Source: Roseomonas marmotae (lineage in GTDB: Bacteria > Pseudomonadota > Alphaproteobacteria > Acetobacterales > Acetobacteraceae). From it: a stretch of 64,000 bases of DNA. The DNA is taken from assembly GCF_017654485.1 (NCBI RefSeq), contig NZ_CP061095.1:144501-208500 (forward strand), in the 5' to 3' direction. The notes under the pieces are model-generated. The model ran no database searches. It was not told the DNA's origin and saw only the letters and a program-made list of their open reading frames with translations. A program made the position numbers and the translations under genes. Positions 1 to 64,000 of the stretch are shown piece by piece. Each line of letters opens with the position of its first letter. The stretch's first letter is position 1.

Positions 1-208
1 CCTGCATGGTTTCCATCGGCGTCTCGATCGCCGCGGTCTCCAGCGGCAGGTCGCGGGTCAGCTCATAGGCCATCAGCAGGCTGATCTCGCGCGCCAGCCG
101 GCGGAACTCGCCGGTGGAGGTCTGCTTCTGCCGCATCAGCGTCAGCTTGTGCTGCACCAGCGGATGGCCGATCACCGTCACGTTCTTGGGGGCTGGGCTC
201 TCGGCCAT
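1..208 (-). CDS. upp: uracil phosphoribosyltransferase, N-terminal part (runs off window)
   Basis: Reading leftward from an ATG at 208, the first 69 residues give the typical start of UPRT: a short beta strand, then [12 protein letters not shown] and an [17 protein letters not shown] helix followed by [14 protein letters not shown]. This closely follows E. coli Upp (HPLVKHKLGLMR, then STKRFRELASE). The enzyme makes UMP from uracil and PRPP in pyrimidine salvage in the cytoplasm. The PRPP-binding loop and C-terminus lie outside the window, so integrity cannot be judged. The family call is confident because the N-terminal signature is distinctive. Confidence 0.88.
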
Positions 209-294
209 GGCGTGCTGTCTCCTGTCGGGGGCCATTCGGGCTGCCTCTTCCGCCAGGGCAGGGCGGGTTGTCCAGTCCTGCCTGCCATGCCCGC

Positions 295-1254
295 TCAGTT
301 GAGGTAGCGCGCGATCGCCGCCAGCACGTCGCCCTGCGCCTGCCGCGCCTTGGTAAGCAGCCTGGTCTGGCCCAGAAAGCCGTGCGGCACGCCGGAATAG
401 ACCTTCATCTCGTGCGGGACGCCGGCCGCCGTCAGGCGCCGGCCGAATTCCAGCGTGTCGTCCAGCAGCGGGTCCAGCCCGGCGGCCAGCAGCAGCATCG
501 GCGGCAGCCCCTCGAACCGCGCATGCAGCGGCACGGCGCCGGCGTCGTCCCGCGCCGTGCCACCGAGGTAACTCGTCCAGAACCATTCCATCCGCTCGGT
601 GGAGAGGCCGAAGCGCCCGTCCCCGAACGCGCGGTGGGACGCACTCTCATGGTTGGCGGAGAGCATGCCGTAGACGATGGCGCCGAAGCGGGGCAGCGGG
701 TCGCCGGCATCCCGCAGCCGCAGCAGTGCCGCCAGCGCGGCATTGCCCCCGGCGGAATCCCCGCCCAGGCCGATCCGCCCGGGGTCGATGCCCAGTGCCG
801 TGGCCTCAGTCTGCAGCCAGCGCAGCACCGCCACCACCTGCTCCACGGCGGTGGGATAGGCGTGCTCGGGTGAGAGGGCATATTCCAGCCCCACCACCAC
901 GATCCCAGCCTGATCGGCCACCTCCCGCTTCCAGCGATCCATGCTGTCGATATTGCCGACGGTGAAGCCGCCGCCATGCACATGCAGGTAGGCCGGCAAT
1001 GTCCCGGCAACGCCCCTGGGGCGGTAGAGCCGCACCCGCACCGGCGGCGAGATGGGCAGGCTGTGCTCGGCGGTCTCCGTCTCCGGCCCCCCTTCGTTCA
1101 GGAAAGCCTGGAAGCGGTAGGTGGCGGCACGCGCCTCCCCGATCGGCAGGGTCAGCACGTCGCCACTGCCCAGGCCCCGCTCGCGCAGCATGTCCTGCGC
1201 GGCCAGGACCTCCGCATCGGGCTGATGAGGATCGGTGGGGGAGAGGTCATTCAT
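295..1254 (-). CDS. alpha/beta hydrolase, hormone-sensitive-lipase (HSL) type esterase
   Basis: 319 residues, normal length for bacterial HSL-family (family IV) carboxylesterases. The oxyanion-hole motif HGGGF lies at about residues 93-97 and the nucleophile elbow GDSAGG at 165-170 (Ser167). Asp261 or Asp265 and His291 (in GVPHGF) complete the likely triad. No signal peptide is evident, so it is probably cytoplasmic, hydrolysing short-chain esters; the natural substrate cannot be read from sequence. It lies 86 bp downstream of upp in the same direction, so co-transcription is possible but functionally unexplained. Confidence 0.88.
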
Positions 1255-1316
1255 CGCCGCACGGTCTCCGAAGGAGCCGGCAGCTTGGCAGAGCGTCCAG
1301 GGCCGCGCCAGCCGGT

Positions 1317-2069
1317 TCAGGCGCCGGAAGCAGCCTCGGCCTGGGCGTTGAGATGCGCCGCCAGATCGGCCGGCAGCTTGAGCCGGTGCGCCAGCGCATC
1401 AAGATAGGCGTGTTCCGCCGGGTGGTCGGGGTCGATGGCCAGCCGGGTGGCGAGGTAGAGTTCCGCCCCCTGTTCCTGCGTCCGCGCGCTGGCGGCGATG
1501 GCGTTCAGGTCGGTCGGCTGGGACAGTGCGTCGAAGACCAGGGCCTTGGCCTCGGCATCCAGCCCGGCCTGCTCGACATGCGCGAAGATGGCCTGCTGTT
1601 CCTCGGCATCCACATGGCCGTCGGCCTTGGCAGCGCCGATCATGGCGCGCACCAGCGCCAGGGCGAAGGGCTGACCATCGGCCGCAGGAAGGGCAGCGCC
1701 GAAGCCGGCATCCGCCGCCTGCACATCCTGCACCGTCGCGGGGGCGGCGCTGGCGGGGGCCTGGCCCTGCTGCCAGTTCTGGTAGGCGCGATAGGCCAGG
1801 GCGCCCAGCGCCGCCGCGCCGCCATGGCTCAGCAGCCCGCCGACGCCCTTGCCTTTCTTGCGGCCGCCCAGCAGCAGCCCGATCAACCCGGCGCCGGCCG
1901 CGCCGCCCAGTATCCCTCCGGGTATGCCGCTGGAGGCACCGGCACTCTGCTGCCCCCAGGGCGAGGCACGCTTTCCACCGGTCATCTGGCCCAGCAGCGA
2001 GCCGAGTTGGTCGCCGCCCTTGGAACCGGGGCCGAGGAAGCGGTCGAGAAGCATCTTGGGGTCGATCAT
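1317..2069 (-). CDS. DUF533 / TerB-like (YebE family) protein
   Basis: 250 residues. The N-terminus (MIDPKMLLDRFLG) is followed by a Gly/Ser-rich linker, then a glycine-rich hydrophobic stretch at about 50-68 that could be a membrane segment. The C-terminal half is alpha-helical (about 125-245) and contains the TerB-like pattern RAMIGAAKADGHVDAEEQQAI, followed by an LDALAHRLKLP segment. This is the architecture of DUF533/YebE-type 'tellurite resistance TerB family' proteins. A direct role in tellurite resistance is not established for this family; an envelope-associated role is inferred. It stands alone between the esterase and merR. Confidence 0.8.
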   Translation of the reverse strand: MIDPKMLLDRFLGPGSKGGDQLGSLLGQMTGGKRASPWGQQSAGASSGIPGGILGGAAGAGLIGLLLGGRKKGKGVGGLLSHGGAAALGALAYRAYQNWQQGQAPASAAPATVQDVQAADAGFGAALPAADGQPFALALVRAMIGAAKADGHVDAEEQQAIFAHVEQAGLDAEAKALVFDALSQPTDLNAIAASARTQEQGAELYLATRLAIDPDHPAEHAYLDALAHRLKLPADLAAHLNAQAEAASGA

Positions 2070-2090
2070 GCTCCGGAGATCGGGATGGAA

Positions 2091-2558
2091 TTACAGGGAA
2101 TCAATATCCGCCGACCCCGCTGACACACGGCCGTGGCTGGGATCGAGACAATGTGCGTGGCTGGCATCGGCCAGCACCTCGATCACCCGGCACTGGCCGA
2201 CGGTATGGCCATGCGCCTCCAGCATCCGCCCCAGCTCCGCCTTCAAGGATTCCAGCCGGGTGATCCGGCTGGTAACGGCGGCCAGCTGCTGCCGGGCGAT
2301 GGCATCGGCATCGGCGCAGGGAGTATCCGGCCCGGCCTCGGCCAGCCGCAGGAGGTCGCGGATGGCCTCCATAGAAAAGCCCATGTCCCGCGCATGGCGG
2401 ATGAAGGCGAGGCGCCGCCGGTGCGGCTCGGCATAGAGGCGCTGGTTGCCGGAGGTGCGCGGCGGCGCGGGCAGCAGCCCCACCGTCTCGTAATAGCGGA
2501 TGGTGCGGATATTGGTCCCGGTCAGCCGGGCGAGCTCACCGATCGGGAAATGGGCCAT
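2091..2558 (-). CDS. MerR-family heavy-metal responsive regulator (CadR/PbrR/ZntR-like)
   Basis: 155 residues. The N-terminal winged helix carries IGELARLTGTNIRTIRYYE and NQRLYAE, followed by the long dimerisation helix. Cysteines are at about 81, 123 and 137 with His134 and His136 between the last two, a layout expected of divalent-metal sensors (Zn/Cd/Pb) rather than Cu(I) sensors. A perfect 19-bp MerR-type palindrome lies 8 bp upstream of the ATG. The same palindrome drives the metal ATPase at 8368, which is the likely target although the two genes are now 5.8 kb apart. Metal specificity is an inference. Confidence 0.88.
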   Translation of the reverse strand: MAHFPIGELARLTGTNIRTIRYYETVGLLPAPPRTSGNQRLYAEPHRRRLAFIRHARDMGFSMEAIRDLLRLAEAGPDTPCADADAIARQQLAAVTSRITRLESLKAELGRMLEAHGHTVGQCRVIEVLADASHAHCLDPSHGRVSAGSADIDSL

Positions 2559-2566
2559 GGTTGGAA

Positions 2567-2585
2567 ACCTCCAGCGGCTGGAGGT
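2567..2585. promoter_or_regulatory. MerR-type operator, copy 1 (next to merR)
   Basis: On the minus strand the site reads ACCTCCAGCCGCTGGAGGT, a perfect 9+1+9 palindrome. It is identical in sequence to the operator of the metal ATPase promoter (8311-8329). On the plus strand it is flanked by TGGAAA (2562-2567) and TGATAT (2588-2593) about 20 bp apart, the elongated spacing of MerR-activated promoters. Whether it serves merR itself, a rightward promoter, or both cannot be decided from sequence. Confidence 0.8.
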
Positions 2586-2607
2586 CGTGATATGGGCGCG
2601 TATCGAA

Positions 2608-2635
2608 GCCTCTTGAACCTCCAGCCGTCGGAGAT
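2608..2635 (+). promoter_or_regulatory. degenerate second MerR-type promoter/operator (direct repeat of 8302-8329)
   Basis: Bases 2608-2627 (gcctcttgaacctccagccg) are identical to 8302-8321, and the similarity continues to 2635 with three substitutions in the right operator arm (TCGGAGATC against CTGGAGGTC). The TTGAAC -35 element is kept, but where the -10 CATAAC sits in the right copy there is now GGCAGG. The promoter is therefore probably dead, and no gene starts directly to its right. It looks like the remnant of the ATPase promoter left beside merR. Confidence 0.7.
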
Positions 2636-2648
2636 CTGGCAGGGCCCG

Positions 2649-2913
2649 TCAACCAGCGCTCTTCTGCTTTGATCCTGCCGGGATTCCCCTGCTTTGACAT
2701 GGTAGCCTGAGGTGTCGACATGGTTGACTTGTTCCGGCTGACAAAGGTGCGGGCCTGGTATCCCGCCAGACGGCATCGTTCTGGCAGCGCCAGATGACGG
2801 CTTCCATCATGTGCCGGAGAGGATGGTGCTGCGCCCTGAGGCCTGGCGGCGGTCCAGGCTGGGGCACCACGAATCAGCGACAGGTCCTGCCTCTCCGCCT
2901 CCTGGGATCTCAT
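2649..2913 (-). pseudogene. possible decayed IS5-like transposase fragment in a 500-bp gene-free stretch
   Basis: Between the operators and the stop of the serine hydrolase (2636-3057) no intact gene is recognisable. One minus-strand frame around 2760-2819 reads LRHMMEAVIWRCQNDAVWRD. This resembles the N-terminal LRxxIEAxxWRxxNGAxWR block of some IS5-family transposases. Nothing recognisable follows in frame, so at best it is a degenerate scrap. Recognition rests on about 20 residues and is weak, but fits the mobile character of the surrounding island. Confidence 0.3.
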
Positions 2914-3057
2914 CGCGGGCCTGCCAGGGACATGTGGAGACAGATCTCAAAGGTTCCTGAGGGATCCTGCCGATTTCAGGATGATTCGCGATGAAGGTCG
3001 GCACATTTCCAGCTTCGCCGCGATCCTCAGAGGCCACCGATGCACCGGCATCTGCAC

Positions 3058-4422
3058 TCACCTCGATTTCAGATACGCTGCCACGGCCCGGAATGCAGGG
3101 AGCGAAGTGGGATCGATGAGCGGATTTTCTGCCCGCGGGTAGGATGCGAAGCGCACCAGAACCATCTGTGCTGACGGATCCACATAGATTGTCTGCCCAT
3201 ATACGCCACGGGCGGCGATGATGCCGTCATCTCCGGGATAGACCCACCACATGCTGCTATACTTACCCCCCACCAGCGCGGGGTAGGCAGTGCCGAACTT
3301 CGCGGGATCGCCGCCGGCGCGAATTCGCCGCACTACCTCGGCCGGAAACAGGCGCTCTCCATTGATGACGCCTTCGTTCAGCATGAGGAGACCGATCCGG
3401 CCCAGGTCGCGCAGGCCGGCGCTCAGTCCTCCGCCGGCATAGGGAACGCCTTCACCGTCCACCGTCATATAGGCACTTTGCTCGGCCCCCATCGGGCGCC
3501 ACAGCCTTTCGGAGGCGAGATCCGTTACCGACTTTCCGGACACGCGCGATATGATCCAGCCCAGCACGTCCGAGTTGACGGTCTTGTAGTGGAACGCCTC
3601 ACCATGCCGACCCTGCGGCTGCAGTTGCTGGAGATATGCCCAGTATCCGTTCGGGCCTGTGTAACCCTGCGGTTTCGGAAAGGGACTGGCGGCAGCTGAA
3701 TAGGCCCAGATGTCGGCATTCGGGTCTGAGTAGTCCTCGGAGTAGCGAAGGCCGGTGGTCATATCCATCACCTGCCGGACCGTGGCGGTAGCAAAAGCAC
3801 TGTTCCTGATCTCCGGGATGATCTCCGACACCAGAGCCGATTCGTTGAGCGCTCCTTCCACGATCAGTATCTCGGCGAGCAGACCGGTGAGCGATTTCGT
3901 CATCGACATGGCGGCATGCTCGCCATCGTCGCCGAGGCAGCCGAAATACCGTTCATAAACCACCCGGCCCTTGTGCAGGATCAGCATTCCGTCCGTGTAG
4001 TTGGCATAGAACGACTCTTCCCAGGTCATCGCTTTGTCGCCGCCGATCGGCATGAACTTCACTGCATCGATCGACCGCTGCGCATCTTCCAGTTCCTGTT
4101 TCGGGAGATACTGAAGCGGAACAGGTGCCCCAAGGCCGCGGCTGATCCTTTCGGTCGGGAGCAACTCACGCATATGGCACACGGACCAGCGTAGGCGTGG
4201 AAAGCTGAAATAGACTGATTCGGGCTGAGTGATGATCCTGTCTTTCGGCGGCGGGAAGCCCTGCATCCATCCCATCGTTATGGGGTTGGACTCCTGCGCC
4301 GACAGTGGAGGGGGCGGGGTGGAAACTCCTTCAACTCCCTGGCCAGATGCCCCGGATGTTGGTCCCAATATCATGGCAAGCCCCGTTACAAGGATGGAAG
4401 CATGAGGATTCGGCCAAGGCAT
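3058..4422 (-). CDS. serine hydrolase of the beta-lactamase / 6-aminohexanoate-dimer hydrolase (NylB-like) fold
   Basis: 454 residues with a weak hydrophobic N-terminus (about 8-26) that may be a signal peptide. The active-site SxxK is S173-M-T-K176 (AMSMTKSLTG), and Y279-K-T-V-N283 supplies the Tyr of the Y-x-N-like box. The third box is not KTG or HTG but RGVYGQ (about 405-410), typical of esterase/amidase members rather than true class C beta-lactamases. The family hydrolyses small amide or ester substrates; the real substrate is unknown. The gene is visibly poorer in G+C than its neighbours and sits in the 2.6-8.3 kb island, so recent transfer is likely. Beta-lactam resistance is not implied. 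Confidence 0.85.
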   Translation of the reverse strand: MPWPNPHASILVTGLAMILGPTSGASGQGVEGVSTPPPPLSAQESNPITMGWMQGFPPPKDRIITQPESVYFSFPRLRWSVCHMRELLPTERISRGLGAPVPLQYLPKQELEDAQRSIDAVKFMPIGGDKAMTWEESFYANYTDGMLILHKGRVVYERYFGCLGDDGEHAAMSMTKSLTGLLAEILIVEGALNESALVSEIIPEIRNSAFATATVRQVMDMTTGLRYSEDYSDPNADIWAYSAAASPFPKPQGYTGPNGYWAYLQQLQPQGRHGEAFHYKTVNSDVLGWIISRVSGKSVTDLASERLWRPMGAEQSAYMTVDGEGVPYAGGGLSAGLRDLGRIGLLMLNEGVINGERLFPAEVVRRIRAGGDPAKFGTAYPALVGGKYSSMWWVYPGDDGIIAARGVYGQTIYVDPSAQMVLVRFASYPRAENPLIDPTSLPAFRAVAAYLKSR

Positions 4423-4683
4423 CGACGAGTTCCCCTAACGGTGGAATGCCCGAGTGAAGGCACTTCAGCCACGCGTTCCCGGCTTATCCTGAACAGCACC
4501 GGGCGTGCCCGCGGCTTGCATGAGGCAGTTGGGGGCGCGACATGCGGTGTGCGAGGTGGCCTCCATGCACACTGCCGGAAGCGTGTTGATCGCTCAGCTC
4601 CCGGTTATGCCTTCCCTGAGGACTGTCAGGGACGTTGTCGACCAGGGTGAGCACGACCATAGAGACGCCCATGATGCAGCCCA

Positions 4684-5451
4684 TCAGTCCAGTTCCTGCA
4701 CGCCGCCCCCGGAGACCGTGAGAATCTGCCCGCTGATCCAGGAGGCGGCCGGGGAGCACAGGAAGAGGGCTGCGTTAGCGATATCCTGAGGCTCCCCCAG
4801 GCGCTTGAGGGGGGTATGGCGTAGCATCTCCTTCTCGACCTCGGGCGTGAGCACGCTTGCCAGCGCATCCGTGCGGGTCGCACCCGGCGCGATGGCGTTG
4901 ACCCGGATACCATGTGGGCCAAGGTCGAAGGCCATGTTGCGGGTCAGGTGATTCACCGCCGCCTTGGATGAGCCGTAGGACGTCATCCGCACATTACGGT
5001 TCTCGCCGGCCATGGAGGAGATATTGAGGATCGCGCCATGGCCCGCCGCTGCCATATGAGGCGCGGCCAACTGCGACAGGCGGAAGAGCGAGAAGAGGTT
5101 GAGCTCGAAGGCCCGGCGAAAGTCGTCCATGGGCATGTCGAAGGGTTTTGGTCCGCCGCCTCCTGCATTGTTGATCAGGACCATGAGGCTACCGAAATGC
5201 GCGACCGCTGCCTGCACGGCAGCCTGCAGATCGGCCTCCTTGGTGACGTTGCAGACAATCGCTGCAGCTTGGCCTCCCGCCTGCCTAATCCCTGCCGCGA
5301 CCGTTTCGGCGGCCTCGGCCTTAAGGTCGCTGACCACCACAGCCGCGCCGGCTCCGGCCATGGTCTGGGCGATGGCCCGGCCGATGCCAGCGCCTGCTCC
5401 TGTGACCAGCACGACGTCGCTATCCAGTCGGAACTGCTTGGGATCAAACAC
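4684..5451 (-). CDS. hdhA: 7-alpha-hydroxysteroid dehydrogenase (SDR family)
   Basis: 255 residues, the same length as E. coli HdhA. The Rossmann motif TGAGAGIG is at 17-24, the NNAGGGGPKPFDMPM block at about 94-108, and the catalytic set Ser146, Tyr159 and Lys163 falls at the same residue numbers as in E. coli HdhA. The C-terminus GQILTVSGGGVQELD is almost identical to the E. coli ending. HdhA oxidises the 7-alpha-hydroxyl of bile acids with NAD. Such similarity to an enterobacterial enzyme, inside a gene-poor low-GC island, suggests horizontal transfer. The true substrate here may be another cyclic alcohol. It is a single gene, about 260 bp from the serine hydrolase. Confidence 0.85.
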   Translation of the reverse strand: MFDPKQFRLDSDVVLVTGAGAGIGRAIAQTMAGAGAAVVVSDLKAEAAETVAAGIRQAGGQAAAIVCNVTKEADLQAAVQAAVAHFGSLMVLINNAGGGGPKPFDMPMDDFRRAFELNLFSLFRLSQLAAPHMAAAGHGAILNISSMAGENRNVRMTSYGSSKAAVNHLTRNMAFDLGPHGIRVNAIAPGATRTDALASVLTPEVEKEMLRHTPLKRLGEPQDIANAALFLCSPAASWISGQILTVSGGGVQELD

Positions 5452-5810
5452 GTCCGCACTCCGTCAAACACAAACAAAGTGCAGGCCGCCGTTATGCGTT
5501 TCTCCCTCAGGAAGTTACTTCTTCGCAATGCCATGGTCCGCTTGCCGGACGAGGCGGCCGGCAGCGAGGTGCTGAGCATCACCTCTGGCCCCAAGGCAGT
5601 GGAACAGTGGCTCCGCGCCTTCAACGCCGCCGATGCCCACCGTCAGCGCATGCTCGGCGGAAGGATACCCGGCCAGCTTCTCAAAGAGCGCCTCCGGATA
5701 CAACGAAAGCTCGCCCGACCAGGAACACCCGAAGGTCGTGCCGGGTCAAAGGACATCGCCCACGCATGCCTCATTGCTGAGGGCGCCAAGGCGGTTTCAC
5801 AACCGGACAG
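5452..5810. other. gene-free stretch, 359 bp
   Basis: No convincing gene. Short open frames exist on both strands (for example 5515-5703 on the minus strand) but lack a recognisable family or a ribosome binding site. Base composition is lower in G+C than the chromosome average here. It could hold decayed coding sequence, but nothing could be identified. Confidence 0.5.
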
Positions 5811-6860
5811 CTAGCGGCGGGAGTTGCGGAGCACCAAGGTCCCGTCATGCTCCACCATGGCAACCAGTGACTTTGCGCCCTGCCTCCACCTGAAGCGGGG
5901 AGGCTTCTCGTTCTCCAGCACCCACTCGTTCTGGAAGAAGAGTTGAATGAGCTCCCCATGCAGCCTGCTGTCATGGGTGCCAATGATGACGAAACGGGCG
6001 CGCTCGTTCAGGCTCGCAATGCCTGCACGGCATACATCCAGCTCACCGCCCTGGATATCGATATGAACGAGATCATAGATGGGTTCAGCGGCGAGAAGAC
6101 TGTTGATGCCGAGGACCCTGACATCCATCCAATCCTGGACCTGCCGCCCGATATGGTCGGTTTCCGCATTCTCGGCCTGCGGCGCCGAGCCCCAGTCGCC
6201 AGCAGGATCCGGCACCCTTGGCCAGCGTGCCGTGCCGTCCTCGGCCCCGACAGCGGCAAGATACGCTTCTGCGCTCGGCGAGGTGAAGCCATGGTCGTGC
6301 AGATGCTCGACGAGAAAGGCGTGATGCCCCGGGTCGGCCTCAACCGCCCTCAGGCGGATCTCGGCAATGCCGAGATGCCTCGCGGCGACGCCGGCGGCAA
6401 CAGACCACGGCCCCCAGCCGGCACCCAGTTCGAGCGAGACGAAGCGCCCCTGAGCCGCCAGCACGGCCTTGAGCGCGCCGATCCACTCGACCGCCTCAGA
6501 GTGCCAGCCGTCGGTAGGAACAGGCAAGCCGAGCACTCGCCCGGCCAGTCCCTCGCTGCCCCGCACATACCGGGTCGGCATCTGCACGCCCAGAAAGTTG
6601 GTAATGCATCCCGGGCGCGGCTCTCGCCGGATATCGGCGAATGGCGCGAATACCTCGAGGTCGGCTTCCGTGAAGCCGGTGTAGACGGAGAGGGGATCAA
6701 CCTGCGGCGAAGGCGCCGGCTTTACCTGCGGGGAGGCGAGTGGCTCCAGCTTCTGCATCGCCGCCTCAATGAGGGTAAGGCGCTCACTGAATTCCTCGAC
6801 GATGCGAGGCATGTAGGCTGCACGCCTTATCCACCTTCGTGCGCGTTGGATCATCTTCAT
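5811..6860 (-). CDS. FkbM-family methyltransferase
   Basis: 349 residues from the ATG at 6860, preferred because GGAAAGG lies just upstream; a longer frame to 6908 lacks such a site. The N-terminus is basic with a short coiled segment. The SAM-binding motif I is FVSLELGAGWGPWSVAAG, the acidic post-I motif is RAVEADPGHHAFLVEHL, and LVHIDIQGGELDV is the FkbM signature. Family members O-methylate sugars, antibiotics or glycopeptides. No glycosyltransferase or biosynthetic cluster is adjacent, so the acceptor is unknown. It lies in the low-GC island, which suggests cargo. Confidence 0.82.
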   Translation of the reverse strand: MKMIQRARRWIRRAAYMPRIVEEFSERLTLIEAAMQKLEPLASPQVKPAPSPQVDPLSVYTGFTEADLEVFAPFADIRREPRPGCITNFLGVQMPTRYVRGSEGLAGRVLGLPVPTDGWHSEAVEWIGALKAVLAAQGRFVSLELGAGWGPWSVAAGVAARHLGIAEIRLRAVEADPGHHAFLVEHLHDHGFTSPSAEAYLAAVGAEDGTARWPRVPDPAGDWGSAPQAENAETDHIGRQVQDWMDVRVLGINSLLAAEPIYDLVHIDIQGGELDVCRAGIASLNERARFVIIGTHDSRLHGELIQLFFQNEWVLENEKPPRFRWRQGAKSLVAMVEHDGTLVLRNSRR

Positions 6861-7119
6861 CCAAAACCTTTCCGGCCTCGGCACATATTTGACACAGGCA
6901 ACGACCAACGTCGACGCTGCGTTTCCCGGGGGTAGAGAGTTTCAAGCGTCGCGTCGTGCGCTTTTCAGAGAACGATAACTCATGCTTATCGTGTCTCAGG
7001 AATGAGAGAGCGCGATTTGCCTTATTCTCTGGGCGTTTGAGCGAAAGCTTTAGATTCAGCGGTTTTTCCCGTTCTGCTGAGATGACGAACCGGCCGCTGG
7101 CACCGCCCACGCTCCGGCA
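6861..7119. promoter_or_regulatory. intergenic region with a 7-bp inverted repeat (6972-6992)
   Basis: AT-richer non-coding stretch between the divergent FkbM gene and the endolysin remnant. ACGATAA (6972-6978) and TTATCGT (6986-6992) form a perfect inverted repeat around a 7-nt spacer, a plausible operator or hairpin. No recognisable gene is present. Confidence 0.35.
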
Positions 7120-7731
7120 GTGGCGTCCGTGCCTGGCGGCCACCATCCCGCGCAGGTGGCGTCGTCATATGAGGCAGGGGAGGTGATCCCCGCCCCGGCG
7201 AATACTCCGCTGCCGGTCGGGCCTCACATCCCGCCGGCGGCCATCACGCTCCTGTACCACTATGAGAGTTGCGCCAGGCGGCTGCCGTCCAGGCTGATTG
7301 GTCCGTGTCTGGACGGCACGGGCATCGCGACCATCGGCTGGGGCAACACGCGCTGGGAGGATGGGCGGGTGGTGAAGATGACCGATCCGCCCATCACCAG
7401 GCGCGGGCCGACGCCCTGTTCGAGACCATCCTGGCGCAGTTCAACATGCGGGTGCGGGAACTGCTGCCGGCCGCCGTGGATGAGGACGCCCACGCCGCGT
7501 GCTTGAGCCTCGCCCATCACATCGGCACCGGCGCCTTCGCCGGCTCAACCGCGCTACGCAAGCTCAAGGCGGGGGACCGACAGGGCGCGGCCACAAGCCC
7601 TCCAGCTCTGGAACAAGGCCGGCGGCAAGGTGCTCAAGGGCCTCCAGCGGCGACGGCGGGCTGAGTCCCTGGTCATGCTGGGCGCGGCGGCTGAGAGCGC
7701 GATTGCAGCCGCGGCGCGGGATTTTCCGTGA
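7120..7731 (+). pseudogene. frameshifted phage endolysin (GH24 lysozyme family)
   Basis: Three consecutive frames together spell a T4-like/GH24 lysozyme. The first holds the catalytic block LLYHYESC followed by GIATIGWGNTRWEDGRVVKM. A frame change near 7400 leads to DALFETILAQFNMRV and HIGTGAFAGSTALRKLKAGD. A second change near 7590 leads to LWNKAGGKVLKGLQRRR and a stop at 7729-7731. The catalytic Glu survives, but the two frame changes break the protein, so it is almost certainly dead unless sequencing errors caused them. No holin or other phage genes are nearby. It marks the island as containing phage-derived DNA. Confidence 0.8.
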
Positions 7732-7756
7732 GCCGGCGCGGATGCGGGGGGGGTGA

Positions 7757-8128
7757 TCAGACCCGCTGGGTGACGCGCGCCCACAACTGATCCAGCCAAG
7801 ACAGCAGCCCCCGCTCCGCTGGCTTTTGGCACCCCTCGGCCATGAGCCAGTCGAGATACGCTTCCTTGCTCGGAAAAATGAGCTTGCGGTCGTCCACCGT
7901 GACGTGGTGCGCCGACATGCCGTATGGATGCAGCCGCATCAGGCGGCCCGCGCGCATCTCGCCGATATACCAGCGCTCCTCGTCCACGTATGGCGGCATC
8001 GCGTCTTCGTTAGCTGGCGGCATCCGCTCCGGCAGACGCGGCCAGTTCCAGCGACGGCTCCCCTCGGCCTTGAGCATCCCCCACCCCCAGCACTGCTGAT
8101 GCCGCTTTTCGTTTCCGTCACAGTACAC
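7757..8128 (-). CDS. hypothetical protein, 123 aa
   Basis: A Trp- and Tyr-rich soluble protein (for example WGWGMLKAEGSRRWNWPRL, EERWYIGEMRAG, and a C-terminal LLSWLDQLWARVTQRV helix). No family was recognised and no signal peptide or membrane segment is visible. It is convergent with the endolysin remnant and divergent from the metal ATPase promoter. Being within the island, it may be phage or plasmid cargo. That it is a gene is supported by the coherent composition over its whole length, not by homology. Confidence 0.55.
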   Translation of the reverse strand: MYCDGNEKRHQQCWGWGMLKAEGSRRWNWPRLPERMPPANEDAMPPYVDEERWYIGEMRAGRLMRLHPYGMSAHHVTVDDRKLIFPSKEAYLDWLMAEGCQKPAERGLLSWLDQLWARVTQRV

Positions 8129-8301
8129 AGGAGCGTTACTCGCGGGAAGAATGATTCTAATCAGAAACGAAAAGTGCTTCTGGCAGGCCGGAGCTTATCA
8201 CTGCGAACAAATGAGGAACAAGGCTTTGTCACAAGATCCCGGCCGCCCGATATCAGGCGACGGGGCCGCAGAATTTGGAACACTCAACTCTTTGATATAC
8301 C

Positions 8302-8337
8302 GCCTCTTGAACCTCCAGCCGCTGGAGGTCCCATAAC
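8302..8337 (+). promoter_or_regulatory. MerR-activated promoter of the metal ATPase
   Basis: The -35 TTGAAC (8307-8312) and -10 CATAAC (8332-8337) are 19 bp apart, the over-long spacing that MerR-family activators correct by DNA distortion. The spacer contains the perfect palindrome ACCTCCAGCCGCTGGAGGT (8311-8329). The ATPase ATG follows 30 bp after the -10. Identity with the palindrome beside merR (2567-2585) links the two genes. Confidence 0.87.
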
Positions 8338-8367
8338 CAGGGCCAGCAGCAGGATCGGAGGCCGAGG

Positions 8368-10662
<2,295 letters not shown>

Positions 10663-10754
10663 ACCGACTTCGAAACGGACCACCGCCGAGAGGGCGGCGG
10701 GGCTGGACATCCGCTCCGATCGCTCGACATGCTGCACAGCCCGGAGAAAACATT

Positions 10755-12950
10755 GTGCAGCCACGGCCCAGACCACAGACCGAATCCGCCCCTGCCGCCC
10801 AGGCCTCGCTGCAGGAGCGGCGGCCGCGCACGCTGAAACATGGGGACAGCTTCGGCCTCTTCGACCGCTCCGGCGACCTGGATGGCCTGCCCGGCAGCCC
10901 GGAAGGGCTTTACCACCTCGATACCCGCTATCTCTCCCGCCTGCGCCTGCTGGTGAACGGGCAGTCGCCGGTGCTGCTGGGCTCGGACCTGAATGTCGAG
11001 GATACCAGCCTGACCTGCGACCTGACCAATGCCGCCGTGCCCGGTACTGCCGAGGACGGGACGGCCCGCGGTCAGCTGCATCTCCGCCGCAGCAAGTTCG
11101 TCTGGAATGGCGCCTGCCATGAACGCATCGCCATCCGCAACTTCGGCGACCAGACCCTCTCTGCGCGGGTGGACTTCGCCTTCGGTGCGGATTTCGCCGA
11201 TCTCTTCGAGGTGCGTGGCCGCACGCGCCCCAGGCGGGGCAGGATGCATGAGGCCGGGATCGGCCGGTCAGAGGTGGTGCTGCGCTATACCGGGCTCGAC
11301 GAGATCACCCGCAGCGCCCTCCTGGGCTTCTGCCCACAACCCGCGAGCATCGGCCCAGCAGAGGCCTGCTATACGCTGACGCTGCCGCCGGGTGGGCGGG
11401 AGGTACTCTTCCTCTCCGTCAGCATGTCCGAGGCACCCGCCGGGGAGGCCAGGCCGCCGGAGGAGCCGCCGCTGGCGCCCAACCACGCTTTCCATGCGGC
11501 GCTGCGCGCCTCCCGCCGCGCGCAGCGGCGGGCCACGGCCCGCGCCGCGAAGGTCGAAACCTCGCACGACATCTTCAACGAGGTGCTGCGCCGAGCCGCC
11601 GATGACCTGGGCATGCTGCTGACTGAGAAGCCCGGCGGCCCCTATCCCTATGCCGGCATCCCCTGGTTCAGCACCGCTTTCGGCCGCGACGGGCTGATTA
11701 CCGCCTGGCAGGTGCTGTGGTTCGACCCGGCCATCGCACGCGGCGTGCTGCATTTCCTGGCCTCCACCCAGGCGGAAGCCGAGGATCCGGCCAATGATGC
11801 CGAGCCCGGCAAGATCCTGCACGAGATGCGGGCCGGCGAAATGGCGCGGCTGCGGGAGGTGCCCTATGGGCGGTACTACGGCAGCGTCGACTCCACGCCG
11901 CTCTTCGTCATGCTGGCCGCCGCCTATCTGGACCGTAGCGGAGATACCGCGACGCTGCGGGACATTTGGCCCAATGTCGAGGCCGCGCTGGGCTGGATCG
12001 ACCGCTATGGCGACCGGGACGGCGACGGCTTCGTCGAATACCAGCGCCGCACGCCGCAGGGGCTGATCAACCAGGGCTGGAAGGACAGCGGCGACAGCAT
12101 CTTCCACGCCGACGGCAGCCTGGCCGAGGGGCCGATCGCCTTAGTTGAGATGCAGGCCTATGTCTTCGCGGCATGGCGTGCCGCCGCGCGGATCGCCCGC
12201 GTGCTGGACCTGCCGGCGCGCGCCGAGGGGCTGGAGGCTCGCGCCGCCCGGCTGCGGGAGGATTTCGACGCCGCCTTCTGGGACGAGGCGCTGGGCACCT
12301 ATGTCCTGGCGCTGGATGGCGCCAAGCGGCCCTGCCGCGTCCGCAGCTCCAATGCCGGCCATGCGCTCTTCGCCGGCATCGCCAGGCCGGAGCGTGCGGC
12401 GCGGCTGGTGCGTACCCTGATGGACCCCGCCAGCTTCTCCGGCTGGGGCATCCGCACGCTGGCGGCGGGCGAGGTCCGCTACAACCCCATGAGCTACCAT
12501 AACGGCTCCGTCTGGCCGCACGACAACGCCCTGATCGCGGAGGGCTTCTCCAACTATGGCTACCGGGCCGAGGCCGCGCGGGTGCTGGAAGGAATGTTCG
12601 GCGCTGCCGAGCACCTGGAGCTGCGCCGCCTGCCGGAACTCTTCTGTGGCTTTCCCCGCCGCAAAGGTGCCGGCCCGACGCCATACCCCGTGGCCTGCGC
12701 CCCACAGGCCTGGGCAGCGGTGGCCCCGCTCTCGCTGCTCTCCTCCTGCCTCGGGATGAACTTTTCTCCGAAGATCGGCTGCGTCGGCTTCCAGCGGCCG
12801 TCGCTGCCTTCCCTTCTGGATTCCGTGGTGCTGCGGGACCTGCGGCTGGGAGAGGCACGGATCGATATCGGCTTCCACCGGGTGGACCAGGAAGTCGGCA
12901 TGGCGGTGCTGGCACGGCAGGGAGACATCCGGGCCACCATGACGAGCTAA
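10755..12950 (+). CDS. amylo-alpha-1,6-glucosidase / glycogen debranching N-terminal domain protein
   Basis: 731 residues from GTG at 10755, with GGAGA about 7 bp upstream. The N-terminal beta-rich domain (about 25-240) has the family pattern KHGDSFGLFDRSGDL, then GLYHLDTRYLSRL. The C-terminal (alpha/alpha)6 barrel shows GIPWFSTAFGRDGLITAWQ, NQGWKDSGDSIFHADG and YNPMSYHNGSVWPHDNALIA. These are hallmarks of bacterial proteins annotated as amylo-alpha-1,6-glucosidase. It probably acts on alpha-glucans or sucrose/trehalose-type glucosides in the cytoplasm. No glycogen synthesis genes are adjacent, so its pathway is uncertain. Confidence 0.88.
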   Translation: MQPRPRPQTESAPAAQASLQERRPRTLKHGDSFGLFDRSGDLDGLPGSPEGLYHLDTRYLSRLRLLVNGQSPVLLGSDLNVEDTSLTCDLTNAAVPGTAEDGTARGQLHLRRSKFVWNGACHERIAIRNFGDQTLSARVDFAFGADFADLFEVRGRTRPRRGRMHEAGIGRSEVVLRYTGLDEITRSALLGFCPQPASIGPAEACYTLTLPPGGREVLFLSVSMSEAPAGEARPPEEPPLAPNHAFHAALRASRRAQRRATARAAKVETSHDIFNEVLRRAADDLGMLLTEKPGGPYPYAGIPWFSTAFGRDGLITAWQVLWFDPAIARGVLHFLASTQAEAEDPANDAEPGKILHEMRAGEMARLREVPYGRYYGSVDSTPLFVMLAAAYLDRSGDTATLRDIWPNVEAALGWIDRYGDRDGDGFVEYQRRTPQGLINQGWKDSGDSIFHADGSLAEGPIALVEMQAYVFAAWRAAARIARVLDLPARAEGLEARAARLREDFDAAFWDEALGTYVLALDGAKRPCRVRSSNAGHALFAGIARPERAARLVRTLMDPASFSGWGIRTLAAGEVRYNPMSYHNGSVWPHDNALIAEGFSNYGYRAEAARVLEGMFGAAEHLELRRLPELFCGFPRRKGAGPTPYPVACAPQAWAAVAPLSLLSSCLGMNFSPKIGCVGFQRPSLPSLLDSVVLRDLRLGEARIDIGFHRVDQEVGMAVLARQGDIRATMTS

Positions 12951-13055
12951 TAAGCACGAATGATATTCGGGCCTTTAAAATAGACCAGAATTCAATCGTG
13001 ATTTAAGATCGCGCTGCCCCCACCCAGGGGGTGCCAGAGAGAAGGATCTCCAGAC

Positions 13056-13550
13056 ATGCCGCATGACGGCCACGACCATTCCTCGTTGCAGGGGCCGCCG
13101 GACGGCTGGAAGCATACGGGCGTCCGGGTGATCCCCGGCGGCAGCCTGGACGAGAACACCGCCCAGACACCGGGAATGCACCGCGCCGCCGCCATCAACC
13201 TGGCACGGGTGGGCGCGCAGAAGATCTGGGCCGGCACGGTACACATCCACGCCAATGCCAAGACCGGGGCCCATCATCACGGACCGCTGGAGAGCGTAAT
13301 CTATGTGGTGAAGGGGCGCGCCCGCATGCGCTGGGGCGAGAACCTGGAATTCGTCGCCGAGGCCGGACCGGGCGACTTCATCTACGTGCCGCCCTACGTG
13401 CCGCATCAGGAGATCAATGCCTCCAGCGACGAGACGCTGGAATGCGTGCTGGTGCGCAGCGACAACGAGGCGGTGGTGGTGAACCTGGATATCGAGCCGG
13501 CGGAGAAGCCGGAGAACGTGCCCTGGATCGACCCGATCCATAAGGCCTAA
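13056..13550 (+). CDS. cupin-domain protein
   Basis: 164 residues, a single cupin barrel. Motif 1 is AHHHGPLESVIYVVKGRARM with the metal-binding His cluster and Glu. Motif 2 is PGDFIYVPPYVPHQEIN with the third His. The N-terminus is short and His-rich (MPHDGHDHSS). A GAGAGAAGGA-like ribosome binding site lies upstream. Such small cupins are often metal-dependent dioxygenases, isomerases or sensors; no specific reaction can be assigned. It is followed directly by a strong terminator. Confidence 0.82.
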   Translation: MPHDGHDHSSLQGPPDGWKHTGVRVIPGGSLDENTAQTPGMHRAAAINLARVGAQKIWAGTVHIHANAKTGAHHHGPLESVIYVVKGRARMRWGENLEFVAEAGPGDFIYVPPYVPHQEINASSDETLECVLVRSDNEAVVVNLDIEPAEKPENVPWIDPIHKA

Positions 13551-13572
13551 ATCTGTCCGGGCGAATCGGAAA

Positions 13573-13605
13573 GGGGCGCCGGTGGAAACCACCGGCGCCC
13601 CTTTT
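13573..13605. terminator. bidirectional rho-independent terminator
   Basis: A 13-bp perfect stem (GGGGCGCCGGTGG / CCACCGGCGCCCC) closes a 3-nt AAA loop. It is followed by TTTT on the plus strand and preceded by AA on that strand. It lies between the convergent cupin gene and the 69-aa gene and can serve both. Confidence 0.9.
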
Positions 13606-13624
13606 GCCTTCGTTCCTGCCGGGT

Positions 13625-13834
13625 TCAGGCCGCGTGGGCGGCGGAGCTGGCCGAGTCCTGGTGGCGGGCAGCGACCAGCCGGGCCACGCGCGCGGCCTCG
13701 TCCGGGCTGGGGAAGGTGGCGCCATCCAGGTCATCCACCACCGGGTCCACGGCGCGGAAGCGCCAGCCGGTAGGATGTGAAACGGCAACGCCGACGAAGC
13801 GGCCCGCGACGTCGATAGGACGGGAGGCGATCAT
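13625..13834 (-). CDS. small conserved-looking protein, 69 aa
   Basis: A compact soluble protein with the segments GRFVGVAVSHPTGWRFRAVDP and DLDGATFPSPDEAARVARLV and an Ala-rich tail. Composition and codon use match the chromosome, and it ends at a shared terminator. No named family or function is recognised. Confidence 0.6.
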   Translation of the reverse strand: MIASRPIDVAGRFVGVAVSHPTGWRFRAVDPVVDDLDGATFPSPDEAARVARLVAARHQDSASSAAHAA

Positions 13835-14224
13835 GGTCGGAAGATCCCTTACCGGCGCACAAGGCGGCCGGGCGACGGAGTTCTGGCTAAGGTCAGGGAG
13901 GGCTGGACGGCGCTTTCAGCGCCGACAGCACATTCGCGCCCTGATCCGAGCGGGCTGCGCCAGGGTCCGGCAGGCGGGACGGCGCTTTAGCGTTTGGTGA
14001 CGCGGTGCAAGCTGCATAACTCAAATCCCCGCGGGGCCTGGAGCCCGTGATAACGAGTAGCCAAGCCTACCTGCGCCTCGTTATCCGATATTGCAAGTGA
14101 AATTTATGTTCACACGTTTTTAATGAGTATATCATGCGGCGCCGGCTGAACCGCGACAGGCAACAATCGCCGCAGTCGAGGGTTCTTTCTCCGTGGTCCC
14201 GCCGGGACAGGAGAGGGCTGAGCC
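13835..14224. promoter_or_regulatory. 390-bp intergenic region with a 9-bp inverted repeat (14049-14085)
   Basis: No gene was seen. GATAACGAG (14049-14057) and CTCGTTATC (14077-14085) form a perfect inverted repeat with a 19-nt gap. Between it and the molybdoenzyme start is an AT-rich stretch (about 14098-14136, including TTTTTAATGAGTATATCAT) that probably holds the promoter. The repeat could be a binding site for a regulator of the ydeP-like/fdhD operon; no cognate regulator is adjacent. Confidence 0.45.
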
Positions 14225-16510
14225 ATGAGCGACGGAACCCGGATTGAACCCTATGAAGGCCCGGCGGGCGGCTGGGGGTCGCTGAAATCGGTGGAGGGTA
14301 TCCTGCACCGGGAGGGCAGGCTGGTGGGCGGCAACGCCATCCTGATGAAGCAGAACAAGCCGGACGGCTTCGGTTGCGTGAGCTGCGCCTGGGAGAAGCC
14401 TGCGGTGCCGCACACCTTCGAATACTGTGAAAACGGCGCCAAGGCGACAGCCTGGGAGATCACGTCCAAGCGTACGACAGCGGATTTCTTCGCGGCCCAC
14501 AGTCTGGCGGAGCTGCGCGGCTGGCGCGACCACGACCTGGAGGCGCATGGGCGTCTCACCCAGCCGATGCGCTGGGACCCCGAGACGGACAAGTACCGGC
14601 CCGTCAGCTGGGACGATGCCTTCCAGGAGATCGGGGCCGAACTTCGCAGGCTTGAGCCGGACCAGGCGGTCTTCTACGTCTCCGGCCGCGCTTCGCTCGA
14701 AGCTTCCTACATGTGGGGGCTTTTCGCGCGGCTGCATGGCACCAACAACCTGCCCGACTCCTCCAACATGTGCCACGAGAGCACGTCGGTCGCGTTGCCG
14801 GAGAGCATCGGCGTGGCGGTTGGCACCGTATCGTTGGATGATTTCCACCATAGCGACTGCATCTTCTTCTTCGGGCAAAATCCGGGCTCGAACAGCCCGC
14901 GCATGCTGCACCCCTTGCAGGAGGCATCGAAGCGCGGCGTGCCCATCATCACCTTCAACCCGCTGCATGAGCGCGGCCTGGAGCGGTTCCTGAATCCTCA
15001 GGCGCCGCTGGAGATGCTGACGGGTTCGGAAACCCGCATCTCCACGCAGTATCATCAGGTGAAGGCGGGGGGCGACATCGCCGCCATCATGGGCATGTGC
15101 AAGGCGCTGATCGAGGCGGACGATGCCAAGGGCGGCGGCGTGCTGGACCACGACTTCATCGCCCAGCACACCTCGGGCTTCGAGGATTTCGCCCGCGCGG
15201 CACGCGATACCGAATGGGCGGAGATCGAGCAGGAATCCGGGCTGACGCGAAAGGCGATGGAAGCCGCGGCGCGCTGCTACGCCCAGTCCAAGGCGGTGAT
15301 CGGCATCTACGGCATGGGCCTGACGCAGCACCGGCGCGGCGTCGAGAACGTGCAGATGCTGGCGAATCTTCTGCTGCTGCGCGGCAATATCGGCAAGCCC
15401 GGGGCCGGCATCTGCCCGGTGCGCGGCCATTCCAACGTGCAGGGCCAGCGCACCATCGGCATCACCGAGAAGCCGGAACTGGTGCCGCTGGACAGGCTGG
15501 CCGAGCAATACAATTTCCAGCCGCCCCGCAGCACCGGCCTGAACACGGTGGAGGCATGCCAGGCCATCATCGACGGGAGCGTGCGCGCCTTCCTGGCCCT
15601 CGGCGGCAATTTTATTCGTGCGGTGCCGGAGACACAGGCAATGGAAGATGCCTGGCCCCGCCTCAGGCTTTCGGTGCAGATCGCCACCAAGCTGAACCGC
15701 AGCCATCTGATCCCCGGCGAGGTGACCTACTTGCTCCCCTGCCTCGGGCGGATCGAGATCGACCGGCAGAGCACCGGCGCGCAGGGCGTCTCGATCGAGG
15801 ATTCCAACGGGCAGATCCATCCCTCGCGCGGCATTGCCGAGCCGGCGGGGCCGCATCTGCGCTCCGAGCCCGCCATCATCGCCGGGTTGGCCAAGGCCAC
15901 GCTGCCCATGAATGCACGCGTGCCCTGGGACGAGTGGGTTGCGGATTACAGCCGCATCCGCGACGCGGCGGCCGAGACCTATCCCGATATCTTCGTGGAT
16001 TTCAACGCGCGGCTGCGCCAGCCCGGCGGCTTTCCGCGCCCCCGCGCGGCACGGGAGCGGGTATGGAAGACCAGCACCGGCAAGGCCAATTTCATCAGCC
16101 CCGCCGGGCTGCGCGCCGACCCCGATGTGCCGCTGGACCGGGAGGGCGTGCTGCAACTGATCACGCTCCGCTCCAACGACCAGTTCAACACCACTGTCTA
16201 CGGCTATGAGGATCGCTTCCGCGGCGTCAGCGGAACGCGTGACGTGGTCTTCGTCAGCCGCAACGACATGGTGCGCCTCGGCCTGGAGGAAGGTCAGGCG
16301 GTCACCCTCGCCAGCGCCGCGGGGGATGGGAAGGAGCGGCAGGTCAGCGGGCTCCGCGTGGTGGCCTATGACCTGCCGGACGGCTGCATCGCCGCCTATT
16401 ATCCCGAATGCAACCGGCTGATCCCGCTCTGGCACCATGCGGAGCGCAGCAAGGTGCCGGCGGCGAAATCGGTTCCTGTCCACATCCAGCCGGAGGGGAG
16501 GGCGGCATGA
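14225..16510 (+). CDS. FdhF/YdeP-family molybdopterin oxidoreductase
   Basis: 761 residues, usual for YdeP-type proteins. The N-terminus has GFGCVSCAW, the reduced Cys motif of this family, instead of the four-Cys [4Fe-4S] site of true formate dehydrogenases. SNMCHEST lies at about 180-187 where catalytic formate dehydrogenases carry their Mo/W ligand region. The molybdopterin-binding segments include FGQNPGSNSPRMLHPL and RGNIGKPGAGICPVRGHSNVQG, and the C-terminal dinucleotide-binding domain starts around LQLITLRSNDQFNTT. E. coli YdeP is linked to acid resistance, but substrates of the family are unknown. It overlaps fdhD by 4 bp, so maturation by FdhD is likely. Confidence 0.9.
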   Translation: MSDGTRIEPYEGPAGGWGSLKSVEGILHREGRLVGGNAILMKQNKPDGFGCVSCAWEKPAVPHTFEYCENGAKATAWEITSKRTTADFFAAHSLAELRGWRDHDLEAHGRLTQPMRWDPETDKYRPVSWDDAFQEIGAELRRLEPDQAVFYVSGRASLEASYMWGLFARLHGTNNLPDSSNMCHESTSVALPESIGVAVGTVSLDDFHHSDCIFFFGQNPGSNSPRMLHPLQEASKRGVPIITFNPLHERGLERFLNPQAPLEMLTGSETRISTQYHQVKAGGDIAAIMGMCKALIEADDAKGGGVLDHDFIAQHTSGFEDFARAARDTEWAEIEQESGLTRKAMEAAARCYAQSKAVIGIYGMGLTQHRRGVENVQMLANLLLLRGNIGKPGAGICPVRGHSNVQGQRTIGITEKPELVPLDRLAEQYNFQPPRSTGLNTVEACQAIIDGSVRAFLALGGNFIRAVPETQAMEDAWPRLRLSVQIATKLNRSHLIPGEVTYLLPCLGRIEIDRQSTGAQGVSIEDSNGQIHPSRGIAEPAGPHLRSEPAIIAGLAKATLPMNARVPWDEWVADYSRIRDAAAETYPDIFVDFNARLRQPGGFPRPRAARERVWKTSTGKANFISPAGLRADPDVPLDREGVLQLITLRSNDQFNTTVYGYEDRFRGVSGTRDVVFVSRNDMVRLGLEEGQAVTLASAAGDGKERQVSGLRVVAYDLPDGCIAAYYPECNRLIPLWHHAERSKVPAAKSVPVHIQPEGRAA

Positions 16511-17316
16511 CCAGCGGCGTGCGTCACGCCCCGCGCCGGGTCTGGCGCCGTGGCGGGTGGCAGGAGGGCGACCGCGCCCTGCCGGAGGAGGTGCCCGTCG
16601 CCTTCACCTATGATGGCGCCGCCCATGCGGTGATGATGGCAACCCCGGACGACCTGCGGGACTTCGCCATCGGATTCAGCCTGACGGAAGGGATCCTGAG
16701 CAGCCCCGAGGACATCGAAGCCCTGGAGGTCGTATCTCTGCCCACGGGCATCGATCTGCGATTCTGGCTGCATCCCGGCCGGTCTGAGGCGCTGGCGGCG
16801 CGGCGGCGGCGCATGGCGGGGCCGGTGGGCTGCGGCATGTGCGGGCTTGAAACACTCTCTCAGGCACGGCGGGTGGTGCCTCGCGTGGGGAAGGGCATCA
16901 CTCTTTCACCGGACAGGATCGAGGTGGCGCTGGCGGCCCTGTCCTCGGCCCAGGCGCTGCATGCACAGACCCGCGCCGTCCATGCCGCCGGCTTCTGGCA
17001 TCCCCGGCTGGGGCTGGTGGCGCTGCGCGAGGATATCGGCCGCCACAATGCGCTGGACAAGCTGGCCGGTGCCCTGGCTACCCGGCGGATGGTCGCCGAA
17101 AGCGGGATGGTGATGGTGACCAGCCGCATCTCGGTGGAACTGGTGCAGAAGGCCGCGATGATGGGCGCCACGGTGCTGGCCGGCATCTCGGCCCCCACCA
17201 TGCTGGCACTGGAGGTGGCGGAAGCCGCGGGCATCACCGTCATCGGCATCGCCCGGCAGGACGGGTTCGAGGTCTTCACCCATCCCGCCCGGGTGCGGGA
17301 CATGGCTCCGGCCTAG
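16507..17316 (+). CDS. fdhD: FdhD, sulfurtransferase/accessory protein for molybdoenzymes
   Basis: 269 residues from the ATG that overlaps the previous stop (ATGA). It contains the CxxC motif GCGMCG, the conserved LREDIGRHNALDKL block and SRISVELVQKA. FdhD passes sulfur from IscS to the Mo-bisPGD cofactor of formate-dehydrogenase-like enzymes and is needed for their activity. Its tight coupling to the YdeP-like gene implies that protein is the client. The stop codon TAG lies inside the CTAG target sequence of the adjacent insertion element. Confidence 0.93.
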   Translation: MTSGVRHAPRRVWRRGGWQEGDRALPEEVPVAFTYDGAAHAVMMATPDDLRDFAIGFSLTEGILSSPEDIEALEVVSLPTGIDLRFWLHPGRSEALAARRRRMAGPVGCGMCGLETLSQARRVVPRVGKGITLSPDRIEVALAALSSAQALHAQTRAVHAAGFWHPRLGLVALREDIGRHNALDKLAGALATRRMVAESGMVMVTSRISVELVQKAAMMGATVLAGISAPTMLALEVAEAAGITVIGIARQDGFEVFTHPARVRDMAPA

Positions 17317-18161
17317 GTAGGGGACTCATTCAGATCCACTCTGTGACGGCGGCGATCAGCGCGAGTGAGGCCAGGTAGTTCTGGGCCAGGCGGTCGTAGC
17401 GGGTGGCGACGCGCCGCCAGTTCTTGAGGCGGCAGAACAGGCGCTCGATCTGGTTGCGGCGCCGATAGGCCTGGCGGTCGAGTGGGTAGGGCCTGGTGCG
17501 GGTCGCGGTGGAAGGGATGACGGCCTTGATGCGGCGCTCCTTGAGCCAGCGCCGCAGGCTTTCGGCGTCATAAGCCTTGTCTGCGATGAGGCACTTCGGT
17601 GCGGCCACGGCCCCGAGCAGTGGCAGCGCCATGCTGATGTCGGCGGTGTTGCCCGGCGTCAGCGCGAAAGCGACCGGTCGGCCGCGATCATCGGCCAGAC
17701 AATGGATTTTCGAGGTGCGGCCGCCGCGCGAGCGGCCAACCGCCTGCGTCCACTCCCCCCTTTTCCACCCGCGGCCGAGCGGTGCGCCTTCACGTGGGAG
17801 CTGTCCAAGCTGAGTTCCTGAGGTATCTCGCCGGAGGCGGCCATCTTCGCGAACAGGCGCTGCCACAGACCACGTCCGGACCACCTGTTGAAGCGATTGT
17901 AGATGGTGGTCGGCGGACCGTAGGCCGCAGGCACATCGCGCCAGCGGCAGCCGGTCTTGAGCACGTGCAGGATGCCGCTGATCACCCGCCGGTCATCCAC
18001 GCGGGGCTTGCCTGGCCTGCCGCGCGGCAGGTGTGGCTCAATGGCAGCCCAAGCCTCATCCGACAGCCAGAACAACCGCGCCATCTCAGCCTCCTGAGCC
18101 GTTCAAACCCGTTCAGGAGATAAAACACCAGCAGCGCCAATAAGTTGTATGGGTTCCCTAC
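17317..18161 (-). mobile_element. IS5-family (IS427-like) insertion sequence, 845 bp
   Basis: Imperfect terminal inverted repeats: left end GTAGGGGACTCATTCA and, read on the other strand, right end GTAGGGAACCCATACA. CTAG is present at both flanks (17313-17316 and 18162-18165), consistent with a target duplication or use of a CTAG site. It encodes one transposase in two overlapping frames, as expected of the IS427 group. The element looks complete. Confidence 0.9.
17330..18084 (-). CDS. IS5/IS427-type transposase, two frames joined by programmed frameshift
   Basis: The upstream frame (18084 down to about 17760) gives MARLFWLSDEAWAAIEPHLP, then GILHVLKTGCRWRDVPAAYG and LDSSHVKAHR. The downstream frame (ending at 17330) gives GRSRGGRTSKIHCLADDRGR, then LIADKAYDAESLRRWL and NQIERLFCRLKNWRRVATRYD, the DDE catalytic region. 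They join at the slippery run A4G6 on the coding strand (plus-strand C6T4 at 17755-17764), where the ribosome can shift frame. This is the known layout of IS427-group elements, so the gene is probably functional rather than broken. Confidence 0.87.
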
Positions 18162-19160
18162 CTAGGCTTCCAGCGCCAGCACGGCGAAGCTGGCCAGCCA
18201 GTGCTCGCCCATGTAGTCGCCGGCGACATGCGGCAGGCCGGCTGCCAGATGCGTATCGGCCGCCTCCAGCGCCAGCGCGCGGCGGGGGTGGCCCTCCGGC
18301 AGCGCGGCGGCCAGGCTGCGCCAGCACCAGGCGCGGCTGAGGTTCAGGCCGTCCAGGTGCACGATCTTGCCGTCGCTGCGGTCGCTGACGGTCGCGGGTG
18401 TGAACAAGGTCGCCGGTTGCCGCTGCTCCAGGCGCGGCAGGAAGCGTATGAACCAGGGCAGGAACTCCCCTGCGGGCAGCAGGCGGCGCATGCATTCCGC
18501 CTCCATCAATGTGGGGGAGAGGAACTCGTCCCCGCCCGGCTCCCAGGCCTGGCAATCCGCATCCCCCGCGTGCCAGCGCCACGCAGCGTCCCGCGCCATG
18601 GCCAGCAGCCCGGCGTCTTCCATGGCCTCCGCGTAGTCGGCGGCGAGCGTCAGCGCGAAGCCCGTGTTGAAATGCGTGCCGACACGGAGGGGATAGGTGG
18701 CGCGGGGCAGGAAGGCCTTGAAGCGATCGGCCATCATCCCGGCCAGCGGCGCCAGGAGGCGGGCATGCCGGTCGTCCTCGTGGCGCGAGAGTTCCTCTGC
18801 CAGCTTCAGCAGCCAGGCCCAGCCATAGGGGCGCTCGAAGCCACGGGCTGCCGGGCGGCGCAGATAGGCGCATTCGCCCTCCACATTCTCCGGCGTGAAC
18901 TGCGCGGTGAAAAGCGCGCGGATCTCTTCCGCCGGCGCCATGGTGGGGAAGCGCCGCAACAGCCGCGCCAGCATCCAGTAGCCATGTACGCAGGAATGCC
19001 AGTCGAAGCTGCCGTAGAAGATCGGATGCAGCGCGCGCGGCCCCCGCACATCCTCCGGCCCGGCGAGCACATGGTCCAGCTTGTTGGGGTATTCGCGCGT
19101 CACATGCCCGAGGGCGATTCGCGCCAGCCGGGCGGCGAGATCCTGGTCCAGCCGCATCAT
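18162..19160 (-). CDS. DUF2891 family protein
   Basis: About 332 residues from the ATGATG start overlapping the stop of the upstream peptidase gene; a longer frame to 19205 exists but overlaps the peptidase more deeply. Recognisable family segments are LDHVLAGPEDVRGPRALHP, YGSFDWHSCVHGYWMLARLL, THFNTGFALTLAADYA and GDYMGEHWLASFAVLAL. The fold is predicted all-helical, like alpha/alpha barrels, with conserved Trp and His residues. Function is unknown for the family. It is translationally coupled to the P1-family peptidase. Its stop codon lies in the CTAG used by the IS. Confidence 0.85.
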   Translation of the reverse strand: MMRLDQDLAARLARIALGHVTREYPNKLDHVLAGPEDVRGPRALHPIFYGSFDWHSCVHGYWMLARLLRRFPTMAPAEEIRALFTAQFTPENVEGECAYLRRPAARGFERPYGWAWLLKLAEELSRHEDDRHARLLAPLAGMMADRFKAFLPRATYPLRVGTHFNTGFALTLAADYAEAMEDAGLLAMARDAAWRWHAGDADCQAWEPGGDEFLSPTLMEAECMRRLLPAGEFLPWFIRFLPRLEQRQPATLFTPATVSDRSDGKIVHLDGLNLSRAWCWRSLAAALPEGHPRRALALEAADTHLAAGLPHVAGDYMGEHWLASFAVLALEA

Positions 19161-20182
19161 GCCGCCGCTCCCCCGCGCGGGGCCTGCCCGAAGCGGTCGC
19201 GCCACGCCGGCTGCGCGCCGGGCCAGGGCAGCGCGGTGGCCTCGAAGACCGCGCGGGCCACGGCGCGGGCCATGACCTGCGTCGCAGCATGGCCCAGCAG
19301 GGTGAGGGCGTGAACGGGATGCTCCAGCGGATGCTGGCCGGTGGCGGCGGCGAAGACTGTGTCGCCGTCATTCGGCGCATGGGCGGGCAGGATGGCGCGT
19401 GCCAGCCCGTCATCGGCCATCAGCGCCAGGCGGCGTGCCTGGGGTTTGGTCAGGGCCGCATCCGTGACCACCAGCCCGATGGTGGTGGCCGTGCCCGGGC
19501 TGCCCTTCAGCCGGGGGCTGCGGTGCTCCGGCAGGAAGCGCGGCGGCAGGCCCTGGCCGCCGAATTCGGCACCCTCCTCGAAAGGCGCTGCCCAGAACCA
19601 GGGTCCATCCCCCACCAGGGGCGAGCCCACTGCGTTCACCGCCACGATGGCCGCGACGCGGTGGCCCAGCGGCGTCACGGTGCTGGCCGAGCCCAGGCCG
19701 CCTTTCACGGTGGCCGTGGTGGCCCCGGTGCCGGCGCCGACCGAGCCGAGCGCGAAGCCGCCCGCCGCGGCGGCGCGCGCGGCCTGGTAGCCGAGGTCCC
19801 GGTACGGGCTGAAGCGGCCCCAGTCCTTGTCGCCGCCATTCAGCAGGTCGAAGAGGATGGCCTGGGGCGCCAGGGGGATATTGATGCCGGCGAAGGCGAT
19901 GCCGCGCCCGTCCTCCCGCAGCGCGGCCTGCACTCCGCCCGCTGCGTCCAGCCCGAAGGTGGAGCCGCCGGAGAGCACGATGGCATCCACCCGCTCCACC
20001 GTCATCTCGGTGCGCAGCAGGTCGGTGTCGCGCGTGCCGGGAGCGCCGCCGCCGATCTGCACAGACGCCACGGCGGGCTGGTCGAAGATCACGGCGGTGA
20101 CGCCGGAGCCCAACGAGAGGTCGGTGGCATGGCCGACACGCAGGCCAGGGATATCAGTCAAGAGGTTCAGCGTCTCACTCAT
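19157..20182 (-). CDS. P1-family (S58/DmpA-like) peptidase
   Basis: 341 residues. Features are IPGLRVGHATDL near the N-terminus, LSGGSTFGLDAAGGV, and VKGGLGSAS, the motif at the autoproteolytic Gly-Ser/Thr junction that creates the N-terminal nucleophile of the beta chain. Family members are aminopeptidases or D-amino-acid esterases/amidases. Upstream and divergent is an oligopeptide-type ABC binding protein, so a peptide-use context is plausible. No signal peptide is seen. Confidence 0.88.
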   Translation of the reverse strand: MSETLNLLTDIPGLRVGHATDLSLGSGVTAVIFDQPAVASVQIGGGAPGTRDTDLLRTEMTVERVDAIVLSGGSTFGLDAAGGVQAALREDGRGIAFAGINIPLAPQAILFDLLNGGDKDWGRFSPYRDLGYQAARAAAAGGFALGSVGAGTGATTATVKGGLGSASTVTPLGHRVAAIVAVNAVGSPLVGDGPWFWAAPFEEGAEFGGQGLPPRFLPEHRSPRLKGSPGTATTIGLVVTDAALTKPQARRLALMADDGLARAILPAHAPNDGDTVFAAATGQHPLEHPVHALTLLGHAATQVMARAVARAVFEATALPWPGAQPAWRDRFGQAPRGGAAA

Positions 20183-20275
20183 GGCATCTATGATGCGCTC
20201 CCCAAAGGGTATCGGCCAAGGTTTTCCGCTCCGCGAAACCGGCCTATGGGTGCGGCCGATCCGACGGAGGCCCTC

Positions 20276-21853
20276 ATGCCCGTTTCACGCCGCCTGCTGC
20301 TCGCCGCCCCCGCTCTCCTGGCGGCGCCACGCCTTGCCCGGGCGCAGAAGGCCAATACCCTGCGCTTCGTGCCACAGTCGGACCTGTCGATCCTCGATCC
20401 CGTGCTGACCGCCGCCTATGTCACGCGCAACCACGCCATGATGGTCTTCGACACCCTCTACGGCATGGACGCGCAGTTCCGCATCCAGCCACAGATGGTC
20501 GAAGGGCAGCGGGTGGAGGAGGATGGGCGGCGCTGGACCCTGATGCTGCGCCCTGACCTGCGCTGGCATGACGGCACCCCTGTCCTGGCACGGGACTGCG
20601 TGGCCAGCATCCGCCGCTGGGCGGTGCGGGATGGGCTGGGGCAGACCCTGATGGCGGCGACGGAGGAGCTTTCCGCCCCCGATGACCGCAGCATCGTCTT
20701 CCGCCTGAAGCATCCCTTCCCGCTGCTGTCCTACGCCCTCGGCAAGCCGGGCTCGCCGGTCTGCGTGATGATGCCGGAGCGGCTGGCGCAGACCGATCCT
20801 TTCAAACCCGTGGCGGAGATGATCGGCTCCGGCCCCTTCCGCTACAATGCGGCCGAGAGGCTGGCCGGGGCGCGCGTGGTCTATGACCGCAACCCCGGCT
20901 ATGTGCCGCGCGGGGGCGTGTCCAGCTTCACCGCCGGCGGCAAGGTGGCGCATTTCGATCGGGTGGAGTGGCTCGTGCTGCCCGACCCTTCCACCGCCGC
21001 CTCAGCGCTGCGGGCCGGCGAGGTGGATTGGTGGGAGGCGCCAGGCTTCGACCTGCTGCCCATGCTGCGCCGGGGCGGCGAGGTGAAGGTTACCTTGCCG
21101 GACCCCACAGGCTTCATCGGCACCATGCGGATGAACCACCTGCAGCCACCCTTCAACAACCCGGCGCTGCGCCGGGCCGTGCTGCCGGCGTTGACGCAGT
21201 CGGATTTCATGTCGGCGGTGGCCGGCAATGCTCCGGGCGGCTGGCGCGACGGCGTCGGTTTCTTCTGCCCCGGCACGCCCATGGCCAGCGACGCCGGCAT
21301 GGCGGCCCTGACCGGCCCACGGGATATCGAGGCCGCGCGCCGGGCGGTGGAAGCCTCCGGCTATGCAGGGGAGCCGGCGGTGGTGCTGGCGCCGACCGAC
21401 TTCCCCAACCTCAAGGCCCTGGCCGATGTGGGCGCCGACCTTCTCTCGCGCATCGGCATCAAGGTCGATTACCAGGCCATGGACTGGGGCTCGGCCATCC
21501 AGCGGATCGGCAAGACGGAGCCGGTGGAGCAGGGGGGATGGAGCGTCTACCACACCTTCTGGTCCGGTCTGGACCAGTTGAACCCGGCGGTGAATGCCTC
21601 GCTGCGCGCCAATGGCCGCGCGGCCGGGCGCGGCTGGCCAGACAGCCCGGCGCTGGAAGCGATGCGCGAAAGCTGGCTGGCGGCCGGCAGCGAGGCCGAG
21701 CAGGTGGCCATCGCCGCCGGGATGCAGCGGCAGGCCTTCGAGGACCTGCCCTATGTTCCCCTCGGCCAGCTGCTGCAGCCGACGGCCTTCCGCCGGGACA
21801 TCCAGGACATCCCGACGGGCTTCGCCGCCTTCTGGAGCGTGCGGCGGGGCTGA
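20276..21853 (+). CDS. ABC transporter substrate-binding protein, family 5 (peptide/opine/nickel type)
   Basis: 525 residues from ATG 20276 with GGAGG just upstream. A signal peptide (about 1-24, RRLLLAAPALLAAPRLARA) is followed by SBP_bac_5 features: SILDPVLTAAYVTRNHAMMVFDTLYG, LRPDLRWHDGTPVLARDC, GSGPFRYN and NNPALRRAVLPALTQ. It should bind a peptide-like or small organic ligand in the periplasm. No permease or ATPase genes are adjacent, so it is an orphan component. The gene converges on the TctC-type gene with only 4 bp between stops. Confidence 0.9.
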   Translation: MPVSRRLLLAAPALLAAPRLARAQKANTLRFVPQSDLSILDPVLTAAYVTRNHAMMVFDTLYGMDAQFRIQPQMVEGQRVEEDGRRWTLMLRPDLRWHDGTPVLARDCVASIRRWAVRDGLGQTLMAATEELSAPDDRSIVFRLKHPFPLLSYALGKPGSPVCVMMPERLAQTDPFKPVAEMIGSGPFRYNAAERLAGARVVYDRNPGYVPRGGVSSFTAGGKVAHFDRVEWLVLPDPSTAASALRAGEVDWWEAPGFDLLPMLRRGGEVKVTLPDPTGFIGTMRMNHLQPPFNNPALRRAVLPALTQSDFMSAVAGNAPGGWRDGVGFFCPGTPMASDAGMAALTGPRDIEAARRAVEASGYAGEPAVVLAPTDFPNLKALADVGADLLSRIGIKVDYQAMDWGSAIQRIGKTEPVEQGGWSVYHTFWSGLDQLNPAVNASLRANGRAAGRGWPDSPALEAMRESWLAAGSEAEQVAIAAGMQRQAFEDLPYVPLGQLLQPTAFRRDIQDIPTGFAAFWSVRRG

Positions 21854-21857
21854 GGGC

Positions 21858-22850
21858 TTATTCCGTGCGGATGCCGCCCGCACGGATCACCTTGGACCAG
21901 CGGTCATATTCGGACTGCAGGAAGGTGCTGAATTCGGCGCGCGTGCCGCCGATGACGCGGCCGGCCTGGACTTCCTCCACGGCCTTCCGCACTTCCGGCA
22001 CCGCCGCGACCTTGTTGAAGACCTCGTTGATGCGGTCCGCCAGCGCGGGGTTCATGGCGGGCGGGGCGACGACACCGTACCACACCGCCGCCTCGAAGCC
22101 CGGAATGGCGTCGCGCGCCGAGGGCACGCCGGGAAGCTGGTCGGTCGTGTCGCCGCCCATGGCCACGGGACGCACCTGGCCGCCCTTGATCATCGGGAAG
22201 GCGGAGGCGAGGCTGGGGAAGGAGAACTGCGCGTCGCCGCGCATCACCGCCGTCACCGCCTCGGAACCGCTGCGGTAGGGCACGTGGACCATGGTCGTCT
22301 TGGTCTGCTGCTCCATCAGCGCCATGGCGAGGTGGCTGATATTGCCGACACCGGCGGAGGAATAGACGAAGCCCTCGGGCTTCGCGCGCGCCGCGGCGAT
22401 GATCTCGGCCAGCGTCTTCTCCTTCACGGAGGGATGCGCGATCATCACGGCATGCAGGACGGCGCCCTGCATGATCGGCGTGAAGCCGGTCAGCGGCTCG
22501 TAGGAGAGCTTAGGATTCAGCTCCTTGCCGACGACATTGGCGCCGATATCGGCCATCATCAGCGTGTAGCCATCAGCCGGCTGGGTGTTCGTATAGGAAC
22601 CCGCCACCATGCCGCCCGCACCCGAGCGGTTCTCCACCACCAGCGTCTGGCCGTTGGCGAATTCGGAGAAGCGCTGCGCGAAGAGGCGGGCCAGCGTGTC
22701 CACGGCGCCGCCGGCGCCAAAGGGCACGACCATCTTCACGGGGCGGTCGGGCCAGGACGCGGCCGGCGACTGGGCCAGGGCGGGAGTCGCGAGCAGCCCG
22801 GCCGCGAGCCCGCCGAAAGCCCGGCGGGTGATCTTCGTTATCGTTGTCAC
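21858..22850 (-). CDS. tripartite tricarboxylate transporter binding protein (TctC/Bug family)
   Basis: 330 residues. A Tat-like signal with an RR pair (about 1-26) is followed by WPDRPVKMVVPFGAGGAVDTLAR, VVENRSGAGGMVAGSY and HVPYRSGSEAVTAVMRGDAQ, all standard for Bug proteins. These bind small carboxylates in the periplasm. TctA/TctB membrane partners are not in the window, which is common where many Bug genes are present. As the last gene of the leftward operon with the dehydrogenase, lyase and hydro-lyase, it probably captures the carboxylate that operon breaks down. Confidence 0.9.
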   Translation of the reverse strand: MTTITKITRRAFGGLAAGLLATPALAQSPAASWPDRPVKMVVPFGAGGAVDTLARLFAQRFSEFANGQTLVVENRSGAGGMVAGSYTNTQPADGYTLMMADIGANVVGKELNPKLSYEPLTGFTPIMQGAVLHAVMIAHPSVKEKTLAEIIAAARAKPEGFVYSSAGVGNISHLAMALMEQQTKTTMVHVPYRSGSEAVTAVMRGDAQFSFPSLASAFPMIKGGQVRPVAMGGDTTDQLPGVPSARDAIPGFEAAVWYGVVAPPAMNPALADRINEVFNKVAAVPEVRKAVEEVQAGRVIGGTRAEFSTFLQSEYDRWSKVIRAGGIRTE

Positions 22851-22880
22851 TGGAATTTCCTCGCTATAGTCAGGGAAGAG

Positions 22881-24017
22881 TCAGAAGGCCTCTTCGTAAA
22901 GGCGAAGCGCATCCGCCTCTGTCAGTTCCACGGGATTGTTGATCAGCAGGCGTTGCTGCTGCATGGCATCGGCCGCCAGCTGGGGCAGGCTGTCGCGCGT
23001 CACCTGCAGCTCATGCAGGCGCTTCGGCATCTCGCAGCCCGCCACCAGCCGCTCGACGGCGGCGAGGAAGGCCTCGGCCGAATGGCCCTCGGCACCCACG
23101 GAGGGGGCCAGCTCGGCATAGAGCGGCGCGGCGGCGCTGAGGTTGAAGCGCAGCACCGGCAGCAGCATCAGCGCGTTGGAGAGCCCGTGCGGCACGTGGT
23201 AGCGGCCGCCCAGCGGATAGGCGAGGGCATGCACGGCCGCGACCGGCGCATTGGCGAAGGCCATGCCCGCAAGGCAGGAGCCCAGCAGCATCGCGCCGCG
23301 CGCCGCCTTGTCCTGCCCATCCTTCAGCACCACCGGAAGGTTGGCCGAGAGCAGCGCGAGCGCCTGCTTGGCCAGCACGTCGGAGAGCGGATTCTTCAGG
23401 CGCCTGCTGGTGAAGGCCTCGATGGCATGCACCATGGCGTCGATGCCGGTCGCCGCCGTGACGGCCGGCGGCAGGCCCAGCGTCAGGTTCGGGTCCAGCA
23501 GCGCCACGTCCGGCAGCAGGCGGCGGGAGACGACGCCCTTCTTTTCCTCGGTCGGCGTGGTGACGATGGAGATCGGCGTCACCTCGGACCCCGTGCCGGC
23601 GGTCGTCGGCGCCAGGATCAGCGGCAGGCGCGGCCCCTGCGCGAGGTCGACGCCATAGATCGTCGCCAGCTCGCAGGGGGAGCGAAGCAGGTAGGCTACC
23701 AGCTTCGCGGTATCCATGGCGCTGCCGCCGCCGATGGCGAAGACGCCATCGACGCCGGCCGCGCCGAGCTTCTCCACCGCGGCCAGCACGATCCGCTCCG
23801 GCGGGTCCGCCTGCACCTCGTCATAGACGGTGACGGCGATGCCGGCGGCACGCAGGCGCGCCTCCACGGGCGCCACGAGGCCGGCACGGACCAGCCCCGC
23901 ATCGGTGACCAGCGCGACATGCCGGACACCGAATTCCGCGAACATCGCGGGCAGGTCATCCAGGGCACCGTCGCGCAGCACGATCCGCGGGGTGGTGGAG
24001 AAGCTCATCGACAGCAT
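22881..24017 (-). CDS. iron-containing alcohol dehydrogenase
   Basis: 378 residues, typical of group III alcohol dehydrogenases. The NAD-binding GGGSAMDTAK lies at about 98-107, and TTAGTGSEVTPISI follows. Metal-ligand residues are in GIDAMVHAIEAF and AVHALAYPLGGRYHVPHGL. The enzyme interconverts an alcohol (or hydroxyacid) and an aldehyde or ketone with NAD(P). Maleylacetate reductases are relatives, so the substrate is open. It starts 6 bp after the lyase stop, so the two are surely co-transcribed. Confidence 0.9.
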   Translation of the reverse strand: MLSMSFSTTPRIVLRDGALDDLPAMFAEFGVRHVALVTDAGLVRAGLVAPVEARLRAAGIAVTVYDEVQADPPERIVLAAVEKLGAAGVDGVFAIGGGSAMDTAKLVAYLLRSPCELATIYGVDLAQGPRLPLILAPTTAGTGSEVTPISIVTTPTEEKKGVVSRRLLPDVALLDPNLTLGLPPAVTAATGIDAMVHAIEAFTSRRLKNPLSDVLAKQALALLSANLPVVLKDGQDKAARGAMLLGSCLAGMAFANAPVAAVHALAYPLGGRYHVPHGLSNALMLLPVLRFNLSAAAPLYAELAPSVGAEGHSAEAFLAAVERLVAGCEMPKRLHELQVTRDSLPQLAADAMQQQRLLINNPVELTEADALRLYEEAF

Positions 24018-24023
24018 GATGGA

Positions 24024-24914
24024 TTACTCGGCGGCCTGCTTGGGCTCGTCGCGGGCCCAGCGCTTGTCGAAGTCCCAGACCTCCGGGAAGCCCATCAGCT
24101 CGTTCATCTTGGCGAAGTCGTAGATGACGCCCTTGTCGAGGCTGTTGGTGTCGCCTTCCTTCAGCAGATGCGCGTAGGAACGCTCCAGCGCCGCCGCGAC
24201 CGTCAGGAAGCCGATGGCCGGATAGATGGCGATGTTGAAGCCGAAGGAGGCCAGCTTCTCGGCGGAGAGGATCGGCGTGCGGCCGCCGCCATCGACGTTA
24301 TTGGCCAGCAGCGGCGCGTCGATCTCCTGGCCGATGCGCTTCATCTCGTCCTCGGATTCCGGGCTCTCGATGAAGACGATGTCGGCGCCGGCCTTCTGGT
24401 AGAGCTTGCCGCGGCGGATCGCCTCGTCCAGGCCCAGGCTGGTACGGGCATCGGTGCGGGCGATGATCAGGAAGTCATCGCTCTTGCGCGCCTCGGCGGC
24501 CACCTCGATCTTCAGCGCCATCTCCTCGGCGGGGATGACGCGGCGGCCCGGGGTATGGCCGCACTTCTTCGGCACTTCCTGGTCCTCGAGCTGGATGGCG
24601 GTGACGCCCGCCGCCTCATAGCCCATGACGGTGTGGCGCACGTTCAGCAGCCCGCCATAGCCGGTATCGGCATCGCAGATCACCGGCGTCTTGCAGCCCT
24701 GGGCGAAGCGGCCCATGCGCGCGACCATGTCCGTATAGGTGGCGATGCCGGCATCCGGCACGCCCAGATAGGAGGCGACGGTGCCGTAGCCCGTGGCATA
24801 GAGCGCGTTGAAGCCCATACGGTCGGCCATGCGCGCGGAAATCATGTCGAAGATGCCGGGGGCGACGATGAACTTCTTCGCCGCGATGGCGGCCTTCAGG
24901 CTGGGATCGGCCAT
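24024..24914 (-). CDS. isocitrate lyase / PEP mutase superfamily carbon-carbon lyase
   Basis: 296 residues. Features are FIVAPGIFDMISARMADRMG, the metal-binding DADTGYGG, the ICL-type active-site loop KKCGH in EVPKKCGHTPGRRVI, and LIIARTDARTS. The KKCGH loop marks a C-C lyase such as methylisocitrate lyase or 2,3-dimethylmalate lyase rather than a phosphonate mutase. It splits a 2-hydroxydicarboxylate-like substrate to pyruvate or a similar oxo acid plus a second acid. Immediately upstream are both subunits of an aconitase-like hydro-lyase that could form its substrate. Confidence 0.9.
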   Translation of the reverse strand: MADPSLKAAIAAKKFIVAPGIFDMISARMADRMGFNALYATGYGTVASYLGVPDAGIATYTDMVARMGRFAQGCKTPVICDADTGYGGLLNVRHTVMGYEAAGVTAIQLEDQEVPKKCGHTPGRRVIPAEEMALKIEVAAEARKSDDFLIIARTDARTSLGLDEAIRRGKLYQKAGADIVFIESPESEDEMKRIGQEIDAPLLANNVDGGGRTPILSAEKLASFGFNIAIYPAIGFLTVAAALERSYAHLLKEGDTNSLDKGVIYDFAKMNELMGFPEVWDFDKRWARDEPKQAAE

Positions 24915-24945
24915 GGATCGTGTCTCCTCTAGAGAAATTGGTTGT

Positions 24946-25443
24946 TCAGGCGGCGGCCAGGGCTTGGCGCACGCGCGATACCAGTCCGCCGGCGGCGAGG
25001 ATGGCGCGCACCTCGTCGCCCAGCGGCGCGGCCTGCCAGCTCTCGCCGCCCTGCGTCACGGCCATGCGGTCGAGGTCGACTCCGGCCTCCTCGCCCTCGC
25101 GCAGCGCCTGGGCGGCGTCGGGGCAGAGGATGACGGGCAGGCCGAGATTGACGGCATTGCGGAAGAAGATGCGCGCGGCGCTGACCGCGACGATGGCCGA
25201 GACGCCCGCTGCCTTCAGCGCGATCACCGCATGCTCACGCGAGGAGCCGCAACCGAAGTTCCGGCCGACGGCCAGGATGTCGCCGGGGCGGACCCGCTTG
25301 ATGAAGCCGGGGTCGAGGCCCTCCATGCAGTGGCGGCCCAGTTCCTCCGGCTTGCGGAGGGACAGGTAGCGGCCGGGCAGGATGACATCGGTGTTCACCT
25401 CGTCCCCGAAACGGTGGACGCGGCCCTGAAAGACCAAGCTCAT
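24946..25443 (-). CDS. aconitase-family hydro-lyase, small subunit (LeuD/DmdB-like)
   Basis: 165 residues, the swivel domain. It shows FGDEVNTDVILPGRYLSL near the start, then GRNFGCGSSREHAVIALKAAG and ARIFFRNAVNLGLPVI. It pairs with the large subunit encoded directly upstream, overlapping it by 4 bp, to hydrate or dehydrate a hydroxyacid. The short form matches archaeal/homoaconitase-type and 2,3-dimethylmalate dehydratase small subunits, not the roughly 200-aa LeuD of leucine synthesis. Confidence 0.9.
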   Translation of the reverse strand: MSLVFQGRVHRFGDEVNTDVILPGRYLSLRKPEELGRHCMEGLDPGFIKRVRPGDILAVGRNFGCGSSREHAVIALKAAGVSAIVAVSAARIFFRNAVNLGLPVILCPDAAQALREGEEAGVDLDRMAVTQGGESWQAAPLGDEVRAILAAGGLVSRVRQALAAA

Positions 25444-26732
25444 GCGGCCTTCTCCAGCATGCGGGCGACCTCGTCCGGCGGGACGATCTCCCCGGTCACG
25501 GCGGCGGCGGCGGCGACCCAGGCATTGGACAGGAAGACCTGGGAGTCCGGGTGCCCCATGCGGCCGCGGTAGTTGCGGTTGGTGGTGGCGATAGCCGTCT
25601 CGCCCGCCGCCAGGATGCCCATATGGCCACCGAAGCAGGCGCCGCAGGTGGGAGTGGAGATGGCGGCACCGGCCTCGGCGATGATGTCCAGCAGGCCCTC
25701 GGCCAGGGCCTGACGCCAGATCTTCTGCGTCGCCGGCACCACCACCATGCGCACGCCCTGGGCGACCTGACGCCCGCGCAGGATCTCGGCCACCTGACGC
25801 AGGTCCGTCATGGTGCCGTTGGAGCAGTTGCCGACGTAAACCTGATCGACCTTCTGGCCGCGCAGCGCCTCTACCGGCACGCCCGAGGCCGGGGAGGGCG
25901 GCTTGGCCACCATCGGCGTCAGGCTCGAGAGGTCGATCTCGATCCTCTGGCGGTATTCAGCATCGGCATCCGGCATCACCGCCGGGGCGGCCGGCACGCC
26001 GCGCTTCACCATATCGGCGGTGGACAGCGCGTCACCTTCGAAGACGCACATATCTGCGCCGCCCTCGACCGCCATGTTGGCGACGGCCATGCGTTCGTCG
26101 ATGCCCAGCGCGGCCACGCCCGGCCCGCCGAATTCCAGCGAGGCATCCGCCGCGCCATCCGAGCCGATGCGGCGGATCAGCTCCAGGATCACGTCCTTGC
26201 CCGTGACGAAGGGGCCGGGCCTGCCGGTCAATTCGACCCGGATGCTATCGGGAATCCGCATCCAGAGCCGGCCCAGGGCCAGCGCGCCCGCGAGGTCGGT
26301 GGAACCGAAGCCGATGCCCAGCGCGTTGAAGGCGCCGGCGGTGCAGGTGTGGCTGTCGGCGCCAAAGACGATGGTGCCGTGGCCGACCATGCCGAGTTCC
26401 GCCAGCAGCGTATGCTCGATGCCGCCGCGGCCGGGCTCGTAGTAATGCGGAATGCCATGCTTGCGGGCGAAGTCGCGCGTCATGGCGATGGCGCCCGCCG
26501 CGGTCACGTCGGGCGCCGGCGCGAAGTGATCGGCCACCAGCACGATGCGCTGCGGGTCGAAGGGGCGGGCGGCGCCCATGGCATCGAACTGCTCGAAGGC
26601 CAGCGGGCCGGAGACATCGTTCAACAGGACGACATCCGGCCGGATGGTGGCGATGGCGCCGGGGTAGATCGCCTCCGGCCCTTCCACCGCATGCGCGGCC
26701 AGGATTTTCTGTGTGATGGTGCCGTGCTTCAT
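25440..26732 (-). CDS. aconitase-family hydro-lyase, large subunit (LeuC/DmdA-like)
   Basis: 430 residues from ATG 26732 (MKHGTITQKILAAHA), chosen because homologues begin there and the extra 72 residues upstream look non-coding. [4Fe-4S] ligands are in VGNCSNGTMTDL and STPTCGACFGGHMG; GADSHTCTAGAFNALGIG is also present. It forms a dehydratase with the adjacent small subunit. The clustering with an ICL-type lyase, an Fe-dehydrogenase and a TctC protein, under a LacI regulator, points to breakdown of a branched or substituted dicarboxylate rather than leucine synthesis. Confidence 0.9.
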   Translation of the reverse strand: MKHGTITQKILAAHAVEGPEAIYPGAIATIRPDVVLLNDVSGPLAFEQFDAMGAARPFDPQRIVLVADHFAPAPDVTAAGAIAMTRDFARKHGIPHYYEPGRGGIEHTLLAELGMVGHGTIVFGADSHTCTAGAFNALGIGFGSTDLAGALALGRLWMRIPDSIRVELTGRPGPFVTGKDVILELIRRIGSDGAADASLEFGGPGVAALGIDERMAVANMAVEGGADMCVFEGDALSTADMVKRGVPAAPAVMPDADAEYRQRIEIDLSSLTPMVAKPPSPASGVPVEALRGQKVDQVYVGNCSNGTMTDLRQVAEILRGRQVAQGVRMVVVPATQKIWRQALAEGLLDIIAEAGAAISTPTCGACFGGHMGILAAGETAIATTNRNYRGRMGHPDSQVFLSNAWVAAAAAVTGEIVPPDEVARMLEKAA

Positions 26733-26814
26733 GCCGACACCCTGCAGGGACCGCTGGCCGCTGGCCGCATGGCGCCTTCCTCCCGAATCTGCTTTGCCTG
26801 GCCTTTGCCAAGCC

Positions 26815-26834
26815 TTATGCAATCGATAGCATAA
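26815..26834. promoter_or_regulatory. probable LacI-family operator
   Basis: TTATGCAATCGATAGCATAA is a 20-bp palindrome with one mismatched pair and a central CG, the classic LacI-family geometry. It lies between the divergent aconitase-like operon (start 26732) and the lacI-type gene (start 26931). A further half-site GATTGCAT lies at 26893-26900. It probably controls both directions. Confidence 0.7.
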
Positions 26835-26930
26835 TCCGGTGCGCCGTAAAGGGGGGTTCACGGAAACTCTCCTTGAGCAGGCTTGGGCCAGCGATTGCAT
26901 GAGCCCCGGCGCTCTGCTACCGGCGCAGTC

Positions 26931-27965
26931 ATGGAGGACCCGCAGCATCCGGCCAGGGCGACCGTGGCCAGCCTGGCCCGCCGTGCCGGCGTGGCAGCCT
27001 CCACTGTTTCCAGGGCGCTGCGGGACGACCCGCGAATCTCGCCCCAGGTCCGTGCCAGGATCGCCGCACTGGCGGCGGAGGCCGGCTATACCCCAAATGC
27101 CCTGGCACGCACGCTGGTCAGCGGCCGCAGCGGGTTAATCGGCCTGGTGCTGGGGCCGATCGAGAATCCCTTCTATACCGAGCTGATGCAGCAGGCCGTG
27201 GTACAGGCGGCGGCGCGTGGCTACCGGCTGCTGCTGCTGCATGTCGGCTCCGGCCCCATCGACGACGCGACCGCCGCGGCGCTGCTGCAATACCGGGTCG
27301 ATGGCTGCCTGATCACCTCGGCCGAGCTATCCTCACGCGCCGCTTCCGTCTGTGCCGCCAATGGCGTGCCGGTCGTGATGATCAACCGCGTGGCGCGGGA
27401 ACATGCCAGCGCTGTCTCCTGTGACAACCTCGCGGCGGGGGAAACCCTGGCCGATCTGTTGCTGGCTGCCGGCCACCGCCGCATGGCGGTGATCGCCGGC
27501 AATCCCGGCACCTCCACCAATATCGAGCGTGCCGACGGCTTCATCCGCCGCGTGACCGCGGCGGGGCTGCCGGCGCCAGCCGTGCTGCCGGGTGGTGGGG
27601 ACCACGCCGCCGGCTATGCCGCCGGCCAGGCCGTCGCCGCCCTGCCGCGGGCGGAGCGGCCGGATGCCCTCTTCGGCGTCAGCGACATCCTGGCCATGGG
27701 GGCCATGGACGCGCTGCGGGAGGCCGGGCTCTCGGTGCCCGGGGATATTTCCGTGGTCGGCGCCGATGGCATCGCCGCCGCCGGGCGGCCGCCCTATCGC
27801 CTGACCAGCTATGCCCAGCCGTTGGAAGCCATGGTCTCCCGCGGGCTGGACCTGCTGCTGGCGCGCATTGGCGGCGCCAGAATGCCGGATGAGCGGGTGC
27901 TGCTGCGCGGCCAGCTGATCCGCCGCGCCTCCGCCCGGCTGCCGCTCGAGGCCGCGCTCACCTGA
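26931..27965 (+). CDS. LacI-family transcriptional regulator
   Basis: 344 residues from ATG 26931. The N-terminal helix-turn-helix is ATVASLARRAGVAASTVSRA, with the hinge-type segment GYTPNALARTLVSGRS. The periplasmic-binding-protein-like effector domain includes GLVLGPIENPFYTELMQ, HRRMAVIAGNPGT and PDALFGVSDILAMGAMDAL. It most likely represses the divergent hydro-lyase/lyase operon and releases it on binding a substrate or intermediate. It ends 8 bp inside the convergent emrA-like gene. Confidence 0.9.
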   Translation: MEDPQHPARATVASLARRAGVAASTVSRALRDDPRISPQVRARIAALAAEAGYTPNALARTLVSGRSGLIGLVLGPIENPFYTELMQQAVVQAAARGYRLLLLHVGSGPIDDATAAALLQYRVDGCLITSAELSSRAASVCAANGVPVVMINRVAREHASAVSCDNLAAGETLADLLLAAGHRRMAVIAGNPGTSTNIERADGFIRRVTAAGLPAPAVLPGGGDHAAGYAAGQAVAALPRAERPDALFGVSDILAMGAMDALREAGLSVPGDISVVGADGIAAAGRPPYRLTSYAQPLEAMVSRGLDLLLARIGGARMPDERVLLRGQLIRRASARLPLEAALT

Positions 27966-29013
27966 CCGGCTGATCCGCCGTGTCGACCCGCACCACCACC
28001 GACAGCCCTGGACGCAGCCGTTCCGCCAGGGGCTGGCCCTCATCCACCGTGATACGCACCGGCAGCCGCTGCGCCACCTTGGTGAAGTTGCCTGTCGCAT
28101 TGTCAGCGCGGATGATGCTGAACTCCGAACCCGTGGCGGGGGAGAAGCGCTCGATCCGCCCCGTCAGCTCGACGCCGCCCAGGGCATCGACGCTGAAATG
28201 CACAGGCTGGCCCGGGCGCATGCCCGCGACCTGTGTTTCCTTGTAGTTCGCCACCACCCAGCGATGCGGCGGGACGATGGTGGTGAGCTGCGTGCCTGCC
28301 TGCACATACTGGCCGAGACGCGCGCCCACCTCGCCCAGCCTCCCATCCTCCGGCGCGCGGATGCTGGTATTCTGCAGGTCGATCTCCGCCAGCTTCACCG
28401 TGGCCTCGGCATTGTGCACGGCGGCCTCCAGCGCCGGGCGGGTGGCGAGGGTCTCAGCCAGGTTCTGCTCGGCCACCGTGACGGCGGCATGGGCCTGGGC
28501 CAGACCCGCCTGGGCCTGGTGCAGCGCCGCCTCGATACTGACCAGCGTGGCGCGGGACTGGATATTGGAAGCGACCAGCGGCGCGATGCGCTGGTAATCC
28601 GCCTGGGCCTTGGCCAGCACGGCCTCGGCACCGCGCAGCTGTGCCTTGGCGACCTCGATGCTCGCCTCCCGCGTCTCCCGCGTGAGATCCAGATTGGCCA
28701 GGTTGCTCTGCGCCGTGGCCAGGGAGGCCCGCGCCTGCTCCAGCCGCTGGCGGTAGATGCGGTCGTCGATCTGCACCAGCAGCGTGCCGGCCTTCACGTC
28801 CATGTAGTCCTGGACCGGAATCTCGGTGATGTAGCCGGTCACCTGCGGGCTGATGGTAGTGACGAGCCCGCGCACATAGGCATTGTCCGTGACCTGCACC
28901 GTGGAGGTGAAGGGCGGCAGGTGCCAGGCATGCAGCACCAGCAGCACGCCCGTGAGGCCGATGGCGGCAACCGGGATCGTGGCGCGGTTCTTGAGGAAGC
29001 TGGGGAGGGGCAT
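27958..29013 (-). CDS. HlyD/EmrA-type membrane fusion protein
   Basis: 351 residues. A single N-terminal membrane helix (about 11-30) is followed by the lipoyl half-motif DNAYVRGLVTTISPQVTGYI, a long alpha-hairpin (about 80-195) rich in Ala and Gln, and the second half-motif NTSIRAPEDGRLGEVGARLG. It bridges the inner-membrane MFS pump encoded upstream to the outer membrane for drug or toxin export. The order marR-emrB-emrA in one direction supports a drug-efflux operon. Confidence 0.9.
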   Translation of the reverse strand: MPLPSFLKNRATIPVAAIGLTGVLLVLHAWHLPPFTSTVQVTDNAYVRGLVTTISPQVTGYITEIPVQDYMDVKAGTLLVQIDDRIYRQRLEQARASLATAQSNLANLDLTRETREASIEVAKAQLRGAEAVLAKAQADYQRIAPLVASNIQSRATLVSIEAALHQAQAGLAQAHAAVTVAEQNLAETLATRPALEAAVHNAEATVKLAEIDLQNTSIRAPEDGRLGEVGARLGQYVQAGTQLTTIVPPHRWVVANYKETQVAGMRPGQPVHFSVDALGGVELTGRIERFSPATGSEFSIIRADNATGNFTKVAQRLPVRITVDEGQPLAERLRPGLSVVVRVDTADQPVR

Positions 29014-29043
29014 CGTTGTCCTGATGGATCTGCTGCGGCCGGC

Positions 29044-30633
29044 TCAGGCGGCCTGGGTCTCGCGGCCGCGCAGCCGCTTGAAGAGCATGTGCGCCAGCAA
29101 AAGCACGATGGCGGCCATGGCCATGACGGACACGGTCAGGAAGACATCGTTATAGGCCAGCACATAGGATTCCCGGCTGGCGACCTGCGCCAGCATCGCA
29201 TTGCCTTCGGCGCCGCGCAGCGCCGGGTCGCCCAGCGTGCCGGCATGGACGCCGCTGTACTGCTGGATGCGGGACGCCACGGCCGGGTTCTGCAGCGTCA
29301 GCGACTGCACGATCTCGCTGGAATGGAACTTCTCGCGATAGACCAGCAGCGTGCCGAGCCCCGCCGAGCCGAGCAGGCCGCCGAAATTCTGCGAGACGAG
29401 GAACACCGCCAGGAAGCTCGGCAGATACTGCATGCCGGTGCGGATGAGATAGGTGAAGCTCCAGGAGGTGGCGGCCGGCAGGAAGATGGCGGCGCCGAAG
29501 CCCATCATCGCCTGGGAGAGATAAAGATCCTGCGGCCGCGTCAGGCTGGTGGACTGGCTGTCCATCCAGGCGCCGGCGGCGATCAGCAGCAGGGCGACGA
29601 GGTGGATGCCCTCCGCCCGATGCGGCTTGTTGATGCAGGCAACGGCAAGAGAGCCTGCCAGCGTCGCCGCCGTGATCACCCAGAAAAGCCCGGTCATGTG
29701 GTCGTTGAGCAGGCCGAGATTCTGGAAGAAGCCGACCATGCCCGTGCTCTGCTCCGCCATCACGCAGCGGAGGATCAGCATCGAGCCGCCGAAGGCGATC
29801 ATGTTCAGCGACGAGAGGAAATGCAGATGCAGCAGCGGCTGCGCGCGGTTCATCTCGATCAGCAGCACCAGCGTCAGCGCGCCAATACCACCGGCCAGGG
29901 TCACGCCCAGCCAGGGCGCTTCCAGCCACCAGTAATAGCGGCCCAGGGTGAGGGCGACCGAGAGCAGACCGCAGCCGAGTGCCAGCAGCGGCAGGGAAAG
30001 GATATCGACCCTGTCGAAGACCTTGGCGCGGGGCGGCGGCGTGATCGGCAGAAGATAGATCACGGCGAAGCTGAGCATGGCCAGTCCCAGCTCCAGCACG
30101 TTCAGCCCGTGCCAGAGGTCGAGCTGCAGCAGATCGGGCGAGATGACCCGCGCCAGCGGCATCGACAGCTGCGTTCCCATCAGGCCGAGCGCGAGGCCGG
30201 AGGACAGCTTTTGTGACGGGGGCAGGGGCTCCAGCATGTAGAGGAAGGCCAGTGTACCCAGCGGCGCCGTGGCGAAGCCGGCTACCCCGCGCAGCACCAC
30301 CGCCGCGTTCAGGTCATCCGTGAAGAGATGCAGCAGGGAGACCAGAACGAAGAAGCCCAGCCCCAGCTCAGCGAAGATGCGGATGCCGTATTGCGTGCGG
30401 AACTTCCACAGCAGCAGCGTGGCCGTTGCATTGGTGGCGGAGAAGGCGGCCGATAGCCACAGCACCTCGTTGGTCGTGGCGCCGAACTGCGCCTGCGCCG
30501 CCAGAAGATTGGCGGTGAACAGGTTGCTGCTGAGGCCAGAGGTCAGGCCAAAGAGCAGGGAGGCCAGGAAGTAGACGAAGATGCGCGGCAGCGAGGCGGG
30601 GAGCGGGGCCGGCGGGTCTGCCGCGCCGCTCAT
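29044..30633 (-). CDS. DHA2-type MFS multidrug transporter (EmrB-like, 14 membrane segments)
   Basis: 529 residues, highly hydrophobic, with about 14 predicted membrane segments. The opening segment is FVYFLASLLFGLTSGLSSNLF and the loop FRTQYGIRIFAELGLG corresponds to MFS motif A. It uses the proton gradient to expel hydrophobic compounds together with the adjacent fusion protein. It overlaps the marR-type gene by 4 bp. The exported compound is unknown. Confidence 0.88.
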   Translation of the reverse strand: MSGAADPPAPLPASLPRIFVYFLASLLFGLTSGLSSNLFTANLLAAQAQFGATTNEVLWLSAAFSATNATATLLLWKFRTQYGIRIFAELGLGFFVLVSLLHLFTDDLNAAVVLRGVAGFATAPLGTLAFLYMLEPLPPSQKLSSGLALGLMGTQLSMPLARVISPDLLQLDLWHGLNVLELGLAMLSFAVIYLLPITPPPRAKVFDRVDILSLPLLALGCGLLSVALTLGRYYWWLEAPWLGVTLAGGIGALTLVLLIEMNRAQPLLHLHFLSSLNMIAFGGSMLILRCVMAEQSTGMVGFFQNLGLLNDHMTGLFWVITAATLAGSLAVACINKPHRAEGIHLVALLLIAAGAWMDSQSTSLTRPQDLYLSQAMMGFGAAIFLPAATSWSFTYLIRTGMQYLPSFLAVFLVSQNFGGLLGSAGLGTLLVYREKFHSSEIVQSLTLQNPAVASRIQQYSGVHAGTLGDPALRGAEGNAMLAQVASRESYVLAYNDVFLTVSVMAMAAIVLLLAHMLFKRLRGRETQAA

Positions 30634-31076
30634 CGGCCGGCCTCCCCGGCGAGGGCATCCAGATTGGCGCTGATGGCGCGCAGCACCTTCAGCGCCGTCG
30701 CCAGCTCGGCCTCGTCGATACCCGCCAGCACGCGCGCGCGCAGCCCCTCGGAGATACCGGTCACCTCGGCCGCCACGGGGGCAGCAGCGGCGGTCAGCGC
30801 GACGCGCTTGGCACGGCGGTCCCCGGCTTCCGGCAGGCGGGCGACGAGACCCTGCCTCTCCAGGCCATCGAGCAGCCGCACCAGGGTCGGGTTCTCGATC
30901 GAAAGCTGCGCGGCCAATTCCCTCTGCGGCATCCCGTCGCGCTCATGCGCCAGCAGCGCCAGCACACGGGCGCGGGCCAGGGTCTGGCCGGAGGCCCGCA
31001 ACTCCGCATCGAAGCAGCCGCGCCAGCGAAAGAAGACGCGCCGCAACTCAGCCCCGAAAGCTTCATGCACGGACAA
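30630..31076 (-). CDS. MarR-family regulator
   Basis: 148 residues with the winged helix-turn-helix core MPQRELAAQLSIENPTLVRL, then LEGQGLV-like text (LERQGLVARLPEAGDRRAKR). First gene of an efflux operon, it probably represses that operon and is released by a phenolic or drug-like ligand. A good dyad (TTAGC-TT-GCTAA) lies 24 bp upstream of its start, in the gap shared with hemA. Confidence 0.92.
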   Translation of the reverse strand: MSVHEAFGAELRRVFFRWRGCFDAELRASGQTLARARVLALLAHERDGMPQRELAAQLSIENPTLVRLLDGLERQGLVARLPEAGDRRAKRVALTAAAAPVAAEVTGISEGLRARVLAGIDEAELATALKVLRAISANLDALAGEAGR

Positions 31077-31087
31077 AGTCGTGATCC

Positions 31088-31121
31088 ATCGATAAAATGT
31101 TAGCTTGCTAATTAAATCGAT
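31088..31121. promoter_or_regulatory. probable MarR operator between marR and hemA
   Basis: The inner dyad TTAGCTTGCTAA (31100-31111, 5+2+5) is flanked symmetrically by two ATCGAT hexamers (31088-31093 and 31116-31121). The site sits immediately upstream of marR in an AT-rich patch, the expected place for autoregulation. As hemA starts about 80 bp away in the opposite direction, it might be affected too. Confidence 0.6.
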
Positions 31122-31203
31122 GAGGACATGACTACAAGCGATGCAGCCTTGCCCCGACGGGATTGCTGATCTGTGCTGTGCGCGGCACGAAGAGGTGAAG
31201 CGG

Positions 31204-32475
31204 ATGACATTCCTGCAAGCCGGGTTTAATTCTGGTTCCCTGACTCAGTTGGCGGAGGCCGTCTTGCATCCCTTCCAGAATTATTGCCGAGACGAACTCG
31301 CCCGCATGAAGGCCGAGGGGCGCTATCGCAGCTTCGCGGCCCTCTACAAATCCCGCAGCGACTTTCCGCGCTATACTGACGCCGAGGGGCGGGAGATTAT
31401 CGTCTGGTCCTCCAATGACTATCTCGGACTTGGCGGTTCCGACATTCTGGCCGATGCGGCGATCCGTGCGGTGGAGATGCATGGCGTCGGCTCCGGCGGC
31501 ACGCGCAACATCTCTGGCAATACGCCGCTGCATGAGGCGCTGGAGCGGGAGCTCGCCACGCTGCACCAGAAGGACGCGGCACTGGTCTTCACCTCCGGCT
31601 ACGTGGCCAATCAGGCGGCGCTGGGCACCATCCTCGCCAGCATGGGCGGTAACTGGCAGGTCTTCTCGGACGAGAAGAACCACAACTCCATGATCGCCGG
31701 CATGAAGAATGCCCGGCACAAGAGCATCTTCCGCCATAATGACGTGGCGCATCTGGAGGAGCTGCTGGCGGCCGCCGACCCGGCGGTGAACAAGCTGGTG
31801 GCCTTCGAGTCCGTCTATTCCATGGATGGCGATATCGGCCCGCTGGCCGAGCTGGCGGCACTCTGCCGGAAATACGGCGCCTTGAGCTATCTGGACGAGG
31901 TGCATGCCGTCGGGATGTATGGCCCGACCGGTGCCGGCGTGGCCGAGCGCGACGGCATTCTGGACCAGATCGACATCGTCCAGGGCACGCTGGCCAAGGC
32001 CTTTGGCTGCCATGGCGGCTACGTGGCGGCAGGGGCGGAGATCGTGGACTACCTGCGCTCGGCTGCGGCCGGCTTCATCTTCACCACGTCCCTGCCGCCG
32101 GCCCTGGCCGCCGCGGCCCTGGCCAGCGTGCGGTACGTGAAGGGCGCAAAGGCGCTGCGGGCGCGCCATGCCGAGCGCGCCGCCCGGCTGAAGGCCGCCT
32201 TCCGCGCCGTGGGCGTCGAGCCCATGCCTTCGGTCAGCCATATAGTGCCGGTGCCGGTGGGCGATGCCGCGCTGTGCCGCCGCGTCAGCCAGATGCTGCT
32301 GGAAGATCACGGGCTCTATGTGACGCCCATCAACTACCCGACGGTGCCGCGCGGGACCGAGCGGCTGCGCTTCACGGCCACGCCGCGCCATGGCGATGCC
32401 GAGATCGAGCAGGCAGCCCAGGCCCTGGCGGATGTGCTGCGCCGGGTGGGGCTGCTGCGGGCGGACGCCGCCTGA
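31204..32475 (+). CDS. hemA: 5-aminolevulinate synthase
   Basis: 423 residues from ATG 31204, preceded by AGAGGTGAAG; an in-frame ATG at 31141 would add 21 residues and cannot be excluded. Typical ALAS text includes [63 protein letters not shown] and the PLP-lysine motif GTLAKAFG. It condenses glycine with succinyl-CoA, the first step of heme synthesis in alphaproteobacteria. No other heme gene is adjacent. Confidence 0.93.
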
Positions 32476-32495
32476 GGCAGCCACGGGTCCGGAAA

Positions 32496-32525
32496 GCCCC
32501 GGGCCGCGCCAAGCGGTCCCGGGGC
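32496..32525. terminator. hairpin between convergent hemA and SGNH gene
   Basis: GCCCCGGGCCGC pairs with GCGGTCCCGGGGC (one bulged T) around a 5-nt loop. A short T-run exists only on the minus strand (CTTTCC), so it may terminate mainly the leftward gene while acting as a roadblock for hemA transcripts. Confidence 0.55.
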
Positions 32526-32531
32526 CGGTAT

Positions 32532-33518
32532 CTACGCCGCCAGGGCAGGGCTGCCGCGCCGGCGCGACCAGACCAGCGCCAGCAGGGCCGGGGCCAGCAG
32601 CAGCAGGGCGGAGGGCTCAGGCACCGGGACCGCCAGCTGGTCATGTGCGATCCGCTGCAGGGCAAGGGCCTGTTCCGGGGTAATGCCCAGATCGGCGGCC
32701 ACATATTCCTCCAGGCCCAGGCTGAGCGGGTCCAGCCCTGTGATGCTGCCGAAGACCATCAAGGCTTCCAGGTAATAGCCGAAGACGCTGGCGTGATAAT
32801 TGTCCGGCGCCCAGAGGCTTACCTGGCCGGGCGCGATGCCGTCATAGGGATTGGGGTCGGCGAAGCCGGTCTCCATCGCCCTGTTCCATGCCCCACCCAC
32901 GGTGATGACACGGTCGATCTCCGGCGAATTCGCCTTGGCGGCCTCGTAGCCGGCCTGGACATCCTGATACATGGCGCTGATCGGCTGGCCATACCAGGCG
33001 CCGGTGGGGCGGTAAGTCTGGTCGGCGCGGGACCAGGTAGCCATCAGGCTGATATCGACATCCGGGTTCCGCGCTGTCAGCAGATCCGCGAACAGCGCGG
33101 AATATTCGATCAGCTTGGCCGGGTTGCCGGGGTCCGTCACGTCCAGGGTGCTGTAGCTTTGCAGCACCACATGGTCCCAGGGTTGGTCGATCAGACTGCG
33201 CCGGTTGTTCCAGTGGAAATCCAGGCCTGAACCACCCTGGGTCTCCAGGCTGACATCGTAGTCCAGGCCGGCCTGCAGCGTGAAAGCCTTGAAGAGAGCG
33301 GGGACACCGCCGATGCCCGTGCCGTTGAGGTCAGTGACCGTACCGGGCCGGTAGGCCTGCACCGTCGGCGGCGCTGCGCCGGCTGGGTCGCCATAGGTGA
33401 AGCTGTTGCCAACGAAGAGGATGCTGGCGGCCGAGGCTGCCGTGCATTGCAGCGCGAAGGCGAAAACCGACACCACCAGGATGCCGGCCCGCCGGCCTGT
33501 CGAAGAGGGGAAGTTCAC
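32532..33518 (-). CDS. PEP-CTERM-tagged SGNH/GDSL-like secreted hydrolase
   Basis: About 328 residues if translated from GTG 33518, which has GGAGG at ideal distance; an ATG 12 bp upstream overlaps that site. A signal peptide (RRAGILVVSVFAFALQCTAASAA) is followed by ILFVGNSFTYGD, the GNS block of SGNH-like hydrolases. A late WAPDNYHASVFGYYL segment contains a block-V-like D..H pair. The C-terminus is a textbook PEP-CTERM sorting tail: VPEPSALLLLAPALLALVW then RRR. Such tails are processed by an exosortase; none is encoded in this window. Substrate unknown. Confidence 0.85.
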   Translation of the reverse strand: MNFPSSTGRRAGILVVSVFAFALQCTAASAASILFVGNSFTYGDPAGAAPPTVQAYRPGTVTDLNGTGIGGVPALFKAFTLQAGLDYDVSLETQGGSGLDFHWNNRRSLIDQPWDHVVLQSYSTLDVTDPGNPAKLIEYSALFADLLTARNPDVDISLMATWSRADQTYRPTGAWYGQPISAMYQDVQAGYEAAKANSPEIDRVITVGGAWNRAMETGFADPNPYDGIAPGQVSLWAPDNYHASVFGYYLEALMVFGSITGLDPLSLGLEEYVAADLGITPEQALALQRIAHDQLAVPVPEPSALLLLAPALLALVWSRRRGSPALAA

Positions 33519-33734
33519 TGTTTCCTCCATTGCTTGACCCAAAGCCCAGGACGCGCTGGCTTCGGGCGAAGCAAGCCAAGCAAAGGGCATACCGGAGAAG
33601 GAAATCTTTCTTTTTCAGGAGTTCAGGAACGTTTTTCGATATCGCTGTTACTGATATGTAAAGAACTGCAACAACTATCCAGCCTTAAGCGCATAAGATA
33701 TGTTATGTAATATAAGAGGCGCGAAGCATATGTC

Positions 33735-33772
33735 TTGAAACCCGCTCTCATTGATGCGTATCAATACGCATC
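33735..33772 (+). promoter_or_regulatory. promoter and palindromic operator of ccdAB
   Basis: TTGAAA (33735-33740) and TATCAA (33759-33764), 18 bp apart, form a plausible promoter. The perfect inverted repeat GATGCGTA-TCAA-TACGCATC (33753-33772) overlaps its -10, and a second dyad TTGAT-GCGT-ATCAA (33751-33764) is nested in it. This fits conditional autorepression by a CcdA/CcdB complex. Confidence 0.7.
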
Positions 33773-33787
33773 TACATGGAGGCGCCG

Positions 33788-34033
33788 ATGCCTTACGATG
33801 CGAACGCGCCCAAGCGGCGCGTCAACATGACCCTCAATGTCGATCTCGTGGATCAGGCCCGCGTGCTGACCGACAATCTCTCCGATACGGTCGAGCACCT
33901 GCTCGCGCAGTTCGTAGCCGAGGCCGGAGCAGCCCAGCGCGAGAAAGAGCGGCGGATCGACCAGCATATCGAGGCCAGCAACCTGTTCGTCGCCCGGCAC
34001 GGCACGCTCGCCGACGAATTCTCCACCCTCTGA
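33788..34033 (+). CDS. ccdA: CcdA-type antitoxin
   Basis: 81 residues from ATG 33788, chosen because GGAGG lies 6 bp upstream; another ATG at 33776 overlaps that site. The N-terminal ribbon-helix-helix (RRVNMTLNVDLVDQARVL) binds DNA and the C-terminal tail (IDQHIEASNLFVARHGTLADEFSTL) wraps the toxin, as in CcdA. It neutralises CcdB and represses its own promoter. The stop overlaps the ccdB start (TGATG). Confidence 0.9.
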   Translation: MPYDANAPKRRVNMTLNVDLVDQARVLTDNLSDTVEHLLAQFVAEAGAAQREKERRIDQHIEASNLFVARHGTLADEFSTL

Positions 34034-34353
34034 TGCCACAACAGTTCGGGGTCTTCCGGAACCCCGGCCGGAACAAGGCCGTGATCCCCTATGTATTGGT
34101 GGTCCAGTCCAACCGCTTCCGGCACTCCGGCCGGCGTGTCGTGGTCCCCCTCATCTCCGCCAGGAGCTTCGCCCCACCGGAGAGCGACATCGGGCCACGC
34201 TTCATCATCGGTGGCGAGGGTGTGGTACTGGATCCTCTCCAGGTCACGAATGTTCCGGCCGCCGTCCTGGGCGACCCGGTGGCTTCCCTGGAGCAAGAGG
34301 AGGAGCGTATCGTCCGGGCGCTGGACGTCATGATGAGCACGGCATGGCGTTGA
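34033..34353 (+). CDS. ccdB: CcdB-type toxin (DNA gyrase inhibitor family)
   Basis: 106 residues. MPQQFGVFRNPG begins as in CcdB, followed by VIPYVLVVQSNRF, TRVVVPL-like text (GRRVVVPLISARSF) and the C-terminal helix EEERIVRALDVMMSTAW. In F-plasmid CcdB the last residues (W99, G100, I101) poison GyrA; here the protein ends TAWR, so Trp is kept but the final Gly-Ile is not. It may be a weakened or differently targeted toxin. Chromosomal context suggests stabilisation or an addiction role. Confidence 0.9.
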   Translation: MPQQFGVFRNPGRNKAVIPYVLVVQSNRFRHSGRRVVVPLISARSFAPPESDIGPRFIIGGEGVVLDPLQVTNVPAAVLGDPVASLEQEEERIVRALDVMMSTAWR

Positions 34354-34395
34354 TCCCGCGGCGCACCGTCGTGGCGGGCCGGCCACGGAAAGCGC

Positions 34396-34764
34396 TCAGC
34401 CGCCGGGGCGGCCGACCAGCGCGATAACGGCATCCACGATCTCCGACACCCGGAACGGCTTGTCGAAGACGGCGGCGAAGAGATGCGCGTTCTGCCGCGC
34501 GATATCGGCTTGCGCGCCACTCATCAGGATGATCGGCGGCGGGTCGCCATCCGTCCGCTCCTGTATCGCCTGGGCGAATTCCAGGCCGTTCATTACAGGC
34601 ATCATGAAATCCGTGATGACCAGCGCGGGCCTGTCCCGCTGGAAGACATCCAGCCCCTTCCGCCCGTTGCTGGCGCGGACGGCCATGAACCCTTCATCCT
34701 CCAGTGCGAAGGACAGCACATCTGCGATCAGGAATTCGTCATCGACCACCAGGATCGTCGTCAT
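34396..34764 (-). CDS. single-domain response regulator (CheY-like receiver)
   Basis: 122 residues, receiver domain only. Acidic pocket DDE at 8-10, phospho-acceptor Asp52 in LVITDFMMPVMNG, Ser82 and Lys102 (FDKPF) are all in place. With no output domain it acts by protein contact or as phosphate sink. It lies downstream of the KaiC-like ATPase and the disrupted hybrid kinase, in the same direction, so the three probably form one signalling unit. Confidence 0.92.
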   Translation of the reverse strand: MTTILVVDDEFLIADVLSFALEDEGFMAVRASNGRKGLDVFQRDRPALVITDFMMPVMNGLEFAQAIQERTDGDPPPIILMSGAQADIARQNAHLFAAVFDKPFRVSEIVDAVIALVGRPGG

Positions 34765-34796
34765 GTGCCGGCCTGCCCCACTGAACGCTTGCGCGG

Positions 34797-36245
34797 TCAG
34801 TTCCCCGGTCCGGAGTTGAGCGTTCCCGTCGTGATCGTGCTCATGCTCTCGAAGGCCCGGGACAGCCGGATGCCGTGATCCGTGATCACGAGCTCGCGGA
34901 GCGAAGGCTCGAAGCCGCTGTCCCTGACCTTGATGACCGAGAAGACCCGGCGGAGTTCCGAGCGCACCTCGACGAGCCGCACCAGCAACAGGTTGTCGAA
35001 GATGCTGGAAAGCTCCATGGCTGGCGCATGGGCATTGGCATCGAACATGTCACGGATTTCCCAGCTCGCCGTGACGGAGGTCCCCATCGCGCGCAACTCG
35101 TTGATGAGAGCTGCGAAGAATTCCAGCCGCCGGCTCTGGTCGAGAACGGTGCGTGCGATGGCGCCCAGGCTGTCGATCATGACCCGCCGGTAGCCGCCCT
35201 GGCGCACCGCATCCAGCAGGCGGTAGCCCAGTTCATCCATCAGATGCTCCGCCGCCGGCTGCCACATCAGGCGGACGGCACCGGATTCCATCTTCTGCCG
35301 CAGGTCGAGCCCCATCCGCTCGGCCTTGCGCTGCAGGCGCCCGGCCGTCTCGTAGAAGCCGAAGATCAGCCCCGGCTCCTGCATCGTGCATTGCGTGATG
35401 AAGTTCAGCCCCAGGCTGGTCTTGGCGGTCCCGGACGGACCGATCACCAGGGTCGCGGAATTGCGCTGCAGCCCCCCGCCGGTCATCTTGTCCAGGTCCT
35501 GGACGCCGCTGCTCACCCGCTCGTCGCCCGGCTCCGGATCATCAGAGTTCGGCCTGCTGCCCAGCACGGCTTCCAGCCGCGGATGCACGACAATGCCATC
35601 CGGCGTGATCCTGAAATTATGCAGCCCCCCGATCGCGCCGCTGCCGCGCGTTTTCCGCAGATGCAGCCGGCGGATGGAGCGAACCCCCACCAGATCCTCG
35701 CCCAGCTCGATGACGCCATCGACCATCGTGTGCTCGGGGCTCGAGTCGTCCATCCGGGCGCTGGTCAGCAGCAGCACGGTGCAGCCAGCGAAGGCGGCAT
35801 GCCCCTGCAGTTCCGCGATGAATTTCTTGGTATCCAATGTGTTGTCGGCGCGGGAGCGCGCATTGAGCACGCCGTCCACCACCAGCACCGAGGCACGCTG
35901 CCGCGCGATCTCCCGCCGCAGCAGCTTCACCACCTCGTCCAGCCCCTCGCTCTCGAGGGTATCGAAGGCGCTGACGAACTGGATTTCGTTGCCGATCCTC
36001 TCCCGCGAGAAGAAGCTCAGGCTGGAGAGGAAGTGGAAGAGCCGCTCATGCGATTCGGACAGCAGCGTCGCGAAGAGCACCCGCCCACCCTGTCGCGCGT
36101 GATGGAAGGCGATCTGGTTGGCCAGGATGGTCTTGCCCGAGCCGGGCCGCCCCTGGACGATGTAGGAGGATCCGGCCAGCAGACCACCCTTCAACACGGT
36201 GTCCAGGCCCGGGATTCCCGTTTCTAACCTCGCGAGAGTTTCCAA
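34797..36245 (-). CDS. KaiC-like double RecA-fold ATPase
   Basis: 482 residues with two KaiC/RAD55 domains. Walker A motifs are GRPGSGKT (32-39) and GPSGTAKT (269-276); Walker B-like strands are SVLVVDGV and RVMIDSLGA. The N-terminal pattern TGIPGLDTVLKGGL is typical of KaiC. True cyanobacterial KaiC also has KaiA and KaiB partners; none is seen here. In proteobacteria such proteins sit next to histidine kinases and receivers and take part in stress or light signalling, not a proven clock. Its upstream kinase has been cut by an IS. Confidence 0.9.
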   Translation of the reverse strand: METLARLETGIPGLDTVLKGGLLAGSSYIVQGRPGSGKTILANQIAFHHARQGGRVLFATLLSESHERLFHFLSSLSFFSRERIGNEIQFVSAFDTLESEGLDEVVKLLRREIARQRASVLVVDGVLNARSRADNTLDTKKFIAELQGHAAFAGCTVLLLTSARMDDSSPEHTMVDGVIELGEDLVGVRSIRRLHLRKTRGSGAIGGLHNFRITPDGIVVHPRLEAVLGSRPNSDDPEPGDERVSSGVQDLDKMTGGGLQRNSATLVIGPSGTAKTSLGLNFITQCTMQEPGLIFGFYETAGRLQRKAERMGLDLRQKMESGAVRLMWQPAAEHLMDELGYRLLDAVRQGGYRRVMIDSLGAIARTVLDQSRRLEFFAALINELRAMGTSVTASWEIRDMFDANAHAPAMELSSIFDNLLLVRLVEVRSELRRVFSVIKVRDSGFEPSLRELVITDHGIRLSRAFESMSTITTGTLNSGPGN

Positions 36246-36334
36246 GTCCGTCGCAACCCCAACAAACGGCCGAGGGGCAGCCAGGCGCTGCCCATGATGG
36301 CCCTGCCCTTCTCTGCACTCTTATGGGCGTGGGG

Positions 36335-38318
36335 TCAAAGGCCTCCGGGGCCCCGGGCCTGCTTCCCCTGGCGGCGGGTCGCCTGCAGGCCGGCATTCCG
36401 CTGCGCCTGGTTGGAAAGGACGTGGCGGATCTTCCGGGCCAGCGCCTGCTGGGAATAAGGCTTGCTCAGTAGCTCCACCCCCTCATCCAGCCGGCCGCCA
36501 CGGGCGATGCCATTCTCGGCATAGCCGGAGGTGAAGAGCACGCCCATCCGCGGCTGCAGTTCCCGCGCCCGGCGCACCAGTTCGGTGCTCCGCATCGGGC
36601 CGGGCATGACGACATCGGTGAAGAGCAGGTCGAGCCTGATGCCACTCTCGATGATAGCCAGGGCACCCTGGGCATCATTGGCGCGCAGCACGGTGTAGCC
36701 CAGGCAGGAGAGCATATCGACCACGACCTCTCGCACCGCCTCGTCATCCTCCACGACCAGTATCGTCTCACGCCCCCCGGCGACGGTATCCGGCACGGCC
36801 TCATCCTCCTCCGCCGGCGCGTCGCAGCGGGGCAGGTAGAGGTGGATGGTGGAACCCCGGCCGGGTTCGCTGATCACCCGCACATGCCCCCCGGACTGGC
36901 GGACGAAGCCATAGACCATGGAAAGGCCCAGCCCGGTGCCCTTGCCTTCCGGCTTGGTGGTGAAGAAGGGCTCGAAGATCTTTTCCACCACCTCCGGCGG
37001 CATGCCGCAGCCGGTATCCGTCACCGTCAGCATCACGTAGTCGCCGGGCTCGGCGTCCGGATGCTGCCGGGCATAGGACTGGTCGAGCACCGTGTTGCCG
37101 AGCCCGATGGTCAGCCGGCCGCTGCCGCCCATCGCGTCCCGCGCGTTGATGGCCAGGTTCAGCAGCGCGTTCTCGACCTGGCTCGGGTCCACCAGCGTGT
37201 TCCAGAGGCCGGGGGCGATGATCGTCTCGATATCCACCTGCTCGCCCAGGCTGCGCCGCAGCATGTCGTCCAGCCCCAGCACGAAGCTGCCGATATTGAC
37301 CACGCGCGGCCGCAGGGGCTGGCGCCGCGCGAAGGCCAGGAGCTGGGACGCCAGCCGGGCGCCACGATCCACCGCGCTGATCGCCTTCTCCAGCCGCGTG
37401 GTGGGCTGCCGCCGCTGTTCCAGCTCACGCTCCAGCAACTCCAGGCTGCCGCGGATGACCTGCAACAGATTGTTGAAGTCATGCGCCACGCCGCCGGTCA
37501 GGTTGCCCAGCGCCTCCATATTCTGCGCCTGTTGCAACTGCGCCTCGGCGCGCTGCCGCTCCCGCTGCTCGGCCTCCAGCTCCCGCGTGCGTTGCCGCAC
37601 CCGCGCTTCCAGATCCTGCGCGCTCTGGCGCAGCATGTCGCGTGCCCGGACGGTGTGCTCGATATCCGTGCAGGTGCCGAGCCAGCGGATCACCTCGCCG
37701 CTCGTCTCGTCCCGCACCGGCAGGGCGCGGCGCAGGAACCAGCGCCAGGCGCCATCGGCGCGGCGCAGGCGGTATTCGCTCTGGTAGCCCTGCCCCGTCT
37801 CGACCGCGCGGCGCCAGTTCGCCTCGGCGGCCGCGCGGTCGTCGGGATGCACGGCGCTCAGCCAGGCGGCGATATCGGTGCCATGCGCCGGCAGCCCGGT
37901 GAATTCCTGCCAGCGCTCGTTGAAATAGTCATACCGGCCCTCGGCATCCGCGGTCCAGATCAGCTGCGGCAGCGCGGCCGTCAGCGCCTGAAGCTGCGCC
38001 TCGCTCTCCCGCAGCGCGCGGCCGGCGATCTGCTTCTGCTGCTCCAGCCTGACGCGGCCGGTGGTCTCCATGACCACCCCCAGCACGCCCGCCACCCGGT
38101 TCCGCCGGTCCCGCACACTGCTGTAATGCAGGTCCAGCCATACCTCCTCAGGCTCGCTTCCCCGGTGCAGCACGAAATGCTGGTCGGTGTAGGAGAGCGT
38201 GCCGCCCCCGAGGCACTTGCTGAGTACATTACGGCTGAACTCCGCCCCCTCCGGCCAGGCCTCGGTGACAGGCAGGCCCAGGATTTCCGGATGGCGGTTG
38301 CCGGCGAACCGTGCATAG
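36335..38318 (-). pseudogene. PAS hybrid histidine kinase, C-terminal part, disrupted by IS701-type element
   Basis: Carries the rest of a PAS domain (from RFAGNRHPEILGLPV), a second PAS (LPQLIWTADAEGRYDYFNERW), a coiled coil, the HisKA box GGVAHDFNNLLQV, the ATPase domain ([19 protein letters not shown] and [15 protein letters not shown]) and a C-terminal receiver (ILVVEDDEAV with Asp in LLFTDVVMPG). The first codons are displaced to 39734-39964 by the inserted element. An internal start near 38173 could still give a kinase lacking the first PAS domain, so partial activity is possible. Confidence 0.88.
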
Positions 38319-39733
38319 CACTACCTGGGCATTTTGTTTGCGTATGATCTGATGGTGTGCGACGCCTCCTGCTGGAGGCGACGATGATGACGAGCATCCT
38401 TGGTGGTGGAGCAGATCTGGATCGCTGGCTAGCGCCGTTCCTGGAGGTTCTGGGGCGCAAGACCCGCCGCACCTGGGCACCGCTCTACCTGCGGGGTCTG
38501 CTCGGACCCGGCGAGCGCAAGAGCCTGCAGCCGATGGCCGCCCGGCTTGGCTTGGGCGGCCACGACCAGCTGCAGCACTTCATCGCCAGCCCCGCCTGGG
38601 ATGATGCGCCGCTGTGGTCGGTGCTGGCGCAGCAGGCCGACAAGCTGGTCGGCGGTCCGCAGGCTTGGCTGGTGATCGATGACACGGCGCTGCCTAAGAA
38701 AGGCACGATGTCAGTCGGCGTGCTGCCGCAGTACTGCGGCCAACTCGGCAAGAAGGCCAATTGCCAATCGCTGGTGTCGCTCACCCTGGCACAGGGCGAG
38801 GTGCCTGTTCCGGTCGGTCTACGGCTGTTCCTGCCGGAGAAGTGGACCGATGACCCTGCACGCTGTGCCCAGGCAGGCGTGCCGGAGGCGGCGATGGCGC
38901 CGCGAACCAAGGCCGAAATCGCACTGGACGAACTCGACCGGCTGAGGGCGGCGGGCGTGCGGTTCGGCACTGTGCTGGCCGATGCGGGCTATGGCGCAAG
39001 TGCGGCGTTCCGGCAGGGCCTGGATGCTCGGGATCTGCGCTGGGCGGTGGGCATCCCGCGCAACCAGAAGGTCTACAGCGCCGCCGTGCAGCTGGTGCCG
39101 CCGCAGGGACGGGCTCGTAAGCCAGTGCCGAACGAAGAGCCAGCAGAGGCGGAGAGGGTGTTGGCCTCGCAAACCTGGCGCCGCATCGCCTGGCGGCAGG
39201 GTACCAAGGGCGCATTGGCGGCCCGGTTCGCCGCGGCGCGCATCCGGGTGGGCGACGGCGCGGTTTGGGGCAACAACCGGCATCTGCCGGGTGATGAAGC
39301 CTGGCTGGTCGGCGAATGGCGCTCTAGCGGCGAGCGGAAGTACTATCTGAGCAACCTGTCCGCCGACACACCGCTGCGGGCGCTGGCGGCCACCATCAAA
39401 GGACGCTGGATCTGCGAACAGGCGCACCAGCAGCTGAAGCAGGAACTCGGGCTCGGCCACTTCGAGGGACGGTCCTGGACAGGCCTGCACCGACACGCGT
39501 TGATGAGCTGCATCGCCTGTGCCTACCTGCAGCACCTCCGCCTCGCCGCGCACCGCCGGACGAGGCGGGGGGAAAATGCGGCCCCCAATGCCGGGCCCGC
39601 CACCCTCACCAAGCCTGCCCGCCGTGCGACGCGCCATTCTCGACCGCCTGTTCAGCCATCTCGTCACGCCGATCCGATGTCCGCACTGCCGACGCAGGTT
39701 CCTGTCACCTCATCATAAAATGCCCAGGTAGTG
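38319..39733 (+). mobile_element. IS701-type insertion sequence, 1415 bp
   Basis: Terminal inverted repeats are CACTACCTGGGCATTTT at the left and its complement AAAATGCCCAGGTAGTG at the right, 17 bp perfect. It is flanked by the 4-bp direct repeat ATAG (38315-38318 and 39734-39737), the target duplication. It contains one intact transposase gene. The perfect ends and duplication suggest a recent insertion. Confidence 0.95.
38384..39718 (+). CDS. IS701-family transposase
   Basis: 444 residues from ATG 38384 with GGAGG upstream; an in-frame GTG at 38357 is an alternative start. Diagnostic text includes LGLGGHDQLQHFIASPAWDD, VIDDTALPKKGTMSVGV, FGTVLADAGYGASAAFRQGL (catalytic Asp residues) and ICEQAHQQLKQELGLGHFEG (catalytic Glu). 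This is the DDE transposase of IS701/ISXO2-like 'DUF4338-type' elements. It appears intact and could move the element. Confidence 0.92.
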   Translation: MMTSILGGGADLDRWLAPFLEVLGRKTRRTWAPLYLRGLLGPGERKSLQPMAARLGLGGHDQLQHFIASPAWDDAPLWSVLAQQADKLVGGPQAWLVIDDTALPKKGTMSVGVLPQYCGQLGKKANCQSLVSLTLAQGEVPVPVGLRLFLPEKWTDDPARCAQAGVPEAAMAPRTKAEIALDELDRLRAAGVRFGTVLADAGYGASAAFRQGLDARDLRWAVGIPRNQKVYSAAVQLVPPQGRARKPVPNEEPAEAERVLASQTWRRIAWRQGTKGALAARFAAARIRVGDGAVWGNNRHLPGDEAWLVGEWRSSGERKYYLSNLSADTPLRALAATIKGRWICEQAHQQLKQELGLGHFEGRSWTGLHRHALMSCIACAYLQHLRLAAHRRTRRGENAAPNAGPATLTKPARRATRHSRPPVQPSRHADPMSALPTQVPVTSS

Positions 39734-39964
39734 ATAGGCATCGTTATACAGCAGGATGCCCTGCTCGCCCCAGAGCAGCACCAGCGGCAGCGGGGCTTCC
39801 AGCATGAAGCTGAGCGTGGCCCTCAATGTCCCGGGCCAGTTCCGGATCTGGCCGAGCGGCGTGGCAGCCCAGTCGAAGTCCCGGATCAGAGCCGGCATGC
39901 CGTCCGCTCCGGCGGGGAAGAAAACCAGATTGTCCGAACATGCGAAGGCTGCACGCATCATCAT
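39734..39964 (-). pseudogene. N-terminal fragment of the IS-disrupted PAS hybrid kinase
   Basis: From ATG 39964 it reads a PAS-like N-terminus (LIRDFDWAATPLGQIRNWPG, then LVLLWGEQGILLYNDAY) and runs into the IS end. When the element and one ATAG copy are removed, ILLYNDAY joins ARFAGNRHPEILGL in frame, giving a 736-residue kinase (2211 bp). This is the same gene as 36335-38318. Confidence 0.9.
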
Positions 39965-40014
39965 TCATCCGGTCTCGGGCAGAGGGACGCTGGACAGAAG
40001 CTGGGGCGGTGTAA

Positions 40015-41019
40015 CTATTTTCCTGGCGGCTCCTCATAGCAGGATTCGTCAGCCCCATATACGCAAAGTCCAAGCTGCGCGACGATCTGCCGCGCGAAGG
40101 CCTCCACCGCGCCGGAATGCGCCTGGCCGGCGCCGGCATAGAGCCCGAGTTCGCTTGTCACGGGGCGGTTGCCATGGCGCAGCGGCACATGCGCCAGCCG
40201 CCCGGCCTCCAGCTCCGCCTCAAGTCCCACACGGGTCATGAAGGCCACGCCCAGTCCGCACAGCACCAGCTGCCGCATCAACTCGATCGATCCCGCCTCA
40301 ACCTGCCCCTGCAGGCTCAGCCCGGCCTGGAACAGCAGCGGTTGCAACTGGTCGCGATTGGCGAAGTTCTCGCGCGGCAGCACCAGCGGCAGGCCGGCGC
40401 AGTCGCGCAGCGTGGCGAAGGGTTTTCCGGCCAGCGGCGAATCCCTCCGCACCACCAGGCCCAGTGGCAGGGGCACTGTGCTCAACTGCCGCAGTTCCGG
40501 CCGGCGCCGGACCTCGAAGGCCAGACCGAGATGCGCCTCGCCGGTCAGGATGGCGGCGGGGATGGCGGCGCTCTCCAGCAACCGGGCACCGATGCTGATG
40601 CGCGGATGCCGCTCATGCAACGCGGCGATGGCGGCGGGTACGATGCGGTGGCAGCACCCTTCCAGCGTCACCAGCTCCACATGGCCGGCCCGCAGCCCCT
40701 CCAGTGCGTCGAGGTCGGAACGCACCCGCTCCACATCCCGCAGCACCGTCAGGACGTGGCGGGCCAGCACCTCCCCCGCCGCGGTCAGGCGCAGCCCGCC
40801 CGGCAGGCGCTCGAACAGCGGGGAGCCGATCTCAGCCTCCAGCTTCAGGATCTGCCGGTTGACGGCGGAGGAGGCGATGTTCAGTCGCCGCGCCGCCTCC
40901 CGGATCGAGCCCGCGCGCCGCACGGCGTCGAAGTAGTGGATGGCGGCGGCATGGATGCGCGGATTGCGCGGCGTCGTGTCCCGGGCCAAGCGGCACCCCT
41001 CCTGCTGCCGATCCGGCAT
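40015..41019 (-). CDS. LysR-family transcriptional regulator
   Basis: 334 residues. The N-terminal helix-turn-helix is FDAVRRAGSIREAARRLNIA followed by SSAVNRQILKLEAEIG. The effector domain shows HVELVTLEGCCHRIVPAAI and LPLVLPRENFANRDQL. It is divergent from the pyrK-pyrD-amidase-pyrE operon (75 bp gap), the standard layout for a LysR regulator and its target. The effector is unknown; a pyrimidine or ureido compound would fit. Confidence 0.92.
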   Translation of the reverse strand: MPDRQQEGCRLARDTTPRNPRIHAAAIHYFDAVRRAGSIREAARRLNIASSAVNRQILKLEAEIGSPLFERLPGGLRLTAAGEVLARHVLTVLRDVERVRSDLDALEGLRAGHVELVTLEGCCHRIVPAAIAALHERHPRISIGARLLESAAIPAAILTGEAHLGLAFEVRRRPELRQLSTVPLPLGLVVRRDSPLAGKPFATLRDCAGLPLVLPRENFANRDQLQPLLFQAGLSLQGQVEAGSIELMRQLVLCGLGVAFMTRVGLEAELEAGRLAHVPLRHGNRPVTSELGLYAGAGQAHSGAVEAFARQIVAQLGLCVYGADESCYEEPPGK

Positions 41020-41094
41020 CGGCTTGCGCGAAATCTTCTTCTTTCTAGCGCGCCCGGCGCGTCCTAAGCGAATCCCTCAAGTAGAGGACGCCGC

Positions 41095-41916
41095 ATGCCT
41101 CACCCTGCCCCCGCGCAGCCGAAACCGGTTTCCCAGCAGGCCGCCCTGGTGCTGGCGCATGATGCCGTGAACGCCGAGTACCGCCACCTCGTGCTGCGGA
41201 CCGACGCCACGGCGGCGGCGGCACGGCCCGGCCAGTTCTTCCAGCTGCTCTGCCCCGCCCCGCCCGGGGAGGCCCCTTTCCTCCGCCGCCCCATGAGCCT
41301 CTACGGCGCCGATGCCGAGGCGGGCACGGTGGAATTCCTCTACAAGGTGACGGGCGCCGGCACGCGCGGCCTGGCCACGCTGCGGGTGGGGGAGCGGCTG
41401 GATATCCTGGGTCCGCTGGGCCATGGCTTCATCCTCAATCCGTCCTGGCGCGACATCGTGGTGGTCGGGCGCGGCGTGGGGCTGGCGACGCTCGGGCCGC
41501 TGGCACGGATGGCGCGCGGCATGGGCATCGGCGTCACCGCCGTCCTCAGCGCGCGGCGGCCGGAACTGATGCTCTCCGACGAATTGTTCCGGCAGCACGG
41601 GGCCTCGGTGCTGGCCGTGCATGACCATGACGGCACCAGCGCGCCCGCGGCGGTGGAGGCCATGCTGCGCGGGCTGATCGCCCAAGGCCGCTGCGATGCC
41701 TTCTTCACCTGCGGCTCCGCCCGGCTGCTGCGGCTGCAGCAGGGGCTGGCGCGGGAATTCGGCCTGCCGGGACAGGTCGCGATGGAGCAACAGATGGCCT
41801 GCGGCCTCGGGATGTGCTTCTGCTGCGTCAGGGATTTCTCGGTGGACGGGAAGACGGTGCACCGGCGCGTCTGCTGGGACGGCCCCGTCTTCGACATGCT
41901 GGAGGCCGTGGCATGA
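41095..41916 (+). CDS. dihydroorotate dehydrogenase electron-transfer subunit (PyrK-like)
   Basis: 273 residues. The FAD site is FLRRPMSLYG and the NAD-binding start VVVGRGVGLATLG. The C-terminal [2Fe-2S] cysteines follow C-x4-C-x2-C-x15-C (ACGLGMCFCC ... RRVCWDGPVF), the PyrK pattern. With the class 1B dehydrogenase encoded next it forms a heterotetramer linking dihydroorotate/orotate to NAD(H). Many proteobacteria use the quinone-linked class 2 enzyme instead, so this cluster may be a second or catabolic system. Confidence 0.9.
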   Translation: MPHPAPAQPKPVSQQAALVLAHDAVNAEYRHLVLRTDATAAAARPGQFFQLLCPAPPGEAPFLRRPMSLYGADAEAGTVEFLYKVTGAGTRGLATLRVGERLDILGPLGHGFILNPSWRDIVVVGRGVGLATLGPLARMARGMGIGVTAVLSARRPELMLSDELFRQHGASVLAVHDHDGTSAPAAVEAMLRGLIAQGRCDAFFTCGSARLLRLQQGLAREFGLPGQVAMEQQMACGLGMCFCCVRDFSVDGKTVHRRVCWDGPVFDMLEAVA

Positions 41917-42848
41917 CGGACATGTCCGTTCGCATCGGCGATTTGAAGCTGGCCAATCCGGTGATGCCGGCCTCCGGCACCTTCGCCGAGGGGCTGGGGC
42001 AGGTGATGGACCTCTCCCGCCTCGGCGCCATCGTCACCAAGACCATCACGCGCGAGCTGCGGGACGGGAATGCACTGCCCCGCGTGGCCGAGGTGCAGGG
42101 CGGGATGCTGAACGCCATCGGCATCCCTTCCAAGGGCCTGTCCCATTTCCTGGAGAAGACCCTGCCGCTCTACCGGGAATGGGGACCGCCGCTGGTGGTC
42201 AGCATCTCCGCGCCCACGGTGGAGGGCTTCGCCAGCCTCGCCTCCGAGGTCAGCGTGCCAGGCGTCGCGGCCATCGAGGCCAATATCTCCTGCCCGAATA
42301 TCGAGGAGGATGGCCGCGCCTTCGCCATGCGCGCCGCCTCGACCGAGGCGGTGATCCGGCGGATGCGCGCGGCGACCACCCTGCCCCTCTGGGCCAAGCT
42401 CACCCCCAATACCGGCGACATCGCCGAGGTCGCCCTGGCCGCCGAGGCTGCGGGGGCCGATGCGCTGGTGGTGGCCAATACCATCCTCGGCATGTCCATC
42501 GACCTCCGCAGCTTCCGCCCCAGCCTGGGCAATGTGATGGGCGGCCTCTCCGGCCCCTGCATCAAGCCCATCGTGCTGCGTCAGGTCTTTCAGTGCGCGC
42601 GGGTGGCGCGCATCCCCATCATCGGCTGCGGTGGCGTCTCGACCGCCGAGGACGCGGCGGAATTCATGCTGGCGGGCGCCAGCGCCGTGCAGGTCGGCAC
42701 CGCCACCTTCCTCAACCCGCAGGCCATGACCGAGGTGATCGAGGGCCTGGACCGCTTCTGCGCCGGCCGGGGCATCGCCCGGGTGGCCGATCTCACCGGC
42801 GCCCTGCGCCACGCCGAAGACTCTCGCCTGGAATCCTCCGCAGCATGA
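41913..42848 (+). CDS. pyrD: dihydroorotate dehydrogenase, class 1B catalytic subunit
   Basis: 311 residues from the ATG overlapping the pyrK stop. It shows NPVMPASGTFAEG, KTITRELRDGN, the FMN site and the catalytic cysteine in IEANISCPNIEEDG; Cys rather than Ser marks class 1. ANTILGMSIDLRSFRP and GCGGVSTAEDAAEFMLAGA complete the family pattern. It interconverts dihydroorotate and orotate. Translational coupling to an M20 amidase on its other side is unusual for a biosynthetic gene. Confidence 0.92.
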   Translation: MTDMSVRIGDLKLANPVMPASGTFAEGLGQVMDLSRLGAIVTKTITRELRDGNALPRVAEVQGGMLNAIGIPSKGLSHFLEKTLPLYREWGPPLVVSISAPTVEGFASLASEVSVPGVAAIEANISCPNIEEDGRAFAMRAASTEAVIRRMRAATTLPLWAKLTPNTGDIAEVALAAEAAGADALVVANTILGMSIDLRSFRPSLGNVMGGLSGPCIKPIVLRQVFQCARVARIPIIGCGGVSTAEDAAEFMLAGASAVQVGTATFLNPQAMTEVIEGLDRFCAGRGIARVADLTGALRHAEDSRLESSAA

Positions 42849-44098
42849 CCCCCGACCGCGATATGGCCATCCGTCTTTTCGAGCGGCTGCGCGCCGCCGG
42901 CCATGACGGTGTCGGCATCACCCGTGAAAGCTATGGCCACGGGGAATCCGTGGCGCTCGACCTCATCGAGGAGGAAGCCCGCGCGCTGGGGCTGGAGACT
43001 CACCGGGATGCCGGCGCCAATCTCGTGATGACGATGCCGGGCAGCGATCCCTCCCTCCCGCTGGCCGCCTGTGGCTCGCATCTCGATTCCGTGCCGCAGG
43101 GCGGCAATTTCGATGGCGCGGCCGGCGTAATCGCCGGGCTGCTGGCGCTGAAGAGCTTCCAGGCGCAGGGCTTCAGGCCCCGGCGCGGCATTGCCGTCTA
43201 TGCCCTGCGCGGGGAGGAGAGTGCCTGGTTCGGGCGGGCCTATATGGGCTCCTCCGCCCTCTTCGGCCGGCTTTCCGGGGCGGATCTCACCATGCCGCAT
43301 GTCGTCACGGGGCGGCCGATGCTGGACTGCATGCGCGATGCGGGCGTGGAGGCCGGGCGCGTGGCGCGGGGGGAGAAGCTGCTGGACCCCGCCTCCCTCG
43401 CCTGCTGGCTGGAACTGCATATCGAGCAGGGCCCGGTGCTGGTGGCCCGCAAGATCCCGCTCTCCGTCGTCACGGGCATCCGCGGCAACGTCCGTCACCG
43501 CACGGTGGAATGCATCGGCGAGGCCGGGCATTCCGGCGCCGTGCCGCGCTGGCTGCGCCGCGACGCGGTCTTCGCGGTGGCCGAGCTGATCACGCGGCTG
43601 GACCGCCACTGGCGCACCCTGCTGGAGCGAGGCCGGGACCTGGTGGTGACCTGCGGCGTCATCGGAACCGACCCCGCCGAGCACGCCCTGGCCCGCATCC
43701 CCGGTCTGGTCCGCTTCTCCTTCGAGGCACGCAGCCAGAGCGCCGAGGTGCTGGAAGCCTTCTACGACCTCTTCCTTTCCGAATGCGCCGGCATCGGCGA
43801 GGAGCGTGGCGTGCAATTTCGTTTCGACCGCAGGCTGGACACGGCACCCGCGCGGATGGATGAAGCTCTGGCCGAACGGCTGCGTGCCGGGCTGCGCGAC
43901 ATGGGCCTGCCGGATGAGCCGATCCCCTCCGGCGCCGGCCATGACGCGGCGGTCTTCGCCCAGGCGGGCATCCCGAGCGGCATGATCTTCGTGCGGAACG
44001 AGCATGGTTCGCACAACCCGAAGGAGGCGATGGAGATGGATGATTTCCTCCTGGGCACGGAACTGATGGCCCGGACCCTGCATGAGGTGGCGGCATGA
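42845..44098 (+). CDS. M20-family amidase, N-carbamoyl-amino-acid hydrolase / allantoate amidohydrolase type
   Basis: 417 residues. Zinc ligands are in CGSHLDSVPQGGNFDGAAGV, RGEESAWFG, WLELHIEQGPVL and the C-terminal EHGSHNPKEAM, as in hydantoinase/carbamoylase (HyuC/AllC) enzymes. These split N-carbamoyl groups to the amino acid, ammonia and CO2. Because it lies between pyrD and pyrE with 4-bp overlaps on both sides, N-carbamoyl-L-aspartate (ureidosuccinate) is a logical substrate, but beta-ureido acids or other carbamoyl compounds remain possible. Confidence 0.88.
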   Translation: MTPDRDMAIRLFERLRAAGHDGVGITRESYGHGESVALDLIEEEARALGLETHRDAGANLVMTMPGSDPSLPLAACGSHLDSVPQGGNFDGAAGVIAGLLALKSFQAQGFRPRRGIAVYALRGEESAWFGRAYMGSSALFGRLSGADLTMPHVVTGRPMLDCMRDAGVEAGRVARGEKLLDPASLACWLELHIEQGPVLVARKIPLSVVTGIRGNVRHRTVECIGEAGHSGAVPRWLRRDAVFAVAELITRLDRHWRTLLERGRDLVVTCGVIGTDPAEHALARIPGLVRFSFEARSQSAEVLEAFYDLFLSECAGIGEERGVQFRFDRRLDTAPARMDEALAERLRAGLRDMGLPDEPIPSGAGHDAAVFAQAGIPSGMIFVRNEHGSHNPKEAMEMDDFLLGTELMARTLHEVAA

Positions 44099-44784
44099 TG
44101 GCCGCGCCGCCCGGCCCGGCTGGGCAGACCGGGGCCGAGACCGCCCGCCTGCTGCTCGAGGCCGGCGCCATCCAGGTCAGCCGGGAGCAGCCATTCGTGC
44201 TCGCCGCCGGCTGGGCCAGCCCGGTCTATGTCGATTGCCGCCTGCTGATCGACCGGCCGGAATGGCGCCGCGCCATCACCCGCATGGCCGCCGAAAGCCT
44301 CGACCCCGCCAGCTTCGACATCATCGCCGGGGCCGAGACCGCCGGCATTCCCTGGGCTTCCTGGCTAGCGGAGGCGCTCGACAAGCCGCTGCGCTATGTC
44401 CGCAAGCGCCCCCTGGGCATCGGCCGCAACGCCCAGGTCGAGGGCGGCGGGGTGGATGGGCAGCGCGTGCTGCTGGTGGACGACCTGACCACCGACGGCA
44501 GCAGCAAGCTCGCTTTCGCGCGGGGCCTGCGCGCGGCGGGGGCCGAGGTGAACCAGGCTTTCTGCATCTTCCATCACGGCGCCTTTCCTGGCGGCGCGGA
44601 ACGGCTGGCGCGGCTGGGCCTGACGCTGCACCCGCTGGCCACCTGGGCCGATGTGCTGGCGCTGGGCAGCGATGCCGGCATGGATGCCGAGGACCGTGCG
44701 GAGATGGCGCTTTTCCTGCAGGATCCCGTTGCCTGGTCCACCGCCCATGGCGGGCGCGCCACCCTGACGGTGCCACCGCTTTAG
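44095..44784 (+). CDS. pyrE: orotate phosphoribosyltransferase
   Basis: 229 residues. The type I PRPP motif is RVLLVDDLTTDGSSKLA; GWASPVYVDCRLLIDRPEWR and YVRKRPLGIGRNAQVEGG are OPRT text. It makes OMP from orotate and PRPP. It is the last gene of the pyrK-pyrD-amidase-pyrE operon. Whether it is the main biosynthetic OPRT of this organism cannot be known from the window. Confidence 0.9.
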   Translation: MMAAPPGPAGQTGAETARLLLEAGAIQVSREQPFVLAAGWASPVYVDCRLLIDRPEWRRAITRMAAESLDPASFDIIAGAETAGIPWASWLAEALDKPLRYVRKRPLGIGRNAQVEGGGVDGQRVLLVDDLTTDGSSKLAFARGLRAAGAEVNQAFCIFHHGAFPGGAERLARLGLTLHPLATWADVLALGSDAGMDAEDRAEMALFLQDPVAWSTAHGGRATLTVPPL

Positions 44785-44881
44785 CTGGCGGTGGGCACGA
44801 CAGGGCAACCCGGCGGCCCGCATGGAGGTTCCTACGGCAGGATGGCGCCATCTGGCGCCCTAACGCTGGAGGAGAATTCCC

Positions 44882-45199
44882 ATGCGGCATGCCGCTTTCG
44901 CCCTGATGACCGCCGCCACGCTGGGGCTGGCCGGTCCCGCCCTCGCCCAGGGTAACGAGCCGCAGCGCACCATCACCCAGCCACCCACCGACACCGTGCC
45001 GAACCCGTCCAGCGGCACCGCCAACAGCAGCGCCGGCCCCACCCGGCCGGGCGGCAACTCAGGCAACAGCGCCTCTCAGCCCGAGCGGCCCAGCGGCAAC
45101 AACCCCTCGCCCCTGGGCACGACGACCGAGGCGCCCTCGCTGGAAATGCGGCAGGTCACACCGGAGGCACGGCCGGACCGGCAGCAGGGCAACCGGTGA
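44882..45199 (+). CDS. small secreted low-complexity protein
   Basis: 105 residues with a strong GGAGG site upstream and a clear signal peptide (AAFALMTAATLGLAGPALAQ). The mature part is disordered, rich in Pro, Ser, Asn, Thr and Gly (TVPNPSSGTANSSAGPTRPG and similar) without cysteines. No family is recognised. It follows pyrE by 97 bp and is probably independent. It resembles other short periplasmic or cell-surface proteins of Acetobacteraceae in composition only. Confidence 0.7.
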   Translation: MRHAAFALMTAATLGLAGPALAQGNEPQRTITQPPTDTVPNPSSGTANSSAGPTRPGGNSGNSASQPERPSGNNPSPLGTTTEAPSLEMRQVTPEARPDRQQGNR

Positions 45200-45238
45200 T
45201 CGCGCGCCGCGCGGTGGGCTGACCGCCCTTCCGCCGGC

Positions 45239-45889
45239 TCAGGCCAGCAGCGCCCGCAGCATCAGGTCCAGATGCGCGGCGCGCATGGCATCGAGGTCAG
45301 GCGCGTCCGCCGGCCCCAGCAGCAGATGCCAGACGGAGCCCATCATCACCGGTGCCAGCAGAACATGCGCCAGCCCCGGCTCCTCCAGCACGCCGGGGCG
45401 GAACTCGCCGTTGGCAGCCCCGGCCCGCAGCACAGCCTCCAGCACCCGCATCGCCGGCTGGAGGACGACATCGCGATAGAGGCCGGACAGTTCCGGGAAG
45501 TGATCGGCCTCGGTCAGCAGCAGCTTCATCAGGATCCGGTGCTGCTGCTTCTCGGCCGCCACCCGCGCGTAACCGATCTCCATCAGCGCGGTCAGAAGCT
45601 CCCGCGCCGTGCCCTGGAAACTTCCCGTCATCTGCCGCGCTTCCGCCAGCGCCGGCTCCACGCAGGCGGTGACGACACTCTGGAACAGGTCCGGCTTCCC
45701 GCCGGGGAAGTAGTGATAGAGCAGCCCCTTGGTCACGCCGGCCCGGCTGGCGACGGCCGCCATGCGTGCCCCGGCGAAGCCCCGTGCCGCGAATTCCTCC
45801 AGGGCAGCTTCCAGGATCAGGGCCTGCCGCTCGGCGGAGGGAAGGCGTGCGGGACGCGGCGGGGTCTGGCTGTCGGGGCTGTCTGTCAT
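45239..45889 (-). CDS. TetR-family repressor of the RND efflux operon
   Basis: 216 residues from ATG 45889; a frame starting at 45922 would begin inside the operator, so the shorter start is favoured. Helix-turn-helix: EEFAARGFAGARMAAVASRA then GVTKGLLYHYFPGG. The ligand domain is helical and unassigned. Divergent from the RND adaptor/pump genes with a good palindrome between, it most likely represses them. Confidence 0.92.
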   Translation of the reverse strand: MTDSPDSQTPPRPARLPSAERQALILEAALEEFAARGFAGARMAAVASRAGVTKGLLYHYFPGGKPDLFQSVVTACVEPALAEARQMTGSFQGTARELLTALMEIGYARVAAEKQQHRILMKLLLTEADHFPELSGLYRDVVLQPAMRVLEAVLRAGAANGEFRPGVLEEPGLAHVLLAPVMMGSVWHLLLGPADAPDLDAMRAAHLDLMLRALLA

Positions 45890-45914
45890 GGTGCGAGAGT
45901 GAAGGTGGCTCTTA

Positions 45915-45930
45915 TTGACCATTTGGTCAA
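45915..45930. promoter_or_regulatory. TetR-type operator
   Basis: TTGACCATTTGGTCAA is a perfect 7+2+7 palindrome located 26 bp upstream of the tetR-type start, in the divergent gap before the efflux adaptor. The sequence and position are typical of TetR/AcrR sites. Confidence 0.8.
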
Positions 45931-45993
45931 CAACATCATATAGGCGTCAAGGCCGGCTTTTCCGCCGGCACGGCAAGAAGTCAGAACCACTCC

Positions 45994-47148
45994 ATGCTCG
46001 ACAGCCCCGCACCGCATTTCACCTCGTCGACCGAAGCCCCGGCCAGACGCGCCTGGATCTGGGCCGTGGCGGCGCTGGCGGTCTTGGCTGCAGGGCTGGC
46101 GGCCTGGCAATTCATGCTGCCGCGTGCCCCGGCGCAGACCGCCGCCCCGGCTAAGGCCGAGCCGCCTCCCGCGCTTTCCGTTGCCGTGGTGCCGGTCACG
46201 TCACGCAGCCTCGCCCGCGCCGTCTCCGGCGATGGATCGGTGGTGGCCTGGCAGGAGCTGCTGCTGGGCGCCGAGGTCGGCGGGCTGCGCGTGGCCGAGG
46301 TCGCGGTGGAGGAGGGCGACCACGTGACCGCCGGCCAGGTGCTGGTGCGGCTGGAGGATGCCGTACCCGCCGCCCAGCTCGCACAGGCGGAGGCGGGGCT
46401 GGCCGAGGCGGAGGCGGCGCTCACCATCGCCCGCGCCGACCTGAACCGCGCCGTGGAACTCTCCCGCACCCAGAATACGCCGCGCCAGGTGCTGGAGCAG
46501 CGGCAATCCGCCACCCGGCAGGCCGAGGCGCGCATCGCCTCCGCCCGCGCGGCGCGGGACGAGGCGCAGGCGCGGCTGGGCCAGGCGCAGCTGCGTGCGC
46601 CATTCGACGGCATCGTGCTGAAGCGCGGTGTGCTGCCCGGCGCCGTGACGGCCGTGGGACAGGAGATGGTGCGGCTGCTGCGCGACGGCCGGCTGGAGCT
46701 GGATGCCCGCGTGCCGGAGCTGGATCTGGCCACCATCGCCCCCGGCCAGGCCGCGCGGGTGATCCATGGCGTGCGTGAGATCACGGGCGAGGTCCGCGCC
46801 ATCGCTCCCGGCGTGACGCCGGAGACGCGGCTGGGCATCGTGCATATCGCCCTGCCCCCCGATTCCGGCCTGCGCCCCGGCATGTTCGCCCGCGCCGAAA
46901 TCCATGCCGAGGCCAGCAGCGCGATCGTCATCCCGCAGGAGGCCGTGGTCTTCCGCGACGGCGCCGCCGCTGCCTTCGTGCTGGAGGGCGAGCATGTGCG
47001 GCTGCGCCGCCTGACCGCGGGCGCGCGGCAGGAAGGGGTGGTGGAAGTACTGGACGGCCTGAAGGAAGGCGAGCGCGTCGTGCATCGCGGCGCCGGCTTC
47101 CTGGCCGATGGCGACCGCGTGCGGCTTGCCACGGCGCTGGAGGACTGA
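45994..47148 (+). CDS. RND efflux periplasmic adaptor subunit (MFP)
   Basis: 384 residues. One N-terminal membrane helix (about 20-40), lipoyl half-motifs in GLRVAEVAVEEGDHVTAGQVL and LRAPFDGIVLKRGVLPG, a short helical hairpin (about 125-195), and a beta-barrel plus membrane-proximal domain. It links the RND pump to an outer-membrane channel. It begins after the TetR operator and is followed 3 bp later by the pump. No outer-membrane factor gene is adjacent. Confidence 0.92.
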   Translation: MLDSPAPHFTSSTEAPARRAWIWAVAALAVLAAGLAAWQFMLPRAPAQTAAPAKAEPPPALSVAVVPVTSRSLARAVSGDGSVVAWQELLLGAEVGGLRVAEVAVEEGDHVTAGQVLVRLEDAVPAAQLAQAEAGLAEAEAALTIARADLNRAVELSRTQNTPRQVLEQRQSATRQAEARIASARAARDEAQARLGQAQLRAPFDGIVLKRGVLPGAVTAVGQEMVRLLRDGRLELDARVPELDLATIAPGQAARVIHGVREITGEVRAIAPGVTPETRLGIVHIALPPDSGLRPGMFARAEIHAEASSAIVIPQEAVVFRDGAAAAFVLEGEHVRLRRLTAGARQEGVVEVLDGLKEGERVVHRGAGFLADGDRVRLATALED

Positions 47149-47151
47149 GCC

Positions 47152-50100
47152 ATGGCCGCCCCCGAACACCGCAATATCTCCGCCTGGGCCATCCGCAATC
47201 CGGTGGCCACCACCGTGCTCTTCCTGCTGCTGACCGTGGCGGGGCTGGTGGCCTATCCGATGCTCCGCATCAACAACATGCCGGATATCGACCTGCCGGT
47301 GGTGGTCGTCACCGTCATGCAGCCCGGCGCCGCGCCGTCCGAGCTGGAGACGCAGGTGACGCGCCGGGTGGAGGATGCCGTCGCCGGCCTGGGCGACGTG
47401 CGGCACATCACCTCCACCGTGGTGGACGGTACCTCCACCACCATGGTCGAATTCGCGCTGGGCAAGAATATCGACCGTGCCACCAACGACGTGCGGGACC
47501 GCGTCTCGCGCATCCGCACCGACCTGCCCGCCGATATCCGCGAGCCCGTCATCTCCCGCGTCGAGACCACCAGCGGCGCGATCATGACCTATACCGTCGC
47601 GGCGCCAGAGATGGACCAGGCGGAGCTGTCCTGGTTCGTCGACGATGTCGTGGCCAAGGCGCTGCTCTCCGTGCGCGGCGTGGGCGAGATCAACCGCGTC
47701 GGCGGCGTGGAGCGGGAGATCCGCATCTCGCTGAAGCCGGATCGGATGCTGGCGCTGGGCATCACCGCCGCGCAGGTAAACGAGCAGCTGCGCGCGCTCA
47801 ACATCGACCTGCCCGGCGGCCGCGGCACGCTGGGCGGCGCGGAGCAGACCATCCGCACCCTGGGCGCCGCCCAGAGCGTGGAGGCGCTGCGGCAACGCAA
47901 TATCGTCCTGCCCAATGGCCGCACCGCGCGGCTGTCCGACCTGGCCGAGGTCAGCGACGCCACGGCCGAGGTGCGCAGCGCCGCGCGGCTGGATGGCCGC
48001 CCGGTGGTGGGCTTCGAGGTCATGCGCACCAAGGGCTCCTCCGAGGTCGCGGTGGCCGAGGGCGTCGAGGCGCGGGTGCGGCGGCTGATGGCCGAGCATC
48101 CGGGCGTGGAGCTGAGGCAGGTGGCCTCCACCGTCACCTTCGTGGTGGCCGGCTACCACGCGGCGCTGGAGGCCCTGGTGGTTGGCGCGGCGCTGGCCAT
48201 GCTGGTGGTCTGGATCTTCCTGCGCGACTGGCGCGCGACCTGGATCGCCTCCATCGCCATGCCGCTCTCGCTCATCCCGACCTTCCTGGTGATGTGGGCC
48301 TTCGGCTTCTCGCTGAACAACGTCACGCTGCTGGGCCTGACGCTGGTGGTTGGCGTGCTGGTCGACGACGCGATCGTGGAGATCGAGAACATCGTCCGCC
48401 ACCTGCGCGCCAATCCGGCGGCCGGCACCATGCGCGCGGCGCTGGACGCCTCGGCCGAGATCGGGCTGGCGGTCGTCGCCACCACCGCGACCATCCTGGC
48501 GGTCTTCGTGCCCGTGGCCTTCATGCCCGGCATTCCCGGCCAGTTCTTCCGCGAATTCGGCCTGACGGTCGCGGCGGCCGTCGCCTTCTCCCTGGTGGTG
48601 GCGCGGCTGCTGACGCCGCTGCTGGGCGCGCATTTCCTGAAGGCCGGCAACAGCCGGCACGACGAGGACGCGACCGGCTTCTTCGGTCGCCGCTACATGC
48701 CGCTGCTGCAATGGTGCCTGCATCACCGCTTCCTGACCGTCGTGGCGGGCGTCGGCTTCCTGGCCGCCTCCATCGCTCTGATGCCCTATATCCCCCGCGA
48801 CTTCGTCCCCGGCTCCGACCGCAGCCGTTCCGCGCTGTCCATCGAGCTGGCGCCCGGCTCCACCCTCTCCCAGACCGAGGAGGTGGTGCAGGCGGCCACG
48901 CGCATCCTGAAGGCGCGGCCGGAGGTGCAGTCCGTCTTCGCCTCCATGGGCACCAGCAGCAGCGGCGCCATGGCCATGGGCAGCAGCACCCATGAGGGCG
49001 ACCCGCGCCAGGCCAACCTGATCGTCAATCTGCTGCCGCTCAGGAAACGCGAACTGAGCCAGCAGCAGTTCGAGGCGGCGGTGCGGCCGGAGCTGGAGAA
49101 GCTGCCCGGCGCGCGCATCCGCTTTGGCGCCGATGGTCAGAGCGGCGCGAAGCTGCAGGTGACGCTGGCGGGCGACGACGGCACGGCGCTGAACGAGGCT
49201 GCGCGGGAGCTGGAACGGCAGATGCGCTCCCTGCCCCAGCTGGCCGGCGCGCGTTCCACGGCCAGCCTCGCGCGCCCGGAGATCCAGGTGATGCCGCATG
49301 ACAGCCGCGTGGCCGATGCCGGTGTCTCGCCCAGTGCCATCGCCGCCACGATCCGCATCGCCACCACCGGCGACATCGACCAGAACCTCGCGCGCTTCAA
49401 CCTGCCGGACCGGCAGATCCCCATCCGCGTCATGCTGGATGAGCAGGCGCGCGGCAATCTGGAGCATCTGCGCGCCCTGCGGGTGCAGGGCCATGGCGGC
49501 GCGGTGCCGCTGGGCAGCCTGGTGGAGATCCGGCACGGTGCCGGCCCGGCGCAGATCGACCGGCTGGACCGCGTGCGGAAGGCGACCGTGGAAGCCGAGC
49601 TGAACGGGCTGCCACTCGGCGTCGCGACCGAGCTGGTCAACCAGCTGCCCATCATGAAGAACCTGCCCCCCGGCATCCGCCAGCAGGAGATCGGCGATGC
49701 CGAGATGATGCGGGAGCTGTTCTCCGGCTTCGGGCTGGCGCTGGGGGCGGGCGTGCTGATCGTCTACCTGGTGCTGGTGCTGCTCTTCGGCGGCTTCCTG
49801 CAGCCGCTGACCATCATGTCGGCCCTGCCGCTCTCCCTGGGCGGGGCACTGGTGGCGCTGATGATCGCGCAGAAGTCGCTGGGCGTCTCGGCGGTGATCG
49901 GCGTGCTGATGCTGATGGGCATCGTCGCCAAGAACTCCATCCTGCTGGTGGAATACGCCATCCTGGCGCGTCGGGAACGCGGGCTGGACAAGGATGCCGC
50001 CATCCTGGAAGCGGCGCGCAAGCGTGCCCGCCCCATCATCATGACCACGATCGCCATGTGCGCGGGCATGGCCCATATCGCTCTCGGCATCGGCGCGGAT

Positions 50101-50274
50101 TCCGAATTCCGCTCGCCGATGGCACTGGTGGTGATCGGCGGGCTGGTGACATCGACGCTGCTCAGCCTCGTCTTCGTACCGGTGGCCTATTCCTACATGG
50201 ATGGTGTGGAGCGCTGGATCGGGCGGCGCCTGCACCGGCGGGCCACCGGGTCAAGCCCCGCTCCCGCTGAATAA
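47152..50274 (+). CDS. RND-family efflux permease (AcrB-like)
   Basis: 1040 residues with the standard RND plan: 12 membrane segments and two large periplasmic loops. The proton-relay Asp pair is in VVGVLVDDAIVEIENIVRHL (fourth membrane helix). Other landmarks are MLRINNMPDIDLPVVVV, TTATILAVFVPVAFMPG and MGIVAKNSILLVEYAI. It exports drugs, solvents or metabolites with the upstream adaptor. The sequence is of the MdtB/MexF-like hydrophobic-compound group rather than the heavy-metal CusA group; the substrate is unknown. Confidence 0.93.
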   Translation: MAAPEHRNISAWAIRNPVATTVLFLLLTVAGLVAYPMLRINNMPDIDLPVVVVTVMQPGAAPSELETQVTRRVEDAVAGLGDVRHITSTVVDGTSTTMVEFALGKNIDRATNDVRDRVSRIRTDLPADIREPVISRVETTSGAIMTYTVAAPEMDQAELSWFVDDVVAKALLSVRGVGEINRVGGVEREIRISLKPDRMLALGITAAQVNEQLRALNIDLPGGRGTLGGAEQTIRTLGAAQSVEALRQRNIVLPNGRTARLSDLAEVSDATAEVRSAARLDGRPVVGFEVMRTKGSSEVAVAEGVEARVRRLMAEHPGVELRQVASTVTFVVAGYHAALEALVVGAALAMLVVWIFLRDWRATWIASIAMPLSLIPTFLVMWAFGFSLNNVTLLGLTLVVGVLVDDAIVEIENIVRHLRANPAAGTMRAALDASAEIGLAVVATTATILAVFVPVAFMPGIPGQFFREFGLTVAAAVAFSLVVARLLTPLLGAHFLKAGNSRHDEDATGFFGRRYMPLLQWCLHHRFLTVVAGVGFLAASIALMPYIPRDFVPGSDRSRSALSIELAPGSTLSQTEEVVQAATRILKARPEVQSVFASMGTSSSGAMAMGSSTHEGDPRQANLIVNLLPLRKRELSQQQFEAAVRPELEKLPGARIRFGADGQSGAKLQVTLAGDDGTALNEAARELERQMRSLPQLAGARSTASLARPEIQVMPHDSRVADAGVSPSAIAATIRIATTGDIDQNLARFNLPDRQIPIRVMLDEQARGNLEHLRALRVQGHGGAVPLGSLVEIRHGAGPAQIDRLDRVRKATVEAELNGLPLGVATELVNQLPIMKNLPPGIRQQEIGDAEMMRELFSGFGLALGAGVLIVYLVLVLLFGGFLQPLTIMSALPLSLGGALVALMIAQKSLGVSAVIGVLMLMGIVAKNSILLVEYAILARRERGLDKDAAILEAARKRARPIIMTTIAMCAGMAHIALGIGADSEFRSPMALVVIGGLVTSTLLSLVFVPVAYSYMDGVERWIGRRLHRRATGSSPAPAE

Positions 50275-50373
50275 TAGCAATTTACTGGATTTGCATCCGT
50301 TGCGCATTCTTTTACATCGTAGTTGTTTTTTGAGGCGCCCCTGTCCTGAATGCGCCGCGGAGCAGCCTGACCG

Positions 50374-51036
50374 ATGCAATCCCTCCTGACGGGGCTCAGC
50401 CTCCTGATCCTCGGCGACAGCCATTTCGGGATGCAGAACTACCTGATCACCACCTTGCAGGATGAGCTGATCCGCCAGGGCGCACGGGTCTCCACCTTTG
50501 CGGCCTGTGGCTCGCCCCCCAGTATCTGGCTTACCGCACGGGTCGCTTCCTGCGGCACGGCACAGCGTGTCCAGTCCGGCCCCGTGATCCAGCAAACCGG
50601 CGCCGAGGCCCGCACCACGCCCGTCGACCAGCTGGTCGCCAGCGTGAAGCCGAACATGATCGTGGTCGCGATGGCCGATACCATCGGCGGCTACGCCCGC
50701 CCGCAGATGCCCCGTGAGGAAATCGAGGAGCAGGTGGCGGTGCTCACGGACAAGATCCGCAGCCTGAACATCCCCTGCCTCTGGGTCGGGCCTAGCTGGG
50801 GCAACGAAGGCGGGCCCTTCATGAAGACCTTCGCCCGGGTGGATGAGCTGTCGAAGTTCATGTCCACCATCGTCAGCCCCTGCACCTATGTGGACAGCAC
50901 CAAGCTGGCCGGGCCGGGCCAGTGGGGCACATTCGACGGCCAGCATTTCACGGTCGCCGGCTACAAGGCCTATGGCGCCGCGCTGGCCGAACAGATCGCG
51001 AAGCTGCCGGAGGTGCAGGCGGCGGCGAAGCGCTGA
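50374..51036 (+). CDS. SGNH-hydrolase-like protein of a glycan acetylation locus
   Basis: 220 residues with a hydrophobic N-terminus (about 3-12). The nucleophile block is LLILGDSHFG and the D-x-x-H block is FDGQHFTVAGYKAYG. This matches SGNH proteins found beside MBOAT acyltransferases in acetylated-cellulose (Wss) and alginate loci. It probably transfers or removes acetyl groups in the periplasm. It opens a three-gene run: SGNH, MBOAT, AlgX-like. Confidence 0.8.
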   Translation: MQSLLTGLSLLILGDSHFGMQNYLITTLQDELIRQGARVSTFAACGSPPSIWLTARVASCGTAQRVQSGPVIQQTGAEARTTPVDQLVASVKPNMIVVAMADTIGGYARPQMPREEIEEQVAVLTDKIRSLNIPCLWVGPSWGNEGGPFMKTFARVDELSKFMSTIVSPCTYVDSTKLAGPGQWGTFDGQHFTVAGYKAYGAALAEQIAKLPEVQAAAKR

Positions 51037-51099
51037 AGGGCGCCGAGAAGGGCCGCACCACCGCCCCAGACATGGCCCCTCCTCCGCAGGCGTGCCCGC

Positions 51100-52518
51100 A
51101 TGATCTTCGCTTCCTTCGAGTTCGTCTTCCTCTTCCTGCCTGTCTACTTCACGATCTATTTCCTCGCGCCGGCCCGCTGGCGCAACTGGCCCGTGCTCAT
51201 CCTCTCCTGGCTCTTCTATGCCTGGTGGCGGGTGGACTTCCTGGCGCTGCTGATCGGCGTCACGGTCTTCACATTCACCGTCGCGCGGCTGATGGATGCC
51301 GCGGGCGTGGAGACCGCCCGTGGCAGGCGGCTGTTCATCCTGGGCATCGCAGGCAATCTCGGCGTCCTCGCCTACTTCAAATACGCCGATTTCGGCGTGC
51401 GGAGCTTCAACGACCTCGCCGCTATCCTCGGCGCCGCGCCGCTGTCCTGGACTGGCATCCTGCTGCCCATCGGCCTGTCCTTCTACGTGCTGCAATCCGT
51501 CAGCTACCTGATCGACCTGCGACGCGGCGTGGTGCCGGTCAGCCGCGACTTCATCGCCTATGCCACCTACAAGGCCATCTTCAGCCAGCTGATCGCCGGC
51601 CCCATCGTGCGCTATGCCGAGGTTGAGCAGGATCTGAAGCAACGGAGGCATTCGCTGGCGCTCTTCGGTGCCGGCGCGCGGCGCTTCATGACCGGCTTCG
51701 CCATGAAGGTGGTGCTGGCGGATACGCTGAGCCCGATGGTGGATGCCGTCTTCGCCCTGCCCGAGCCGACGCTGGCCGAGGCCTGGGCCGGCGCCATCGC
51801 CTATACGCTGCAACTCTTCTTTGATTTCGCGGGATACTCCGCCATGGCCATCGGCCTGGCGCTGATGTGCGGCTTCCACTTCCCCGAGAACTTCGACCGT
51901 CCCTATCTTTCCCGCAACATCCAGGAATTCTGGCAACGCTGGCACATCACGCTGGGTCGCTTCCTGCGGGACTATCTCTACATCCCCCTCGGCGGCAATC
52001 GGCATGGCCGGTTCCGTACCTATCTCAACCTGTTCCTGACCATGGTGATCGGCGGCCTCTGGCACGGCGCTGACTGGAGTTTCGTCCTCTGGGGCGCCTG
52101 GCATGGCGGGATGCTGGCACTGCATCGCGGATGGAGCCGGGCCGGCTTCCGCATGCCCCCTGCCCTTGGCCACGCGCTGCTGATGCTCTGCATCGTCATC
52201 GGCTGGGTCACCTTCCGCGCACCCGGCATCCAGGGCGGCTTCGGGATGTATGGCGGCATGCTCGGGCTGAATGGAACGGGGCTGACGGATGCCCTGGCCT
52301 GGCAGGTTACGCCGGACCAGTGGTGGACCATGCTGGCCGCCGCTGTCCTGGTCTATCTGCCCGCCCTCGCCCGTCATACCCCGATGTTCCGCCCGCCGGA
52401 GCAGAACGGTCCGATCTGGCGCGCCGCCTGGATCGCCGGCCCTTTCCTCGGCTTCCTGTTGAGCCTGGTGCTGCTCTACAGCCGCGCCGCCGTGCCCTTC
52501 CTCTACTTCCAGTTCTGA
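51100..52518 (+). CDS. MBOAT-family O-acyltransferase (AlgI/WssH-like)
   Basis: 472 residues with about 10-12 membrane segments. Landmarks are FVFLFLPVYFTIYFLAPARW at the start, NLGVLAYFKYADF, the MBOAT signature FPENFDRPYLSRNIQEFWQR then WHITLGRFLRDYLYIPLGG, and the catalytic His in GGLWHGADWSFVLWGAWHG. It passes acetyl groups across the inner membrane to periplasmic acetyltransferases acting on an exported polysaccharide. The next gene is an AlgX/AlgJ-like partner. Confidence 0.93.
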   Translation: MIFASFEFVFLFLPVYFTIYFLAPARWRNWPVLILSWLFYAWWRVDFLALLIGVTVFTFTVARLMDAAGVETARGRRLFILGIAGNLGVLAYFKYADFGVRSFNDLAAILGAAPLSWTGILLPIGLSFYVLQSVSYLIDLRRGVVPVSRDFIAYATYKAIFSQLIAGPIVRYAEVEQDLKQRRHSLALFGAGARRFMTGFAMKVVLADTLSPMVDAVFALPEPTLAEAWAGAIAYTLQLFFDFAGYSAMAIGLALMCGFHFPENFDRPYLSRNIQEFWQRWHITLGRFLRDYLYIPLGGNRHGRFRTYLNLFLTMVIGGLWHGADWSFVLWGAWHGGMLALHRGWSRAGFRMPPALGHALLMLCIVIGWVTFRAPGIQGGFGMYGGMLGLNGTGLTDALAWQVTPDQWWTMLAAAVLVYLPALARHTPMFRPPEQNGPIWRAAWIAGPFLGFLLSLVLLYSRAAVPFLYFQF

Positions 52519-52528
52519 GAAGGCCGCG

Positions 52529-53674
52529 ATGCGCCCGCCCGCCAGCCCCTTCCTCCGCGCCGCCCTGGCCGGCCAGGGTATCGCCCTGGTCCTTCTGCTC
52601 GCCTGGGGCTTCTGGCAGGGCGTCTGCGCCCTCGCCCGGCCCGTGGCGCAGGCACGCATCCACCGGACCCTGTCCCTCGACGCCTTCCTCTCCGGCCAGA
52701 CGGCGGCGGCGGTAAACCATGCCATGGCGCAGGACCTGCCGGTGGACCGGCAGCTCCGCGCCGCCGGGGGTGTCTTCCGCTGGATGCTCTTCCGCTCCGC
52801 CGGGCCCCAGGTGCGCGCCGGCTGCGACGAATGGCTCTACCTGACCGATGAATTGCGCCCCTGGCCGGATGCCCAGGCGCATCAGGTCGCCCGCGTCGAC
52901 GCCCTGAAGCGCATCGCCGGCCGACTGGCGAGCCAGGGAATCCAGATGCTGGTGGCCGTGGTGCCGGACAAGGCGCGTGTCCATGCGCGGGACCTCTGCG
53001 GCGCCCCCTGGTCCGCCCAGGCGCGGGCCCGCTATGGCGGCTTCCTCCAGGCGCTGGAGACCGCTGGCCTCCCGCATCTCGGCCTGTTGCCCGCGCTGGA
53101 AACCGCAGGGCGTGAGGCCCCGGCCTTCTATCGCACCGACACGCATTGGAGCCAGCATGGCGCCGCCGCCGCTGCCTGGGCCATCGCCCCGGTGGTGCGG
53201 CGGATGGGCATCGAACCAGCCGAAGCCTTCCGCACCAGCGCCGAGGCGGAGGAGAGCCATGGCCCCGGCGACCTGCTGCGGCTGATGAGCCTGGATCATG
53301 TGCCGGACTGGCTGCGCCCGGCGCCGGACCGCCAGCGCAGGGAAATCACGGAACCTTTGCAACCCGCCGCGCCGGGAGGCGGACTGCTGGACGACACGCC
53401 GGCGCCCCCCGTGACGCTGATCGGCTCATCCTATTCCATGAACGCCAATTTCCATGGGCGGCTGCAGCAGGCGCTGGGGGTCACGGTCGCGAATTTCGCC
53501 CAGGAGGGCGGCGGCTTCTTCCGCGCCGCCAGCGACTATTTCGGCGGCCAGGCCTTCCGCGAGACGCCGCCCAGGATGGTGCTCTGGGAAATTCCGGAAC
53601 GCATCATCGGCCAGCCGATCGGCCCAGCGGAACAGAACTTCCTTGACCTCTGGCAAACCGGCGCGGGTCACTGA
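52529..53674 (+). CDS. AlgJ/AlgX-like acetyltransferase
   Basis: 381 residues. An N-terminal membrane anchor (about 12-32) precedes a periplasmic SGNH-like domain. The ALGX-type motifs are present: YRTDTHWSQHGAAAAAW (catalytic Asp and His) and VTLIGSSYSMNANFHG (nucleophile Ser). GCDEWLYLTDELRPW fits the family's N-terminal block. It transfers acetyl groups to the polysaccharide in the periplasm, fed by the MBOAT protein encoded 10 bp upstream. Confidence 0.87.
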   Translation: MRPPASPFLRAALAGQGIALVLLLAWGFWQGVCALARPVAQARIHRTLSLDAFLSGQTAAAVNHAMAQDLPVDRQLRAAGGVFRWMLFRSAGPQVRAGCDEWLYLTDELRPWPDAQAHQVARVDALKRIAGRLASQGIQMLVAVVPDKARVHARDLCGAPWSAQARARYGGFLQALETAGLPHLGLLPALETAGREAPAFYRTDTHWSQHGAAAAAWAIAPVVRRMGIEPAEAFRTSAEAEESHGPGDLLRLMSLDHVPDWLRPAPDRQRREITEPLQPAAPGGGLLDDTPAPPVTLIGSSYSMNANFHGRLQQALGVTVANFAQEGGGFFRAASDYFGGQAFRETPPRMVLWEIPERIIGQPIGPAEQNFLDLWQTGAGH

Positions 53675-53696
53675 CGCCAGCCCCACCCAAGCCGTA

Positions 53697-54431
53697 TCAC
53701 CGCCGTGGCGCGATCCGGTCCCTCGCCAGAACGGTGATTGGCTGGCCCTGGGGCGCCATGAGCCAGATGCTGTACTGCCCGCCAGCTTCCAGCCGGCCGA
53801 GATCCCGCACCGGCGCCTGCTGCCCCTGGCATGAGGCACGCAGGCTGGCGGCGGCGGGATTCACGCTGCGGGCCTTGGTGGTATAGGGTGCGACCCCCGT
53901 GAAGATCGCCTGATTGGAACCCTCCAAGGTCAGTGCCCCATCGCCGCAACCGGGAATCAGGTTGTAGAAGGCCAGACGGGCCCGCAGTTGGTTGAATTCC
54001 AGGCTGTCCGGAAGATTCATCGCCGTCAGCTTTCCCTCCTGCCTTAGCAGAATCAGTGTGTTATACCCTTTCTCGAAGGTAATGGCAGAAGAAAGCTCTT
54101 CCCCTCCCTCGGTGATGCGGAATCGCGTCTCCTGCCCCGTCGCCTTTTCAGCAGGCACATAGGGGCCGATGCGGTCGGCCTCTCCGTCCCCTACGGTAAA
54201 GCCCGGCATGATGTCAGATGTGATGTCAGCACTGCCGGGCAGGGCGTTAATTATACGGATAAATGCCAGGTCATCCGGCAGGCGCTGCTCATAGAGCATC
54301 GGAGCCTGGGCCAGCGCCGGCTGGGCCATGAGACCGCCCAGCATGCATGCCGCAAGGACCATGCGGCGAGGGCGATAAACAGGCATCACCGGCATGGCAT
54401 GGCCAGCGGAGGGGAGGACAAAGTTGCGCAT
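53697..54431 (-). CDS. AlgF/WssG-like periplasmic acetylation protein
   Basis: 244 residues, with a hydrophobic signal segment (MVLAACMLGGLMAQPALAQ) after a 27-residue leader; translation may start at a later Met. The AlgF-like core begins LYEQRLPDDLAFIRIINALP and includes KGYNTLILLRQEGKL, with two cysteines (GCGDG and SCQGQ) that could form a disulfide. AlgF is needed for alginate acetylation; WssG is its counterpart for cellulose. It lies 7 bp after the bcsC-like gene, so export and acetylation look coupled. Confidence 0.75.
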   Translation of the reverse strand: MRNFVLPSAGHAMPVMPVYRPRRMVLAACMLGGLMAQPALAQAPMLYEQRLPDDLAFIRIINALPGSADITSDIMPGFTVGDGEADRIGPYVPAEKATGQETRFRITEGGEELSSAITFEKGYNTLILLRQEGKLTAMNLPDSLEFNQLRARLAFYNLIPGCGDGALTLEGSNQAIFTGVAPYTTKARSVNPAAASLRASCQGQQAPVRDLGRLEAGGQYSIWLMAPQGQPITVLARDRIAPRR

Positions 54432-54438
54432 CCGTATC

Positions 54439-57400
54439 TCACCGCAGCGCCGTGTTCCGCAGCATGAAACCGGTCAGTTCCGGCCCCGGCTGCTCCAGCG
54501 CATAGCGGAGGCGGACCATGCCCGTGGCCTGGTTCCAGTCCCCGGCACGGTCATAGGTGGCATAGGCACCGATGCGGAGCTGCGGCGTGATGTTGTACTC
54601 CGCCTCGGCCCGCAGCGACCCGACGGCACCGCTGCCATCGCGTGAGGGATAGCGGCTGTTGAGCGTGCCATCGCCCGCCGCCGCGAAGGCCAGCTGCCCC
54701 TGGAGGGCGGGATCGGTTGGGAAGACCGGGCTGTCATCCTCATGATAGTTCTGCCAGCCCAGGGCGCCGCCCAGGCGCAGCCGCAGATCGCCGATCTGCT
54801 TCCGCCAGTCCGCCTGCACCACCGCCGCCACATAGGATTGCGGGCTGAAATAGCCGCCATGGCCCAGGGTGAAGTAGCGCAGGTTCTTCTCGTATTCGGC
54901 GTAGCGGACATCGAAGCCCAGCATCAGCTCCTGGTCGGGCTGGCGCAGCACGGTCCAGCCGATGCCGCCGCCCAGGTCAAAACGGCTGTTGCCGGCCACG
55001 CGGTGCCCGTCGATGGTCGCATAACCGCCGCCGCCATAGAGCACGGCATCCCCGATGGTATATTCCAGCTGCGCGCGGCCGCCGCTGCTGGCGACGCCGC
55101 CCCAGGTGAGGCCGCTGCGGTCATCCCGCAGGCCCGCGTAGGAAAGCACGCTGTCATTCAGCGCCCGGCGCTCACCCACCGCGCGCAGGCGCAGGCGGTC
55201 GGTCAGCGCCGGGGCGTATTCGATGCCACCGATGACGTTCGAGCGCCGGAAGCCCAGCGGGGTCGTGCCGACATCCGCCTTCAGGTCCCCATAGGCATAA
55301 TTGACATTCAGTGCCACGCCGCTGGCCCGGCCGCTGGGGCTGACCATCCCGGCGGTGCTGCCGCCCGCCAGCGGATTGGTGCCGAACTGCCGCATGCTGT
55401 TGAGGCTGCCATTGATCGTGCCGGCGCTCAGCGTGGCAACCTCGGCCCTGGCCGCCACCCGCCCGCCGATGCCCGGCATGGCGGCCGAAACCTCGACCGG
55501 CGCCGTCACCTCGGCCAGCTCGCTCAGCCCGCTTTCGCCGGAGCGGGTGCGCAGGCCAACGCCGCCCTGGACCCAGGTGGCCGTCTCCTGCCGCGCCGCC
55601 GCCAGCTCGGTGGCGATCTGCGCGGCCACGGGGTCGGCGATCTCGGCGCCGGCCGGCGTCTCGCTGGCGCTGCTGCGAAGCCGTGCCGCCAGCAGGGCGG
55701 CGTCACCCCCGCGTCCGCCCGCCGCCTGCAACTGCGCATGGCGACGCACGCCCGCCCCCTCAAGCGAGCGCAGCGCGCGATATTGGTCGCCGCGCGCCCG
55801 TGCCACGCGGGCGTCCAGCAGCATGATCTGCGGCTCGGCCGGGTAGCGGCCGCGGCCTTCCTGTAACAGCGCATCGGCCCGCTGCCAGTCACGCCGCGCC
55901 AGCGCTGCGTCGGCCGCGACCGCCAGAGCCTCCAGGCTGCCGGGGCTGCGCGCCAGGGCGGCATCGGCGATGGCCTGCGCCTCGTCGGGCCGGTTGCTGG
56001 CCAGGTAGACGCGGGCCAGGGCCAGATTGACCGAGGCATTCTCCGGCATCTGCTGCAAGGCGGGCTGCAGCCGCGCCAGCGCGGCCTGCTGGTTGCCCTC
56101 GGCGCTCAACTGGCCGGATTCCACCACGGCGCTGCCGGCGCTGAGGGCCAGGATCTGCCGCCGCTGCTCCTCCGTCAGCTTGCCGTCCAGCAGGATGTTG
56201 CTGGTCAGCGCCTCGGCCTCCTCCACCTGCTGGGCGGAGAGCAGGGCGCCTGCCAGCTGGATGCGCGCATCGACCGAGGCATTGCGGTTGAGGGCGAGGG
56301 CGAGGCGCGCGGCCTGCGCCGCCGCCTCCGGCTGGCGCAGGCGGCCCAGCGCGCGGACCACGCCAGGGGCCATGGTGCCGGAGGGGTCCGGGCGGGAGGC
56401 CAGGGCGATCAGCCGCTGCATGGCGTCCGAGCGCGGCAGGGTACGGGCCAGGCCTTCCAGCCGCGCGATCTCCTGCTCCTGCCGTGCCTGGGTCAGCAGG
56501 CGGTTCGCATCTGCGTTGCGGAGCCGGTTGGGGATGGCCTCCAGACGGGTGATGACCTCGCCATGACGTTGCTCCTCCTGTGCCAGCAGCGCGGCGGCAT
56601 AGGAGGCGTCGGGCGTGCCGAGCGCGGCGAGATCCTGCTCCTCCCGCGCCGCGGCATCCGCGCGGCCCTGGTTGCGGAGCAGGCGCACCAGGTCCAGCCG
56701 CGCCCATGGGTTCTTCGGGTCCAGGTCCCGCGCCTGGGTCAGCAGAGCCAGGGCCACGGCCGGGTCGTTGCTGCGGCTGGCCTCGTCGCGCAGGGCATAG
56801 GCGCGCTGCGCGCCGGTACCGCCGGCGGGGTTGAAGCCGGTCTCGCGCTGCAGCGCCTCGGCCTCGGCGAAGCGGTTCTGCCGCAACAGCACGTCATAGA
56901 GGCCGCCCGCCGCTTCCGGCAGGCGGGGCTGCCGGGCCAGGGCGGCGCGGAACCGGCCCTCCGCCGTGTTCAGATCTCCGCGCCGCAGCGCGATCTGGCC
57001 CAGGATGGTCTCGGCCGCCACCTGTTCCGCCGCATTGCCCTGGGCGGCCCGGCGCGCCAGCTGGTCCGCCCGCTCCAGATCACCCCGGCCCAGCGCCTGC
57101 CGCGCCTGGGCGGAGGGGCTGTTCGGCGCGGGCCCGGCGGATATGCCTCCGCCGCCGATGCCCGAAAGCATGGAGGCAACCTCCGCCCGGCGTGGACCAG
57201 CCTGGGACAGCGCACGGTCGCGCAACTGCCGGGCTTCGGCCAAGCGGCCCTGCCGCTGTCGCAGATAGGCCATGCCGGCCAGCCCATCGACATCCTCGGG
57301 CCGGACATCCAGCAGCATCTGGAAGCCCTGCTCGGCCTTGGCCAACTGGCCGGCATGCATATCGGAATAAGCCAGCCCCACGAACATGCTGGCGAATTCC

Positions 57401-58743
57401 GCCGTCCGCGCCGGTGCCAGGGCGATGGCCCGGTCGCGCAGCTCCCGCCCTTCTTCCAGCTTTTTCTGCTGTACCCGCACCAGGCCCAGGCCGGCCAGGG
57501 CGGTCGCATCCTCTGGCGAGGCGGCCAAAGTCTCCTGGAAAGTGCGCTCCGCCTGCTGGACCTGACCCGCCGCGAGGTCGGCGAAGCCCAGCCGGTCGAA
57601 CATGTTCACGAGTTCCTGCCGCCGGTCCGGGGCGGCGGCGACGGCGCGGTCGCGCAGCTGCCGCGCTTCCTGGAGCCTGCCCTGCTGCAGCCGCACAAGC
57701 CCCAGCCCCGCCAGCGCGGAGGCCTCGTCCGGTCGCTGCGCCAGGGACTCCTGAAACTCCTTCTCCGCGGCAGCCACATCCTTCTTGTTCTGCAGCAGGT
57801 CGAAGCCGCGGAGACGCGCCTGCGTCGCGGCATCGGGCAGCGAGCTTCTGGCCTCCTGCAGCTTCGCCTGGATCTGCGCATCGGGGGGATTAGCGGCGAG
57901 ATAGGCCTCGATCGCCGTGATCAGCTCCCCGCTCGGCCCCTCCCAGAGCAGCGCGTCACGCCAGGCGGAACGGGCCGCCGCCGAGACCTGCGGGTTCCGG
58001 GTCAACCGGGTCAGTGTCTCGATGCCGGTGAAGCGCGTGGTTTCCCGGAGGGTCTGGATCTGCGCCAGCGTCAGTTGCAGGCGCGGGTTATCGGGGTCGC
58101 GCTGGACCATGGCGCTCAGCGCCTTCACGGCCTCCCGGAAGTTCTGGAAGTCGATGCTGGCGAGGGCGCGGTAATATTCCTCAGCGATTCCTCCGGGGAA
58201 GGCACCATTGGGGAAGAGGGCACGGTAGCGCGCCACGGCCTCCGCCGCCCGGCCGGACCGCGCCAGGGCGCGCGCTTCCTCCAGCGCCGCGCGATCGGCC
58301 TCCGTGAAACTCCGTTGCCGCTCGATCAGGGGGATGCGCGGGTCGTTCGGCGCAACGCGGCGCAGCATGGCGAGATGGCTTTCCGCCTCCCCCCCGCGCC
58401 CGAGCTGGATGGCGATCTCGGCGGCGCCGGCCAGCACATCGGGGTCTCGCGGGCTGATGGCCAGCAGGCGCTCGGCCGCGGCATAAGCCAGTTCGGGCCG
58501 GTTCTGCGCGCTCCAGAACTCCATCTGCTCGGCCAGGGTAGTGACGGCACTGGCCGGTCCGGCCGGGGTCGCGGCAGTGGAAGCGGCCGTGGAGGGGGCG
58601 GGATCGGGGACCGGCGCCTGGGCGACCGCCGTGCCGCCCAGGATCAGGCTCCCCAGCACCGCTCCCAGGACCGGTGCGCCCCGCCCACAGCCGGAGGTCT
58701 CGGCCGGAGGCACGCTGGCGCGTTGTTGGGAAGCCTGTGTCAT
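54439..58743 (-). CDS. BcsC-like cellulose/polysaccharide export protein (TPR plus outer-membrane barrel)
   Basis: 1434 residues from ATG 58743 (a longer frame begins at 58803). A signal peptide ends about VLGSLILGGTAVAQA. Then come about 20 TPR-like repeats to roughly residue 1080, including near-identical units built on LAGLGLVRLQQGRLQEARQL. The last 350 residues form a BCSC_C-type beta barrel, ending RLRYALEQPGPELTGFMLRN. It is longer than E. coli BcsC (about 1150). It forms the outer-membrane exit for cellulose-like chains. BcsA, BcsB and BcsZ genes are not present in this window. Confidence 0.9.
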   Translation of the reverse strand: MTQASQQRASVPPAETSGCGRGAPVLGAVLGSLILGGTAVAQAPVPDPAPSTAASTAATPAGPASAVTTLAEQMEFWSAQNRPELAYAAAERLLAISPRDPDVLAGAAEIAIQLGRGGEAESHLAMLRRVAPNDPRIPLIERQRSFTEADRAALEEARALARSGRAAEAVARYRALFPNGAFPGGIAEEYYRALASIDFQNFREAVKALSAMVQRDPDNPRLQLTLAQIQTLRETTRFTGIETLTRLTRNPQVSAAARSAWRDALLWEGPSGELITAIEAYLAANPPDAQIQAKLQEARSSLPDAATQARLRGFDLLQNKKDVAAAEKEFQESLAQRPDEASALAGLGLVRLQQGRLQEARQLRDRAVAAAPDRRQELVNMFDRLGFADLAAGQVQQAERTFQETLAASPEDATALAGLGLVRVQQKKLEEGRELRDRAIALAPARTAEFASMFVGLAYSDMHAGQLAKAEQGFQMLLDVRPEDVDGLAGMAYLRQRQGRLAEARQLRDRALSQAGPRRAEVASMLSGIGGGGISAGPAPNSPSAQARQALGRGDLERADQLARRAAQGNAAEQVAAETILGQIALRRGDLNTAEGRFRAALARQPRLPEAAGGLYDVLLRQNRFAEAEALQRETGFNPAGGTGAQRAYALRDEASRSNDPAVALALLTQARDLDPKNPWARLDLVRLLRNQGRADAAAREEQDLAALGTPDASYAAALLAQEEQRHGEVITRLEAIPNRLRNADANRLLTQARQEQEIARLEGLARTLPRSDAMQRLIALASRPDPSGTMAPGVVRALGRLRQPEAAAQAARLALALNRNASVDARIQLAGALLSAQQVEEAEALTSNILLDGKLTEEQRRQILALSAGSAVVESGQLSAEGNQQAALARLQPALQQMPENASVNLALARVYLASNRPDEAQAIADAALARSPGSLEALAVAADAALARRDWQRADALLQEGRGRYPAEPQIMLLDARVARARGDQYRALRSLEGAGVRRHAQLQAAGGRGGDAALLAARLRSSASETPAGAEIADPVAAQIATELAAARQETATWVQGGVGLRTRSGESGLSELAEVTAPVEVSAAMPGIGGRVAARAEVATLSAGTINGSLNSMRQFGTNPLAGGSTAGMVSPSGRASGVALNVNYAYGDLKADVGTTPLGFRRSNVIGGIEYAPALTDRLRLRAVGERRALNDSVLSYAGLRDDRSGLTWGGVASSGGRAQLEYTIGDAVLYGGGGYATIDGHRVAGNSRFDLGGGIGWTVLRQPDQELMLGFDVRYAEYEKNLRYFTLGHGGYFSPQSYVAAVVQADWRKQIGDLRLRLGGALGWQNYHEDDSPVFPTDPALQGQLAFAAAGDGTLNSRYPSRDGSGAVGSLRAEAEYNITPQLRIGAYATYDRAGDWNQATGMVRLRYALEQPGPELTGFMLRNTALR

Positions 58744-59182
58744 CCGATCCGATCCGTTCGCCGAAGGCGATTTGCCCGAGTTCCCCTGCCCGCAGGCAAG
58801 CACGCTCCACGCAAATCTATGCCGCCCACATCCTGATGATAAGCTACAGCCAGGGGCGTCGGGATGCGTCGAATTTTCTCAGAAATGCATGAATTTTGAG
58901 TAGGACATGCCGGCGCTGTGGCAAATTCGCCGCTTTTCGGTGATGTGCCGGTGCCAGACGCCGGGCCACGCAACTATGGCGTGTCCTTGGCTGCCGCCGT
59001 TTAACCGGAAAATCGTCCAGGCGGAAATTGCACTGGATGTATCATCCTGCGGCCGGGCCGTAGCACGGTGAGACAGAAGGGGCATGGGTTTTCCCTGCCC
59101 CCGTTCCGGCCGGGTGCGGGTCGAAGGCAGCGCCTGGGTGGAAGGCGCCGGGGCAGCGGAGATGTCCCGGCGCCCATCCGTC
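58744..59182. other. intergenic region upstream of bcsC-like gene, 439 bp
   Basis: No supported gene. It should hold the leftward promoter of the bcsC-like gene. An imperfect hairpin GGGGCATGGG-TTTT-CCCTGCCCC (about 59080-59102, one bulged T) lies just after the 65-aa lipoprotein gene on its transcription path and may act as terminator, although a T-run is lacking. A GGATC repeat overlaps the bcsC-like start. Confidence 0.4.
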
Positions 59183-59380
59183 TCAGCGGGTTTCGCCGGT
59201 GCCGGGACGGGTATTCATGATCGGGGTACCGGGCGGCGGCGGCGCGGAGCCACGGGCCTCGGCGGGCCGGCCGCCTTCCCGCACGACTTCGCCGGAGGCG
59301 GGTCCGGTCTGGTTGCCGGATGGCGCGCAGGCGGCGACGAGCAGGCCGAGCCCCAGGGCACCCAGGGTAATGGTCCTCAT
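59183..59380 (-). CDS. small lipoprotein, 65 aa
   Basis: The ATG at 59380 has AGGAAGGAAG directly upstream. A signal sequence ends in the lipobox VAAC (MRTITLGALGLGLLVAAC), so the protein should be lipid-anchored at Cys18. The mature tail is Pro/Gly-rich and disordered (GSAPPPPGTPIMNTRPGTG). No family was recognised. Confidence 0.7.
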   Translation of the reverse strand: MRTITLGALGLGLLVAACAPSGNQTGPASGEVVREGGRPAEARGSAPPPPGTPIMNTRPGTGETR

Positions 59381-59500
59381 GGTCTTCCTTCCTTGTGCTG
59401 TGCCGCCTGGCACCGCCAAGGCACCGGCGCGGCGTTCGGGACAAGGGCTCAACGTGCGCCTGCCGGATCGGTTTGCCACAGGCGCGCTTTTTGTCGTGCC

Positions 59501-60889
59501 TCAGCCAGCGAAGGCGGCCCGGGCCTCCGGCAGGTCCCAGATCTTCTGAATGGCGGCGGCGCCGTCGGCGGTGATGGCATGTTCATTCCCCCCCAGCAGC
59601 TGCCCGCCATGCAGCAGCAACCGGCCATCCACCATGACGCCGTCGATATTGGCGCGGTTGGCCAGCCAGACCACCGCGCGGCACGGGTCGAACAAGGGCT
59701 GCAGATGCGGATGCGTCAGGTCCACCAGGGTCAGGTCGGCCGTGGCGCCGGGGCGGATCGCACCCAGGTCGCCTCGCCCTATGGCGGCCGCGGCGTCGCG
59801 CGTGACGGCGCCGATCAGCTGCGGCGCATTCGCCACGTCCGGCCTGCCGGCATCGATCTTGGAAATGATGGCCGCCGCGTTCACCTCGCCCAGCAGGTCC
59901 ATGTTGTAGCCGTCAGTGCCGATGACCGTACGCACGCCATGTTCCGCGAAGCGGGCATAGGAGGCGGTGGTGCCGGCGCGGGCGAAGACGCGCGGGCAGT
60001 TCAACACCGTGGCGCCGCGCGCGGCCATCAGCCGCAGATCGCCATCGGTGCTGGCGATGCAATGCGCCGCCAGCAGGTCGGGGCCCAGCACACCCAGCCA
60101 GTCCAGATATTCCGCCGGCGTGCGGCCGTCATAACGCCCGCCGATGGTCCTCACCTCCTCCGCGCTCTGCGCCAGGTGGGTCGTGACGGGCACTCCCAGC
60201 GCCCGTGCCCGCGCCGTGGCTGCGCGCAGCAGGTCGGGGCCGCAGGTATCCGTGGCATGGGGGCTCATCGCCAGCCGGATGCGGCCCTGGTCCTGCCCTT
60301 CCCATCGCGCATGCAGCGCGTTCCAGGCGGTGAGGTCGGCCTCCCCGTCATTCCCCGCGTAAGTCACCTGGCCCGAGGCATCGGCCCGGGCATCGCCGGT
60401 GGAGAAAAGATAGGGCGCGCCATAGAAGCGGATGCCCATCTCCAGCGCGGCATCGAACATCTCCGGGATGCCGTTGCGGAAGGGCTCCATCACCGTGGCG
60501 GCGCCGCCCTTCAGCAGTTGCAGGATGCCGAGCCGGGCGACGGCCATCCGCTCCTCCGGCGAGAGGATCTCGATGCCGCGCTTCGTCAGCGGCAGCAGCA
60601 CCGTATAGACGATGCTGGCATTGTTCTTCCGTCCCGCACCGTCCTCGGTATGCGTGCGGGCCACCGCCTCGCTGAAGCAGTGGTTGTGCAGATTCATCAG
60701 GCCCGGCAGCAGGAAGTATCCGGGCTTGTCCAGCACAATATCCGCGCGCGGCCTGGTGGTGGTGATGGCGGCGATGCGCCGGCCCTCGGTCAGTACCCAG
60801 TGGTCGCGCAGCACCGTCTGTTCACCATCCTGCTCCGTCAGGACATAGGAGCCGAAGATGGCGGTGGTACCGGGCTCGGTCAGGGACAT
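59501..60889 (-). CDS. amidohydrolase (TrzA/ATZ or guanine/adenosine-deaminase-like)
   Basis: 462 residues. Metal-binding LLPGLMNLHNHCFSEAVART (HxH), VTTHLAQSAEEVR (His), LLAAHCIASTDGD (His) and RTVIGTDGYNMDLL (Asp) form a mononuclear-metal amidohydrolase site. The family deaminates or dechlorinates purines, pyrimidines or triazine-type rings. Substrate cannot be assigned. The gene stands alone, divergent from the PRC-barrel gene. Confidence 0.88.
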   Translation of the reverse strand: MSLTEPGTTAIFGSYVLTEQDGEQTVLRDHWVLTEGRRIAAITTTRPRADIVLDKPGYFLLPGLMNLHNHCFSEAVARTHTEDGAGRKNNASIVYTVLLPLTKRGIEILSPEERMAVARLGILQLLKGGAATVMEPFRNGIPEMFDAALEMGIRFYGAPYLFSTGDARADASGQVTYAGNDGEADLTAWNALHARWEGQDQGRIRLAMSPHATDTCGPDLLRAATARARALGVPVTTHLAQSAEEVRTIGGRYDGRTPAEYLDWLGVLGPDLLAAHCIASTDGDLRLMAARGATVLNCPRVFARAGTTASYARFAEHGVRTVIGTDGYNMDLLGEVNAAAIISKIDAGRPDVANAPQLIGAVTRDAAAAIGRGDLGAIRPGATADLTLVDLTHPHLQPLFDPCRAVVWLANRANIDGVMVDGRLLLHGGQLLGGNEHAITADGAAAIQKIWDLPEARAAFAG

Positions 60890-61201
60890 CGCGCATGCTC
60901 CTCGGGCGGGTCTGCGACAGGCTTAACCGCGTATCTGCCCCGCGTCATGCGGGTGCCTGCACGATCCTGGAGGTCCGGCGGGACCTTCGCGCCCGGCCCA
61001 TCGACGATATGGCGGGATTCGGACCCCGAGTCGCTCGCCACCCCGCCCGGCAAGCCGACGGCGCGTTCAGGGTGTCCGTGAACTTGCCAGGGCACCGATG
61101 GCCCGTAAGCCCGCCTCACCGGACAGCGTCTCCACGACAGGCGGCTGGCCGGCGCTTCAATGAGGCTTGCGAGGCCGGGTTCATAAGCGCAGGTAAAGGT
61201 C
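60890..61201. other. intergenic region, 312 bp
   Basis: Separates the divergent amidohydrolase and PRC-barrel genes. No gene, tRNA or strong repeat was seen. It presumably holds both promoters, but no convincing -35/-10 pair could be picked in this GC-rich sequence. Confidence 0.4.
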
Positions 61202-61723
61202 ATGGCCACGCGATCCCTCCTCTCGCGCCTCTCCCTCGCGGCTGCCTGCCTGGGCATGACGATACCCGGCCTGGCCGCGGCCCAGGATGCACCAGTTGTC
61301 CCGCCAATCAGCCAGGCGCCCGCGCCACAGCCCCCGGCCCAACAGCCGCCCGCGCCACAGCCGCCCCCCCTGCCCCCGGCGGCGCAGGAAAAGCTGGACA
61401 AATCGGCCGTGCCCCTGCTGGGAAGGGACGTGAAGGGCCCCTCCGGCATGGTGGTGGCGCAGTTCGTCAACGTGCTGGTGGACCCCGCCGGCCGGGCGGT
61501 AGGGGCGGTACTGGACTACGGTGGCTTCCTTGGCGTCGGTAAGCGGCGCATCGCCGTGGCCTGGCGCTGCCTGAGCTTCCAGGCCGACGGCATCCAGCTG
61601 AGCCTGGGCCGGGAGCAACTTCGTGACGTCCCTGACTTTAAGGATGGCGAGCCGGCCGTGATGGCGGCGCCGCCAGAGGCCGGCCAGGCTGAGCCGCCGG
61701 AGGAAGCGCCCGGAAAGGAGTAA
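61202..61723 (+). CDS. secreted PRC-barrel domain protein
   Basis: 173 residues. A signal peptide (LSLAAACLGMTIPGLAAAQ) is followed by a Pro/Gln/Ala-rich linker (about 29-62). One PRC-barrel domain follows, from VPLLGRDVKGPSGMVVAQFV to RDVPDFKDG, then an acidic tail. PRC-barrels mediate protein contacts or bind small ligands; the extracytoplasmic version here has no known role. The MFS gene begins 9 bp later, suggesting co-transcription. Confidence 0.85.
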   Translation: MATRSLLSRLSLAAACLGMTIPGLAAAQDAPVVPPISQAPAPQPPAQQPPAPQPPPLPPAAQEKLDKSAVPLLGRDVKGPSGMVVAQFVNVLVDPAGRAVGAVLDYGGFLGVGKRRIAVAWRCLSFQADGIQLSLGREQLRDVPDFKDGEPAVMAAPPEAGQAEPPEEAPGKE

Positions 61724-61732
61724 GGCGTCGGC

Positions 61733-62932
61733 ATGGCATCGCGACGCAGCGAACGGGCGCTGGACTGGCTCAACTTCTTTGTCGCCGATGTGCAGACGGG
61801 GTTCGGGCCCTTCGTCGCCGTCTATCTGACCGCGCAGGCCTGGACCGAGGTGCAGATCGGCTTCGTGCTGAGCATCGGCACGGCCACCGCCATGCTGGCC
61901 CAGGTGCCCGCCGGCATGCTGGTGGACGCCACGCCCCGCAAGCGGCTGGCGGCACTGGTGGCGCTGGCCAGCATCGCCGTCAGCGCCCTGCTGCTGGCGG
62001 CCTGGCCGGAATGGCTGCCGGTCATCGCATCGGAAGTGCTGCATGGCGTCGCCAGTTGCGTGCTGGCGCCCGCCGTGGCCGCCATCAGCCTGGCACTGGT
62101 GGGCCGGGCGCGGCTGGGTGAGCGGCTCGGGCGCAATGCGCGCTATGCCTCGATAGGCAACGGTGTGGCGGCCGCGGCCATGGGCAGCGTCGGCGCTTGG
62201 CTCTCCGGCGCCTCGGTCTTCTGGCTGACGGCCGCGCTGACGGTGCCGAGCCTGATCGCACTGATGATGATCCGCGCCGAAGACCTGCATCCGCCGCCCG
62301 TCATCCGTGACCCGAAGACCGCCGCGCCGCGCGACAGCATCTGGCTGCTGCTGCGCAACCGGGGCGTCCTGGTCTTCGCGCTCTGCTGCCTGCTTTTCAC
62401 GCTGTCCAACGCCGCCATGCTGCCGCTGGTGGGAGCCGAGATCACGCGCCTCGGCGGCGAGCAAGCCAATCTCGTCATCGCCGCCTGCATCGTCGTGCCG
62501 CAGCTGGTGGTGGCGGCCCTCTCGCCATGGGTCGGGCGGCTGGCGGAATCCCGGGGGCGGCGCATCGTGCTGCTGCTGGGCTTCAGCGCGCTGCCGCTGC
62601 GCGGTGCGTTGCTGGCCGTGGTCTCGGACCCGATCGGGCTGGCGGCGGTGCAGGCGCTGGACGGCATCAGCGCCGCGGTGATGGGCGTGCTGCTGCCGCT
62701 GCTGGCGGCCGACCTGACGCGCGGCACCAACCGCTTCAACCTCTGCATGGGGCTGTTCGGCCTGGCCGTGGGCATCGGCGGTACCATCAGCACCAGCCTC
62801 GCGGGCGCCGTCTCCACCTGGTTCGGGCCAGCGGCGGCCTTCGGCATGCTGGCCGGCTGCGGCCTTCTGGCGATTCCTCTGCTGCTCTTCGCCATGCCGG
62901 AGACGCGGGAGAAAGAGAACGGAGCTGCCTAG
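61733..62932 (+). CDS. MFS transporter, 12 membrane segments
   Basis: 399 residues with 12 predicted membrane helices. [20 protein letters not shown] opens the protein, and [18 protein letters not shown] corresponds to the motif A loop between helices 2 and 3. No substrate signature was recognised. It follows the PRC-barrel gene closely, and both may work on the same envelope function. Confidence 0.87.
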
Positions 62933-63198
62933 GCTCCGCTTCTTCGATGCCGGAACCAGGAAGTTCGCGAAGCGGATACGCGGCGGCGAATCATGCTGGC
63001 GCGGAGGCCGGCACCGGAACCTTCGTTCGCGGAACAGTGTTAGAATCCTTCAGGGGCGCCCATCGTAGAGTGACGGCATCGGTTCAAGCACCTGCCGCGC
63101 ACCGCCACCGGACGAAGGCGGGCCACGCGCCGAAGTCCACCGGAGCCGGACCCGGCGTTGTCTTGGCGGATTGGCATTGGACAGGAAGGCAGGCAGTG
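62933..63198. other. intergenic region before ftsH paralogue
   Basis: 266 bp with no supported gene. It should contain the promoter of the ftsH-like gene. An AGGAAGG purine run lies about 10 bp before its ATG. Confidence 0.4.
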
Positions 63199-64000
63199 AT
63201 GAAGAGAAGCACATTCACTGCCTGGTACTGGGTTGCGGCGCTGCTTGGCCTCGTGGCGGCGCAGTATGTCGCGACGACCGTCGTGCGACCGGTGGCGACG
63301 ATCCCCTACAGCCAGTTCCAGCAACTCCTGCAGGAGAACAAGATCGCCGAGGTCGGGGTCTCCGACCGCTTCCTCCAGGGCGAGCTCAAGGAGCCGCTGC
63401 CCGGCGGGCAGATCCGCTTCGCGACCACTCGGGTGGAGCCGCCGGAATTCGCCGAGGAGCTGAGCCGCCACGGCGTGCGCTACACCGGCCAGGTCGAGAG
63501 CAACCTCCTGCCGATGCTGCTCTCCTGGATCGTCCCGGTGCTGCTGTTCGTCGGTGCCTGGCTCTGGATCGGCCGGCGCATCGGGATGGGCCAGGGCGGC
63601 CTGATGCAGATCGGCAAGAGCAAGGCCAAGGTCTATGTCGCGGCCGATACCGGCGTGACCTTCGCCGACGTCGCCGGCGTGGACGAAGCCAAGGACGAAC
63701 TGCGGGAGGTCGTGGACTTCCTCAGGGAGCCCGAGCGCTACCGCCGGCTCGGAGGGCGGATGCCGAAGGGCGTGCTGCTGGTCGGCCCGCCCGGCACCGG
63801 CAAGACGCTGCTGGCCAAGGCCGTCGCGGGCGAGGCCAAGGTGCCGTTCTTCTCCATCTCGGGCGCCGAATTCGTCGAGATGTTCGTGGGCGTCGGCGCG
63901 GCACGGGTGCGCGACCTGTTCGAGCAGGCCCGTGCCAGGGCGCCGGCCATCATCTTCATCGACGAGCTGGACGCGCTCGGCCGCGCGCGCGGCGTCGGCG
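63199..64000 (+). CDS. ftsH: FtsH-type AAA+ zinc metalloprotease paralogue, N-terminal part (runs off window)
   Basis: The first 267 codons are present. Membrane segment 1 is at about 8-28, a periplasmic FtsH_ext domain follows ([20 protein letters not shown], then a [15 protein letters not shown] stretch), and membrane segment 2 is near 108-127. The AAA+ domain starts with [18 protein letters not shown], Walker A GPPGTGKT (196-203) and Walker B FIDELDAL (about 253-260). The HExxH protease site lies outside. The VSDRFLQG...LKEPLPGG ext-domain resembles secondary FtsH copies linked with stress-tolerance islands more than the housekeeping FtsH, an inference from memory of such proteins. Confidence 0.9.

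Follow-up and report, generated by a model that had tools for sequence, protein, structure and literature searches.

The window analyzed in this study is a stretch of 64,000 nucleotides of the Roseomonas marmotae genome. Between positions 21858 and 27965, open reading frames (ORFs) together with domain and profile matches identify all six genes of the LacI, dehydratase, lyase, iron-containing alcohol dehydrogenase (Fe-ADH), and TctC arrangement described in a first-pass annotation, with revised starts for two of them. Starting from the LacI side, the minus strand carries a LeuC/DmdA/HacA-type hydro-lyase large subunit (25440 to 26732), a LeuD/DmdB-type hydro-lyase small subunit (24946 to 25443), an ICL/PEPM-family C-C lyase that resembles dimethylmalate lyase (24024 to 24914), Fe-ADH (22881 to 24017), and, as the last gene of the operon, a TctC/Bug-type solute-binding protein (21858 to 22850). 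The LacI-family transcriptional regulator (26931 to 27965) is divergent on the plus strand. Homology moved the start of the LeuC-like subunit to 26732, which gives 430 amino acids instead of the 502 of the ORF, and that of LacI to near 26931. From LeuC to TctC, the gaps between the genes are -4, 31, 6, and 30 bp, which would fit a single transcript. TctC matches PF03401 with 139.6 bits, and Fe-ADH is assigned by PF00465/PF25137 and stays below every NCBIfam equivalog cut-off, the best being ErcA (294.5 of 550).

Of the 80 named loci fetched via the lyase, 21 contain the LeuC, LeuD, lyase, and TctC genes as a group, so the arrangement is not a matter of chance. A short contig with LeuD, the lyase, and TctC (L027) was left out of the 21. 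The dehydratase and C-C lyase stay together throughout these operon loci, which supports the partnership claimed for them in the first-pass annotation. TctC (58 to 93% identity) lies downstream of the lyase in all 21, whereas Fe-ADH is present at an identity of at least 79% in 7 and absent in 14. Because of this absence we regard Fe-ADH as an accessory, and its earlier assignment as a needed step that processes the released oxo compound is not upheld. In a survey of the family, this LeuC was present in 7 genomes; the lyase stands beside LeuCD in 6 of them, and the seventh (G152) has a 62% identical lyase approximately 9 kb away. The lyase also works in other contexts, as 38 of the 45 lyase-bearing genomes do not have this LeuC.

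The regulator has the HTH domain (PF00356, 45.9 bits) and the Peripla_BP domain (PF13377, 107.2 bits) of the LacI family. In 18 of the 21 operon loci, its gene is a direct neighbor in divergent orientation; two further loci have it at a distance of approximately 2.4 kb, and in the remaining one it was not found. The divergent regulatory region between LacI and LeuC (26733 to 26930) was delineated from the sequence and from an alignment of 19 intergenic regions, i.e., that of the window and those of the 18 loci with an adjacent divergent LacI. A LacI-type operator candidate, TGCTATCGATTGCA (26818 to 26831, minus strand), is retained with 0 to 2 mismatches in 16 of the 19 regions (mean of 0.02 in the shuffled control), and this is its sole exact copy in the genome. 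A second, weaker operator-like site, TGCAATCGCTGGC (26887 to 26899, minus strand), appears partially conserved when the alignment is inspected by eye. The conserved operator candidate supports the earlier proposal that LacI controls the operon. It is overlapped by a promoter-like site of the LacI gene, TTGCCA-16-TAGCAT (26805 to 26832, plus strand), which suggests autoregulation of LacI; this site is weak when taken alone, since its single consensus match compares with 0.6 in shuffled sequences.

The two dehydratase subunits belong to broad subfamilies that are not specific for a function: the large subunit scores 509.5 bits against NF001614 (cut-off, 385) and the small subunit 186.7 bits against TIGR02087 (cut-off, 108.95). 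On the other hand, both remain below the cut-offs of the leucine enzymes (193.2 versus 560.25 bits for TIGR00170 leuC, and 51.8 versus 116.25 bits for TIGR00171), which are exceeded by a LeuC (787.2 bits) and a LeuD (249.4 bits) at other loci of the genome. The window pair was therefore rejected as the LeuCD of the organism, and the condition named in the first-pass annotation as refuting its reading, that the dehydratase be the only LeuCD, does not hold. The loop following NTDVILPGR in the small subunit reads YLSL, and the eight aligned operon relatives show YL(S/A/T)L. In the LeuC tree, the large subunit groups with that of L091 with a support of 1.0 (37 to 39% identity). L091 comes from a Lachnospiraceae MAG and, judging from its gene content, appears to be a cluster for nicotinate fermentation: other ORFs in it resemble enamidase, methyleneglutarate mutase, and methylitaconate isomerase, and two key ORFs are without an NCBIfam match. 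The LeuD tree disagrees, as the DmdB of L091 pairs with another protein of the window's genome (L099; support, 0.82).

In the lyase, the active-site motifs of dimethylmalate lyase (DMML) are found in the alignment, namely KKCGH at residues 116 to 120, R153, E183, and N205, and D81 and D83 are invariant among 25 sequences. We take the two aspartates, KKCGH, the Arg, and the Glu to be the metal-binding and active-site residues of the ICL/PEPM family. The C2 pocket contains Pro in the window lyase (IYP) and in 3fa3 (IFP), whereas the petal death protein (1zlp) has AHS; this Pro-to-Ser difference is presumably the marker that sets DMML apart from the petal death protein, although the Pro alone cannot single out DMML because CPEP (4iqd) and PrpB (1o5q) also carry it. 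The lyase groups with that of L091 with a support of 1.0 (46 to 47% identity), and several deeper nodes of the tree are weak (0.07 to 0.46). Its structure model has a pLDDT of 89.3. PrpB was rejected as its identity: the TIGR02317 score is 252 bits, below the cut-off of 354.4 that another gene of the genome exceeds (417.4 bits), and in the HMMER alignment Met stands opposite the Arg of the TRNEL motif of 1o5q, presumably Arg270 of PrpB. The MAFFT column at this position shows a different residue for 1o5q, close to the end of its stretch. The methylcitrate-cycle variant that had been considered earlier is thus not supported. The analogy with DmdAB and dimethylmalate lyase, which had also been drawn, is supported by the grouping of the lyase and the large subunit with L091 but not by the small subunit.

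An HspB-like FAD monooxygenase (FMO), which is absent from the window and had gone unnoticed, co-occurs with this LeuC. Among the 7 genomes that carry this LeuC, 6 have the FMO, the exception being G162, compared with 9 of the 173 that lack this LeuC (p = 7.7e-7); at the genus level, the figures are 5 of 5 versus 5 of 97 (p = 3e-6), both p values being too small because the survey genomes are kin. Its best structure match is HspB (7da9). In some relatives, the FMO adjoins the operon together with a maleamate-type amidase, an AMDase-like protein, or ring hydrolases: one locus has contiguous FMO, LeuC, LeuD, lyase, and AMDase genes (L105), and in two others an amidase and the FMO directly follow TctC (L033 and L058). 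Distant, more leucine-type LeuCD proteins occur with the lyase, FMO, and PuuE in L162 and L163, and with an amidase in addition in L065. When 18 of the 54 listed FMO places were enlarged, the lyase was present in only 3 and LeuCD in 2. In the window's genome, the partner modules are located at two other loci, on C1 and C4, unlinked to the operon, and the upper module on C1 has a regulator of another type, GntR. These likely upstream enzymes outside the window were missed in the first-pass annotation.

We propose, with a probability of about 0.6, that the operon encodes the final steps, hydration and C-C cleavage, of an aerobic alkyl-maleate pathway that is repressed by LacI and whose substrate is often derived from a nitrogen-containing compound via an FMO/amidase module. 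The substrate of LeuC-LeuD would be an alkyl-substituted maleate (citraconate, dimethylmaleate, or a larger homologue); its hydration would give the alkylmalate, which the lyase would cleave into pyruvate, or a homologous 2-oxoacid, and acetate, propionate, or butyrate. TctC would supply the carboxylate uptake system, Fe-ADH would be an optional accessory, and LacI would repress this catabolic lower pathway. In many hosts, a separate upper module composed of the HspB-like FMO, cyclic-amide/lactone hydrolases (PuuE-like and MBL), SDRs, and the maleamate-type amidase may form the substrate from a nitrogen-containing compound, perhaps an N-heterocycle or imide. This proposal draws on the conserved gene set and operator, the relationship of the lyase and LeuC to L091, the LeuC/LeuD and PrpB copies at other loci, and the co-occurrence and adjacency with the FMO and its companions. 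Weighing against it are the many lyase-bearing genomes that lack this LeuC, the absence of the FMO from G162, the few enlarged FMO places with the lyase or LeuCD, the unlinked modules of the window's genome with another regulator type at C1, the discordant LeuD tree, and the weak deeper nodes of the lyase tree. No description of the set appeared among the papers listed by searches of an open-access library, in which most subscription journals are absent.

DmdA/DmdB and 2,3-dimethylmalate lyase act in the clostridial nicotinate fermentation of Eubacterium barkeri. In contrast to that system, the hosts of the window operon are proteobacterial and presumably aerobic, LacI control and TctC are added, an FAD monooxygenase and an amidase are linked instead of the mutase and isomerase, the identities are only 37 to 47%, and the small-subunit tree does not agree. 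That the operon serves 2,3-dimethylmalate from nicotinate in the clostridial manner is highly improbable: the lyase and LeuC are related to those of L091, but the linked FMO, judging from its family, would need oxygen. In addition, no enamidase-, methyleneglutarate mutase-, or methylitaconate isomerase-like gene was recognized by eye among the listed ORFs around the operon or the linked genes. NicF, NicE, and HspB are enzymes of the maleamate branch of aerobic nicotinate/nicotine degradation, which the linked proteins resemble, as the amidase of L033 best matches 3ot4/3uao in the PDB (248 bits) and the FMO best matches HspB. Since 3uao presumably has a maleamate-amidase-type function and the known two-subunit maleate hydratases are LeuCD-type enzymes, the dehydratase could make D-malate from maleate, the product expected of such an amidase, and the lyase could act on another compound. 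We consider this unlikely, because a C-C lyase is not required for malate, whereas the lyase accompanies LeuCD in the 21 loci fetched by it and lies beside or near LeuCD in all seven surveyed LeuC genomes. In contrast to the maleamate branch, the linked AMDase-like protein is without the two cysteines kept by the c30 proteins, and LeuCD and the lyase come next; this is more consistent with an alkylated maleate than with the conversion of maleate to fumarate.

The strongest competitor, itself a minority view, is a stand-alone C5 dicarboxylate route with no link to an N-heterocycle, in which citraconate taken up via TctC would be hydrated to (R)-citramalate and then cleaved to pyruvate and acetate. 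It is favored by the invariable presence of TctC, by the regulation of the operon through LacI while the upper module has a GntR, and by the retention of the operon in G162 without the FMO, whereas the co-occurrence of the operon with the FMO and its adjacency to the FMO and amidase speak against it. Leucine biosynthesis or a methylcitrate-cycle variant is the least credible explanation: only the superfamilies that LeuCD and PrpB share with the window proteins speak for it, and the curated cut-offs that these proteins fail to reach are reached by other genes of the genome.

Returning to the alkyl-maleate pathway, a more specific and distinctly speculative version is that the operon and its two partner loci constitute an undescribed aerobic pathway mineralizing alkyl-substituted maleimides or related lactams, such as the methylethyl- and methylvinylmaleimides from oxidative breakdown of tetrapyrroles (haem, bilin, and chlorophyll). 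Monooxygenation would be followed by ring opening by the PuuE-like/MBL hydrolases, amidase action, hydration of the dialkylmaleate, and lyase cleavage to central metabolites. If the alkyl-maleate reading is correct, aerobic alphaproteobacteria reuse the dehydratase-lyase logic known from the clostridial fermentation of nicotinate, here as the last part of a broader pathway acting on a nitrogenous substrate, and three unlinked loci of one genome unite into one testable pathway. Reactions would also be predicted for Roseomonas-group proteins that are now named 3-isopropylmalate dehydratase, oxaloacetate decarboxylase, and carboxyphosphonate mutase. In the text on riboflavin/lumichrome catabolism in Nocardioides simplex (PMC12746152), no words starting with isocitrate, aconitase, or maleate were found. 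As described there, that route likewise degrades a heterocycle carrying vicinal methyl groups under aerobic conditions, but unlike the window operon, it ends in a pyrone hydrolase, a dienedioate hydratase, and a retro-aldolase, which yield pyruvate and acetoacetate (PMC12746152).

The operon comprises five minus-strand genes, which encode a LeuC-like protein, a LeuD-like protein, a C-C lyase of the ICL/PEPM family, an Fe-dependent alcohol dehydrogenase (Fe-ADH), and a TctC protein, with gaps of -4, 31, 6, and 30 bp between them. Together with the divergent lacI gene, they lie at positions 21858 to 27965, as the first-pass annotation had described. Among 80 named loci fetched with the lyase as the query (the best 80 of 84), LeuC (at least 79% identity), LeuD, the lyase, and TctC occur together in 21, in Roseomonas-group and other Acetobacteraceae, Aquabacter, and two Hyphomicrobiales/Rhizobiales MAGs. 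Fe-ADH (at least 79% identity) lies between the lyase and TctC in 7 of these 21 loci. LacI is adjacent in 18 and at a distance of approximately 2.4 kb in 2; no LacI was found in the remaining locus. Outside this set, the short contig L027 carries LeuD, the lyase (84% identical), and TctC. Apart from L027 and L091 (a Lachnospiraceae MAG; 47%), the remaining loci have lyases of 56 to 82% identity without this LeuC, and the lyase clade thus has other uses. Family c2 is common to 23 loci and in most of those listed is directly downstream of the lyase; its member in L049 scores as a type II HAD protein. In L036 to L064 except L058, and in others, lyases of 69 to 75% identity occur where this LeuCD is absent; in Roseomonas-group genomes, a type II HAD gene (2-haloacid dehalogenase family) often follows them.

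The LeuC- and LeuD-like proteins are not of the leucine type, scoring 193 bits (cut-off, 560) and 52 bits (cut-off, 116), respectively. Nor is this dehydratase the only LeuCD of the organism, a case that the first-pass annotation had set against its own reading: for another pair elsewhere in the genome, the same models give 787 and 249 bits. The lyase was likewise rejected as PrpB (252 bits; cut-off, 354), for which another gene scores 417 bits. A methionine in the lyase stands opposite the TRNEL arginine of Salmonella PrpB, the residue that holds the third carboxylate. In the light of structural work, the IYP motif of the lyase and YL(S/A/T)L of the small subunit suggest that the substrate carries hydrophobic side chains and not charged ones. 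A structure predicted for the lyase (pLDDT, 89) is about equally close to oxaloacetate acetylhydrolase, petal death protein, 2,3-dimethylmalate lyase, and PrpB, and specificity is thus not settled by the fold.

The proposed analogy with DmdAB and dimethylmalate lyase is borne out in part by L091, in which ORFs resembling enamidase, DmdA, DmdB, methyleneglutarate mutase, and PrpF/isomerase are followed by one more ORF and the lyase; this is the gene content of clostridial nicotinate fermentation. Several of these labels are readings of the sequences rather than profile backed: the enamidase- and mutase-like ORFs had zero NCBIfam matches, and the isomerase-like ORF fell under the cut-offs of its two hits. 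The L091 lyase (46 to 47% identical) groups with the proteobacterial clade that contains the window lyase, and the L091 LeuC with the window LeuC clade (support, 1.0 each), whereas the L091 LeuD does not join the window LeuD clade. The lyase tree is weakly supported at its deeper nodes (down to 0.07) and therefore does not show which solved structure is nearest.

In some relatives, the operon adjoins a candidate upstream module. In L033 and L058, genes for an amidase and for an FAD monooxygenase closest to HspB (FMO; 197 bits) follow the operon; the best PDB match of the L033 amidase is 3ot4/3uao (248 bits), a maleamate amidohydrolase. An AMDase-like protein is nearby in both, with a GntR-like regulator called close by in L033. 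In L105, FMO, LeuC, LeuD, lyase, and AMDase-like genes are contiguous and adjoin genes reading like an ABC transporter, an MBL hydrolase, and a HutC-type regulator. The Flavimaribacter locus L065 carries FMO, AMDase-like, PuuE-like, GntR-like, SDR, and MBL genes, continuing with a lyase, an SDR, a distant LeuCD, an amidase, and a second lyase; the Pararhizobium MAG locus L073 has the same order, its fetched stretch starting past the FMO position. The two paralogous lyases within each of these clusters (63 to 64% and 67% identical to that of the window) possibly serve two different alkylmalates. L162 and L163 also combine a lyase and the L065-type LeuCD with FMO, AMDase-like, and PuuE-like genes. 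This distant LeuC (L065, L162, and L163) is approximately 32 to 34% identical to the window LeuC and nearer to the leucine-type LeuC of the window's genome, and may belong to a stray leuCD; its occurrence with the same partners is nonetheless further, independent support for the link between the operon and the upstream module. In an alphaproteobacterial MAG (L081:5008-12561), HyuA- and HyuB-like ORFs (hydantoinase, read by eye) precede a lyase (61%), a distant LeuCD pair, and a c8-type amidase, and may add a third ring hydrolase type to those that accompany these partners. A VanA-type Rieske oxygenase (PF19112, PF00355) immediately before the FMO of a more distant cluster (L149:7891-9039) hints at the upstream chemistry.

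The window's own genome carries such partners on two other contigs: C1 (L097) has amidase, AMDase-like, TctC, FMO, GntR, and SDR genes, and C4 (L172) has PuuE-like, ABC transporter, SDR, and MBL genes. Within the gene sets compared, the C1 genes have copies of 58 to 80% identity in L030, L033, L035, L058, and L065. For the C4 genes, copies of 70 to 90% identity occur in L070, L110, and L115; L110 and L115 are FMO loci from two further genomes with this LeuC (G011 and G107). The AMDase/maleate-isomerase-family protein beside the FMO (L097:9736-10479) is conserved at this place in relatives but lacks both catalytic cysteines. All 11 aligned sequences of this AMDase-like family, c21, lack the two cysteines kept by c30 proteins, which would fit a substrate that is not converted to fumarate; however, c30 proteins with both cysteines occur in other clusters.

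A survey of 180 genomes of the family found LeuC (E cut-off, 1e-150) in 7, FMO (1e-120) in 15, and the lyase (1e-110) in 45; of the candidate partners of LeuC, it covered FMO and the lyase. By Fisher tests that ignore shared ancestry, LeuC and FMO co-occur in 6 genomes (p = 7.7e-7; 7.9e-6 without the window's genome), FMO and lyase in 13 of the 15 FMO genomes (p = 2.4e-7; 8.4e-7), and, at the genus level, FMO is present in 5 of 5 LeuC genera (p = 3e-6). For comparison, a different accessory gene of the aconitase family from the window's genome was found in 3 of 180 genomes, and FMO is absent from both of the other two. Against the link, genome G162 has the operon without FMO, 38 of the 45 lyase genomes lack this LeuC, and of 18 more distant FMO places viewed in an enlarged stretch, only 3 have the lyase and 2 a LeuCD, these 18 being taken from 54 listed and partly chosen for hits beside FMO. 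Since the named and unnamed locus sets overlap (L030 and L106, for example, are apparently the same contig), their counts must not be added. The one LeuC genome without FMO has, beside its first operon (L017 and L109, apparently one Pseudoroseomonas coralli contig), a second set of lyase (40 to 48% identical), TctC, TctB- and TctA-like ORFs, LeuC (31%), and LeuD (38%), suggesting that a related acid is handled by a parallel dehydratase-lyase pathway.

Read from protein families and gene context, a nitrogenous compound would be oxidized and its ring opened to give an alkyl-substituted maleamate, from which the amidase would release ammonia and an alkylmaleate. LeuCD would then hydrate the alkylmaleate, and the lyase would cleave the alkylmalate to pyruvate or a homologue and a short acid; only these last two steps would be supplied by the window. 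The enzyme type itself is known, since relatives already bear the name 2,3-dimethylmalate lyase in some sources. No description of the operon combined with oxygen-using upstream enzymes was found in searches of an open-access library, which is weak evidence of absence.

With starts set by homologues, LeuC begins at 26732 and LacI at approximately 26931, leaving a regulatory region of 198 bp. The operator-like sequence TGCTATCGATTGCA at 26818 to 26831 recurs with at most two mismatches in 16 of 19 intergenic regions (0.02 expected after shuffling), and its exact form occurs once in the whole genome. The three exceptions are L024 (three mismatches), L033, and L058; the LacI proteins of the latter two are only 58% identical. 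A weak promoter-like match for lacI overlaps the candidate operator, a sequence arrangement that suggests autorepression. Beyond the operon, genes for a peptidase S58 (PF03576) and a DUF2891 protein (PF11199) at 18162 to 20182 accompany it in L013, L014, and L021 alone (matches above 100 bits), and two overlapping minus-strand ORFs at 17330 to 18084 were read by eye as an IS5-type transposase with a frameshift.
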